A DNA stretch of 64,000 bases from Prosopocoilus inquinatus. Its lineage: Eukaryota; Arthropoda; Insecta; Coleoptera; Lucanidae. Position 1 is the stretch's first letter. The number at the start of each line of letters is the position of its first letter. Below are positions 1 to 64,000 of the stretch, one piece after another. The position numbers and the translations under genes were made by a program. The stretch is from assembly GCA_036172665.1 (NCBI GenBank), contig CM069880.1, forward strand, positions 7,256,501 to 7,320,500, in the 5' to 3' direction. The notes under the pieces are model-generated. The model was not told where the DNA came from, searched no databases, and saw nothing but the letters and a program-made list of their open reading frames with translations.

Positions 1-3000
1 GCGTTACTTCATTCATTAAATTAATAAGTATTATTTCATTATTTTTTATTTATTTATTAAGAAGCGTAAACCCGGAGATTTCTATGATACGTTAGAACAC
101 GAACCTCAATTACTTTTTTTTTCTTAATTCCCTTTTGAATTTAATGTAAATAATACTCCTAGTATAATTGCCTTTTATAGCGACGGGTCAAATATATTTG
201 CCTGACTAAAAACGGTAAGGTTCCATAAATGTAAACAGCGTGTTGTAATTGCCAAGCCAGGTCTTGTTCTTATTATAAATTCGTTGCTCGTATTCGACTG
301 TACGGAGACAATTGTTACCACCGGATACCTAACACTCGGTACGCGTGGATAAGTATTTTTAAAACAATACCTTACACTAATTTATAAACATAATTCATAT
401 TGTCGGAATTCCTAAAATAAAAAAAAATACTCCGCGTAAAGCATTTTATTCCTTCGGCGAAGCCTTCACAGGACAAGTTCTAGTTTATTTCACGCAATTA
501 CAAAAAAAATTACGCGGCCGTAAAAAATTTTACTGCGTAATTATGTTGTAAATATTAATAAATTGCTAATTGATGTCGGGAAAATTAAGTTGTTTCATAA
601 AGGCATCTCGTTTTCACATGTACACGTTATTACCGTTTATAAATTAATTGGTAATTAAATTTACACGTTTATTATCAATTCAAAATCACTTATTTCATAA
701 AGTTGAAAACGAAATTTAAAGGGGCATCGATTCAAAACTTTTTATTTAAATTTGAAATTGAATAATACAAATTGTTTGAAGAGTGAAAAACTGAGGAGAT
801 CGGCAATTTAATAATGTTGTCAAACTACACGCGCGTGTATTAATTGGAAATGCCTGTAAACAAAAACATTTTAATTAATTCATTTCGGTTGTTTAATTTT
901 TTGTTTGGACTTGTTTGTTTTTAATTATAATTATTCGCTTTCGGAAATTTCCGTTGGCTGCCTTAGGCCGTCTGAGGGAGCTCTGTTATTCCGTTTTCCG
1001 TATTTCAGAAATTTATAATACCTGAGTAATCAGTCTGAAACAATATTTCGTTTTATGCGCATTTATAAACGTAATTTTATAGAACTGTTTATGTTTGATC
1101 TCGACAAAAAAAATCGATTTATTTTTTAATGGGTTCAATATCAAATAGAATGATAGAGTTTGTATGGAAGATAAATCAAGTGTGCATTTCGTATTCTGTA
1201 AGAAGGTGGGCTTGTTAGCCCAGATGATAAATGAAGAAAAATATTTCGCTGACATAAAAAAAATAAATAATGCTCCCTATTGTGTTATCATATCTTAGAA
1301 AAGTTTGTTAACACAACTCGCATTAATCCATCAAAATTATACTGATTTATGTAGCGTATTTTCGAACCGGAACGTAAATGTGGTGCGTAGGATTACGTTC
1401 ATTAATTTCCAGCGTTTCGAATTCGTTGGCAATCTTTTAAAATCCAAAATGCTATTGTATACATACGTATTTTCACTATTTCCACGTCGCTATTATTGCA
1501 CTTTCATCCGTCCGAGCTCAAATGGAACAAAAGAAGTTTCTTTTCACTCGACCAAACAAAATGTAGTGTTATTTTTGGCCGTTTCTTTTAACCCTGTTAC
1601 CCCACTGCGGGGCACTATACTCTCTAAATCGTATCGTAACGTGTTTATGTCCCTGTACCTTCTTTAAAGTAAATATGGGAACACGTTATTTATCCGTTGA
1701 AAAAATCTCGTTTATTTAAAAGCAATTTAATTTTTTCCGCTTTTAGTCATTCCTATTAATATTCATAGCCAATCTCTTACGTCTAAGGTCCAAGCATCTA
1801 GTTCATTAATGGAAGTTCTTTACTTCAGATAGGCTTATAATTGAAAATGGGCAGAAAAAAAAGCTAACCTACTTCTCAGTACTTCCTCATAACGTTTAAT
1901 TAATTTTCTTCTTCTCTCTGAACCCCCCCCCCCCCCCACATGTTTAAAACCAGGCCCATCTCACTTTTTAACTTTCTAATTTTCATAATTACTATAATTT
2001 GCATGTTCCATCTGACGTAGTCCGCGGGGTGACCGCAATCTAAGTGTTAACCGCAGCAATAATCAAAAATAACGCGATATTCAATCGCAATACACATTTT
2101 GCAAACTATTTGAAAATCCGCTTTGTATTCTGCAAAACCAAGGCGTACGTGATTTTGCGATAAGTTCATTTTAAATAAGACTAAAACTTATCGCTTTTAT
2201 ATTCAGGTCATGACATGATGAGCTTCTTACACAACCAGGATAGTGACAATAAAATACAAAATTGACACGACTTTGAATTCGCATTACACCACGTTTTGAT
2301 GAAAGTCCGTACGGTGTCAGATTCCATCATAATTTCAAATTTCAACCGAGAAATTAGCTATGGGATTAATCAACGAAACCATCATTGTTTCGTTGGAACC
2401 CGTAATACCATCGAACGCAGTTAATACAGCTTTAACGACTACAGATGGCAAATTATCAATCCTATTATTTATTTATTTATTTAGTTATTTATACTTCTCT
2501 GGACACTTCTTTCTAAATAACTAACGGAAACTAATTCATATTGAAGGAACACACAAACAACAAAAAATAGTTTAATTAACACAAACAAATACAGAATTGG
2601 CAAAAGTTTGATTGAACGTTTTGAATAACGCGTGCGACAGGGAACACACGATAAAAACAAAGATGATTGAGAGCAGGGTAGCCAGATGTTTTGCAGGTAA
2701 TGTCGCCAACTTGTGGGTGATGGTAAATGTAACCAAAAGGTGCCCATTTTTTCTAAACTCCACAGAACACCAGAAATGTGGTATTTTTTAATTAAGAATA
2801 TAGCAGAAAGGAACAAAGTTCTCAAGCAGAGAACGAAAGAGAAATGTGAGAAACAGCAACAAAATACAAGGTATGAAGTGAACAAAAAAGATTACAAGTT
2901 TGGCAACATCAGACTCAACGAAAAACAATTTTTCCGGCAAATCAAAAATTCCTAGAAAATAAAAGCGAACTGTAAAACGGTGAATAATGCGATAAGAAAA

Positions 3001-3391
3001 AACAAATGGTCGACGAAATTCAGAGCGTAAAACAAAAGAAGATCGTAACAGATGGACACAAAACAAATACGAAAATCGACGGCTAAGATAAACAAAAAAC
3101 AAATGAACCGTCAGAGGAAAAATTTTTAAAAAAGCTAGTAGAAATCACTTAATTAATTAAACTTAATTTCAATGAAAAAACGCGAATTTCTGGCCGAAAA
3201 CTTTTGCAAGTCAAGAAACTGGCAGGAAACAAAAGACGAAATAAAACAAACGTACCGTGAATAAAACGCAAAACATCAATTTCTTAAAACAAAAAAATAG
3301 AAACAAAAAGCATATGAAATGAACGAACAACAAAAGAATACGATACTCAAAGTATTCTCCTCATATACAACCTATAAATTAGAACAGCGAC
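1..3391. other. Non-genic AT-rich stretch
   Basis: I see no supported gene here. The open frames are short, lack recognisable motifs and lie in low-complexity sequence. A 15-C homopolymer sits at 1923-1937, and the plus strand becomes strongly purine/A-rich between about 2790 and 3370, which creates long but meaningless frames on the minus strand. If EPB41L4A has a distant first exon it could lie here or further upstream, but I could not find it. Confidence 0.6.
1923..1937. repeat. Poly-C homopolymer (15 C)
   Basis: An uninterrupted run of 15 cytosines lies in AT-rich sequence. The length is likely to be unreliable in the assembly. Confidence 0.9.
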
Positions 3392-3840
3392 ATGGACATT
3401 ATCAGGGAAAAATCGGCCCACTTGTTCCGCGAGCAGTACGAAAATTTAGTATTAATCACCGCCCACAGTAACTTCTGGGAAGTGCGAAAGTTTACACTAC
3501 CCTTCCCCTCCCACTCAATTCCTCAGCAATTTAAATGCATCGGAACCGCGGAAGGAGTAAGTAGTACATTCGGTGTAGAAAGTGTCCAACACTAAGCGGG
3601 CCGAATTCTTTTCCCTGGTCATTATTGATCGCATTGTATTTTTTTTTCTTTGCATCGATCGTGCGGCTTCAAATTTTTGGTCGGTGATGTACTTTTGTGT
3701 CGTAGATTATATTAGATATATATATATATAAATTTGAAGAAATGTGGTAGTAACGACCGACTAGTTGAAGAACAACTTGTATTATAGATAACGGGGTTTC
3801 GGTCAATTTAAATGAACAACGTGTTCCTCCTTGTTCACTC

Positions 3841-3895
3841 TTTTATTTATATCGATATTTCGGAGCTGTTTTTCTCCTTTATCAGGATCTAAAAG
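3841..3895 (-). ncRNA. Degenerate hammerhead-ribozyme-like motif of the left PLE arm
   Basis: Read on the minus strand, this is the counterpart of the 7814-7869 motif, but the core that should read CTGATGA reads CTGATAA here. The change falls at the invariant G8 position of the hammerhead core, so this copy should be inactive. The GGAG/CTCC stem and the GAAA box are kept. Confidence 0.45.
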
Positions 3896-4265
3896 TTGTA
3901 CAATGCACAAAATTCTTATGTGAAAATGATTGAATTACTTACAGAAATAGTGAGGTTAAGTGAGGATGAGCTCTTAATGTAACACATTGCATGTGACTTC
4001 TATTTTCAGAGTACATACGAATAGCCAGGTAAGTAAAACATTTTAAACAAACTGTTCTACGTTAAAAGTTAAAATTGTAAAAGGACGAAGCACAAAATAA
4101 AATGAAAAGTTAAAACGTTTGAAATCGTTGAGGACGTGGCGTGTACAATGGCGGACTTAAGCTATCTTACTTATTCTACTTGACAATGTAAAAGTCCCTA
4201 AATCTAGTGACAAAGAATGAATGAAAGCGCGGTAAATTCAAAAAAAAAAATTTTTTTTTTTATAC

Positions 4266-5512
4266 TTAAGGTAAGTGAATTTTGTTGTGTAAGTGAAGCA
4301 AATAGGAGTACATGTTGCTTAAATGTTTAATGTCAGATTTCGCATTCATGGCTTTAGGTTCTTGTTGTATATAAAGCATTTCTAGCAAAATTCTATTGTT
4401 TTGATTCTGTTCATTGGTTAAGACTTTTATTTCATCATAATTAATTGTGTGCTTTTTATTAGAGGCGTGAGCAGCCAGTGCACAAGAGTTATTTTTACTT
4501 TTGATTTTGGTGTCACTTTTATGCTGAGTGATTCTTAATTTTAATTTTTGTGAAGTTTGACCAATGTACGCCTTATCACAATTGCTGCAAGGTATTTTAT
4601 AAATGACGCCACTATTGTCTAAAAGTTCTATTTTGTCTTTACATTTAGTCATAATATTATTGATACACATGGGGCTACTTGAAGCTATAGTAATATTGAT
4701 ATTGTTTGATTTGATAATTTCAGTTATTTTGTGAGTTATTTGTTGTATAAAGGGCAGGGATCTGTAAGTATTAATTTGATTTTGTTGAGTGTTATTGGCT
4801 GTTAATATAGGGGGTTGATTAGGTGTGGTGAAAATTAATTTATTTACAAGTGGTACAGGATATGCATTTTCTATCATAAGACTGCGTAAAATTTGTAGGT
4901 TTTTGTCGTGTAAGGAGGGGTGGGAAATTTTCTTTATTCTGTTCTTTAAAGCTAATACTAAATTCACTTTCATTTTCATTGGGTGGTTGAAGCCGTAGGT
5001 TTTCGGTACCAGTCTGTGATAATTTTATTATCGTTATTGGTTCTTATGACTTTGGTGTCTAAGAAGGGTACACTTTGGTCTGCTTCATTTTCTTCTTCAA
5101 TAGTGAATTTTATGTGTTGATCGTAGTTGTTAAAAATAGTTAGAATTTCTTGGGATTTCCCTGCAGGAATTGTACAAATTATGTCATCGACATATTTTTT
5201 TATGAAGGGTATGTGAAATGATAATTTGGGTATGCAGTCCTCTAATAGTAAATCCATAACTAAAAGGGCTAATATGGGGCTTAATTTTGAGCCCATGGGG
5301 CAACCTAATGTTTGTTTGTAAAACTTTGAGCTAAAACTGAAATAGCTGGATTCAAACAAAAATTGTACAATTTGTATAAAAAATTCCTTGGAGCATTTGC
5401 AATTTGGTTCAATACGTTTCCATCTTCTGTTGACAGTGACATTGCCTTTATCAGCTCTAGTAATAAACACTTGTGGGTTGGTTTTTAGAAAAAATTTTGT
5501 GTTGTAATACAT
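4266..5512 (-). pseudogene. PLE reverse transcriptase/GIY-YIG, internally deleted copy
   Basis: This is the minus-strand copy of the PLE coding region. The frame 5512-4976 holds the start of the RT domain, then jumps directly to the palm region with motif B (PMGSKLSP) and the YVDD catalytic box; motif A is missing because of the 469-bp deletion. The frame closes shortly after a WYRKPT motif. A second frame, 4979-4266, holds the C-terminal part with the GIY-YIG endonuclease (GVIYKIPCSNC...AYIGQT). The frame break after WYRKPT is also present in the right arm, so it predates the inverted duplication. Without motif A this copy cannot encode a working polymerase. Confidence 0.85.
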
Positions 5513-5594
5513 TTTTTGAAAATCATTTTTGGAAGCAGTTTATTGTGAATGCAAATAATTAGTGATGATGTTAACTATTTGGGCTCTAGTGATA

Positions 5595-5646
5595 ACCACT
5601 TGTGTATAGAGTCCATAATAAAAGAAGTTGATAATGATAAACAAGA
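5595..5646. other. Loop of the PLE palindrome
   Basis: These 52 bp are present only once, between the two inverted arms. They are in frame with the N-terminal RT coding sequence of the plus copy, so they look like genuine PLE sequence retained on one side only. Confidence 0.7.
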
Positions 5647-7444
5647 TATCACTAGAGCCCAAATAGTTAACATCATCACTAATTATTTGCATTCACAACA
5701 AACTGCTTCCAAAAATGATTTTCAAAAAATGTATTACAACACAAAATTTTTTCTAAAAACCAACCCACAAGTGTTTATTACTAGAGCCGATAAAGGCAAT
5801 GTCACTGTCATTTTAAATAAACAACAATATATAGAAAAAATGGAAACCTTAGTCACTGACGACAATTCTTATACACTAGTAACTCGTGACCCAACACCAT
5901 CAGTACAAAGGAAAAATAATGAAATAGTTAGAAAAATGAAGCAAACAGAAATGATCGATGATAGTCATGTCAAAAAATTATCCACTTATAAAGCAGTGGC
6001 ACCCAAAATCTATGGGACACCTAAAATTCACAAACCCAATTGGCCCTTACGACCAATAGTATCATCTATCAATTCTCCTACTGAAAAACTATCTCAATTT
6101 ATTGCCAAAATTCTCACTGATTCCATTGCTACTGAAAATGAATATTTTGTAAAGGACTCCTTTCATTTTGCTACCTTCATTAATGACCTTAAAATACCAG
6201 CAAACTACGTCATTATAAGTTTAGACGTAGTCTCCTTGTTTAGTAACATTTCATTACCACTTGTTACTTGAAGGTATCAACAGAAGATGGGAACATATTG
6301 AACCAAATTGCAAATGCTCCAAGGAATTTTTTATACAAATTGTACAATTTTTGTTTGAATCCAGCTATTTCAGTTTTAGCTCAAAGTTTTACAAACAAAC
6401 ATTAGGTTACCCCATGGGCTCAAAATTAAGCCCCATATTAGCCCTTTTAGTTATGGATTTACTATTAGAGGACTGCATACCCAAATTATCATTTCACATA
6501 CCCTTCATAAAAAAATATGTCGATGACATAATTTGTACAATTCCTGCAGGGAAATCCCAAGAAATTCTAACTATTTTTAACAACTACGATCAACACATAA
6601 AATTCACTAGTGAAGAAGAAAATGAAGCAGACCAAAGTGTACCCTTCTTAGACACCAAAGTCATAAGAACCAATAACGATAATAAAATTATCACAGACTG
6701 GTACCGAAAACCTACGGCTTCAACCACCCAATGAAAATGAAAGTGAATTTAGTATTAGCTTTAAAGAACAGAATAAAGAAAATTTCCCACCCCTCCTTAC
6801 ACGACAAAAACCTACAAATTTTACGCAGTCTTATGATAGAAAATGCATATCCTGTACCACTTGTAAATAAATTAATTTTCACCACACCTAATCAACCCCC
6901 TATATTAACAGCCAATAACACTCAACAAAATCAAATTAATACTTACAGATCCCTGCCCTTTATACAACAAATAACTCACAAAATAACTGAAATTATCAAA
7001 TCAAACAATATCAATATTACTATAGCTTCAAGTAGCCCCATGTGTATCAATAATATTATGACTAAATGTAAAGACAAAATAGAACTTTTAGACAATAGTG
7101 GCGTCATTTATAAAATACCTTGCAGCAATTGTGATAAGGCGTACATTGGTCAAACTTCACAAAAATTAAAATTAAGAATCACTCAGCATAAAAGTGACAC
7201 CAAAATCAAAAGTAAAAATAACTCTTGTGCACTGGCTGCTCACGCCTCTAATAAAAAACACACAATTAATTATGATGAAATAAAAGTCTTAACCAATGAA
7301 CAGAATCAAAACAATAGAATTTTGCTAGAAATGCTTTATATACAACAAGAACCTAAAGCCATGAATGCGAAATCTGACATTAAACATTTAAGCAACATGT
7401 ACTCCTATTTGCTTCACTTACACAACAAAATTCACTTACCTTAA
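5595..7444 (+). pseudogene. PLE reverse transcriptase/GIY-YIG, longer but frameshifted copy
   Basis: The plus-strand copy of the PLE coding region runs in three frames. The first (open 5549-6271) has the RT fingers with KIHKPNWPLRPIVSS and motif A (ISLDVVSLFSNI). The second (6261-6734) has motif B and the YVDD catalytic box. The third (6731-7444, 237 codons) has the GIY-YIG endonuclease and its zinc-linker-like cysteines. The two breaks near 6260-6271 and 6716-6734 are single small frameshifts. The second break is shared with the left arm, the first cannot be compared because that region is deleted there. RT plus C-terminal GIY-YIG is diagnostic of endonuclease-bearing PLEs. Confidence 0.88.
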
Positions 7445-7813
7445 GTATAAAAAAAAAATTTTTTTTTTTTAATTTACCGCGCTTTCATTCATTCTTTGTC
7501 ACTAGATTTAGGGACTTTTACATTGTCAAGTAGAATAAGTAAGATAGCTTAAGTCCGCCATTGTACACGCCACGTCCTCAACGATTTCAAACGTTTTAAC
7601 TTTTCATTTTATTTTGTGCTTCGTCCTTTTACAATTTTAACTTTTAACGTAGAACAGTTTGTTTAAAATGTTTTACTTACCTGGCTATTCGTATGTACTC
7701 TGAAAATAGAAGTCACATGCAATGTGTTACATTAAGAGCTCATCCTCACTTAACTTCACTACTTCTGTAAGTAATTCAATCATATTCACATAAGAATTTT
7801 GTGCATTGTACAA

Positions 7814-7869
7814 CTTTTAGATCCTGATGAAGGAGACAAACAGCTCCGAAATATCGATATAAATAAAAG
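7814..7869 (+). ncRNA. Candidate hammerhead ribozyme in the PLE terminal repeat
   Basis: CTGATGA (7824-7830) is followed by a GGAG...CTCC stem and then GAAA (7848-7851). Next comes a self-complementary ATATCGATAT that could form the very short stem III typical of retroelement hammerheads. Upstream CTTTTA can pair with downstream TAAAAG as stem I, with an internal bulge. PLEs are known to carry type I hammerheads in their terminal repeats. The stem II start has an unpaired A, so activity is uncertain. Confidence 0.55.
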
Positions 7870-7889
7870 AGTGAACAAGGAGGAACACG

Positions 7890-7959
7890 TTGTTGTCTTC
7901 GCAAAACGCATAAATTTTATATATATATATAAAATTTATGCGTTTTGCGAAGACAACAA
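7890..7959. repeat. 70-bp perfect palindrome with (TA)n centre
   Basis: TTGTTGTCTTCGCAAAACGC and its reverse complement flank an AT core of alternating TA. The left arm overlaps the last 5 bases of the PLE, so the palindrome sits exactly at the element boundary. Confidence 0.85.
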
Positions 7960-7981
7960 TAAAAATAGCCCAAATGAGACT

Positions 7982-8206
7982 CCAGGCGTTAAGTAAGATT
8001 TTGAAACGCCAAATATGTCCAAAATGTAGCCCAAACGGCGGAATTTCGCCCAATGTGGCAACCCTGATTGGGAGTTTTGGATGCAGTCCGTGGCTCCTGC
8101 CAGACACAAACGTTTACGACACGAATCGAAGAAGCTGCTATGTTTAAAAGCCAACTGGCCAATGCTGTATATCGTGTTAGTAAAGCTTTTAGTAATTAAC
8201 GCCTGG
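7982..8206. mobile_element. Small terminal-inverted-repeat element (MITE-like)
   Basis: CCAGGCGTTAA at 7982 is mirrored by TTAACGCCTGG ending at 8206, giving a 225-bp unit with 11-bp terminal inverted repeats. I see no convincing target duplication. The interior is more GC-rich than its surroundings and has no recognisable coding frame. Confidence 0.4.
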
Positions 8207-10242
8207 TGGAAATAGAGAAACAAAAAATGAAAATGAAGATAATAATGAAATTAATTAATTATCCAGATATCTAAAATAAGAGAAATTACAAAAGAATATT
8301 ATTAATACATGAGTAAAACAGAATTAAATGAGTAGGAGTGTTTTTACTCGTATGAACAAATTCTACGTTGTATCATAACAAACTAGGCAGAGTTAAAGTT
8401 TTATCTGTACTTAAAAACAAAACAAAAAGTAAAACTAATGGAACGCTTTAGACAAGAAAAAAAAATCCGAACGAGGACTTTGGTAACGAGGATAGAACGA
8501 AGTGTTCTTCGCATTTCAAAAGGATCTTCCTAAGGATAAAAAAGTTAAATTTGCAAATTGTTTCTGTTGAAGATTTCTCACGATTATATTATCCTGCAAT
8601 TTCAAAATACCTTTAATGTTACGATTTGGTTAATCTGTGATTTCTTGTTGCTTCTTTATCAACACATTTATCATTCTACCATAACTCTTAAAGCGTTTAA
8701 GACGGCGTATAAAATGCTGGGGTGACACTTTTACGAGAGTATAAAACAAAACCACTCCTAAATTTAGATGGATTAGAATGTGTACGTAATATTTTCGAGC
8801 ATCTCGTAAAGCATCCTGAACGTCTGTGGCCAATCTTAACATGCATAACTTCAACGTGATTGAACACACTAAATTTTTATATCGATTTTAATAGGTTGTG
8901 CATGTAAATTTTGACGTGTGGGAGTATATGATATTACGTAATACGGAATTGTTAAACATATTCGAGTCCTGTTTGTTTCCTTTGCGCAGAAAGCAGAATA
9001 CTATTAGATGGTTGGTGTCTTTCAAGGAAGATAACATCATGTGCGCATAAACGTAATTGTATGGGCACTTTATGTAATCGGACTTGTATGTTGTACGTAT
9101 GTGTTTGGACATTCGGTGGAGAAAGTCCGATTTATTTTTCCCAGAACTCACAGGTCACGACCTACACGTTCTCGTTTTGTTGTTATACTTAAATAATAAT
9201 TGCGTTTGTTTTAAGAGTTACTCCGGCTGCTAATTTCAGGCTTTGCTGTTAGCAACAAACAGATCGTTAGATAGTCTGTGGGGGTATATTGTGAAAGATA
9301 TCTCGAAACGTTGGGTAAACAACTTATCCTGTGTTGTTTGTTATGTATTATGCTATCCATGTTAGAACATAATAACATCAAAACTGGTTTACGATTTAGA
9401 TGTAAAATAACAGTAAACCAAAAACAACTGCTCTTACTGGAGCAATAACTAAAATGATGGATGGATAGGAATTTATTTAAAAAAAAATATCTTCTCCCAA
9501 AATCATTTTCAGTTTGCGCATTTCACCGGATTAAAATTAATTTCGACGATGATAAAAGGCCTTTTATTTGCTTTGCGTTGCGTTGCTTTGCGAAACCGCC
9601 GTAGAATATAGAAATAAGAAAGTCATCACACATAATTTTCTAAATGTTCATGTTCCTGAAAAACGCCAAGGGGTAAATGTACCGAACGTACCTTTAAACC
9701 GCTTCAAAGTAAAAAGCCCTTTCATACGCCACCGCTACTGTGCGTACCTCTGAAAACGCTTTCGGGCTACATTGAAATAAAAACAATAGATGTCTACGAC
9801 GTTTTCTTCTGTTATTTCGGTGGTAATAAAATACACTTGCATGTCGTAACGTGGAAAAACAAGAGCGCTTTTTAAACAGCGCAGAACTTTCATTTTCCTT
9901 CGTCGTTTAACAAAAAAAAATAAATCGATAATTGTGAAACGGTAAAGAAACTCAACATAAAAGTAAAACGAAATTTGAATATTAAATGAATTTACGGAGG
10001 AAAGAGAACTCAGGAATAAAACAATATTGGATAGGAGCTCGACATCAAGGTGAATCATCATTTTAGGGTCTAAATACACCCGTATCTTTCAGAAGTTGAG
10101 GTCGACCCTACTAAAAGCGAAAGCGAAATGGTCAAACTATTTTATATACCAATAATAGTCACATGAATTAGCGTCTGAAACATCTCAAACAAAACAAACG
10201 TTGAAAATAAATAAATGTTGACCAGCTTTCAATGAATCATTT
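8207..10242. other. Non-genic stretch
   Basis: I see no supported gene, RNA or clear repeat. The open frames are short and without motifs. Confidence 0.6.
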
Positions 10243-10304
10243 CTATCAATCAAACGCAACTGCATAGTTTTTACTATCAATCAAACGCAACTGCAAAGTT
10301 TTTA
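10243..10304. repeat. Two tandem copies of a 31-bp unit
   Basis: CTATCAATCAAACGCAACTG recurs at 10243 and 10274 with one mismatch in the rest of the unit. Confidence 0.8.
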
Positions 10305-10339
10305 CTATCGACCTTATCTATTAAAAGTAGTTCGTGGTT

Positions 10340-11075
10340 TTAACCTTAAGTCCTCGCCTTAATTCCTTTCATCCTACTAAACGCACTGATTGTAAGTAAT
10401 ACTTAATTAGTTTCAAATTCTTCTCACTAGGTTTTAATAATTTTAAAATCTTGTCTCTCTTTATTTTCGCTTTCGAAATTGTGTGTTACTCTCCCTAGTT
10501 CTTCTCATTCTACTGAGCGCATAGATTTTGAGTAATATTTACTCTTCAGTACATGATAGTTTCAACTTCTTCTCACTCGGTTTCAATAATCTTGAAACCT
10601 TGGCTCTTTTTATTTTCGCTTTCGAAATTGTTTACTATTCGCCTTAGTTCTTCTCATCCTACTGACCGTACTGATTATGAGTTATAGTTACTCTTTAGTG
10701 CATGAGGGTTTCAACTTCTTCTCACTGGGTTTCAATAATCTTGAAACCTTGGCTCTCTTTATTTTCGCTCTCGAAATTATCTGCTACTCGCCTTAGTTCT
10801 TCTCATCCTACTAAGCGTACTGATTGTGAGTAATAGTTCCTCTTTAGTACATGAGGATTTCAACTTCTTCTCAATGGGTTTAAGTAATTTTGAAACCTTG
10901 GGTTTCTTTATTTCGCTTTTGAAATTATCTGTTACTCGCTTTAGTTCTTCTTATCCTACTGAGCGCATTGATTGTGGGTAATATTTATTCTTCAGTACAT
11001 GAGAGTTTCAACTTTTTCTCATTGAGTTTCAATAATTTTAAAACCTTGGCTTTCTTTATTTTCGCTTTCCAAATA
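10340..11075. repeat. 149-bp minisatellite, about five copies
   Basis: The phrase CTTCTCATYCTACT recurs at 10501, 10650, 10799 and 10947, a period of 149, 149 and 148 bp, with a more diverged unit before it and a partial one after. Each unit also contains TATTTTCGCTTTCGAAATT. Copies are roughly 85-90% alike by eye. The 66-codon frame at 10968-11168 inside it has no support as a gene. Confidence 0.88.
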
Positions 11076-11159
11076 TCTACTTATTACTTAAATCAAGGTA
11101 ATCTCATTCCGCAATTTTTATCTCAAAGGTATTTGCAAAAAACACTAGTCATTTCGTGC

Positions 11160-11930
11160 TACCAATGAAGAAATAATTCTGCAAAAAAGGGGAATGTGGA
11201 ACATAAATGAATAGGAACTCAAATGTTAGAAAGAAAAAAAAATAGTGAGACAGACAAAATATGTCGAGACGAGAAAATTTTGTTGTAGAAGTGGCAAGGA
11301 AAGAGAAAGAAATAGTAAGCCAATATGCATTTAAAAAAATAAAAAAAACATGAACAATAAAGAAGATTTCGAAGCAAGAAAGACCTAGGAAAAGTTGGGT
11401 AGATAAATTGGAAACGAAAAGAATTGCAAGAGATCGAGAGTGGAAAGGATGGAGAAGAGAAGCAAAGACCTGAGGCAACATTGAATTCAAAAGGCAAAAC
11501 AATATAAAAAAAAAGATATGGACATATTATAAAGAAAGAATCATGAAAATGATGATGGCGCGACAGGGAAAAGTAAAGGCACACCTAGGAAAGCGATCAA
11601 ATAAATTGGGAAGGACGACAAAAAGAAAATAAAATGAGAAACACCAAAACAATCGGAAAACAGAGAATAAAAAAGAAGTATGTGAACAGAAGGATGGAAA
11701 TAGTATGTACCTAATTGTACGAACTGGAAGAAGTTGAAGGAAGAAATAAGAAAAATTAGAAGCCAGAAGCGACGTAGCAGATAGCAGCAGGGTAAGAGGA
11801 AAGAAAAATTAATATGAAGAAAAGGACGAAACAAGTAAAACAACCAAAAACACAAGAATTATAAGTTCTGGTGGAATGAAGTAGAAAAGAGTGAATATAT
11901 TTTGAAGAAAAAGATATATAAAAGATAACA
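11160..11930. other. Purine-rich plus strand tract
   Basis: Nearly all of this stretch is A and G on the plus strand. It gives three overlapping 104-121 codon frames rich in F, S, L and I on the minus strand, which are expected by composition alone. No splice structure or motif supports a gene. Confidence 0.7.
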
Positions 11931-12439
11931 ATTACTATACCTTTTAGGCAGGAGGGAGTAACAGGAATTCTGGGGCACTCTGGGGTCTTGGGCTATATTC
12001 AGGGGTTCGAGATTGAGTTTCGCAGCGTGTAAAATACCCACACACTCACTCATGTTATCCTGAAGGGGTTTCTAGGGGTTAATCTGCAATGGCAAAAACG
12101 ATTTTTAGGTGGACACATTTTAATTTCGCATTCTCTCAAATCGCGCTGCTTAATTGCTTACATTACAAATTTCCACTTCTCCTCGGTTAACCTACAAAGT
12201 CGTTACAAAGGTTGCCTAAATCAAGGGCAACTTCAACAAGTTTTAAAATTAATTTAGCACGGTGGGGAACGGAGACGTATTCGGATAATGTGATAATAAA
12301 TTATTATTTAGACTATAACGTCACCTGTCCAGCTCTTAACTACTGGGAAAGTTTGTATTGAAATTAAATAGATTAAATTTCATCCGTAGTAATCCTGATC
12401 TTGAATCAAGAACTAAATTAAAATTTCGAATAAAATATA
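11931..12439. other. Non-genic stretch
   Basis: Nothing recognisable apart from ordinary AT-rich sequence. Confidence 0.5.
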
Positions 12440-12705
12440 TCAGATCGACTTCCCGGGCGTTTACGTTCAGCAATAAATTATAATTCCCGGGATTGTTTGA
12501 TAGTGAATAGTCAAAAAAACGTTGAGTTGGGTTGGATTGGATTGTGCAGTGAGAATTGAGGAATAAAATATAAGGTTGACTTTCCGGGCGTTTACGTCAG
12601 TAATCAAATTATAATTACCAGGTTTATTTATTTATTTGTAAAGAGTCAGAAAATCGTTGAGTTGGGTTGGATTGGATTGAGTAGTAAGAATTGAGGAAGA
12701 AAATC
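12440..12705. repeat. Direct duplication, 134-bp unit
   Basis: GTTGAGTTGGGTTGGATTGG starts at 12521 and again at 12655, and TTCCGGGCGTTTACG precedes each. Two copies about 85% alike stand head to tail. Confidence 0.85.
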
Positions 12706-13379
12706 AGTATTGGGTGTTGTCAGAAAATGGTAAAAAGAAATATATTAAATGTTAAATTCAAATCCTAAATAGAACAGAAACCGAAAGGTTAGTTTTCTTG
12801 TATCTTTTTGATGAATCCTTGACTGGATCATTTTGTCAATAAGAAAAACACGAAATGTAAAAAAAATCTTAAAAATGAAATATTGAGGTTGACGAAGAGC
12901 ATTTTTTTTAAATCCAAGTGGATGGAATATTCTATTTTTGAAAAATATGAAAGAGCAATTTCTTTTTTTGCGCAAAAAAACAAAGTTTGGTAGAGAAAAT
13001 GTTTACATAATTTTGGTTAACAAAAAAAAATGGCCTAATTCTGATGATGAATAACGTTTTTCTGAAGTTTTAAATTTTGAACCCGTGTTGAATATTACTG
13101 TGTCTTAATTTTAATTAGATGGTAGGCGTTTAATGCCCGGAGGCAAACAAACATTCGCATATGTATACACTCTCCGTCAGTACCTTGAATACAGATTTCA
13201 CCCCTGGGTCGTTTCTGAAGGGTTTTGATTCAGAACTAACTTGGTTATTCCACCGAAATTTTAGGAAACAGTGTATTATTACATATTTAAAAGCAATGTA
13301 TGTTTAGTTCGGTTATTGTATGCGTATAATTTTACTGAATTTCTTGAACACATCCAGATTTTAATACTTATGTATTAAT
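12706..13379. other. Non-genic stretch
   Basis: A-rich and T-rich sequence with no recognisable feature. Confidence 0.5.
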
Positions 13380-13740
13380 AATGTTTATTTGAAGCGTAAA
13401 CTACGTTTTTAATAAAGTGAAAATGCTTACAAAACAATTCAGTTTTTTGAAGAAGTTGTAGAAGTGCGTAGGTATAACTAAGTAAAAAAAAACATTTATA
13501 TCACTGCATTTATAAATATCGCATTTCTACCTTCGATAAGTAGAATGGCGTTCGTGGTCGCTTTTCATATTTATAAAAAAGTTATAATTGCGTCTTAAGA
13601 GTGCATAATAAAGTCTTTAAAAAACAGAAGCCCACAGTAATTAGGCAACAAAATAGTTACTATAAACATACTTTATAAGAGTTGTGTAGGAGCTGTATTA
13701 ACATGACTGCCCATTGCTTTATAACTAAGGACCGGATTTT
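13380..13740. repeat. Dispersed repeat family R1, first copy (5' part)
   Basis: GCATTTATAAATATCGCA, then ATAATAAAGTCTTTAAAAAA, then CACAGTAATTAGGCAACAAA recur at 19.2, 20.17 and 22.5 kb in the same order. A 3' part of the family is at 14660-14830 here. No coding capacity is visible. The family is probably a non-autonomous transposon or retroelement fragment. Confidence 0.7.
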
Positions 13741-14221
13741 AGGTAAAATGCCTTTCTTGAGTTTTTAAGGTTTTAAAGATTTTCTTGCATATCTTTTCAA
13801 TTCTTTAGAAATAGAATCATTTGACCAAATTTTATTTCATCTAAATTACCTTTTTCTTTTAATTTTTTCATGTATTGCAACTTTTTCCACCTAATTTGTC
13901 TTTTTTTCACCTAAATAATACCTTTTCTTCTGAAAAATAGAAATTTGTTTTGTAAATGAAATTTTTTCTTACTACCGATACCTTCGAATATAAAGTATTA
14001 TTACCCGAATATGACGGTTTCATGATAGAAGTACTTGCTACACTCAAAATGTTAAGAGTACTCTGTTTAGGCGTTACGTACGGTCAACTTAATTTGCGCA
14101 ATTTAATTTTAAACAAAATTCTGGATGATACCTTTAATTTTAATGTTTTATTTAATTTTATTGGACCTTTTTAAGTATGTATTTACCATGACAAAATAAA
14201 ACCCTAATTTTATTATTAAGT
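13741..14221. other. T-rich non-genic stretch
   Basis: Pyrimidine-rich sequence with repeated CACCTAAAT-like phrases similar to the ends of the hairpin element that follows. The 72-codon frame at 13956 has no recognisable motif. Confidence 0.4.
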
Positions 14222-14401
14222 CACCTAAATAAGTCCAGTCTTTAGTTATACCATTTTAAATATCTTACAATGAAAGTTGACAATCCAAAAATATTATTTT
14301 AAATTTACAATTAACGAGTTCAAAAAAAATATTTTTAAATTGTCAACTTTTATAGTTAAATATTTGAAATGGTATAACTAATGACTGGACTAGTTTAGGT
14401 G
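14222..14401. mobile_element. 180-bp fold-back MITE
   Basis: CACCTAAATAAGTCCAGTC followed by TAGTTATACCATTT on the left is mirrored by AAATGGTATAACTA and GACTGGACTAGTTTAGGTG on the right, and the interior also pairs (AAAGTTGACAAT / ATTGTCAACTTT). The whole unit is an imperfect hairpin without coding capacity. Confidence 0.75.
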
Positions 14402-14659
14402 TTCACTAATTTAGAATTATTAAGTTTGTAGCTGCATTGATGATAGGTTTGATTCGAAAGTACTATGCATTAAAAAAATAAATAAATGAACGGAGTCAGT
14501 ATTTCATTAATATCCTTCCTCGAATTTGATTTAAAATTTTTGTTTATTGAATTTGGCCATTTTTAAGAACCTACATGAGAAAATAAAGACATAATTTCTT
14601 AATTAAGTCACTTAAATTAGGTACGTTTTTTCAAATTTTTACATCTTAAAAGTCGATCT

Positions 14660-14830
14660 TTATTTATAACGTATTTATTAAATAGGTTTGTAATTCTTCT
14701 AGAAACTTTTATACGGCATAAAAAGTAATGTTGACATTACTTTATAAATGGCTTTTTAGACACTTTTGTATGATTATTTTGCTTTATTACTTGTACCCAT
14801 TTCGGACATTTAAGTGCTTTTTTTTACTTT
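14660..14830. repeat. Dispersed repeat family R1, first copy (3' part)
   Basis: Matches 22610-22740: TAAATAGGTTTGTA, then GACATTACTTTATAAATGGC and ATTATTTTGCTTTATTACTT. It is separated from the 5' part by the hairpin MITE and flanking sequence. Confidence 0.65.
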
Positions 14831-14854
14831 GGGTTCACTTCAAGCTCATTGTGG

Positions 14855-14905
14855 CACCAAAAACAGTTTCACAAAGAGGTTCATTGTGTGAAACTGTTTT
14901 TGGTG
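14855..14905. repeat. Perfect 19-bp inverted repeat, 13-bp loop
   Basis: CACCAAAAACAGTTTCACA is followed after 13 bp by its exact reverse complement. It could be a transcription terminator-like or recombination hairpin, but no gene lies beside it. Confidence 0.85.
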
Positions 14906-15291
14906 AAATTTTAGTCCTGAGAGTGGCATATCGTTCAATCATGAAATATCAAATGAGACTTTAACCTAACAAACTTTTATTTTATTGTATGTTTGTTGTT
15001 CGGGATTAGGAAGTTTTAGGAAGGAAGCTATAATTTTTGGGACCTGGTCAATTTTATTAATACCAATCGGACTCGTTGTGCAGCGTGATATTTAACAGAA
15101 TCACAAACCGACAAAAGCTGGGCAAGAAAAATTTGTCAATTTGATTTTTGTTTAAAAGAAAAGGTTGCCGGTGTTTCTAGGCATTACAATTAAAATTCCG
15201 CATGTATGTATTTACTAAACAGATCCAATTTCTGAAAACATTTTTCACATTTTTGTTCAATGAATGACGCAAAGTAAAAAAAAAATAGTAT

Positions 15292-15420
15292 ATTATACAC
15301 GTTTCATAAGAGGCATTGTAGCATTCGTTCTGTTGGGGCACTCCGAGCTCGCTTTGCTACGCTCGTCGTACCCCAACACCATTCGTGCTACAATAAGCCT
15401 TCTTGTGAAACTTGTATAAT
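15292..15420. mobile_element. 129-bp hairpin MITE
   Basis: The left arm ATTATACACGTTTCATAAGA and the right arm ending CTTGTGAAACTTGTATAAT are mirror images for about 48 bp, including TGTAGCA and GTTGGGG boxes. The GC-rich centre has GAGCTCGC and GCTACGCTCG. It lies in AT-rich flanks with TA at both borders. Confidence 0.75.
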
Positions 15421-18400
15421 AATATAGTATATTAATATCGCGATAATGTTTATAAGACCAAATAATAAAGCCTTAAGTTTTAAAGACTTTTTAAAGAATT
15501 TGATAAAGCTTTTTTGATTACTTGTGTACTTATTACGAATAAGTAAATTAATTGTTTTTAGTAATTAAAAATAGTAATTTAAACAGCTAATTGAAGTAAT
15601 TAGTTTGATTATCCCAGAGATGCAAATTGAATGGATTGAAATGGAGTGAAATGGAAAAATGCTTTTTAAAATGCAGAATTCCCGAGCGAAGCAAATATTT
15701 TATTAAAAGTGTATTCGTGTAGGGGTTTAAAGTAGTTTGCACAGTGAGCGTCCGGATGTTAATAAGCTTTTGTTTGTGAACTTCTCAAAACAAATGTTTA
15801 CCGTCAAACGAAAGTTTACAAATAATTAACGTTCAGGTAACGTTTAGCTGTGAGTATATGATTTTTTTTTATTTTCCTCTTGGCGTATCATTTTACGTAC
15901 CAAGTGAAATTTTTATTTGTTATGAATTTGTAAATTCTCTACTTTAGTAATATCAGCGGTATTATGAGACAAGATTGTTTAAGGGCGTGTTCAGTATGTC
16001 TCTGTCAATTTTCTCCTTGGCCGATCATCCCTGGCAATGTTCCTTCGAGCGTTCAAAATGAGCAAATAAACTCCAATACTTGAAGAAAACAACTACGTGT
16101 TTCTCAGGTGATAACTGGATGTTCGTTTTGCACCATTAATGAGCAACAAATACACACACAGGAATGATCAAATTCGCCTACGTGATGTGCTTTAATTAAT
16201 TAATTAATTAATTAAAACTTGAGCGCCAATTTTTTTTTTATATTTGGATTCGTTCTCGCAGAGACAAATTTTTTAATTGCGAGCAAATTATAAAAGTCCA
16301 AAAATAGTAGAATATAATTTAAATTTATTTCCACATAAATTCATGCTTAAGTCAAGGTTAACATTACTAATTAATTTATTCAAAATTTGTAGTATTTCAT
16401 AATGTGTCGCGCGTACGAAGGTTAGAGCAAATAAAATTCGTTGGACTTGCACACTTATCTGGAACAAAAAGAAATCTAGTGGTATCTAGTGCCATAAATT
16501 TACAACAATTAGCACTCGCAATGTAAGATAGAAAAATAAAAGATTACAGTTTTCAGCTTGAATGACTTCCATATTAAACTCAACAAGTTAGAGGAGGTAT
16601 CGATTGAATCTTGAAGGAGCAAAACGCCTGGAAATTTTCCAAATTACTGAATCCAAGCGATCAGGTGACTTCACCTACTGATTCATTAGGGTTCGTTATT
16701 ATTTGACACCCCGTGTATTACTTACTACTTTTCTTTCATCTTAATTTGATTCTTGTCTTACGAAAGGGGCAAAGTTAGATCATTAGCAGTCTGCCGTTCT
16801 TTTATTACAAGTCTCCTACCCCCCTGAAAATTAAAATTACACGTTCGAAGTTTTGCGTGACCAATTATTATTACATTTCAAGGTAACGTGTAAAGTCTGG
16901 CCACACCTGAGAACATGCAGAATTCGTCTTGTTTAAAAACGAGTAGTTATCGCCCTAATCAATGATCTTGGGTAGTTTTAGAATTCGAAGTTACCATATC
17001 GGAAGACAAATAAAATAAATTGATTTGCGTCGTTTAAAGAATTGGTGACCAAATATGTAAATACAACTTACGTAATATTCAACAGAGTTGAAGAATGCAT
17101 ACAAACATTTCTTGTCTAACATATTGTATTTGCCTCATACAACAGTAATTAAATTAATAAGATTGGTTTTAACTTTCTGGGTTAGCGTTGCGTGGCGGTA
17201 AAAAAAAATTAAGTAGATAATTTTTCATTGATCAATCACCTAATAATTAATTTCGATTTTTTCGAAGCCCCGGGCGTGTACAAATAAATTTATTTACGAC
17301 GGAGTCAACTTCCATAAATTTACATACATTATTAAAATTCTAAATTATAATTTGACTGTGACACAATGAATGTGTGTTTGGAGGTGTTTAATAACTTCAT
17401 TGTCCTGCAAAGGTTTCGTAGTTTTTTTTTTTTTAGTTTCATTCGAAAATGATTCCGGGAAAATAATCACTATCATGATGATGTATATGTTAAGTACGTA
17501 CATTCTTTGATGCTGATAATGCTGACAGGTTCAACTCAAATGATATATTATTCTAGGTATGTACAAGTCAAGAGTAACATTCACAGATGTAAAAAAGAGG
17601 AAACAATCAGCGAATAAGACAAAAATAAAAGGAGTCGTCGAGTTCTTTGCGTTCCCATCAGATTGTAGATATGGTTGTAACGCAAGCGCTACCGTTAAGC
17701 GCTTTAAAGTAAGAACTATTATATATGAAAGTTGGCAACACATAAGTATGAATATTTACTTTCACTCTGTATAATCCTCCCTGTCCTAAAAAGCAGTCTG
17801 TCCTTTGACACCGACTGACCTTACGCTCCTTTTTTTTAGAAATCGCCCGATTTAAAATTTCTCTTTGTTGCTCGAGTTCTTTTTTCGTTCGATACGATAC
17901 GTTTCAGCAACGTTAATTATCAATTTATGAAAGGCGCTACTGAAATTCCAAACAGTTTTATCGTCAGTTTTACAGCATCAGAAACACATCATGAATTCCA
18001 ATTCCTCCTAGATTAAACCTGCATAGATAACCTGGGCTTTATTTTTCTCTTCATTTGCAAGTCTAGGGAGAGCATTTTTTTTTTTGCTTAGCTAAAACTA
18101 AATTCTAATTTGATTCATGTAATTTTTCTGACCAGTGAAGTAATAGATTCTTTTGTTAGATAATCGTTAGTTGGAAAAAATAATTTAACGGTGAATTTCA
18201 GAGCGCAATTAGAAATATGAGCTGTCAACGTAGAAATCCAATTAAAATTGTACCTACAGGAGTAAAACATTATTTAAATTTAATATGAACCCCTCAAAGG
18301 AATGTAAGGACACACCCACAAAAATCAATTTCCTGAAGTATAGCACTGAATATAAACATACGCTTCGGCCAATTTCCTACCTACGATATTACTTCATCTC

Positions 18401-19077
18401 GGTAATTGGTGTAAATACGACTAATTACAAACTGCGAGAGGGGGCGGAGGGTTTTTACAACTCGATTTTAATTAATTATTTTCAATGAAATGTTACGTCG
18501 TTGTTTACAAGGAAGGAAAAACGCGATTAACTCATCTCGCTGTATGTATACATTGTGATTGCTTCGCAAATTCCTTTTCTAAAGTGCTAAATCATCAAGT
18601 GTAAGCAAAAGATAAATCCATCTTTTTTCTCGCCTTCTATCTTTATTTACGAGTTCTCCGACAACCGCCTAAAACACTGTTCCACATTTGATTTGATTTG
18701 ATTAAACAACGAACGAGCTTCTTGCATTTTAAACTCAACTCAACTCAAGAATTTCATTGGGAAAAGTTTCGCGCTTTAACTTAAAGCTACATGGTATTGC
18801 TTAATAGCTCCGGGCGTACTAGGCCATCATCCTCTTAATTGCATCTACCTGCTTTTTTTTCAATTTAACGTTTTTTCCAACAAATTTAGAGAGTTGAAGT
18901 GGCTTCCTGACAAAGACAGCTCCTCCACCATTTCAAACTAACGCTGAGTGATGTTAGGAACAAATGTTTTACACGTAAAATTCAATTTACACTTCTCCCC
19001 GTTCATCAAATTACTCCATTTCCAAATGTAATGTAGTGGCTGACCGTGTAACACATATATTGCTTCTTACAACTAAA
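15421..19077. other. Non-genic stretch
   Basis: I see no supported gene. There is a short (AATT)n run at about 16194-16217. The frames at 17531-17774 and 18285-18488 lack motifs and splice context. Confidence 0.55.
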
Positions 19078-20200
19078 TGTAAAAAAATAAATGTTTATTT
19101 GGAGCGTCGAATAGTTTCTTAAGTTATTGAGGTTTTTTAATAAAAAAATAAACAATTTAGCTTTAAGAACAAGCTTATAACTCCAAGTAATAAGATATTT
19201 ATATGATTGCTTTTATAAATATCGCACTTATTCCTTATACAGACTGTTTGATTTTAGCTGTCACAGCAGATATATCGGCTATTTTTAAAGATACTATAAA
19301 ATATTATAGAAGGAGAGCTGTTCTACATTTAATTTTCTGTTATCTGCCTTAGGCGGAAAAGCAATTGAACATCAAGTGTGTTAGATGTAGCAAATAGATT
19401 CAAAATTTTAAATGGAACATACACAATTTTATTACATTTTCTGAAACTGTAAAAGATTCTGTTTAATTAAAAATATAATTCGATAATTAAAAAAAGCATC
19501 CTTGTGTTGAATAGAAATTCGAAAAAGTAGGCGCTGAGACAAATGAAATTATTTTTCAGCTTCCAGTTGAACAATGTTCCTTAATACTTTCTGTTTGTCA
19601 ACATGTGCTATTCAACATAATACAACATAAGAACAAGAAAAGTAACAATAAATTAATTAAGTAGCACGAAATGGCCGATAATTGCAAAGAACGGAGGCCA
19701 CTTTGAACAAAAACTCTAGATATCATGATCTGAAATTTCAAATGTATTAATTTATTGTTACTTTGTTCTTGTTGTGTTGTATTTATATTGAATAGCATAT
19801 ATTGTCAAGACAGTGTTAAGAAACGTTGTTACTGGAAGCTGAAAAATAACTTCATTTGTTTCACTCAGTACTTTTTCAAATAAAACTCGTTTGCGTAAGC
19901 ATGCATTTGTTACTTAATTATCGATTTACGTTTTTAATTGATTAGATACAACGACATGTGATATATCTTTGTAAAGAAATTTGTTTACAGTTTTAGAAAA
20001 CGTAATAAAATTTTGAATATACTTGCTACATCTAACACATTTTACATTCAATTGTTTTTCTGTCTGAGGCAGATAATAAAAAATTAAATGTAGAACAACT
20101 TTCCTTCTATAACATTTTGTAGCATGTTTAAAAATTTATAAAAAGAAATTATAATTGCTTCTTGAGAGTCCATAATAAAGTCTTTAAAAAACAGTGTTAC
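19078..20200. repeat. Dispersed repeat family R1, second copy, interrupted by a fold-back
   Basis: Family R1 sequence (TTTATAAATATCGCAC at about 19215; ATAATAAAGTCTTTAAAAAA at about 20175) is split by a long inverted repeat. In the 13.4-kb copy the two pieces are only about 60 bp apart, so that copy shows the uninterrupted state. Confidence 0.7.
19292..20134. mobile_element. About 840-bp fold-back element nested in R1
   Basis: The left arm 19292-19658 and the right arm 19745-20134 are reverse complements at roughly 80-85% by eye, for example GTTCTACATTTAATTTTCTG against its complement near 20090, and AGTAACAATAAATTAAT near the centre. A central 86 bp is unpaired. There is no coding capacity, so it looks like a long-TIR non-autonomous element. 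Confidence 0.75.
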
Positions 20201-20863
20201 AGTTTTTATTATTGTTCTATAATGTGGTTTAAACACCGTAAAATAATAAATATTCAGTAATTTGTCTCCCTAGGGAAAATATGTGTTAGTCACCATTACA
20301 AAGAACTTTTATAAATGATGTATAATAGAAGGTTGTGCAGGTTTTATATAACGATTATCGCACTAAAACGTCAAACGGAAGAAATGTTGATTTAAAATTG
20401 TTCTAATAACAGTACATTAAAAAGCAAGTTTCATGATAAGACATTTTATTTTAGCATGTGAGTGTCAAGTGGACAGGTGCCCTAGTGTTTTCTACATTAT
20501 TTTTTCTATTTTGGTTCTTCAATGAAACACAAGTTACTAGTCGGTCTTGAAATAATTTCTAAAGACGATTTGGAGGTTATCTTTATAATTACATATTTTA
20601 TGAGCTCACAGAGTGTTTTTGTTATGTTTAAAATTTACGACGACAACAAATAAAGGCAATTTTAAACATGTATCAAATATATATTACACCATGGATGACG
20701 TATATAAAAGTATTTATACAGCATGTACATATTACATAACAGTCTTAGTGAGGGTATTAATACAGTGATTTACTCTTATAATGGTTGCAATCTGTCGGAT
20801 AATAAATAGTTTAAAAACTTGTTGGTATTGCAGCTTTTTAAGAGTTTTATAATTGTTCACACG
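20201..20863. other. Non-genic stretch
   Basis: Nothing recognisable. Confidence 0.5.
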
Positions 20864-22006
20864 CAGGGGCGGACCGTTAACTTTGGGGGTCCTGAACTAC
20901 TACTATTTGGGGGCCTACCCAATAAATATACCCAAGCTTGGGTTTTAGGTTTGTGATGAAACTGAGAAATCCGCAAAAATCGAAAAATAGAATTTTTTAC
21001 TGACATATTACTTTCTCTACATTACAGATGCGAAAATAAAAGTGTCCTTTTATTTAAAATTTGATATTTTTAAAGGTGCGGCCATTGATACTATAATGCA
21101 CAAAAAAACGTAACCTAAATAAATGCTTACTCGCTGTTATATTTTCTCTTTGAAATAGATAAGCTTCTTTATTGCTAAATTTTTATTATTTTAAGGCATA
21201 AATAATTGGTTCAAAGTAGCAAAGTATTTATTTAATTCACGTTTCTTTTTAAATAATTCTCTGTTAAATCGCACCGTTATATTAAAAAAAAACGGGGAAC
21301 AACGGCTTGAGAAAACTTCTGTTTCATTGGTCAGTATATCGTAATATTTTATTACTTCTTCAGGACCAAATTACTACAATTAGTAAACTAATTTAAAACT
21401 TATTTATTTATTACATTTAAAAATATACAATATTGACCAATTTAATAGATTTTTTTACTGAATCCGTTATTACCCGTTTTTAAATATAATTGAGCAATTA
21501 TTACCTAATTTAATTACCAAACTTGTATAAATGCATATGATATGTCAAATTGTCCGGATTTTAGTAGTCTATAGTAGTCCAACGCCCAGCGCTGTTTATT
21601 GGGTTCTTTCTTAACTTAAAATGTTGAGTCCTTATTATTTATGCCACATATGAATAGTATCTTGTATTCAAAATGTGAATTTACTTGTTAAAACGCGCTA
21701 GTAAAAAAATTGCTACCCGGCTTCCTGACTTCTAGTTATGCCACTGCGCGCAACTCAAATAGAAACTCAAACAGTGTAAAGAATATATTTTATATTTCTG
21801 AAGACAAATTCTAAATTAAATGGCAAATTAGATGTTGTAAAGCGGCTTTTATTCATATAAATAAAACATTCTAGAAGTCATGATTTACTTTAAATAATAC
21901 TCCTATAACATATGTTTTCTTTATTTTTTTAACCGTGAAGGGGGCCTTTTGCTTGATCGGGACCCTGGGCTGCAGCCCATAAAGACCATGCCTAAATCCG
22001 CCCCTG
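20864..22006. mobile_element. hAT-like non-autonomous element or fused fragments
   Basis: CAGGGGCGGA at 20864 is mirrored by TCCGCCCCTG ending at 22006, a terminus typical of hAT-like elements, and both ends carry G-runs inside the termini. A second hAT-type end (CTAGTTATGCCACTG) lies internally at about 21732-21746, suggesting nesting or a composite. I see no 8-bp target duplication at the outer ends, and no transposase. Confidence 0.5.
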
Positions 22007-22479
22007 CTTATAGGCTTCCACGACATCGTTTCTCTTAGCGGCCATATTTTTATTTTTCCCTCTTGATAAGATTCAGCAGCCGTTGTTTTAAAGCACATTT
22101 AGAATAATCCCATTATTAATATTTTGCATAAAAAATATAAATTTATGTACATAATGAATTACTTATTAAATTCCATTATCTGCAAATCAATAACAAGGTA
22201 ATTAAAGTAAATATATTAATAATTTCTTTAAATAAATATTTATTTGCAACAAATTTGTGCGTTTCACGTAGCGCGTAAAGTTTTTAAAAGTATCCAAACT
22301 ACTTTGACGATGAATTTTGATATGAATGAAAAATAAAGTCGTTGATACCTCCTAACGACAATTCCAGTATTTCATGTTGTAATGAAGATTAAATTAGGTT
22401 GTATACTTAAGAAGATATTTTGTGACCTTACTAAAATGAAACTCCACTACTGGTAACTGTCAGCTAGCGAAATAGTTTT

Positions 22480-22780
22480 TTAGAATATGTATAAAAGAAG
22501 TCCACAGTAATTAGGCAACAAACTAGTTACTATTAACCTATTTTATAAGAGTTGTGTAAGATCAGTGTTAACGTGACTGCTCATTGCATTATATATATAC
22601 GTAATTATTAAATAGATTTGTAGTACTTCCAGAAATGTTTATACAGTATAAAAGGTAGTGTTGACGTTACTTTATAAGCTGCTTTTTAGACACTTCTACA
22701 TCATTATTTTGCTTTATTACTTGTGACCATTTATGTAAGTGCAAAGTTTTAAAGACTTGTTGTATAAACATTTGTAAGAA
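22480..22780. repeat. Dispersed repeat family R1, third copy
   Basis: Contains CACAGTAATTAGGCAACAAA, the TTATAAGAGTTGTGTA phrase, and the 3' part that matches 14660-14830, here contiguous. This copy therefore gives the uninterrupted order of the 3' half of the family. Confidence 0.7.
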
Positions 22781-25700
22781 TTTGGTTACTTGGGTGTTTT
22801 CTTTTTGGTTGAATAGATTATGAATCGAATAAATATGAATTCATCGTTTATTGTCGGGCATTGTTTATCGTCGCTGGCTCCATAAATACTCAAAAATAAA
22901 AATCAACTCCTCGATTATACGAATGAATAACTTGAGAGAATGAGTTGTAAATCTTTGTGTGCGTCTGTACATCGGCTCTGGTAAAAGACAATAATGCCTT
23001 GTCTCCGACGCAGCATGGCATCTTGAAACTCGCAGACTTAATGCTTTAATAAGCTTAATATTATGGGAAACCATAAGGCCATAATAAAGTTGAGCTTCGC
23101 TTAATTAGATCAATTGAAATGAACTGGCAAAAAAAAACATAGGAAATGTACTGGGCGAATTTTAATGGGCACGATTATTCAAAAACTTGATGATTGTATC
23201 GATGTTTATGCTAATGTTGTAATCAAATAGTATTGCCAAGCCATTTACAATGTCTTCAGATCAAACTAATCAGATATTACGTTTTTTTACCGGCCAGAAA
23301 AAATCCAGGAAACTCGAACTAATTGCAATCAATAATAGATACACATTCGTGTATTGTCAAATTAGTCTCCCCCCCCCCCCCCCCCCCCCCCGATTATCTC
23401 AAATAACTTAATACACGCTCATATATTTTTTAATAAATAATTAACTGGTTTAAATAGGACTGATGCTAATGAATTCTTAAAGAGAGAAAGAGACAAAAAG
23501 TGAGTGGGTTGTTAGCAGCCCACACAAAAATTACGCCCAGCAGTTTTGAGACATTTGATCCACGTTACATTTGCATTTCTGATTACCCCCCGGAACACAA
23601 CCCCGAAAAAGAGATTACGTAATTAATTTTTGAACTGATTTGAATTTGAAACTACATGCATTGGTAGAAGAAAATTGATTCGTGTTTGTACTCGATGAAA
23701 AAAGCTTCGCTCGTTCATTAAAAAAGATAACCGAATCGATTGGCTTCTGGCTTTCAGAACTGAATGAAACAAAAGTAACGATGAAAAATTCAACAGTAAT
23801 TACAATTTCTATCGGAGAAATTGCATTAGGGAGTAAATCTATTCATTAAAACGGAATTTACTCTGCTTAATAATGTATTGCAATTGTAGTATTGTTAAAT
23901 TCGGTCCGTAGATATCACACTGTGAGAATCCACAGGAAATTCATTGTTTCGTTGTTGCTTTAATTATCAGCGAATTAGCATTTTAACCACGGTTCAATTC
24001 CCCCTAACTTAATTTAAATTATTTTCTTATTAGAAACAAAAAAAGCAACTCTCCTCTGCCCCTACCTTCACCAAAACGCGCATTCAAATATATTTAAAAT
24101 AAAACAAACCGTTTATAATAGATTTATTACTTTGGTGGTTTAAGTTTAAAACGCTCGAATAGAAAGTAATTTACGTGCCGTTTTGTTCTGCACTCGACAT
24201 TTTTTTCCTTAAAGCATGACCAAATAAAATTTCCTTTTTACTTTGTCTTAATAACATCCGGGCAGAGATTGTACATAATTACGATTTACTCGAACAATGA
24301 CAGCAAGAAATTTTGTAAACAGATCGGTTACGTAAGGATATTTAGAAAGTTTTGTTCAATATTTAAATTGCACAAACAATAATCGAAAAAGTGATTTCAA
24401 GCTTAAAAACGTGTTTTATACCGGTCGTTGTATTAAAATCAGAACATCGACAGAACAGATATATTACACTTTAGCTTGTTGCAGAGGCGTGTCGCTTCCC
24501 TACTCATAATTAAGGAGCGGATGACCTTAGGTTTTACTTATTATATATTATACTATATATTATATACTGTATATTATACAGTATTTATTTTATATTTACT
24601 TATCCACATCATACTCAAGGCAAAAATTATTCATTGATTCAATTTGTTAATTTGTTTTTCTAATAAAATCCTAATAAGAAATTATTTATATTATGATATA
24701 AACTTATGATTTTCCTAGTACAATCTAATTATTGAAGGTAAATACAAACATCAAATCAATAAAATAGGAGTCTTCAAGGTTTTCGTTTATTGTTATAGAA
24801 ATATCAGTTGCATCTATGGATAAATGCAATAAAATCTATGTACAGAAACGCAATGAATTGAATTCCTCACTCGAACTGCCTGCATTCCTTCTTGTGGTTC
24901 TGTTACCTGATTCCGTTTTTGGGTAATAGTTGTTATTACGTGGGCCCGGCAATCTAAAATATAGTGGTGCGAAATATATGTACGGTCCAAAAGAATGACG
25001 GGCAGGTAGAAAAATGGTTGAATGACCATTAATTATAATTATAGATGTGATAGGGTATATACGCAAGATACACATCCATTACAGAAAGCGCATTAAAATT
25101 TTGACTTGAACTGAATTACTCGTTTACATTCACCATAATTATTGCCTGAGGCATTCACGATTTTAGACCTATATTATTGCCGAGACCGCACGCTATGTAT
25201 GGGTAACAGACGAGGTGTACAATAAATTTACAAAAAAAACATATATATATACATATATATGTACATATTTTTGACTCGCTTGCCCCGCCTGATATAAATA
25301 TTTGTTATGAATAATTGTAATTGACACTACGTAACTTGCTTTTAAGTATCAGCCTTACCACTGAAGCGAATGGAATACCTAACTTATGTATACAGCCTAG
25401 CTTCCTATTATTATGTTTATTTTGTATCTGGTTTTTACGCTTTCAGATTTATTGTTAATTACACAATGATTTACGCTACTTATATCACAAGGCACATTCA
25501 TTTTTAATTAATGAAATTCGATACAGACTTTTTTCTACGTTGCTTAAAATGACAATATTCTTAAGCTTGATGTTTTTCTTTTTAGTACATACTCTTTTCT
25601 TTTTCAGTTCAGTTCAAGTTTTTCCCTTTTGCAGGCACTACCTATTAAAATTTTACTGAATATTGAATATTTTGGGTGGTGGATTCGGTTCAGATTGATG

Positions 25701-26784
25701 CACTCACTACATGCGATGAAATACATTGGGTTCATATTTCCTTTTTTTATGAAAAATAAATGTGATGATCAAAGCAAGGATGAAATAGTACCGCCGCAGG
25801 GAGGCTCGCGGCACATGATCCGATTTCGATCATGTTGTTCATACTTTGTGACTTGTCACAAGCGGTACGGTAGACTGTTGTTGCGGTCATCGGGTAGAAT
25901 ATGTGGCGATATAACTGATAAACTGAGGCAGGTACTATTTAATCCTCGCTCTGGTGATAACCCAATTCAACGGGCGTTAAAACGTTTCAAGTAAACCTTA
26001 ATTAACCAAAATAATATGGTATAAATTTGGTGGTTTGGAGTAGGAAGGTTTTTTTTTGTACCAGAAATTCGTTTTATATTAAAATAAGTAAGCTGGCGTT
26101 CTGAAACGATTTGAATCTAATTAATTCAGTTGAATTTTGAGGTAGAAAAGCTGTGGGGTATTTATCGCTTGGTATTTAGTATAAACGGTCACGAAAACGT
26201 AAATCTTTATATACATTGTAAATTGTCTCACCGCCAACGCAGAACAGACTGAAAATTTTCTGTACTTGATTCGGAATTACTTCGTTTAACGACGACGTGA
26301 CTGTATCGGTTTCAGTGGGATTACAAAACAATATGCGTCGCTACAAATAGATTTCGATAAATTTTCCGCCGTCCGACCACAATTTAACTTAAGTTACGGA
26401 AAATTTATTTCTGCGCTTTTTCCTTTTACTTCCTCACGTGTACTTTCTTTGATTAAAGCTCATTCCTGCTTTTGATTACCACATGTACAGCGAATTTTAC
26501 GACGCTGCCGCGCGGCTGAAACGGCGCAGCTCGATTACGTTAAGTTTGCCTTTATGTTAAATATTAAACGGCGACCTAAATAAATAAGTCTCGCGACATC
26601 AAAGCATGTAGTTTGTCGGAGCAATCATTGATGAGAAACTTTTTATTTCGCAAGCCATACGGTGTCTTTGTTATTGTGTGACATGACAACAAAACTTTAA
26701 CAAAGAAACACCAGCCTTTCAACTAAAAAAAGAAGGAAAAAAATCGTTAGGTTTCTTAACAGAAGGGATTCTTATGAAATTTAT
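22781..26784. other. Non-genic stretch
   Basis: No supported gene. It contains a 23-C run (23369-23391), an AT palindrome near 24540-24590 and TA-rich microsatellites near 25240. Two frames are slightly coding-like but unrecognised: minus 25075-24836 (79 codons, real ATG) and plus 25629-25994 (121 codons, non-ATG start, GC-richer second half). Confidence 0.5.
23369..23391. repeat. Poly-C homopolymer (23 C)
   Basis: An uninterrupted run of 23 cytosines; the exact length may be an assembly estimate. Confidence 0.9.
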
Positions 26785-26966
26785 ACTGCCCTGTTAAGCA
26801 TAGAAGTCGTATCTACATTTCACACATTTGCGTCGTTATAACGTCTACATGCTTAGATTATAATGTCTACATGACCTACATATTCTGGCTTATTATTTCA
26901 ATTTTTAATAAACTATTCTAATTCAATGATTTTGACAGATACGACTTCTATCCTTAACAGGGCAGT
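26785..26966. mobile_element. 182-bp MITE with TA-type target site
   Basis: ACTGCCCTGTTAAG and AGAAGTCGTATCT on the left are mirrored by AGATACGACTTCTA and CTTAACAGGGCAGT on the right, a terminal inverted repeat of about 30 bp with one mismatch region. TA flanks both ends, as expected for Tc1/mariner-type mobilisation. The interior is non-coding. Confidence 0.8.
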
Positions 26967-29084
26967 ATACATAGATGTGTTTTACATCGTTAACGTAACA
27001 GAGTAATGGAATATGTAATTTTGCAACGTTAGTTTAATATATTTAAGAGTAAAAGAAAATTAAGTAGGTGGAGTGAATACGTTTAAAAATAATTTTATGA
27101 TACGCTTGCTGTTACGTATGATAATGAGCGTGAATTACAGTGATCGTGATGGTGGTGCAGGGTCAGTGTGGATGAAGAAACATCTCTAAATGTGCCTAAA
27201 GGCACTTAGCATTGGATACAACCCACTACTATATAATTTTCTCAGTTTCGACGGTTGAGTTAAATTCTTCATAAACATACTCTCTACCTCTGTCTGTCTG
27301 AAATACTAGATTACTTCGACCTGCTTTAAGTATGAACTCTTTCCGACGATCGTTCAACTTTAATTTTCTTTCTTTTTTTTTCAACGAAATACACATGTAA
27401 CACGATATCTTCAAAATACTTCTTCGACTTAATTAACGCTCACAAGTATATTTAAATTCTACCTACCTATCACATACCTACTCGAACAAAACAAGCTTTA
27501 ATTCCAGCTTTGAACACATTCCTACAACATATTCAATAATTTGCCAAAGCTCACCTTAATATGAATGCAAATCAGTAATTTGATTTTAATTCTCCTTTTG
27601 TATTATTAAATATTTTAATTGATCAGATCATACAAGTACAACTCAAAGGGAGAATTACCAAAATAATTCTTCTACTTTAGTGATTGTGTTATTAACATGT
27701 TCGGGGAAGACTGATAAAATCTTTTGCGGATAATGAAATAAAAACGTTTGCGGAAAACAATTCTATTAGACCCTTGGCTTAATTGTTTTGATGCGTGGCA
27801 AAAAGGGGGAAAACACATTGTTCTCCCATATCCGTCACGGCCGTTGACTCGGCCAATCATCGCAACGATTTTTTAATATCACAAAAGCGATGTGCACCAC
27901 GCAATTATTCAGGTGAAACGTTCTGAAAAATCACATTTATATACATATCATGATTTTGAAATAAAACGAAATATTATTTTTCCCTCCCCAACTTACCTTT
28001 CCTTCTCGTTTAATATGATGACCTGACCTTTGTAGAACAGATCATTATATATAGTCGGTAGTGTGTTATCCTTGACAACGATCCTATTTACCTGTTCACA
28101 AGGGGCTTTCCTTTCCCTAAAAAAAAATATCTGCGCTCGAATCATTTACTACAATATTATTAAGTAAACCATTTTTTTTTTCTCTTTTCCTTTAATATGT
28201 ATGAAGTAATATTTTGTTTTGCTTTATTTTACGACGAGCTTCCATCTTGTTGCTTCTTGCCATTTCATTAATCATCGTTATTGCATTTTCCGTTTCACTT
28301 CGTTCATTCTTCCGTTTCTGTTGATATTAATAGAGAATTTCCTGTAAGTAGAGGAGCCAAAAGAAAATATTTCATGAGTATCTCTTATGCCCCTAGTCCT
28401 TCCTAGCCGATGTAATTATATAAATATGATTTATTTCAGAAACGAAAAGTCCAGGACATATAATTAAGGATAATAACAATTTTTCTAACAAGCTTTATTT
28501 AGAGCGTCGTCGGCGATCAATGTCAAACAATCAACGTCTTAATTTCATTAAAAAAAAACTCGTTTCGGCCGTGTTATTTATTAACTTTTAATTCGTCGTC
28601 TCAACATGTCTTTAACAATAATACGTATAATAATTATTGCATTAAAATATTATTGAACGGTGATGTCTCTCGCGTTCGCGGTTTTTACTTTCCCCCCCTA
28701 AATACAAATTACTTTTTCGCTTCCTCATAATTAAATTCTATGCGAAATGTCTGACTCAAAAAATTTGTAATATTTTGCTTCGTCTGCGAAATTCTTCCGC
28801 ACGACGCGACATATTTTCACATCCTGTTAATATGCGAATTCCGTTTACTTTCAATACCATCATGAAATAACAAATATATTAAGTAAATGACTGAAATAAT
28901 TTCAAATTTAACGAAAGGTAAGTATGCAGAAAATTTACGTGAACATTACAAATTAAAAGGAAAAATAATGCAATGGAATTCTTTTGTATACATTACTGGA
29001 CGAATTTAATTAAAAAATTTTAAAAACAAATGAAAGAATATCTAAAATGATTTTAATTCCCTTGAATGTGATAAATTAAAATAT
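26967..29084. other. Non-genic stretch
   Basis: No supported gene or repeat. Open frames are short. Confidence 0.5.
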
Positions 29085-29900
29085 GAGATGGGACGATTCG
29101 TCGTTTGTAACTCGCCGTCGCCGATTCACCGTCGCCAATTCATCGTAGAACCAGTTCGTCGTAGAATCAATTCGCCGTAGAACCAATTCGCCGTCGACGC
29201 AATTTACCGTCCGTCCATTTCGCCGTCGCATGTTTGAGCATAATGAGCTTTAAAACACTTTCTAACTATTTTAGATATCCAAGTTATATCTACGAATTGA
29301 ATGAAAATAACTATAATTACAGTACGATTGAAGTAAATTAAAATGGACTGCACTATGATTTTTCTTTTTTTCTAACCAAAACTAATTAATTTTTAATTAC
29401 AGTGCGACCATCGTAAGACACAAAATTACGAACAAATTGGTGCTATTAGCACAAAATCATAATTATAATTTTTTTTTTAATGGAACCCTGGAATCTATTT
29501 TATAATTTTAAATTACAAGCTTTCATGAATCAGTATCTCGAAAACAGTCGACTTTTGATGTGTAGTGATTTTGATTTATATGAAAATGAATATAATTTTG
29601 AGCAGAATCTGAAAATATAAAAAAAAATGGAAGTATTTTGCACACACCCTCCAGAATAGAAATACTTCTTGGAAGAACAAAAACATTTACCTGTTTCTTT
29701 ATCTATTTATCATATTTAATTAATGACAAATTATTTTATTTTCTTTTAACTCCTTTATTTTATTTACGTATAATTATCGTATATTATTATTTGGATATGT
29801 GCCTGCATTTTACGGCGAATTTACCGACGGTGAATTGTACTCACTGCGAATCGGCGACGGTGAATTGGCGGCGGTAAATCGGTGACTGCGAATTGCCCTA
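29085..29900. mobile_element. Element with arrayed subterminal repeats in inverted orientation
   Basis: A cluster at 29098-29230 repeats a unit like AATTCGCCGTCG (variants ATTCACCGTCG, CAATTCGCCGTAGAAC). A second cluster at 29812-29895 carries the reverse complement (CGACGGTGAATTGGCGG and similar). The 580 bp between them are AT-rich. Inverted clusters of short tandem units at both ends are the signature of a fold-back-type non-autonomous element. No transposase frame is visible. Confidence 0.65.
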
Positions 29901-29982
29901 GACTCATTAAAATAATAGAATTCATGTACAGTCATGCTTTTTAGTAATTTTTCCCCTACAAACGTTAAATTGCGGGCTAATA

Positions 29983-30714
29983 GGGGCTATTCTGTACCGT
30001 GTATGTTAAATTTAAAAGACTGTTGCTATGAGACAACCAATCTTAAAGCTGTATGATTGGGTATGGTGACAACCAATCATAAAACTGTATGAATGGTTGT
30101 TACCATAGCAACAGACCTTTAAATTTAAACATATAAAATAGCGACATCTTACTATCGCTTTTTGACCTAACATTGCAGTAGGATAGACAAATTGAAGCGG
30201 GATTTGCTCCTAATGAGTCCCCCATGCAAGGCGGCCATGCTTGCTGTCAAAGCATAATGAAAGATTTTAGAAAAATTTTGTGCAAATCGTTTTTGATTGC
30301 AGTGAGAACCTCGAGCAGCCTCTGGACAGCTGTTTCAAAAACGATTTGCACAAAATTTTTCTAAAATCTTTCATTATGCTTTGACAGCAAGCATGGCCGC
30401 CTTGCATGGGGGACTCATTAGGAGCAAATCCCGCTTCAATTTGTCTATCCTACTGCAATGTTAGGTCAAAAAGCGATAGTAAGATGTCGCTATTTTATAT
30501 GTTCATCATTCTTACATCGCATTTGCGAATAAATTGGGCAAGTCGTTTTTGGTCTGCAGTGGGAATGTCGAGCTACGTTTCTGCTGAAGAAGCCCCAAGC
30601 AGGGCTGAAACAGCTGTCCAGAGGCTGCTCGATGTTCTCACTGCAATCAAAAACGATTTGCACAAATTTTTTCTAAAATCTTTAAATTTAACTTACTCGA
30701 TACAGAATAGCCCC
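29983..30714. mobile_element. 732-bp palindromic TIR element R2, copy 1
   Basis: GGGGCTATTCTGTA at 29983 is mirrored by TACAGAATAGCCCC ending at 30714, each flanked by TAATA, so the target duplication is TA or up to TAATA. Inside is a large inverted repeat (about 30165-30325 against 30330-30480) containing TGACAGCAAGCATGGCCGCC, and on the plus strand a conserved frame beginning at the ATG at 30565. The interior recurs at 31.8-32.3 kb and partly at 44.2 kb. Confidence 0.75.
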
Positions 30715-30792
30715 TAATATTTTTATTTTGCACTTGTTTACCTGTTTCCTCGTTTGTTTGTTTGTCGGTCGATTATAATGTAATCAGAAGGC

Positions 30793-30875
30793 ATTAGGGG
30801 CTGTTCTGTATCGAGTATATTAAATTTAAAGGTCTGTTGCAATGGTGACAACCAATCATAAAGCTCTGTGATATG
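30793..30875. repeat. Solo terminus of R2
   Basis: GGGGCTGTTCTGTATCGAGT followed by TTAAATTTAAAGGTCTGTTGC matches the R2 terminus, with no partner terminus nearby. Confidence 0.7.
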
Positions 30876-31336
30876 ACTAGTGATGTAAGTTCCTTAAATG
30901 ACACCGGTCATGACATTGATCACAGTAAAAATGACTGTCACGTCACAATGATTGGTCATTTTAAACATGAAATAAAATATCAAATGTGTTCCTTTATCTT
31001 TTAGGTCGCGACTTAAAATTTCATTGGGGAGACATTACTGTTAATTATGACTGTACAAAAGGATTAAACTTTTGATTAGTTAAATTTTTAGTCATTTCTA
31101 ATGAATAAAGCGTTATATCATCAATAAAACGTATTGTGAATTGATGGGATGTATCGTCAATATGCCATTAAAAAATAAATTGCTCATTGTATTTTCTGGC
31201 CTTTTGCAAAAGAGAAAGCGAAAAACACGTGCTTGCCAATGTGTTTCATTAGTGCGCCGAAATTCTAGTTATAACGTGCTAAAACGAGGATATTATTTCA
31301 TTTTATCTTCTTCCTGCTTTCAGCGATTTACTAACT

Positions 31337-31690
31337 AGGTCATCCTCTTGCATCCTCGATGCAATTCGACCTAAATTAAGTAAACAAACTGTTTTAAGCC
31401 GACTTCATAACACGTAAACAAAGTTATTATTGTATAAAGCTCAAGCTCAAGCTAAAGTACAAAAATAAAAATCCTCTTTTGCGTAGGTACAATTTAATGA
31501 ATGTTTTTTTTTTATCAGGTCATGGTCATCCTCTTGTATGCAATTCGAGCTAAATTAAGTAAACAAACTGTTTTATGCCAACTTCATAACTTCATAGCAC
31601 ATAAACAAAGTTATTATCTCAAACCTCTTTGCATAAAGCTCACTAAGTGCAGAAAAACAATCCTCTTTTGGATAGTTTTTTTTTAAGTGA
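31337..31690. repeat. Direct duplication, about 185-bp unit
   Basis: GTCATCCTCTTG, AATTAAGTAAACAAACTGTT and ACAAAGTTATTAT occur in order starting at about 31339 and again at about 31525. Two copies stand head to tail with small indels. Confidence 0.8.
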
Positions 31691-31759
31691 ATTAGGCTTG
31701 ATTCATGTTATGTTACTAACTGAAGCAATTGAATTTTTTTGACCGAAAAAAATATAAAC

Positions 31760-32275
31760 AAATAAAATAGCGACATTTTAGTATCACTTTTTGACCTGAC
31801 ATTGCAGTAGGATAGACAAATTGAAGCCGGATTTGCTCCTAATAAGTCCCCCATGCAAGGCGGCCATGCTTGCTGTCAAAGCATAATGAAAATTTTTTTA
31901 GAAAAATTTTGTGCAAATCGTTCTTGATTGCAGTGAAAACCTCGAACAGCCTTTGGACAGCTGTTTCAGCCCTGCTTGGGGCTTCTTTAGCAGAGACGTA
32001 GCTCGACATTTTCACTGCAAACAAAAACGACTTCTCCAATTTATTCGCAAAAAGGTCAAAAAGCGATAGTAAGATGTCGCTATTTTATTTGTTCATCACT
32101 CTTACATCGCAATTGCGAATAAATTGGACAAGTCGTTTTTGTTTGCAATGGAAATGTCGAGCTACGTCTCTGCTGAAGAAGCCCCAAGCAGGGCTGAAAC
32201 AGCTGTCCAGAGGCTGTTCGAGGTTTTCACTGCAATCAAGAACGATTTGCACAAAATTTTTCTAGAAAAAAATAT
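31760..32275. mobile_element. R2 interior, copy 2 (palindromic, termini missing)
   Basis: It matches the R2 interior in the same inverted arrangement: TAGCGACAT...GCTTTTTGACCT boxes, TGACAGCAAGCATGGCCGCC (minus) and two divergent copies of the conserved frame, one on the minus strand starting at 32009 and one on the plus strand starting at 32154. R2 termini are not present. Confidence 0.7.
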
Positions 32276-35200
32276 AGTTTAGAAGGTTTGTAGAAACAGT
32301 TTCTATTGTTTTGTGTTTATATTGTTGACTTAAAAATCGAGTGTTTCATGCAACTGACCGAATAGTAACTTGGTTCTGAATAACAATAGAAGTTAAACAA
32401 AGCAGCAAGAATGAGAAAGTTGAACTTCCTGAATGCGATAAACTGCAAACAATAAACCTCGAAGGAATGAAATTTATTGCTCGATTAATTAATTTTGATT
32501 TTTGTAAGCTGCATGTGCTTCTGAAAAGCGGAATAATAATTCGATATTTCATGGGCAGTTGCGTGATAGAATGTTTATAAGCGTTTATTATCAGCGGCAG
32601 GTAGCTCGCAGTGAAATTATAAAGAAAAATGAACAATTTTAAGTCTAGACGTTCGAGGGAAGAGAGGTTTTTCTCTTTTTCTACTAAACCACGCCACATT
32701 CCGACTTAAATTTCGTATTTCAGCCACGAAAGTGAGTATTTCATTATTTAAATAAATCCCGGGCTCCGAAAGTACATATAGTTTCCTAAAGTCGTTCATA
32801 ATTTATGATTATAAAATTAAACACCGCCTTATCAACTCCCGGGGGAATTTTAATTCTTTATAATTCGCTGAAAATGCCCTTTTGTTTATGTTTTGCCAGC
32901 AGAATAAAACCCTCGGATAAAGGATTCTCCACCGAATTTAACACATTCTATGGTTGAATTTATCTAACCAACTAATTCCTAACTCTTTGTTTACGCACTT
33001 TTTTCCGAAAGCGGACTTAAATTAATAATAATCAAGCCAATGAATTAATTTTATTGAATTACTTATTGGAACAAACAAGGCAAAAAATAACACTTTTCGA
33101 ATAATTGCACAGCATGCGGGGTTGACTACGTCATCCTTTCCAAATATGTCTCCACCCACATTGCACCACATATTAATGTTACTTTCAGACTTATAATGCT
33201 TCTGTGGCATTACAATATGTTGCTCGGGCGTAAATTTATTCCAAATGAAAAAAAATACGAAGATAAATTTATCTGCGTGTGACTTTTATTTAAATACGTT
33301 AAATCAACTGCGTTTATACATAGGCATACATTTGTTTGTTGATTAAAAAATCCCAACAACAATAAATTATATAAGCGTGTAGTTAATGATAATTCTGGCG
33401 AGTCGACAATGCATAGTATATTTTAAAGTGAATTTCCAGATAATAATGGTGAATACAAACATAAATTGTGATACCATATTTCATACTGCAGGCCTCAAGT
33501 ATCCGAGCATTACCTTCTACCCTACCTACCATTTATATCTGTGTGCAATTTAATATCGTAGCCATACATTTATATTTCAAGGAGAGAATAGTAAGTATAC
33601 GTTTGTATCTACCTAAATATGATTATTACAAAATACTGTATGTATACCAAAAAGAGTTCCTCTCGTGTATCTTTCGAGTCTCTCGAAAGATTTTCGAAGC
33701 GTATTCATATAATGAACAAGTTCCTGCTGTGCTTACGTCGGAATCGGAATTTTCTTCTCCCCGGCGCAGGATAACTTCATTCATTAGTCGTGAAAATTTA
33801 AATATTTTTCCGGATATTTTCACCGGAAATTAAAACCTTATTTAATAAACTAGCAAAATAGGTTTCAGTTTTTGTTGTAGGAACAAATGAATATAAGCTA
33901 GGAAATTGAGTCGATAGGATAGGATGAATAAGGGTAGTTGTAGGGAATTATTGATTGATTAATTACGTAAGTTAATTATTGTAATAGTAAATGGATATTG
34001 TAAGAGCTTTGTTGTATAAACAGCAGGTAGTAAGAGAGACAGTTAAATACAAACAATGTAAGGATTCCATCATCGGTTTTAATATCATAACAGATTACAA
34101 CACCCCATGTGCACTACGTCTAATTAATTCTCGGAGTATCTCTGCGGAATATAAAGCTGTTATGCGAACACGCAAAAATAGGTACAGCAATTACGCAAAG
34201 AGCTTGTTTTGTCCCCCATATTGTCAACGAGGAGGCAACAACTTTTCAGCAGCAACCGACGATCTGAAGTTGCTGAAGCTTTGCAGAATGAAAAATTCGT
34301 TTCTCGGGCGAACGCCACGTAATTAATTGAAACGAAATTAGTAGCGTGACCGACCGCCTAATTAACATATTTAAATTCGCAACATACATTAGATTAACTA
34401 ACCAATTGTGCTTAATTATTTCTTCTCGAATTGGTTACATGTTAACTTAATTAAGGTATGTAATTTTATGTGTTACACTAGTTTGAATTTTTAAACGTAC
34501 CTATCAACTACCTGTTTTTATCGTTACAGGATGTGTATAGTTTATTTTTTCACATAATGATATAGATGGCGTCGAACAACTTTACTTTTTCTTTATCTAT
34601 TTTAAAGCCCCAGGCTGAAAACTTAATTCGACTGTATAACGCATATACGTCCAGGTTTATAAACTTACTGAAACTCACCTCAACAACAAAAACAAATTAT
34701 ACTATATATAGCTACTTATTAATATTGCAAGCAAATACCATACTAAAAATCCGAAACGGAAATTGTAAGTTTCGTCTTATTGAAACAGGCTGTAGTACGT
34801 TGCCACATACATACATTGAAGTCATCAGGAGTGTATTTAGCCCGAAGTGAAATAATCATTTCACTCTCATCAGTAAAACATAGGAAGCGAGAATAAATTA
34901 AATGTACTTGCCTGTAATTTAATGCAATATTTGTTTACGTCTCCCGCCGTTTCCTTTATTATATTTACAATGCTATAAAATAAACCTGGAGATAAAATCT
35001 GACAAGAATAATTTTTTTTACTACGCTTGTCCGTTATATTACATACTTATAACTGTATTATGCATCTCGTTTGTTGATAATCAGCGCCTGTTAATGAGTT
35101 TTAAATGCGGATCGAAAAAATACAGAAAACGTTAATCGAGTTTCTCTCCCAAGAAAATAATCGACTATTTTTATTCTTACAACCTCATAAAATAATAATA

Positions 35201-36265
35201 ACACTCGAGATTTTACACTAACTTTTTTGTTTTATTCAAAACGAATGCGTTCTATATTCAAATCGTTCACGTAAAAAAAAGAGAAAAAATCGTAAAGCAG
35301 TGAGCTCAGGTATCATAAGTACAAGCACCTTTCTTGGTGCTCAAAAAATAATGGACTTGTTATTATAATGAGGGTTCAAAGCGAAATTAATTTAACCGTT
35401 TCATAAGTAGTTTTTTCTGTTTGCGCCCCTGCAAACGCTCTCGAGAGCGTAAAACATTTCTACGAGCTCCAACTTTGATGAAATTATACAAAATCGTCTA
35501 AGTAATGAGTGAAGTCAACGCAAGAACGGCATCGTCATTACAAAATACTTCACTTCCCCTTAAACTGAATCAACTCCCAAACAGTCGTTCTGATGAGGAA
35601 TTATCAATTTCTCCACGGAGTTATTAAACCCCCCTCTCAGGTGACTGACTACTACATAAAATATCATCACCCCCTTTAAGCTAAGCTAAGCTAAGAGAAG
35701 TTTCTGTCTATAATACATTCCAAAATACCCTTTGGAGTTAAATAGAAAAGAAGAATTTCCCAGATAACGTCTCGCACACAAGGAACGAACGCATCCTACC
35801 CCCTAATACATTTCTGGCGTCAAAGGATAATATTTCTCAATGTTTGACGTGATGTAAGATTTTTATTAAGAACTCCGAATTCCTACCGTTGTCAAAGCAA
35901 ATTCCAAGCAAAACTTATCGAAGAGAAATCGAACGAGTGAGTATCTAGAAATGTCGTTGTGCAGACGTCGAAAAAAAATTTGCTGCTTTTGTTCTCCTCT
36001 AAACGTTTTTTTTTTATTTTCTTTTGTTAGCGAAATGCGCATTTATATTTACCAAAAACATTCTCGTACAGACTGACGTGCGATATATTGAAAATAACTT
36101 TACGCTGTCTGACACATCACTCCAAAAATAAATTTCGAATCGATCGCGCACCTAGATATAACGGTCAACGTATTCACCACAAGTCATTCGTTATTAGTTG
36201 TTTTTTTTTTCCTTCTTCTTTAAAATAAATACATGAACATACAGACATTTTTATTTTATCAGTGA
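32276..36265. other. Non-genic stretch
   Basis: No supported gene. The frames at 33468-33833 and 33991-34326 (111 codons) have no recognisable motif. A 16-bp perfect palindrome, ACGCTCTCGAGAGCGT, lies at 35435-35450. The rest is ordinary AT-rich sequence. Confidence 0.5.
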
Positions 36266-37316
36266 GAATAAATTCAAACCCTACGGATTTCTTCTCTTTT
36301 TAATCCATCCCACATTTTGATTTAATAATTGTTCACCTCATTCCCACATTTTGATTTGGTAATTGTTCACCTCACTTACAAGTTTGTTTTTTACGGACCA
36401 CCGAAGAAAGCTCGGGACCCTTGCATAAGGAAAAAGGAATTCATTTGCAGTGTATTGGATCTTCACTTAATCCACGTGATCTACGACGTACCAAACCAAT
36501 TACCTTACAGTTGACACAATTTTTTTCAAACCCTGGGTGATTGCCCCTTTTATATAAATTCAAACGCTCCGGATTTCTTCTGTTTTTAATCTATCCCACA
36601 TTTTGATTTGGTATTGTTCACCTCACTTACACTTTTTTTTTAGCGACCACCTAAAGCTCGGGGTCCTTGAATAAGGAAAAAGGAATTTGTTTGCACTATA
36701 CTGTATCTTTAGTTAATCCGCGTAATCTACGACGTACCAAACCAATTACGTTACGTCACAGTTGATACAGTTTCTTTCAAACCCTGGGCAATTGTCCCAT
36801 TTATTTAAATTTAAACTCTCCGGATTTCTTTTCTTTTTAATCTATCCCATATGTTGATTTGGTAATTGGTCACTCAGTTACATTTTTTTTTCTTTACCGA
36901 CCACCCAAAGTTCCGGGCCCTTGCATAAGGAAAAAGGAATTTGTTTGCACTTTATTGGATCTTAAGTTAATCCACGTGATGCACGACGTACCAAACTAAT
37001 TACCTCACAGTTGATACAGAGTGTTTCAAATCCTGGGCGATTGTCCCTTTTATATAAATTTAAACCCTCCGGATTTCTTCTCTTTTTAATCTATCCCGCA
37101 TTTTGATTTAGTAGTTGGTCACCTCACAAGTTTTTTTTTACTAACCACCCAAAGCTCAGAGCCTTTGGATAAGGAAAAAGAAATTTGTTTGCACTGTATT
37201 GGATCTTCAGTTAATCCACACGATCTACGACGTACCAAACCAATCACCTGACAATGAATGCAGCTTCTTTTAAACCCTGAGCGATTGCCCCGTTTATCCA
37301 CCCCTAGAGCCCGCCA
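36266..37316. repeat. 248-bp tandem array, four units, with a hAT-like right end
   Basis: CGGATTTCTTCTSTTTTTAA recurs at about 36286, 36571, 36819 and 37067. Later spacings are 248 bp and the first is longer because of a local duplication of CACATTTTGATTTRRTAATT. Each unit also carries GACGTACCAAACCAAT. The array ends in GAGCCCGCCACTGAC, whose complement starts CAGTGGCGGGC, a hAT-type terminus, so the array may be the interior of a non-autonomous element with a lost left end. Confidence 0.85.
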
Positions 37317-39588
37317 CTGACAGAATGTGTAAGAAATAAATAACTTTTTTTATTTGGGCGGCAATTTTCGAATTGATTTTGTACTGAAAAGACAATACAC
37401 TTTAAGTATTTGTTATAATTAATAAGTATTGTTATAATTATACCAGGAATATAGGATAGGAAACGTTTTCGTTGATTTGTTTTAAGGAATGATAAATGCT
37501 TTTGACTGTTGCGCGGTGTTAAACAAATGCATTTAACGATCAGATCTGTTCTATTTCCGGTATAATTGTATTGTTCTTGTAATTTATGGCTTTTATGGTT
37601 TGAGTCTTCAATGTGCAGTGTATCTCGGGATCAATCGATTTATAAGAGCGCGGCTTGTTATAATACATTTTGTCTCACTTGGCCGGTTCTCGTGCATTTT
37701 TCAAATTTTCAAAATGACTGCTGATTAAAGATAAGCCGGGCGTTTTGCACGGTGCCAACTCAAGAAATGTTTTGTTCTTCTTAGGTTTCTATGTATATGA
37801 ACTACTGCAGTTGTAGATAAGAGAGAGCTTGAAGCTTTTGCGGGTGTATTTGAAAAACCGAAATAAAAATGGGGTGCGCTTCCTTTCTGTTAATTAATTA
37901 AGTTGAAAACAAAGGCTTTGCCTTGTTATATCATTAAATTTGTTCTTAAAAAAAATGAGCAGAAACGTCAGAGTGTTTGTAAATGTTTCTGTCGTCTTAA
38001 TTTACTTTCTTTTATCTTTCGCTCCTTTTTTTCGGACGTACCCAAAGGGTATCCGTTTTCAACGCAGGATTAAACAGAACGACATGTTTCTTCAGGACAA
38101 AAGAGATCTTACCTGAAGATTAGCTGGAGTTAAAGAATTTTTTAATGAAATGCTGCGTTTCCCCTTGCTTTGCTTTTTCCCCGTCAATAATGATGACTCA
38201 CTTAGATACGAGTTTCTATGTACAAGAATTGCATGTTTTCAAATGGAGTGTATCATATTCCTTTTTAGAATGATGTAGTTTAACACGCACTGATTGTGAG
38301 TGAAATTGCTTGCTTTTTGGAGGAGTTATTTATTAAAATTTCCTTGTAAACTTTACCTGAAAACTTTGAGGGCAAAGTCGTAACTTTCCTCTTTATATTA
38401 TTATATTTATTAATCAGGCATGGCTACAAATTTTCCGGTATCCTAATTTAATCGCGTCTTGTAAAGCGTTCGTGTTTCAAAGATACATATAGCCCCTAAG
38501 TTGGTTAATTAATATTAATACCCGAACAAAATTTCGCAACATAATAAACACATAATGGGGGATCGTAGACGTTTCGCAACGTTCGAATCACAACGGATAA
38601 TTATTTTATTCAACTGTCAAACACACACACGCATCTGTCTACTCCGGATTATCTAATTGTGTTCGTTCAGATGTATTAGGAACTTACTTAATCGTGAACT
38701 ATTCTATAAATTATTTAGGGTGGTCCCACTGATTACTACGGGACCGTCATTCGGGATAATTAACAATTCATTTCGTCCAAACCCCACAACTTCAATTACT
38801 GTTCATTTTATTGATAGAATTTTCCAGTTTAAAACGAACAGTTTTTTTGTATATATACACAAGGTCTTACTAATAGATCATCAAATTAATGTAACAATTC
38901 GGTGTGATAAAAGGTATATCGTGATTGATAATAAGTTTTCAACATCGAATCAGTTTGACACAGACTGATCTCGATGGTCTATCGTAAGTCTAATACAAAT
39001 CATATCAGACTTACGTGATAATGATTTGAGACCATGAATAGGTCAAAAAAGTTTCGTTAAATCAAATTGCCTTAAAAGCATTTAAGCTTCAACTAAAATA
39101 CAATAATTCCCAAACATATTCCTCAAATTTCGAAAGAAAATAAAAACTGCCAAAGTCACATGTTTTAGTTGACCAAAACTGTCAAAGTTGAAAGGGTTCG
39201 ATATAGACTGATATGCAAAAGAACACAGAGCTGGAAGTTTCATGAAATCTAATTATTTTAAAGGCATTTAAATTTTGAAGCAAAACGGAATTCGAAATTG
39301 AAAATTTACTGACCGCAGATGTAGAACGGGATTGATTTTCCATATATTCTTGAAATATTGAAAAATGTATCAATTCTATTTAATCTGAAGCGCCAAAAGA
39401 ATGTAATGGAGCCAAACCATGATGAAATATAGTAGTAATTAATTCTCTTCTTCTCCTAATCTCCTGCACCTTCATATGACATTAGCAGAGACACAGTTGT
39501 TAGCACTAATGAGGAGTAAATTTAAAAAATATATACGGTATAAACAATACTAATTTTGGTGAAATGGTCTTTTCTGCTTGTGTTTCAG
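37317..39588. other. Stretch upstream of the first identified EPB41L4A exon
   Basis: No exon, promoter or repeat that I can support. It ends in a good splice acceptor (CTTGTGTTTCAG) at 39577-39588. Confidence 0.5.
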
Positions 39589-42500
39589 GATAATAGCTCT
39601 GGGCAAGTGATTTTGGACGTGGTTTTCCGGCATTTAAATTTGTTGGAGACCGCGTATTTCGGCCTGCGTTTTCTTGATCAAGATGGGCAAACCGTGAGTA
39701 GTTGGTTCGTGTAAGGAACGAAGAACTCGTTCAACATTTATTAACGTATTGCAGCATTGGTTGGATCCGGCCAAGAAGTTGAGTCGACAGCTCAAGGGCG
39801 CAGACCCTTACACGCTCTACTTCGGAGTCAAGTTCTATGCAGCGGACCCCTGCAAGTTACTAGAGGAAATCACACGGTAAGAAATATGCTAATACCGATG
39901 TTGTTCTGACAGCAGCTCCGTGTGGGAGGCCCAACCCTCAGGCTACTTCTGACTATTCATTACACTAGGTCGAGTGGAGTGAGAGCGCATGATGCATGTT
40001 ACCGGCGAAACTACCACCAATTACTTGCGTGCCTAGTTCAGTTCAGAACGATAGCGTCTCGTATTCCGAAACCCATTCCAACACGAAACATATTCTGTTA
40101 TAATTCATAATCCACTCGATAGCGTCAGAATATAAATGTTGCATCATCATCCAACTTGAAATCCCAATATATTCTCATAATATCTCCATCAATATTTCCC
40201 ACCGAGACTTAAAAAAACCCATTCATTCAATTTCTACATGAAATATTCCAACAAATTACAAACACCTTTTTTCAAACCAAAAGACCATTACAGTCTTTAC
40301 CACCCTACACAATCCCTCAACGTCAAGAACCTTTTAAACAACCCACCCATTAACTTACACTTTCAACTCGTCTTATTGTAATACCCCCAGCTCTAGGCTA
40401 GGCCATCCAGAGATTAATGGCTTTCGAATCACCACAAAAAACGTAAACAATCCCTCAAAGTGAAAAAACATTTCAAAACCCAGCCATTATCTTATGCCTT
40501 CAAAATATTTTGTCGCAACACCCCCTCAGCTTTAAGATGGATAACCCAAAGTAAACCAACCAATGGAATTTTAAATCAAAACTTATTTTGAAAGGCAACA
40601 AAAGTTTGTGTACGATGGGAAAATTACCATCCCTATCAAAAATGCTCAAGCTTGAGGGTGGACAACCAAAAAATATTAATGGTGAAGAGTGAATCGATCC
40701 AAGTCAAAATTTGATTTGAGAGAGACCACTTCTCCTCTCAAAGTATTTATTATCCTAAGTTTTGAGGATGACGAACCCAAGGATGAATGGTGGACGTCTG
40801 ATTAATGCAAATTTAAATGTGGAACTTGTTGCTTGGAAATCAAAAAAAAATTACTTTGTTAACGATCCCTCAATATCAGAAATTAGATGCTTTCGGATGG
40901 GATAATCCAAAACTAATGGTGGTGACCAAACCAATGAAAATTTGAAATGGGATGCAAATTACAAAAGATTTTGTGGTTCTGAATTGGAACTGAATTGAAA
41001 TTCATTTAACACGATCCCTCAACGTCAAAGGTCAAAAACCTTTAAAACAACCCACCCATTAACTTATGTTAACAAATCGTCTTATTGTGATACCCCCAGC
41101 TCTTTAAGGCTAGACCATCTAGAGATTAATGGCTTTTCGAAACACCACAAAAAAGATAAACAATCCCTCAAAGTGAAAAACATTTCAAAACCCAGCCATT
41201 ATCTTATGTCTTCAAAATATTTTGTAGTAACACCCCCTCAGCTTTAAGATGGATAACCCAAAGTGGATGGAACCAATGGAATTTCAAATCAAAACTTGTT
41301 TTAAAACGCAGCAGAAGTTTGTATACGAATGGAACTTACAGTTTGGCAATATATTTGATTGCTTCTTATCCTAAGTTTTGAGGATGACGAACCCAAGGAT
41401 GAATGGTGGAGGTCTGATTAATGCAAATTTAAATGTGGAACTCGTTGCTTGGAAATCAAACAAAAATTACTTTGTTAGAATCCCTCAATGTCAGAAATTA
41501 TATGCTTTCGGATGAGATAATCCAAAACTAATGGTGCTGACGAAACCAATAAAAATTTGAAAGGGGATGAAGAAGATGGTGAAGGCCACTTTAATGAAGA
41601 TTTGAATGTGGAACTGGTTGCTTGGAAATCAAAGTAAAATGACTTCGTTAACAATCCCTCAATGGTTCAAACTAGAAGCTTTGGGATGGACAACCCAACA
41701 GTAATGGTGGTGACCAAACCAATAAAAATTTTAGATCAGATTTATGGTTCTATAATGGAAATGAATTTTTCATATCTGTCGAAATTTATTTATGCAAATA
41801 GGTTGTAAAATCAAGTTTCGATGCGAAAGAGTGAAGGAAGTCCGTCCTTAAAATCCGATTCTATCTTTAATTTTCGCCGAGTTAAAATTCTCGTTTAATT
41901 AAAGACGACGACGTAAAAAGCTAAAGGTAAATTATCGTCAAAATTTATAACCGCGTTTCCTACCAAAATACTGTTACAAAAATACATATAAACGTTCCAC
42001 GTATTCAACGAACGGATGCGTTTAAATTTCGCTTGTTAAAAGAACAGTTATTCTTAAAATTAAAATTAAAGCCCGCGAACGTCCAGTTTTTTTTGCTTTC
42101 TTTTTTTTTTCTTGTAAATTACATCCGGTCGTAGAGGCAGAAAGAAGAAAATTGAGTCCGGCATAAAAAAATCGTTGAACATTAATAGGAGTAATAATAA
42201 TAGTAATAATGGCATTATCGAGTTATTTCTGGAACAAATACGTATTAATACACCCAACCTCTTTTAATAATGACGTGTTGATTTCTAATTAACATTCACA
42301 TTAAATTATATTGTGCTAAACGCAGGTGAGGTTCATGTTTCGAAAAATCTCTTTTTTGAATTTGTCTAATACATTTTTTGTATAGACGTAATTATAATTA
42401 AAACTGTAATAAATTACAGACGTCTGTTAACCAACCGGAAGGTGCATGATGCATTATGTATAATTTTTGCGAGCGTAAGTACCAATTTGCACTAACAGTT

Positions 42501-45500
42501 CATTTATAATAAAGGTGAATAACATTTATACAAATATATCATTATCTCCAACGTCATAGTGAATAACGCACTTGATTCTAATAATAAATTATTATTACCA
42601 ACGCTGAGTACATGTTCTCCATGGTCGGTCGTATGTACATTAACAACGATTTTTTGAATAATCAATTCACTAAAATTAGCTCGTTAATAACGTTGTACCT
42701 TTTTATTTAAATGTGGTGCAAGAGCTAAAAAAAAAACAAAAATGGAAAAGCAATTAAACATTCGGGGGTACAAATTATAAATTAATCATGAAAAAATAAT
42801 TTCGGCCGAAGCCAGACCCGAAATTACTGACCAGGGAGGCACTTTAGACGAGAGATTCTAATCAATAACCTTTTGTTTTAGGTACCAGTTCTTTCTTCAG
42901 GTAAAGCAAGACGTATTACAAGGTAGATTGCCTGTAACTTTTGAGCTTGCAGCAGAATTAGGAGCGTATATCGTTCAGTGTAAGTACCTATTCTATTATA
43001 ATTCGTTTAGCAAGCACAGGCACGTATTTTACATTAAATCCAACAGATCAGTTTAGAAGGACCAAACTAAATGAATTAGTGGGCAATCGTCTTAACGTGT
43101 ATATACGACCTCGTGCTTAACAATTATTAACAACAATAACTACGCCTACCCTTTGTCTATTTAGTGATTCATGTAGAGTTGAGCAACAATTTACTGCTGC
43201 TACTCCAATCAAAGTACCTACTTCTACTAATTCTTTTCCTTCGCTCCTTGACGATAATGAAACAGCTGCCTGCCTTTGTTCCAAGATTTTTTACGTACTT
43301 TCATAACGGAACGGAAAACTTCCTAAAACGGAACGCTTATGAAACATTATCCTCAAAGCTTCTACTTGTAGTTTGCATTTTATTAAATTACAGACGAGAT
43401 AAACAAGTCCCACACTTCGCGTATTAAGAAAAAGGAGCCGCCGGCAAAGCAACGGCGCACGTATTTTACTAATTAAGAACTTCTTTCAAAAAAAATCTTG
43501 TCTCTAGAGAAAACTCCTAATTTCTTTTTATAATGTAGGCGTCGAGTTGTTACATTTTCACTTTTAGATTTGCTTATTACTTTTTTCTTACTTGAAAATA
43601 TCGCCGATTTTTTTTTAGGGCGCAAATAAAAAAAAACAAATCTCAACTGTAATTGAGTTCGTACTCACAATCACTTCATAAAATTAATAAAATTAAAGTT
43701 GCCCAATCAAAAAATTTCAGGGCCAGTTTATAAAGAAATTGTAAACATCAAATTATTTCCTAGGAAATTCTGAAGACATTTCGAAAAATATTGAAATGAA
43801 ACTACCAAATTTCAGTTTCAAGGGACGATTCACAAACGTCTATTGCTGCGCCACCTATCGGCGTAATTCTATTGGATTCCATTTAAAATTTAAGCTATGG
43901 TATAGTGTTAAACTAGATATTATATCGGGGGTTCCCAGCGGGATCGATATCAACCCCTTGAGGGTCGATGAACTAGTTGAAGTCGGCTGGGGGTCGATGA
44001 ATCAATAGGAGTCTGGGGGGGATCGATGGACCTCTAGGAATCTTTTAGAGAATCGGAGTTATCTATCTGAACAATTTATTCAAAAAGATTTACGAATAAT
44101 ATTAAATAAACTTGAATTAAATTTTGTAGTGACAAACTACTTTTTCTAAAAAAAAAATTGTTGCAACAAAAAATGTTTTAAAACTTTCATTATGCTTTGA
44201 CAGCAAGCACGGCCGTTTTGCATGGGATGACTTATTATGTAGTAAATTGGCTTCAATTTGTCAATCCTAATGCAATGTCAGGTCAAAAAGCGATGTAGGA
44301 TGTCGCTGTTTAAATTATTTACTACTTTTTCCTAGATAGTATCCAACCTTAATTGGCAGTTCTGCGTTTACATTATATCATAATAATCTAATCAAACTTC
44401 TAACGTAAATGAAATACAGTAAAATCGAATAAAATAAAAACAAAAGTGAGGGTCGACGTTGAAAACAGGACGAAAATAAAAATTGTGTACAACTCAATAA
44501 GTCCAATCGATAAAAAAAGTGACGGTTTTTAATCACTACCAAAATTTATCTTAAAAAAATAAAGTGTAAAATAAATTAATCTTAATTTAATTTGATCTGA
44601 AATATTAATGAAAAAAAAACAATCTGTTATTAACTAATAATTAAAACAAAGTCAAATTGAATAAAATAGGAAATAAAAAAGGCGATAGACGGGAATTTTA
44701 ACGTATAAAATAAATTAAACTTAAATCGAGTAAAAGAAGAAGAAAAAGCAAATCGAATAAAAGAGAAAATAAAAATGACGTTCAATCGACGTGATTTTAA
44801 AATGTAAAATAAATTAAACTCAAGTGGAGTGAAAGAAAAAAAACAAAAGTTGAGTTAAAAAATCAAATCAAACAAAAGAAAAACGAATCAAAAATAAAAG
44901 ATGATAGAAAAATTACAAAACAAATCAAATGAATGAAAAGAAACAAAAGATGATCGGGACGAAGATGAAGTCTATAAAACCAACTAAGTCAAATCGAATC
45001 TAATCCAATCGAATTCGTCTTAAATCGAGTTGAAGAAAGAAAAAAAAAACAAAACACGATCAGTTGATAATTAAAAAATCAAATCATACAAAATAAAACC
45101 AAAAACAAAAACAAAACATGATAAGTCAAGGGCTACTAAGCAGTTGAAATGGAACAAAATAAGAAACAAATACCGACCAATTGATAAAATATTAGAAACT
45201 AAATTATGTTTGCATACTCAAAGAAGCAATAAAACGATAACAAAAGACAATCGGGATGAAGATAAGACGACAATAGAAAGTCTATAAAACCAACTGAGTC
45301 AAATCGAATCAAGTCGAGTTAAAGTCAAATCGAACCCAACCCAACTCAACTCAAATCGAGTAATAGAAGAAAACAATAGACGATCAACTGAATAAAAATT
45401 CTATAAGACCAACTAAGTCAAATCGAATTCAATCCAATCGAACCCAGCTCAAATCGAGTAAAAGAAAAAGAAATAAAAAACGACCAATTGATACTTAAAA

Positions 45501-48500
45501 AATCAAATCAAACAAAAAGGAATGGAAACAAAAGATGATAAACGGATAGTTACAAAACAAATTTGAGCAAGAAAAAAAGAAAGACCAATCAATGGATTAT
45601 ATTAAAAACTATTACATTATATTTGTTTACACAAACAAGAAACAAAAGAAACAAAAGACGATCGGGACAAAGATAAGACGAAAAAAACAAAACAAGACAA
45701 AAATTCTGTAAAACCAACTAACAATAAGTCAAATCGAATCAAGACTAGTTAAAGCTTAAACAAAAGAAAAATAAAGTCAAATCAAATCAAAAAATACGAT
45801 CGATGTATAATTAAAAATAAAATAAAATAAAACAAGGACAAATGGAATCATGTATTGTCGCAATTTAACAAAAGTGAAATTTAGTGCTATCAGTAACGGG
45901 TATGTTTTTTTAATTTGGCGTCGAAATTGCCGGCAATGTGTTTATTGTGAACGCAACACAATTTTTGAAACATCTGATATATTGTGGCGAGCCAACCTGA
46001 CTTAGCGCAAGGCGTCAAGAAGTCGGTCCGCTGTTATGTGTCATCGGCCGTCACGCGGTCGGGGCCTACATCGAACAAACTAGAATCTTCCAGCGTAGAG
46101 ACTTCCAGAGGCCAGCAAATGATATAAAATCGCCCGGAGTTGACTCACCAGGCAGTCGAATTCTAACAGCGAACGTCGAAGTTAGATTTTAGTGTGAAAA
46201 TAAATTATTACAAATTAGTTTTTAAGCTTTATTAAATTACGGTTAAGTTTTTATCGAGTGTTTTATTCGTTTAAATAAATAAACATAAACCCTAGAAACG
46301 TAACAGTGGTGTCGGTGTGCGGGTTTGTGCAAATAAATAAACAATTTAAAGTAAATTAAATTTAATCAGATTATTAAATAAGTACAGTATAGGAAAAAAA
46401 AAACAATGGCTACGAGAAAAGTGTTGTTGAAAGACTTAAAAGTGGCCGAATTAAAAACCGTATTGGAAGAACGAGAGTTAGAAACCTGTGGTTTGAAAGG
46501 CGCACTTCAACAGCGTCTCCGATCCGATTTGTTGACAGCTGGTGAAGATCCAGAGACGTTCCTTTTCGAAATTTCGTGTGGTCCCGTCGATTTTAATAAA
46601 ATCTTGAAAGATGAATTTCGAGAACAATCCAGAAATTTCAAGGACGAACTTCGAGAACAATCCAGAAATTTGGACGAGAAGCTTCTAGAACAATCTGGAA
46701 ATTTCAAGGAAGAACTTCGAGAACAATCTGGAAATTTCAAGGACGAACTTCGAGAACAATCCAGAAATTTGGACGAGAAGTTTCTAGAACAATCTGGAAA
46801 ATTCAAGGACGAACTTCGAGAACAATCCAGAAATTTGGACGAGAAGTTTCAAGAACAGTCTGGAAATTTAGAGAAGCTTCGAGAACAATCCAGAAATTTA
46901 GAGGAGAAACTTCTAGAACAATCTGGAAATTTCGACAAATTACAAAATAAATTGTTGGAACAATCTAGAGACTTAGACGAGAAATTTCTAGAGCAATCCA
47001 GAAATTTCGACGAGAAACTTCTAGAACAGTCCGGAAATTTGAAGGGTGAATTTCTAGAACAGACGAAAGGACTCGAAGATAAACTAGTGGTAAAAATATC
47101 GGAAGAAACAAGAAACCTGCAAGAAAATGTGGAAGAAATAATATTCCAGCAGGATAACAAAATCAAAAATCTGGAACAAATCATGGCGGGGTTGCGAGTG
47201 TTCGGGGATCAGCCACCAGTAGAAGTACTAGAAAATAATGAAACCCGAATTGTGGAAGGACCAGCAGAAAATTCGAAATTAAAATAAAACCACCAACGTT
47301 CGATGGAAAGTCTTCTTGGCCCAACTACTTCAAACAGTTCGAAGCAGCAGCAAAGGCGAACAGATGGACGGCCAGCGAAAAAGCCACTTCGTTAATTGTG
47401 GCCTTGAGAGGGGACGCTATCGATGTGCTACAGACGATGCCGCCAGAGGAACAAGAAGACTTCGACAAGCTGGTGAATAGGATGGAAATGCGTTACGGAC
47501 AGGCCCATCTGACCGAGGTATACCATGCGCAGTTGAGGAATCGCTGTCAGAAATCCGGAGAAACTCTTCAGGAATTCGAAGCAGACGTTGCGCGTCTGGC
47601 CCAGTTGGCATATCCCACAGCTCCTGTTGAATTCCTCAAATGTTTGACGGTGCAGACCTTCATAGATGGAATCCGTGACCCAGACAACCAGCAGGCATTG
47701 AGAATGACCCATCCGAAGACGTCCAAGAACGCATTGGCTTATGCCTTGGAATTTGAAGCGGCGAGACGAGTCTCAAGAGGGCATGTCAAGGTGCGAGCGG
47801 CTATGGACTTCCAAGAGGAAGAAGAGGAAGAATCCGCTAACGCCAAGGTGGGATCTGCTATAAAGAAGCGACCCAGGGAGTATACCACAGCCGAGGATGT
47901 TTGCCGCATTGTGGAACAGATCTTCAAGCAGAAGAAGCCGCTGGTGTGTTGGAATTGCCAGGAGGAAGGACATGTTCGCAGGCGATGTCCAAAGCCCAGA
48001 CAGGATCCAAGGAAGCCACAGTTAAACTAAGCCGGGTCGGTGCAGAGGGGCAAACGTCGACCCGTATTCAAAGGCCCCCAAAGACGAAAGCCAAACAAGT
48101 AATATCCCTACGACAGTTAACCAGCAGTGTCTTCGTGGATGTCACCATTGATGACATTCCTCACACCATGTTGTTGGATACGGGTGCGACGAAGACCATC
48201 CTAAGACCCGACGTCATTAAGTCATCTGGACGCACCGAGCCGACCAAGTGGAAACTGAAAACTGCAACTGGAACATCAGCAACTGTCCACGGTGAAGTAG
48301 AGGTTATCATCACCATTGGTTCAACTCCAATAAAACACCGTGCACTGGTGGCAGATATAGAGGACGAGGCAATTTTGGGCATGGACGTCATGTGTGCCCA
48401 CGGGTTCCAATTGGACTTAAAGCGTGGCGTGATGGCGGTCAATAATGAGGAGTTGGTTCTACATCAACGAGGGGACGTGGCCGCTCGAGTAGTCCTCGCT

Positions 48501-51500
48501 GAAGACGTTGTATTACCCAGCAGGACTGAGGTTATCGTCGACGCAAAACTGGACGGTGTTTTTCAAGATGGGCAAGTCATTATGGTTGAACCTAATACTG
48601 ATGATCAAAGGATTGGAAGAGGAGTCCTCGTTGGGAAAATGTTGTTGACGGCGAAGAAGGAAGTACCTGTCCGCCTGATGAACGTCAATTGTTTCTCTGT
48701 CAATATCAAGAAAGGAACAATCTTGGGAAGCTGCACTATGGTGTCCTCCATCTCCCGGCAACTTGAAACAAACGTGCCAGAAGCGAAAGTCCCAAAGAAA
48801 TTATGGGAAATGGTTATGTCAACAGCCCAGGAATTGACTCCAGACCAGAAGACAAAAGCAAAGAATCTGATCGGCCGCTATCAAGATGTATTTGAGGTAG
48901 AAAATGGATCCAAGGGAAGAACTGATGTCGAGAAACACAAAATAGAGACTGGAGAAGAAAGACCTATCCGTCAAGCTCCAAGGCGATTACCGTTGGCGAA
49001 GCGTGAGGAAGCGGAACGCATTATTCGCGAGATGGAAAAGGATAATGTAATAGAACCATCAAGCAGCCCGTGGGCGTCACCAGTAGTGCTTGTGAAGAAG
49101 AAGGATGGGTCCACCAGGTTCTGTGTAGACTACCGGTTACTCAATAATGTCACCAAGAAGGACAGCTATCCCTTGCCCCGGATTGATGATACCCTGGACA
49201 CCCTGGCCGGCTCAAAGATCTTCTCAACTTTGGACTTAAAGAGTGGATATTGGCAAGTGGAGCTGGCGCCCGAAGATCGAGAAAAGACGGCGTTTTCCAT
49301 TGGTATGGGTCTGTGGCAGTTCACAGTGATGCCATTCGGGTTATGTAATGCCCCAGCGACATTCGAGAGGTTAATGGAGACGGTTCTGAAAGGTCTGTCC
49401 TGGACAACGTGCATGGTGTACCTTGACGACATAATTGTCGTAGGAAAGACGTTCGACGACCACCTAAGGAACCTGGAAGGAGTGTTCCAGCGGCTTCGCG
49501 GAGCTGGACTAAAGCTTAGCCTCAAGAAGTGTCACCTGTTCCAGAAGGAAGTGAATTACCTGGGGCACATTGTTAATGGAAAAGGAATCGCCGTGGACCC
49601 TGTGAAGATTCAGGTGGTGAAAGACTGGCCAACTCCCAGAAATAAACACCAAATAAGGAGTTTCCTTGGCCTGTGCACTTACTATCTGCGCTACGTTCCT
49701 GGATTTGCAGACATTGCTAAGCCGTTGACAAAACTCACTGAAGAAGGTCGTCCATTTGAATGGGACCAACAGTGTCAAATTGGCTTTGAACAACTAAAGC
49801 AGTACTTGATTAGTGCCCCTATTCTGAGTTATCCTCTCCCGGAAGGCAAGTTCGTCGTGGACACAGATGCTAGCAACGTTGGGATTGGTGGCGTACTCTC
49901 CCAGATACAAGAGGGGCAAGAGAAGGTGATCGGCTACTTCAGTAAAGTCCTATCAAAGCCGGAACGAAACTATTGCGTCACAAGAAGGGAATTGCTAGCC
50001 GTCGTAAAAACGATAGAACACTTCTACAAGTACTTGTATGGTAGACGCTTCCTGCTGAGGACCGACCACGCCGCTCTAAAATGGCTTCTCCGTTTCAAGA
50101 ACCCAGAAGGGCAAGTTGCACGATGGATCGAACGACTTCAGGAGTACGATTTTGAAATTCAGCATCGGGCAGGAACTAGCCATCGAAATGCCGATGCTCT
50201 GTCGAGAAGACCCTGTGCCGAAGACTGTAAGCACTGTAGTCGTTTGGACGAGAAAGTAGCCACGACTGCGAGGACAGCCATTGTTGATGACAAATGCCAA
50301 GGCGAAGAACTGCGAAGAGACCAGGAGAACGACCCGGATTTGAAATTAGTGCTAGAATGGAAAAGCAGGGACGCGAGGCCTACCTGGGAAGAGGTAGCAC
50401 CATGTGCACCGTCCGTAAAATCATACTGGGCGCAGTGGGACTCCATAGTGTTGGATCGTGGTCTTCTGAGACGAAGCATAGAGAATCAGGAAGGCATGGA
50501 ACAGAAGACACAGTTACTGATCCCCAAGAATAGGGTGCCAGAATTTCTGAGGGAACTTCACGATGGAACTTCCGGAGGGCATCTGGGAGTTAAGAAGACT
50601 ATGGAAAAGGTGCGCGAAAGATTTTACTGGGTGAACTGCAAGGAAGACGTGAAGGATTGGTGCAGAAAGTGTACAGTCTGCGCAGCCAGTAACGGTCCCC
50701 ACAGGCGGGGTAAGGCTCCCATGAGACAGTACAACGTTGGAAGTCCTTTTGAGAGAGTTGCCATCGATGTAGCCGGCCCGTTTCCAGAAACGAATGGTGG
50801 AAACAAGTACATCGTCGTGGTAATGGACTACTTTAGCAAGTGGGTTGAAGCTTACGCCCTACCTAACCAAGAGGCAGTCACTATTGCGGAAGTCCTTGTC
50901 AGGGAATGGATCAGTCGGTATGGTGCACCTATGGAACTGCATTCAGACCAAGGAAGGAACTTTGAATCGGCCTTGTTCAAGAACGTGTGTACTCTGCTCG
51001 GCGTACGAAAAACTAGAACAACTGCACTCCACCCACAGTCGGACGGAATGGTGGAAAGGTTCAATAGAACCATCAACCGACATTTGTCCAAGGTCGTTTC
51101 CAATCATCAGACGGACTGGGACACGTACATCCCCCTGTTTCTAATGGCATACCGCTCATCTGTTCATGCGACAACAGGGGAGACTCCCGCGAAAGTGGTA
51201 TTCGGGCGAGAGCCGAGACTGCCCTGCGACCTGAAGTTTGGTGTGAAGCCTGGCGAAGTCTCTGCCGACGAAGATTACGTGAGCAAATTACGCAGGAAAA
51301 TGGATGATATCCACAACCAAGTGCGTCACAATATACAGACGGCCAGCGATCGGATGAAGGAGCACTATGACATCAACGGTCAACACGGGGGATACCAACC
51401 TGGAGCACTGGTCTGGCTTTATAACCCCCAAAGACGTCGAGGCCTCTCCCCAAAATTACAGACCTCTTGGGAAGGTCCTTACAAAGTGATGAAACGGATC

Positions 51501-54500
51501 AACGACGTCGTTTACCGCATCAGGAAGGTCCCCCATGGCAAACCCAAAGTAATCCACTTCAACCGGATAGCCCCTTACCATGGAGAAGCAGATGAAGGGA
51601 CAGTACAAAGGGCGCAAGTTTCCGAAGTGAACTTCGAAACCTTCATGTCTCATCACGCCGAAGGAAGCAAGGCACGGTTTGGAGTGACCACGGAGAAGCA
51701 ACAAGATCTCTTTAAAGTGCCACTGGAGTACAGTCTGGCCCACTGCGTAGCAGAAGACCTGAAAATGTCCAAAGGAATCGCTCAGGTGTTTAGGAAGAAA
51801 TTTGGCCAAATCGAGGAGCTACGAAGACAGCATCCCGTGGTAGGCAAGAGCTTGCAGATCATTGATTCGACGGCAGATCGGAGGCGCCACGTGCATTATT
51901 TAGTCACTAAGAAGACATCAAGCGGTAAACCTGACTATGTGACTATGTGGAGAGCCCTATATAGCCTGAGGAGACAGCTAATAGAGAACCATCAGATGAA
52001 GTTAGCCATCCCCAAATTGGGCTGCGGATTGGACGGACTAGACTGGAGAGTAATTCGAAGCATGCTGGAAGTCATCTTCCACAGAACGGGAATTGAAGTC
52101 CTAGTCTGCAGCCACCACCCACAGGCAACAGTCAGCAACAGCAAAACCGTAGACTGTTACTTCTTCCAGGCGGGAAGTTGCAAGAATGGGCCAGCATGTA
52201 GATTCCGACACCCTCCTTCAAGACTATCACCAGGAACATTTCGAGACGAAACGTTTCTAAGGAGGGGGCAGTGTGGCGAGCCAACCTGACTTAGCGCAAG
52301 GCGTCAAGAAGTCGGTCCGCTGTTATGTGTCATCGGCCGTCACGCGGTCGGGGCCTACATCGAACAAACTAGAATCTTCCAGCGTAGAGACTTCCAGACG
52401 CCAGCAAATGATATAAAATCGCCCGGAGTTGACTCACCAGGCAGTCGAATTCTAACAGCGAACGTCGAAGTTAGATTTTAGTGTGAAAATAAATTATTAC
52501 AAATAAATTAGTTTTTAAGCTTTATTAAATTACGGTTAAGTTTTTATCGAGTGTTTTATTCGTTTAAATAAATAAACATAAACCCTAGAAACGTAACAAT
52601 ATGTACGTCATTTGCTGTGAGTTTTGAAACAAAAATTGGTTTTTTTTTCAATAAAATAGAACTTAGATAGCGGAGTTTTTTGAAGAATTCTGCCAGTAAT
52701 TTCCTGAACGTCGAACGCAAAAACAAGGTTAGGTATGCCGTAGTGGTAAGTTTAAACGTCAGATGTCAAATTGATAACTGTCATTTTGGTGGTGGTTCAC
52801 AATTAAACTTTCATTGCCAACTTCGAGGCCAAATTAAAAAAAAATCTTTATATCTAAATACACATTTGATGGAGATGGGGGTCGATAGAAATTTTTAATT
52901 TCTTGTAACGTATCGATGATTCAAAAATCTGGGAATCCCTGTATTATATAAACAAAGATTTTCCGTAATATTTTTAGTTAGGCCAGCATCACGCTGTAAA
53001 AAATCCTCGGAAAAAATATTTTATAAAGGAAAAATGTGTCGGTGGAATAGACCATCCGTCATAAAAAGTTTCAACAGGTCTTTTTATATATAAAAAAAGA
53101 GTTGACACTCTAAAATAATAACAAATAAAACTTAGAAAAAAAATGTTGAAGCAATTAACACAAGTATCAGGGGTTGCCCAAATTTTTAAGTATCTTCAAC
53201 CATTCTCTAATAGTTTTTGTAACTTCTGCTATCGCCACAGAAACTTTTGATGGATTCCCCTAATATCCACCACGCCTTTATCCTTACCCAAAGGTGTCAT
53301 GTTTTTTTTTCTTCTTCTAACAAAACAAATTCCAATATCTTCTGTAATCAAAAAATCAAGAAATTTTATAAATAAAAGTTTTAAAATAAAATAAGTGATG
53401 CAATTTATTAAATAATTATTTAAAAATGCGTACAGGTCTGGGGTTGATTATTAAATAAACAAATTAGGGATCCGCTGACAGATATAATTTGGCACATGAT
53501 TTGAAAACGCTCTTTTGCATTAGAACTACAGAATGCAGGAACCTTTCCTGAATAATTACAACACGAACTTAGTTTATCACATGCGAATTTACAATTCGGG
53601 CGATTTATAACATATGACAACTTGATAATTAACGAAGCTAACTTTAAAGCGTTTGTAAAAGCGTTTGAAGTAGTGCAAAACTATGGTCCAGACAATGAAG
53701 GCCGACACTGCATTGGACATCAGTGTGAAGATGATTTCGATCACACACTCCTTCATAAAGTTTGACAGGGCCATCACCGGTCGCAGATGTTCGTCGAAGT
53801 TTACTCGGACTGGAGTCTTCAGATACGAAAGGGTTTCGAATGATTGCAACAAGAAATTCATGCTTAGGACTGCGGCTAAAAATAATTTCGATAAACCAAA
53901 TTTAAAAAAAAAGATAAATAAATACCTGCAATCATAAATGACAATCTTATGGTTATTATTAAATAAGCAATGAACTTTCTTGAAACCATTGTAATTGCGA
54001 CTGCAAATTTATTGGTAAAGTGTGTATGAATAATTTTGATGTGATATGGAGGTATTAAATAGCGTATTTTTCTTCGCCATTACGAAACTGACGAGCAGCT
54101 CGACATTCGAGTAATTCCTAAATACCTAAAAACGAAAGCTCGCAGTTCAAACAGTGCAGATTGATTAATAAATCGTTTTGTTTTCGTTGGTTTTTCTCTG
54201 AATGAAAATTAATTTTAATTGGCACATCTAAGTTTCCTTATATGCGTTTAATTTTAAACAAATAAGGAAGGCTAATTGAATGTATAAACAAACCCGATGC
54301 AAGAAGTCGTGATTTATAATTTGAAGTCGTCGAGTCGCGTTTCCATTTACAGATATTAATCACGGATAATATCTTGGATGTAATGGGGAAACTATCAATT
54401 ATCTGCTAATATTAATATATTGTCCATCTACCGTCGATGAGACAGTTATTTATATCACTAAAGCTAATGCACCGGTACTCAATTCATTCAGAGATTATTG

Positions 54501-57500
54501 CACTTGACTTTGTTGCTGGTGTTATTAGAAAACCTGAACTTAGGTGTGCCACTTAAAATGATAAAAGCCTATGAAAAACTGGTACGGAAATGCTTAATAA
54601 CACATAACTTGCCATGAGAAGTTGTTTGTAACTCGCATCAAGCAAGTATGTGATTAAATTAATTTCCTTGTTGTTTTATTCTAGCTGAGCTTGGAGATTA
54701 TGATCCTCGACGACATAGTCCCGGATATGTTTCCGAATTTCGATTTTTATCAAACCAAACCTTAGAATTAGAAACACGCATTGCCGAACTTCATAAAACA
54801 CTCGTGTAAGTATTTCAGCAAAACCCATGCAATTTTCCTTCCTTCTGCAAACCGCATGACGCCTCAGGAGATCAACAGGAAATTCACAGTTACATTGTCG
54901 AGCCATGTACACACGTAATTTTATTCAAACGCGATGCATAAATAAACCCAAAAGAATTTATAACATGCACAACAATTTCCTTCTTCCCATAATCGCGTTC
55001 AACTTAAAAAAAAAAAATTAAAATTGACTCGGCGAGATATTACATCACACCGTATATTTAGATACCTAGTATAATTTGCAGGATTAATTAATATCGCCGG
55101 TCATAATTAACACATTGCCATTTTAGTACTTACTATATTTATCGCAACCATCGGACAAATGTCAATGACTGTCATCTTAAAACTGATTTGATCCATGTAC
55201 CTAGTTTTAATTTATTAAATTTCCCATTAATTTCACTTATTCATATTATTATCCATAAATGTTATTATTAAATTCGAAACGATTTCATTTTTTAGCGGGC
55301 AATTACCTTCTGTGGCGGAATTAAATTATTTAGACAAAGTAAAATGGTTGGAAATGTACGGAGTCGACCTTCACCCTGTTTTGGTAAAGCAAAATTGGCA
55401 AGTAAACCAAAGAATATTAAAAAAAAATCGCATTCTAGGGAGAAGACAACGTCGAATACTTCTTGGGGTTAACCCCCAGCGGTATAATAGTCCTGAGGAA
55501 TAAGAACACCGTAGGCAATTACTACTGGCCTAGAATTTCCAAAATTTATTTCAAAGGACGCTATTTCATGCTGAGGATCACAGATAAAAACGTATGCCAA
55601 AATTATTTATATCTTCCCATCTTTCTATTTATAAATTTATTAACCAAGAATCACTATTGGTACAGTAATTTTCAAGGATATTAACTGGTAGATAAATTTC
55701 TAGGAAGGTGGAATGTTCGGGTCTCTTTAGCCCTTTTCCACAACAAAGCTACTTTTCCTGCTCGGAAAATGGGGTATTTGGGGATTGCTGCTTGTTTTTC
55801 ACTGATTACGTGGTAACCAATAATTTTCGTCAAGTGAACGACGAAAGCCAATGACAACAATCCCCAAATACCCAACTCTCCAAATCTCCAAAGCAAGCAA
55901 AATAGCTTTACGAATTAAAATGGGTGCGCCGCCATGTTCCTCTTCCAAAATTTTCATACAATCTTTACTTCTTTCCTCGTCTACGTAAATCCTTCAATCT
56001 TTTAATACGTCCCAAACATATCATCATCTTCTGTTACTACTTTTTCACTCACTTTTATCGCCGAATCGAATCCGAAATTGATTTTTCTTAAACGTCTCCT
56101 CATCTTCATCACCTCAGTCTTTCTTTTTCTGATTTTTCCACTACCATCCATTATCCTATTAAAAAATTTATTCCCACCTCACCTTTCTTTCTTTTCTAAA
56201 GCTACTTCCCCCGCTTGGAAGATTGGGTATTTGGGAATTGCTGTTTAATTTTCATAGATCACGTGGTCAATGATAACCAGTAAATTCCGCCAAGCAAACG
56301 ACCAAAACCAATGACAGCAATCCCCAAATACCCAACTCTACATATCTCCAAAGCAGGAAAAGCAGCTTTACGAATTGAAATGGGTGCGCCGCCATGTTCC
56401 TCTTCCAAAATCTTCATACAATCTTTACTTACTTCTTTCCTCGTCTACGTAAATTCATCAATCTTTTAATTCATCCCACTTACTTCATCATCTTCTGTTA
56501 CTACCTTTTCAATTATTTTATCACCGTATCGAATCCGAAATTGGCTTTTCTTAAACTTTCTTTTTTTGACTTTTCTAAGTTCTATGAAAGAAATGTATTC
56601 TCACCTCATTTTTTTTTTTTGATTTTTTTCTCCTCTACTTTTTTGGCGTTAAATAATATTCTTGCTTTGCAGAACGATGAAAGCACGTATGGATTCGAAA
56701 CCCCATCTAAAGCTGCTTGTAAACACCTATGGAAGTGTTGCGTGGAACACCATGCGTTTTTTAGACTGGTCCAGGTCTCTCCGACGACCCCCGATATTTT
56801 TGCTCTTGGTTCGAGGTTTAGATACAGGTAATTTTCGCGTGTTATTTTTTGCCGTTTTTTTATCGGACATTGTGTTAGCGGCAGAACGGAAAAGCAAGCG
56901 GTCAGGGATGCCCAAATGAAAGTCAGGACTCCTCCTTCCTTTTCCAGGACCCCCTCAAGGCGTTACCAGCGGAGAGTCGTTGAAGGTTCTAACGATGGTG
57001 AGCACGCAATAATTAATTCAGAAAGTGGTTGTTAGTAAAAGCTATTTTTTTGTTTTTTGATTACAGCAACACCTGCGGATGACCCAGTTAAAATCGACCA
57101 TTATCAACCATCGGAAACTAAACATATTTCGGTACCTCAGCCTGCTCAATCGTAAGACTCTAGGGGCATTTGTTGTTTAATTTGGTTAATTTGTGCGGTT
57201 TTAATAGTTTTGAAAGTCCTTATCGTTCTACTTGTAACACGTCGACGATAGATGTTAGACAGAGGTCGGATTCTCCCCGTAGTACAAGAAGCGCCCCTTG
57301 GTCTCAACCTCACTCCCGAGGATTATATAATAGCTCAGTTCCTCCTAGTCCACGCTCCGTGCGTTCCGCAGGGCCACGTTATAGGTCCTCATCTGTTGAT
57401 AGCCAAAGTTCTAACGACTCGCGATCTTGCAAAAGGTAATTATTATTATTACCAATGGTGCCAAAAAGAAATTGAGAAAAAAACATCGCTTTTTCTTTAA

Positions 57501-60426
57501 GCAAACGTAAACATCGAAGCAGGATGACTTCTGATAACGAAAGTGAATTGTCGAAGAGTTCAAGCAGGTCTCATCGTAAACACCGACGGCATAGGTCACG
57601 TGGTAACAGGAAAGATTCCGGATCGGAACAAGAAAATACCACGCAACGACGAAAATCGATGAATAAATCCAGGCATTCGGATAGTCATTATGAATTGGTC
57701 GACTCCGGTTCACAGTGGCGCGAGGTCCAAAGGAAACAAGCTGGAGAAGGAGCAGGGAGCACCATTCAACAAGCAAACGTAATAAGCAGCAGGCGATCAG
57801 GGTATTCCAATAGTGGTTTGGAAACTGAATCCGAAATGTCCTTTCGCAATCGCCATCGCAGACAGCGAAAGCATAGATCTCGCTCGAGGTCACCCGATAC
57901 CAAAACCTGGTTACCAGATGAGCTTAAGAAACATTTAGAATTCGATCTCATCGATACTTTTGGCATGTCCGAATCTCAGTTGCGCGAAATACCGTACACA
58001 GTCGTGCAAACCAATCATGCCAAGCAGATGAAAATCAAGCATTTACAATGGGCTAAAGGGTTGGTGGGCAAAAACATCAAGATTCCTTGGTTTAGGTATG
58101 CTTTTTTTCAGGGATGGTTCTTCCCAAAGCGAAAAACGTACCGACAGTCCTCCACCCCCGTATTCTCCACAGATCTCCGAAGCAAACAGAGCACGAAGTA
58201 TAAGAGTAAGTCACTCTAGTTTAAAGAGCCAGTCGTCTTCTCAGCAATTATCTGGCAATGCGGATTTCATATCTATGACAACCTCCAGTATTGCATCCAA
58301 TTCCAGCACTCACAGCGCTTCTAATAATTTACTACCAAGGTCTGTTTAATACTATTGGCAATTATATAAGTGTTTTGACCCTCTCATTGCAGGATGTTGG
58401 ATTCTCTGGCAATTGCAGATAATTATTCGTATAATAGCGGCTCGCAACGTAGCGGTAAGAGTAGTAGAGTTGGTAGTTCAGCACTTTATGGCAATCCTAA
58501 TACCTTATTAGGTGGATTGAGTAATGGTTTTCAAGATTCTGATTCACCTAGAGTGAGTCATGAGCATACAGACTCAGGACTTGGTGGAGAACAAGACTGT
58601 ACTTACGGCAGTGAGAGGTATTTTTTTTTAAACCAAAACCAGTTTTCCTTTATCCACATTATATATTTGAACTGGAAGTTTTGGGATTCTTTATCCTTAA
58701 TAGCACTTCTTCATTTCCAACTTTTTTCGTCAAGTTAAATTGTTATGTAATGTGGATGCGTTTCATTAATCCTGTTATTTAGATGCACATTTGCAATTTT
58801 AATGTTTGATTTTAAATTTAAAGAAAAAAGTTAACTAGGTAATTAGGTGTTCAGCTAAAAAGCAGGATTATATTTGTAAAATATAATTTAAGTATTTAAA
58901 TAATAATGTACTAATACTATTAGATCAAGTGATAGTGCAAAACATGGACATGGAACTAATAAAGGGAGCGGTGGTGAAGCAAGAATAGGGCTAATTCCAG
59001 TGAGTAAAACCTTCACTAGTGATTATCAGCCCTTGAATCCTCAACAGCTCTACCCTAGCCATAGTAGTATGGCAGGGTCAAGAGTAAAACAAGCGTTAAA
59101 CATCGGCAAATCTTCTGTATATAAACAGGAGCTGGATAGTAGATATGGGGTTAGTTATTTCCTTTGAAAACTATAAAATCTTTAAAACTAATCATGTAGA
59201 TGCTAACTTTAAAGTACTTATTTTGCAGCAATTTAAAACATCATCTCGCATTTCTTGTAATACATACAATGCTTCAAACACACAAACTCATCATCTAGAG
59301 AGTGCATCTCACAAACATCCTGCCGATGCACGATCTTCGTTCATGAGAACTGGCACTAAATTCAGTAACGCTTCTTACAATTCGCATTTAATCGATCATA
59401 ACACTTCTTTACGGGGCTCTGTAAGATCTGTTGCGAGTAGTCCTGTCAGCAATGGTAATAACGAGTCGGGACCACTTCGACTCCAGTATAGAACAGCATC
59501 TAGTATGCGCTCAAAACGCACTCCTATCTCAAATAGATCTGAAATTGACGACAACTACATTTATACAGACCACACTACTGATACTAATAAAAACATAAAC
59601 GATTTTTTTTCTGTAAGTATTCTCTATTTACATTTTCTTTACGCTTGATTTTTTGTGTATGGAAACAAATTCATCATCATCAAAATAAAAATACTGTTTC
59701 AAAAATAATACAAACAAAAAATCAAGTTACATGCTTAAAAACGTAGTAGTAATTAAAAAATTGTGGTAATCTGTTAGTTTACTTTCTGGGTCTTCATTTT
59801 GCTTGCTTTGTCTTTGGCTGCTTCAATCTATTGGTATGTAGCTGCTTTTAAGAAAATCTGTAGTTTTTGAATTGGTTTTTGGTTTAGCATAGATTCGACT
59901 GATTTTTTTTCTCTGTGTCACATATTTGTGCCATTGCAAAATTGCTTAACATATTAAACAGTAAAGAAGCAAAATTGAAGCAGACTATGAGACAAAATCT
60001 AAATTGTAAAATTAAAACAGAGAACCACAAAACACGTTAACGATGTATATAAATACAATATATGTGATGCAGAGATGCCAAAGCAGAAGTATTCGTAATG
60101 CAAATCTTAGAACTAAACCTCCTTTGCCACCAATAAACAGACGATCACGTTCAATCAGTTTGGAATATATACTAACTCCACTAATTCGGAGCTCGCAGCA
60201 GTAAGTATGCGCTTTCAAACTTTATATTTAAAGCTTTGTAGATGATTTAACAGTTTGTCATAGACGATCACTTTGGTTTAGCAACGGTTAATCTAGAATT
60301 CTTTAACAGATCACGCCAACAGTGAGCTTGCCAAATATCGCTCAAAACGAGAACCAATCAGACAATGTATCTTCTTCAAATCAAGTCAAGAATACCGAAT
60401 TGTCTGAAATGAGCACAGAACTATGA
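39589..60426 (+). CDS. Band 4.1-like protein 4A (NBL4), FERM and FERM-adjacent protein; 5' exon(s) missing
   Basis: Exons joined by GT/AG sites with consistent phase: 39589-39693, 39755-39876, 42882-42979, 54685-54805, 55296-55383, 55439-55591, 56673-56827, 56879-56997, 57067-57151, 57208-57435, 57502-58059 (donor uncertain), 58112-58339, 58393-58617, 58924-59149, 59229-59612, 60310-60426, giving about 1003 residues from the first visible exon. Exons 1-2 are FERM lobe F1 ([19 protein letters not shown]). Exons 3-5 are F2 ([25 protein letters not shown]). Exons 6-7 are F3 ([25 protein letters not shown]), followed by the FERM-adjacent segment. The long tail is Arg/Ser-rich, keeps LREIPYTVV as in vertebrate EPB41L4A, and has a PPPPYSP motif that could bind WW domains. 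Family role: linking membrane proteins to cortical actin. The exon for the protein's first 30-40 residues was not found. The Gypsy element lies in the 42980-54684 intron. Confidence 0.9.
40300..41760. repeat. Higher-order tandem repeat in an EPB41L4A intron
   Basis: A unit of about 0.6-0.7 kb is present twice: CAATCCCTCAAAGTG at 40448 and 41161, and GAGGATGACGAACCCAAGGA at about 40764 and 41379. The different spacing shows an internal deletion of roughly 100 bp in the second unit. Within each unit the phrase AATCCCTCAA...GATGG...AACCCAA recurs, so the unit itself grew from shorter repeats. Confidence 0.8.
41770..42881. other. EPB41L4A intron sequence
   Basis: No separate feature is visible. 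It ends in the acceptor TTTTGTTTTAG before 42882. Confidence 0.6.
42980..44159. other. EPB41L4A intron sequence
   Basis: No exon or recognisable element. Two frames (43164-43427 and 43796-44008) have no motif. G-rich phrases (GGGGGTTCCC, GGGTCGATGAA) repeat near 43925-44035. Confidence 0.5.
44160..44325. repeat. R2 interior, partial copy 3
   Basis: TTTCATTATGCTTTGACAGC, CTTCAATTTGTC and GTCAAAAAGCGAT...GATGTCGCT match the 30.36-30.49 kb part of R2, more diverged. The conserved frame and termini are absent. Confidence 0.7.
44380..45850. repeat. Degenerate A-rich tandem repeats
   Basis: Phrases such as AAGTCAAATCGAATC, AAATCGAGTAAAAGAA, ATAAAACCAACTAAGTCAAA and AAAGACGATCGGGAC recur many times at irregular spacing. 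The plus strand is almost pyrimidine-free. This is a decayed satellite-like array in the EPB41L4A intron, immediately upstream of the Gypsy insertion. Confidence 0.75.
45979..45982. other. Target site duplication (left), ATAT
   Basis: ATAT directly precedes the 5' LTR and directly follows the 3' LTR at 52599-52602, as expected for Ty3/Gypsy integrases, which make 4-6 bp duplications. The AT-rich motif makes a chance match possible. Confidence 0.7.
45983..46305 (+). repeat. 5' LTR
   Basis: Starts TGTGGCGAGCC and ends AACGTAACA. It differs from the 3' LTR by one base (AGAGGCC against AGACGCC) and lacks a 4-bp piece in the ACAAATTAG region. Confidence 0.95.
46123..46157 (+). promoter_or_regulatory. 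LTR core promoter: TATA box, AP-1-like site, initiator
   Basis: TATAAAA lies at 46123-46129 and a CAGTC initiator-like motif at 46153-46157, 30 bp downstream, which is the usual spacing. A perfect TGACTCA (AP-1 type) lies between them at 46141-46147. The same arrangement is in the 3' LTR. Inferred from motif spacing only. Confidence 0.55.
46306..46325 (+). other. Putative primer-binding site
   Basis: TGGTGTCGGTGTGCGGG begins one base after the 5' LTR, and TGG is the expected complement of a tRNA CCA end. I could not assign the tRNA. Confidence 0.45.
46406..47287 (+). CDS. Gypsy ORF1: SAP domain plus hendecad coiled coil
   Basis: 293 codons from a good ATG after a 100-bp leader. Residues about 7-42 match the SAP helix-extension-helix pattern ([20 protein letters not shown]...[12 protein letters not shown]), a DNA/RNA-binding motif known from nuclear scaffold proteins. 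Residues 72-227 are 14 repeats of an 11-residue unit such as [11 protein letters not shown] or [11 protein letters not shown]; twelve are exactly 11 long, one is 10 and one is 14. Hendecads form long, weakly twisted coiled coils. A short second helical stretch follows. The frame stops at TTA-AAA-TAA, while the gag frame is already open from 47242 in -1, so ORF1 may be the N-terminal part of Gag made by frameshift or a separate protein. Confidence 0.85.
   Translation: MATRKVLLKDLKVAELKTVLEERELETCGLKGALQQRLRSDLLTAGEDPETFLFEISCGPVDFNKILKDEFREQSRNFKDELREQSRNLDEKLLEQSGNFKEELREQSGNFKDELREQSRNLDEKFLEQSGKFKDELREQSRNLDEKFQEQSGNLEKLREQSRNLEEKLLEQSGNFDKLQNKLLEQSRDLDEKFLEQSRNFDEKLLEQSGNLKGEFLEQTKGLEDKLVVKISEETRNLQENVEEIIFQQDNKIKNLEQIMAGLRVFGDQPPVEVLENNETRIVEGPAENSKLK
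46619..47086 (+). repeat. 33-bp coding minisatellite within ORF1
   Basis: The DNA encoding the 14 hendecads is itself repetitive (GAACAATCCAGAAATTT and variants every 33 bp). Copies remain very similar at the nucleotide level, which points to recent expansion or homogenisation. Long minus-strand frames over this region are mirror artefacts of the repeat. Confidence 0.9.
47242..48030 (+). CDS. Gypsy ORF2: Gag with CCHC zinc knuckle
   Basis: The frame is open from 47242 with no ATG near its start; the conserved gag begins at KPPTFDG (about 47287) and continues through [13 protein letters not shown]. The nucleocapsid end has a CCHC knuckle [14 protein letters not shown] (47947-47988), C-x2-C-x4-H-x4-C, followed by basic residues, which packages RNA. 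It lacks an initiation codon of its own, so translation is most simply explained by a -1 shift from ORF1 at 47279-47287. It ends with TTA-AAC-TAA, and Pol is open across this stop in -1. A single ancestral gag broken by an indel is the alternative. Confidence 0.85.
   Translation, partial: NPNCGRTSRKFEIKIKPPTFDGKSSWPNYFKQFEAAAKANRWTASEKATSLIVALRGDAIDVLQTMPPEEQEDFDKLVNRMEMRYGQAHLTEVYHAQLRNRCQKSGETLQEFEADVARLAQLAYPTAPVEFLKCLTVQTFIDGIRDPDNQQALRMTHPKTSKNALAYALEFEAARRVSRGHVKVRAAMDFQEEEEEESANAKVGSAIKKRPREYTTAEDVCRIVEQIFKQKKPLVCWNCQEEGHVRRRCPKPRQDPRKPQLN
47279..47287 (+). promoter_or_regulatory. Candidate -1 frameshift signal 1 (TTA-AAA-TAA)
   Basis: The last two sense codons of ORF1 and its stop. 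Slipping back by one gives ATT AAA and enters the gag frame exactly at KIKPPTF. Only the A-site Lys codon re-pairs fully. Confidence 0.4.
48022..48030 (+). promoter_or_regulatory. Candidate -1 frameshift signal 2 (TTA-AAC-TAA)
   Basis: The last two sense codons of gag and its stop. With the preceding G it reads G-TTA-AAC, a relative of the classical U-UUA-AAC heptamer. Slipping gives GTT AAA and enters Pol as VKLSRVG. Confidence 0.5.
48022..52289 (+). CDS. Gypsy ORF3: Pol (PR-RT-RNaseH-IN) fused to OARD1/TARG1-like macro domain and CCCH zinc finger
   Basis: The frame is open from 47901 (residue 1 below) and is probably entered by frameshift at 48022. Protease: [13 protein letters not shown], catalytic D at 93. 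RT: residues about 385-560 with CVDYRLLN and YLDD at 507-510. RNase [12 protein letters not shown] from about 652. Integrase: HHCC zinc region from H887, catalytic D956, D1016 and E1052 (D,D-35-E), and a GPY module (WEGPYKV). Then an appended macro domain, about 1260-1410: [22 protein letters not shown] with K1337 and [10 protein letters not shown] with D1378, aligning with TARG1 catalytic K84 and D125. Last is a CCCH finger C1419-x7-C1427-x5-C1433-x3-H1437. The final codons run into the 3' LTR. The macro domain would remove ADP-ribose from proteins; that role is inferred. Confidence 0.92.
51720..52130 (+). other. Macro domain segment of Pol
   Basis: This is the part of the Pol frame that matches the OARD1/TARG1 macro domain. 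Conserved boxes are [36 protein letters not shown] and [11 protein letters not shown]. The Lys nucleophile and the Asp that define TARG1 chemistry are both present, so an active hydrolase is plausible. The weakly conserved lead-in [12 protein letters not shown] may replace the usual first strand. Confidence 0.85.
52155..52211 (+). other. CCCH zinc finger segment of Pol
   Basis: Cysteines and histidine in the spacing C-x7-C-x5-C-x3-H (CYFFQAGSC, then KNGPAC, then RFRH) fit the RNA-binding CCCH class. It follows the macro domain by about 30 residues. Confidence 0.8.
52259..52271 (+). other. Polypurine tract
   Basis: AAGGAGGGGGCAG directly precedes the 3' LTR and would prime plus-strand DNA synthesis. 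It lies inside the Pol frame (encoding RRGQ). Confidence 0.8.
52272..52598 (+). repeat. 3' LTR
   Basis: Starts TGTGGCGAGCC and ends AACGTAACA, 327 bp; carries the 4-bp insertion (AAATAAATTAG) relative to the 5' LTR. The Pol stop codon falls 18 bp inside it. Confidence 0.95.
52599..52602. other. Target site duplication (right), ATAT
   Basis: Matches the left copy at 45979-45982. Confidence 0.7.
52603..53588. other. EPB41L4A intron sequence
   Basis: No exon or recognised repeat. A TTATTCAG acceptor-like site followed by a 28-codon frame (GAAAGGTTCCTGCATTC) on the minus strand at about 53549 could belong with the frame at 53589-53875. Confidence 0.4.
53589..53875 (-). CDS. Possible exon of an unrecognised membrane protein nested in the intron
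   Basis: A minus-strand frame with a real ATG at 53861 (90 codons) and a TTTTTAG acceptor-like site just upstream. It has coding-like codon use, richer in G and C at third positions than the surroundings (CTGCGACCGGTGATGGCCCT). The protein has a soluble N-terminal part ([19 protein letters not shown]) and one strong membrane segment, about residues 41-65, followed by basic KRFYKRFK. I do not recognise the family. It could be one exon of a nested antisense gene, a pseudogene remnant, or a chance frame. Confidence 0.35.
53876..54684. other. EPB41L4A intron sequence
   Basis: Nothing recognisable. It ends in acceptor TTTATTCTAG before 54685. Confidence 0.5.
55740..56480. repeat. Tandem duplication (460-bp period) containing a hairpin MITE
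   Basis: GTGCGCCGCCATGTTCCTCT occurs at 55922 and 56382. Each copy begins with a hairpin whose arms are AAAGCTACTT...GGGTATTTGGG.ATTGCTG and CAGCAATCCCCAAATACCCA...TAGCTTT. The duplication lies in the intron between EPB41L4A exons 6 and 7 and carries no coding sequence. Confidence 0.85.
60073..60200 (+). CDS. Putative alternative cassette exon of EPB41L4A
   Basis: 128 bp between a TGATGCAG acceptor and a strong CAGCA|GTAAGT donor. The frame is open in phase with exon 59229-59612 and encodes a proline- and arginine-rich stretch ([16 protein letters not shown]). Because 128 is not a multiple of three, including it shifts the last exon and ends the protein four codons later (SRQQ, stop). Skipping it joins 59612 to 60310 in phase and gives a 38-residue tail ending MSTEL. 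Both forms look usable, so two C-termini are predicted. Confidence 0.6.
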
Positions 60427-60647
60427 CTTTCCCATATTTAAACGTATTTATAAAAATGTTTTGTACTTGTATAATCTATTGTATTGTGAAAATGTTGTCC
60501 TCAAAATATATAAATGAATAATCGTAAAAAAAATTACTTAACCGTCTAAGTATTAAAAGTAATTGTAGAACTGTTTGTAATTATTTTGTATATGTGATTA
60601 TCTTTATGTTGAACAGTATTTAACATATTTATGTTATGTTGATTACA

Positions 60648-60653
60648 AATAAA
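60648..60653 (+). terminator. EPB41L4A polyadenylation signal
   Basis: AATAAA lies 222 bp after the stop codon, followed by an A-rich and T-rich stretch. It is the most likely 3' end of this gene. Confidence 0.6.
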
Positions 60654-61735
60654 AAAAATTTAGTTCGAACAGGTTTTGCTTATTGTGCCTATTCTTCTCT
60701 CCCAACAATCGAAACATTCAACAGAGGATTCAGGATTACAACACAAATTCATGACGTTTCGTACCTAAAATTCTTTATTCCTGTACACACTATTGTGACA
60801 ATTCTGTAAATGAAATCAATCAATGGCTATGGAGAATGTCCCACCGTACAAAATTTTACACCGAATTAGAATGACTTCCGAATGTACAGCGCCTTTTTCT
60901 TACAATCAACAGAATTTCCGTCACAACTTGATTAAAGCCTTAAAAAATACATATTTTTGAGTCTTAGTATGTATATATCAACAATTAATTACAATGTTAA
61001 TAAAAATATACATGTATATTTAAAGTAAAAAATACTAACGTATATTTATGTATGTATATATAGGCCCATATGTATGTAAATAGCTTAATTTACACTTCTT
61101 GCAAACCAGGCAGCAAGTACTAAACTACAATTTCCAAAAAGTAAACTCACAAAGTCACTTCCTCGTTTTTTTAAATTAATCCATCGTTACATAAACAACG
61201 AAATACTGAACACATAGACGCTTACGCTTAGAGATCATTTTAAATCCAAAACTCTCAAAAATCCGATTATTTTACACATATTGTCTTGTTTGGAGACAGT
61301 TACGGCAATTTAATTACTTATATACAGGGTATGATTAAAAGCTCTGACCGTAATACGTTTAGAATTTCTCAAATCACACGATGATTAAGTTTTTCATCGA
61401 GGTTTAATCAAATGTACTTCTATATTTGACAAATTTATTAAACAATTTCAAAGTTTACAGTTCAACATAATTGTACGCATAGTCATTAGTTTGCACCTGA
61501 ATATGACAAGTATGGAAACAAGCACATAAAACTAAATTGGAAGATTTACACAAATGTAACCCTCTTTAATTAAATCTTTGCTTTCTTTTTTCCTTTAATT
61601 AATTTTGTAAATGAATTTCATTTGCAGTTTTGAATGATAATAAATGAAAGCTGCCTGGTGTTAATTAAGTTGGGAAGCTGCCAAAACTTCCATATAAAAG
61701 AGTGCTCCGTGACCTTGAATTTAACCTCATATGAC

Positions 61736-61774
61736 TAATTAATTAATTAATTAATTAATTAATTAATTAATTAA
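61736..61774. repeat. (AATT)n microsatellite
   Basis: A 39-bp uninterrupted run of TAAT/AATT units. Confidence 0.9.
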
Positions 61775-62024
61775 GTGATACAAAATGCAAACTAATGAAC
61801 CATAAAAATCACAGCGTAAATAAATAGACTTGTGCACATTTACTTTATGATAACCTTTTCAGATCAGTGTAAATATGGGCTAAAAAGACCATTTTCTTCA
61901 TAAATATAAGGAAAAGTTATGGAGAAAATTAAGTTTTCACAAAGTTTTAATAAGTCACCGAAATTCAGATAACTACTTAAGAAGAGGAACATATTTTTAA
62001 TTTCATACTGAATTCAGATTTATG

Positions 62025-62049
62025 TATATATATATATATATATATATAA
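62025..62049. repeat. (TA)n microsatellite
   Basis: An uninterrupted TA run of about 25 bp. Confidence 0.85.
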
Positions 62050-62483
62050 TAAAATCAAACATATCACGTTAATAAGAATTGCTATTATTTGTCATCTTCT
62101 AAATTCATGTGTTAATAGTACACAGCCAGTGAAAAATTAATTCCATTTTGGCCATTTCTCAACACTAAGTGTGCTGATGTAAAATGAATTTTAGAATTGT
62201 AAGGAACTGTTAGTTTGCTTCCTATTTGTTAAAAGAATCAAGAATGCAAGTTAAATAATAGCAAGTCTTCTGAAATTTATTTACATTAAAGAATTCATGG
62301 GAAAACCACCACACAGCAAAGGGAACAATACGCCTTTTTACATACACCACGACATAAAAGACCTAACGGTGATGTGTTCCAACATTTATCAAAAATCTAT
62401 TTAACTTATTTACAATTACACAAAAATACTCAATTTAGAAAATATCTATACATAAAAAGACTAAGTTCCCTAAGAATAACTTA

Positions 62484-63501
<1,018 letters not shown>

Positions 63502-64000
63502 TTTAACAAAGTCTCTAACGAATTAGAGCACCACGAACTTTCTATAGTAATGTTTTCTCTTTTGCTGACAAAGTATACTTTTATATTTGTAAATTTTTAT
63601 GTGTTGACGTTTAACATCAATATGAAAGGTCAATAAACATGGCGGCCTGAAACTGTACGTTCACAACGAATTCAAACTGTTACAGTCACCACCGAAAATG
63701 GTTGGTTCAGATCCAAACAAACAATGAAATCGCTGTTTTATTCAAGTCTTCTTTCATCCAATACTGCAGTTTTTTTGATTTAATTGATTGAGGAACAAAT
63801 AAATCATTTCGCATTAAAAGTAACTTACATTTTAAGACATTTCTTGTATAAAGAAAAGCGGCAGCGCCTCTGGTGAACGTTAGTGGAACCAATCTAGTTA
63901 TTTTCGGTCCGAATTAAGTAGAAGTTACTAATTTGTGTTTTTTGTTTAACTATAATTTTGACAGTAACAGAAAGATTCAAAAAACTAATTAATAAAATAC
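63502..64000. other. GOLPH3 5' flank
   Basis: Probable promoter and 5' UTR region. AACATGGCGGCC at about 63636-63647 resembles a YY1/Pho binding site common at housekeeping promoters. A minus-strand frame at 63892-63707 begins at TTG and has no ATG, but contains a good donor (AAAT|GTAAGT) near 63827, so it may be non-coding first-exon sequence. No second gene is supported. Confidence 0.4.

What the first reader, a model, noticed from the sequence alone, without database searches (positions are those of the whole stretch)
51720..52211. A Gypsy Pol polyprotein carries a TARG1-like macro domain and a CCCH zinc finger after its integrase
Seen: the Pol frame continues without a stop past the integrase GPY module into about 190 residues that match the OARD1/TARG1 macro domain, with the catalytic Lys (K1337, in YLVTKK) and Asp (D1378, in GCGLD) in the correct boxes, and then a C-x7-C-x5-C-x3-H finger. 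Known: TARG1 removes ADP-ribose from Glu/Asp; several RNA viruses use macro domains against host PARP responses. Inferred: this retrotransposon acquired a host hydrolase, perhaps to reverse ADP-ribosylation that restricts its RNA, capsid or integration, with the CCCH finger guiding it to RNA. I know of no description of this module.
Basis: partly seen in the sequence, partly recalled or inferred. Interest (0 to 1): 0.9.

Follow-up and report, generated by a model that had tools for sequence, protein, structure and literature searches.

The report
Retrotransposon carrying a captured ADP-ribose eraser
A jumping gene, probably of an insect, has fused to the end of its polymerase protein a domain that closely matches a cellular enzyme that strips ADP-ribose tags, followed by a small zinc finger; a whole family of related jumping genes keeps this module, which hints at an ADP-ribose-based conflict between insects and their mobile DNA.

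Summary

It is a lineage, not a read-through. In a reverse-transcriptase tree of 60 rows, one clade of 22 (98/98) holds every macro-bearing Pol: 19 of 22, against 0 of 38 outside. Module-less Pols end about 46 residues after GPY, 42 of 66 with an RDE-like motif; the module sits between these points. One insertion with later losses fits best. Named hosts are beetles of several families and a leafhopper.

Activity and role are inferred: I favour an integrase-linked hydrolase acting on the element's own nucleic acids or integration proteins. Against it: macro evolves faster than RT, two lineages lost dyad residues, seven lack the finger, and dN/dS was not possible. Precedent: macro-domain ORFs in fish endogenous retroviruses. 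My literature searches found no description of this module.

The parts
45983..52598 (+). whole Ty3/Gypsy element
   Evidence: two LTRs, ATAT at 45979-45982 and 52599-52602, gag-pol order
45983..46305 (+). 5' LTR, 323 bp
   Evidence: 322 of 327 aligned columns identical to the 3' LTR: one substitution, one 4-base gap
46382..47287 (+). ORF1: SAP domain and 33-bp-period coiled repeats
   Evidence: Pfam SAP E 4.8e-6; repeats
47242..48030 (+). ORF2: capsid-like part of Gag with a CCHC knuckle
   Evidence: Pfam zf-CCHC E 1.1e-5
47841..52289 (+). Pol frame, stop to stop, including the stop codon
48135..48389 (+). aspartic protease
   Evidence: Pfam PF13650 E 3.2e-10
49092..50147 (+). reverse transcriptase and RNase H
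   Evidence: Pfam RVT_1 E 1.7e-20 and 1.2e-11 (two pieces), RT_RNaseH E 3.5e-34
50520..51575 (+). integrase: zinc domain, core, C-terminal GPY module
   Evidence: Pfam H2C2 E 2.6e-20, rve E 5.9e-13, p58_C E 4.9e-12
51633..51659 (+). predicted helix before the macro domain, in a stretch with an [FYI]-x2-FM motif kept by relatives
   Evidence: model residues 13-21; motif in 14 of 18 full-length Pols and in 0 of 5 OARD1-like comparison rows
51681..52115 (+). TARG1-class macro domain
51909..51911 (+). dyad Lys (TARG1 Lys84 position)
   Evidence: role of Lys84 from passages of PMC8501950
52032..52034 (+). dyad Asp (TARG1 residue 125 position)
   Evidence: the review PMC7050489 writes the residue as Glu125, the aligned TARG1 sequence shows D
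52155..52211 (+). CCCH zinc finger C-x7-C-x5-C-x3-H
   Evidence: Pfam E 3.5e-6; best solved relative CPSF30/CPSF4
52260..52271 (+). polypurine tract, read in frame as part of the LRRGQ motif
   Evidence: sequence directly 5' of the 3' LTR
52272..52598 (+). 3' LTR, 327 bp; the Pol stop lies inside it

Best explanation
A recently inserted Ty3/Gypsy element belongs to an insect lineage whose common ancestor took up a TARG1-class macro domain with a CCCH finger, placed between the integrase C-terminus and the old Pol end motif beside the polypurine tract (lineage and place: shown by sequence and tree; a single gain: inferred by parsimony). As the C-terminal end of Pol it should be made with integrase and packaged in the particle (inferred). 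The domain should fold like TARG1 and has its dyad, so it is probably an active ADP-ribosyl hydrolase (inferred). Most likely it removes ADP-ribose that host transferases put on the element's RNA or cDNA ends, or on integrase, Gag or chromatin proteins at the integration site, so that reverse transcription or integration is not blocked (inferred). The finger probably adds an RNA or protein contact and is dispensable in some relatives (its role inferred, its absence in some relatives shown).
Against: No activity test and no dN/dS. Macro evolves much faster than RT (51% against 79%). P0225 lost both dyad residues, P0231 the Asp, and the Diabrotica fragment P0130 both. 3 of 22 clade members have no macro domain, and 7 with macro have no finger by pattern. 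Aromia copies read ASGLD where TARG1 reads GCGLD (100 of the 120 rows are Aromia). That insects ADP-ribosylate retroelement parts is not established; in Drosophila parp-1 mutants several mobile elements rise, but the authors allow an indirect effect (PMC7712786 passages).
Confidence: 0.6

Rival explanations
1. Reader, not eraser: the macro domain binds ADP-ribose or its polymers and steers the integration complex to PARylated breaks or chromatin, as a chromodomain behind integrase steers chromoviruses to heterochromatin (chromodomain role recalled).
For: Same place behind integrase as the chromodomain of chromoviruses (abstract of PMC3605345 in the listing). The sister lineages P0225 and P0231 keep the fold region without the full dyad. 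The ALC1-like class holds both readers and erasers (PMC7050489 passage).
Against: Lys in 17 and Asp in 16 of 18 full-length Pols, which a pure reader would not need. Relatives without the full dyad may still be enzymes: DarG keeps only the Lys, and SCO6735 lacks both residues (PMC7050489 section 17).
Confidence: 0.25
2. Passenger: a captured domain with no role for the element, tolerated because it lies between integrase and polypurine tract.
For: Fast evolution; absent in 3 of 22 clade members and dyad lost in a few.
Against: Kept open and with the dyad in Pols whose RT differs by up to about a quarter of residues; macro better conserved than the adjoining linker. These are protein predictions, which favour open frames, so the point is not decisive without codon data.
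Confidence: 0.12
3. Chance read-through into a host exon or an assembly chimera.
For: None found.
Against: The tail lies between integrase and polypurine tract inside two near-identical LTRs with a target duplication, and the same order occurs in proteins from several beetle genomes.
Confidence: 0.01

Closest known systems
TARG1 / OARD1 / C6orf130 (ALC1-like hydrolase)
   Different: TARG1 is described as minimal, without N- or C-terminal extensions (PMC7050489 section 17); here the domain is the end of a Pol, with a helix before it and a finger after it.
DarG macrodomain
   Different: Bacterial antitoxin; keeps only the Lys of the dyad (PMC7050489 section 17).
Macro-domain ORFs of fish endogenous retroviruses (Basta et al. 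2009)
   Same: A retroelement with a macro domain.
   Different: Described in the review PMC4977317 as additional open reading frames in Epsilon-like sequences of fish (passage); the macro class and any fusion to Pol are unknown to me, as the original paper was not held.
Chromodomain of chromoviruses
   Same: Accessory domain behind integrase in a Ty3/Gypsy Pol (abstract of PMC3605345, listing).
   Different: Another fold; no chromodomain was found in this tail.
TARG1-like domains of viruses (Kadipiro virus VP8, invertebrate iridescent viruses)
   Same: TARG1-like predicted folds at 38% and 30-34% identity.
   Different: Not retroelements; other proteins and genome types.
CPSF30/CPSF4 zinc fingers
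   Same: The finger's best solved relative is CPSF4, finger 4 of five (stretch E 0.0015; whole chain E 4.4e-15 because five fingers add up).
   Different: One finger only here, in a Pol.

Membership tests
Ty3/Gypsy LTR retrotransposon | two LTRs (TG...CA), short target duplication, polypurine tract before the 3' LTR | tested here: met
Ty3/Gypsy LTR retrotransposon | Pol order protease, RT, RNase H, integrase | tested here: met
Ty3/Gypsy LTR retrotransposon | tRNA primer binding site behind the 5' LTR | tested here: inconclusive
   sequence read; no tRNA assigned, none in the window
TARG1 (ALC1-like) hydrolase | sequence and fold of the class | tested here: met
TARG1 (ALC1-like) hydrolase | catalytic dyad Lys84 and residue 125 | tested here: met
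   lost in P0225 (both), P0231 (Asp) and P0130 (both)
TARG1 (ALC1-like) hydrolase | ADP-ribosyl hydrolase activity | not testable with these tools
   needs purified protein
CCCH zinc finger | C-x7/8-C-x5-C-x3-H and profile match | tested here: met
   PF00642 27.2 bits against 20.5
CCCH zinc finger | RNA binding | not testable with these tools
   needs a binding assay
chromovirus | chromodomain behind integrase | tested here: not met
   Pfam scan of the tail listed no chromodomain at E 0.1
macro-bearing fish endogenous retrovirus | same macro class and common descent | not tested
   original paper not held, sequences not fetched

The most novel reading that the evidence does not exclude
Insects restrict retrotransposons by ADP-ribosylating their RNA, cDNA or integration proteins, and one Ty3/Gypsy lineage answered by fusing a TARG1-type eraser to its integrase, so that every particle carries its own antidote.
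Probability: 0.35. Interest if true: 0.9.

Novelty: new variant of a known kind. Interest (0 to 1): 0.72.

Why it matters
Macro domains of several RNA viruses reverse ADP-ribosylation (passage of PMC7050489); that this counters host PARPs is recalled. A retrotransposon lineage that has kept a TARG1-type domain across divergent elements would be indirect evidence that ADP-ribosylation also acts on retroelements in insects, which I believe is little studied (recalled). It makes the question testable: an isolated domain with a predicted active site, natural relatives with an altered dyad, and natural losses of finger or module.

Tried and rejected
Read-through or chimera: rejected by LTRs, target duplication and relatives. 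No second copy of the tail or RT, and no third LTR, in the window.

Viral contigs: a pattern scan found 35 loci with TARG1-like domains (29-39% identity); in all 35 the domain lies in an open frame of 140-185 residues, not in a Pol. Used only as a contrast.

Host and primer: no tRNA and no Rfam match at gathering scores in the window. The host was not identified; 'insect' rests on the nearest named relatives. The own genome could not be searched: the genome search answered 'busy' nine times, so copy number and dN/dS are missing.

Donor: a Rhamnusium OARD1-like protein lies beside the retroelement group (90/91) on a branch of 1.33, too weak to settle it. Finger in P0132-P0214: 0 of 83, but that search admitted only short proteins.

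Conserved RRGQC end motif: looked like a peptide signal; it is the polypurine tract and first LTR bases read as protein.

Literature: searched open-licence PMC papers. One search (macrodomain, retrotransposon, integrase, gypsy) found none; the other listings showed no paper that describes a macro domain in a Ty3/Gypsy Pol, but most listings are capped and I judged by titles and abstract starts. Passages of PMC6338049 and PMC4299795 on accessory domains and gene capture show no macro domain; PMC7217437 was an unrelated hit. Subscription journals were not searched.

Rows dropped: one search lists 120 of 169, one search lists 120 of 7969; only listed rows were examined. RT tree: of 93 Pols of 1000 residues or more with RT coverage, 10 with unclear ends and 24 module-less ones beyond P0290 were left out, and P0216 was dropped by hand before the count of 93. 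P0215, counted as macro-bearing, ends inside the domain. Tree: 36 proteins picked by hand from 214, plus the window.

Full report
What is there. The element spans 45983-52598. Its LTRs (323 and 327 bp) agree in 322 of 327 aligned columns, with one substitution and one 4-base gap. They begin TG, end CA, and are flanked by ATAT on both sides. The insertion is therefore young. Three frames follow: an ORF with a SAP domain and 33-bp-period repeats, a capsid-like ORF with a CCHC knuckle, and Pol with protease, RT, RNase H and integrase. Pol runs on without a stop from the integrase GPY module to a stop inside the 3' LTR.

A lineage. A search with the tail in the context of Pol gave 169 proteins, 120 listed: 100 Aromia moschata, 16 Molorchus minor and 4 from unnamed contigs. 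Among these 120, Lys is kept in 120, Asp in 119 and a finger in 117. They are mostly copies in two genomes, hence not independent. Shorter models of the same tail occur in Brassicogethes, Pyrocoelia, Gonioctena and Diabrotica (beetles) and in the leafhopper Macrosteles. These fragments are imperfect: the Brassicogethes model has lost the first Cys of the finger, the Pyrocoelia, Gonioctena and Macrosteles models show no finger, and the Diabrotica model has neither dyad residue nor a finger. Callosobruchus has a Pol with macro domain and finger (P0229). One Pol is filed under the fungus Erysiphe pulchra (P0243); insect contamination is my guess.

One gain, several losses. A search by RT gave 120 listed relatives, checked for a macro domain by profile. 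In the tree of 60 RT-RNase H sequences, a clade of 22 supported at 98/98 holds every macro-bearing Pol: 19 of 22, against 0 of 38 outside. Of the 19, 11 have a finger by pattern, 7 do not and 1 (P0215) is cut short. Three clade members have no macro domain: P0224 ends like outside Pols (RDEQN), P0220 keeps what looks like a finger remnant before RDE and RRGQC, and P0235 ends soon after integrase. P0224 could also never have had the module; its sister support is weak (93/47). The pair P0227/P0232, in the first split of the clade, has macro and finger, so both are most simply ancestral. This is parsimony by eye, not a formal test. Of 66 module-less Pols with a readable end (three of them inside the clade), the median distance from GPY to the end is 46.5 residues, and 42 have an RD[EDAG] motif there. 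In the macro elements a similar RDE lies beyond the finger, so the module appears to have gone in between. Over 18 Pols, macro distances track RT distances (Mantel r 0.55, p 0.0001) and integrase distances (r 0.65); RT against integrase gives 0.74. This is expected of co-inheritance.

Constraint. Over 11 finger-bearing Pols, mean pairwise identity is 79% for RT-RNase H, 75% for the integrase zinc and core region, 67% for the integrase C-terminal part, 51% for macro, 48% for the finger and 35% for the linker. Over the 7 without finger it is 83% for RT-RNase H, 55% for macro and 17% for the linker. So macro is constrained but fast. The sister lineages P0225 and P0231 lost dyad residues. DarG also lacks the full dyad (PMC7050489 section 17), so these need not be inactive. 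I could not compute dN/dS: only proteins of relatives were at hand, and the host genome search did not complete.

Origin. In a macro tree of 37 rows the Pol-linked domains and their fragments form one group of 21 (85/89), next to a Rhamnusium bicolor OARD1-like protein (90/91, branch 1.33), apart from flea, fly, mosquito, sponge and rotifer proteins. The root is at the midpoint, for drawing only. This fits a capture from an insect gene but does not prove it. Predicted viral structures include TARG1-like domains in Kadipiro virus VP8 (38% identity) and in two iridescent viruses (34% and 30%), so insect viruses are possible sources or intermediates.

How it may work. Shown: fusion behind integrase, TARG1 class, dyad, lineage. 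Inferred: hydrolase activity, packaging with integrase, action on ADP-ribose at element nucleic acids or integration proteins. Human TARG1 acts on DNA thymidine adducts (PMC8501950, abstract and passages), on RNA ends (PMC6582358, abstract) and on protein esters (PMC7050489, passages). ADP-ribosylation touches retroelements elsewhere: in Drosophila parp-1 mutants most of the affected mobile elements rise, Gypsy-superfamily ones among them, though the authors allow an indirect effect (PMC7712786, passages); SIRT6 modifies KAP1 at L1 in mammals (PMC4695847, passages). My split: a TARG1-class domain in a real lineage 0.97; an active hydrolase 0.75; one that counters ADP-ribosylation of the element's own parts 0.5. 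The 0.6 given for the best explanation is for the statement as a whole.

Novelty. Accessory domains behind integrase (the chromodomain) and macro-domain ORFs in fish retroviruses (one passage of PMC4977317) are known kinds. A TARG1-class domain plus CCCH finger as the end of a Ty3/Gypsy Pol was not found in the searches named under Tried and rejected. I call it a new variant of a known kind.

Noticed in passing
window 4269-7441: Two frames with RT and GIY-YIG domains on the minus strand (4269-5539) and the same pair on the plus strand (6231-7441), head to head, with identical GIY-YIG scores (E 9.6e-6 each). It looks like an inverted pair of a Penelope-like element (family name recalled).
   Followed up: no
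window 47242-47287: The SAP ORF and the capsid-like ORF lie in different frames in this copy and overlap here; 79 listed relatives match both in one predicted protein and 35 match only the second. Programmed frameshift, a broken copy, or splicing in the gene models: not resolved.
   Followed up: partly
window 56379-56828: A FERM C-terminal domain exon (Pfam E 7.9e-11) about 3.8 kb downstream of the element; the element may sit in or near this host gene.
   Followed up: no
L001-L035: 35 IMG/VR loci carry stand-alone TARG1-like macro domains at 29-39% identity to the tail.
   Followed up: partly
window 36342-37297 and 10409-11078: Tandem arrays of a 244-bp unit (3.8 copies) and a 149-bp unit (4.5 copies).
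   Followed up: no
P0130 (Diabrotica undecimpunctata, 152 residues): A gene model named OARD1-like that resembles the retroelement tail and has lost both dyad residues; a relic or a domesticated copy.
   Followed up: no
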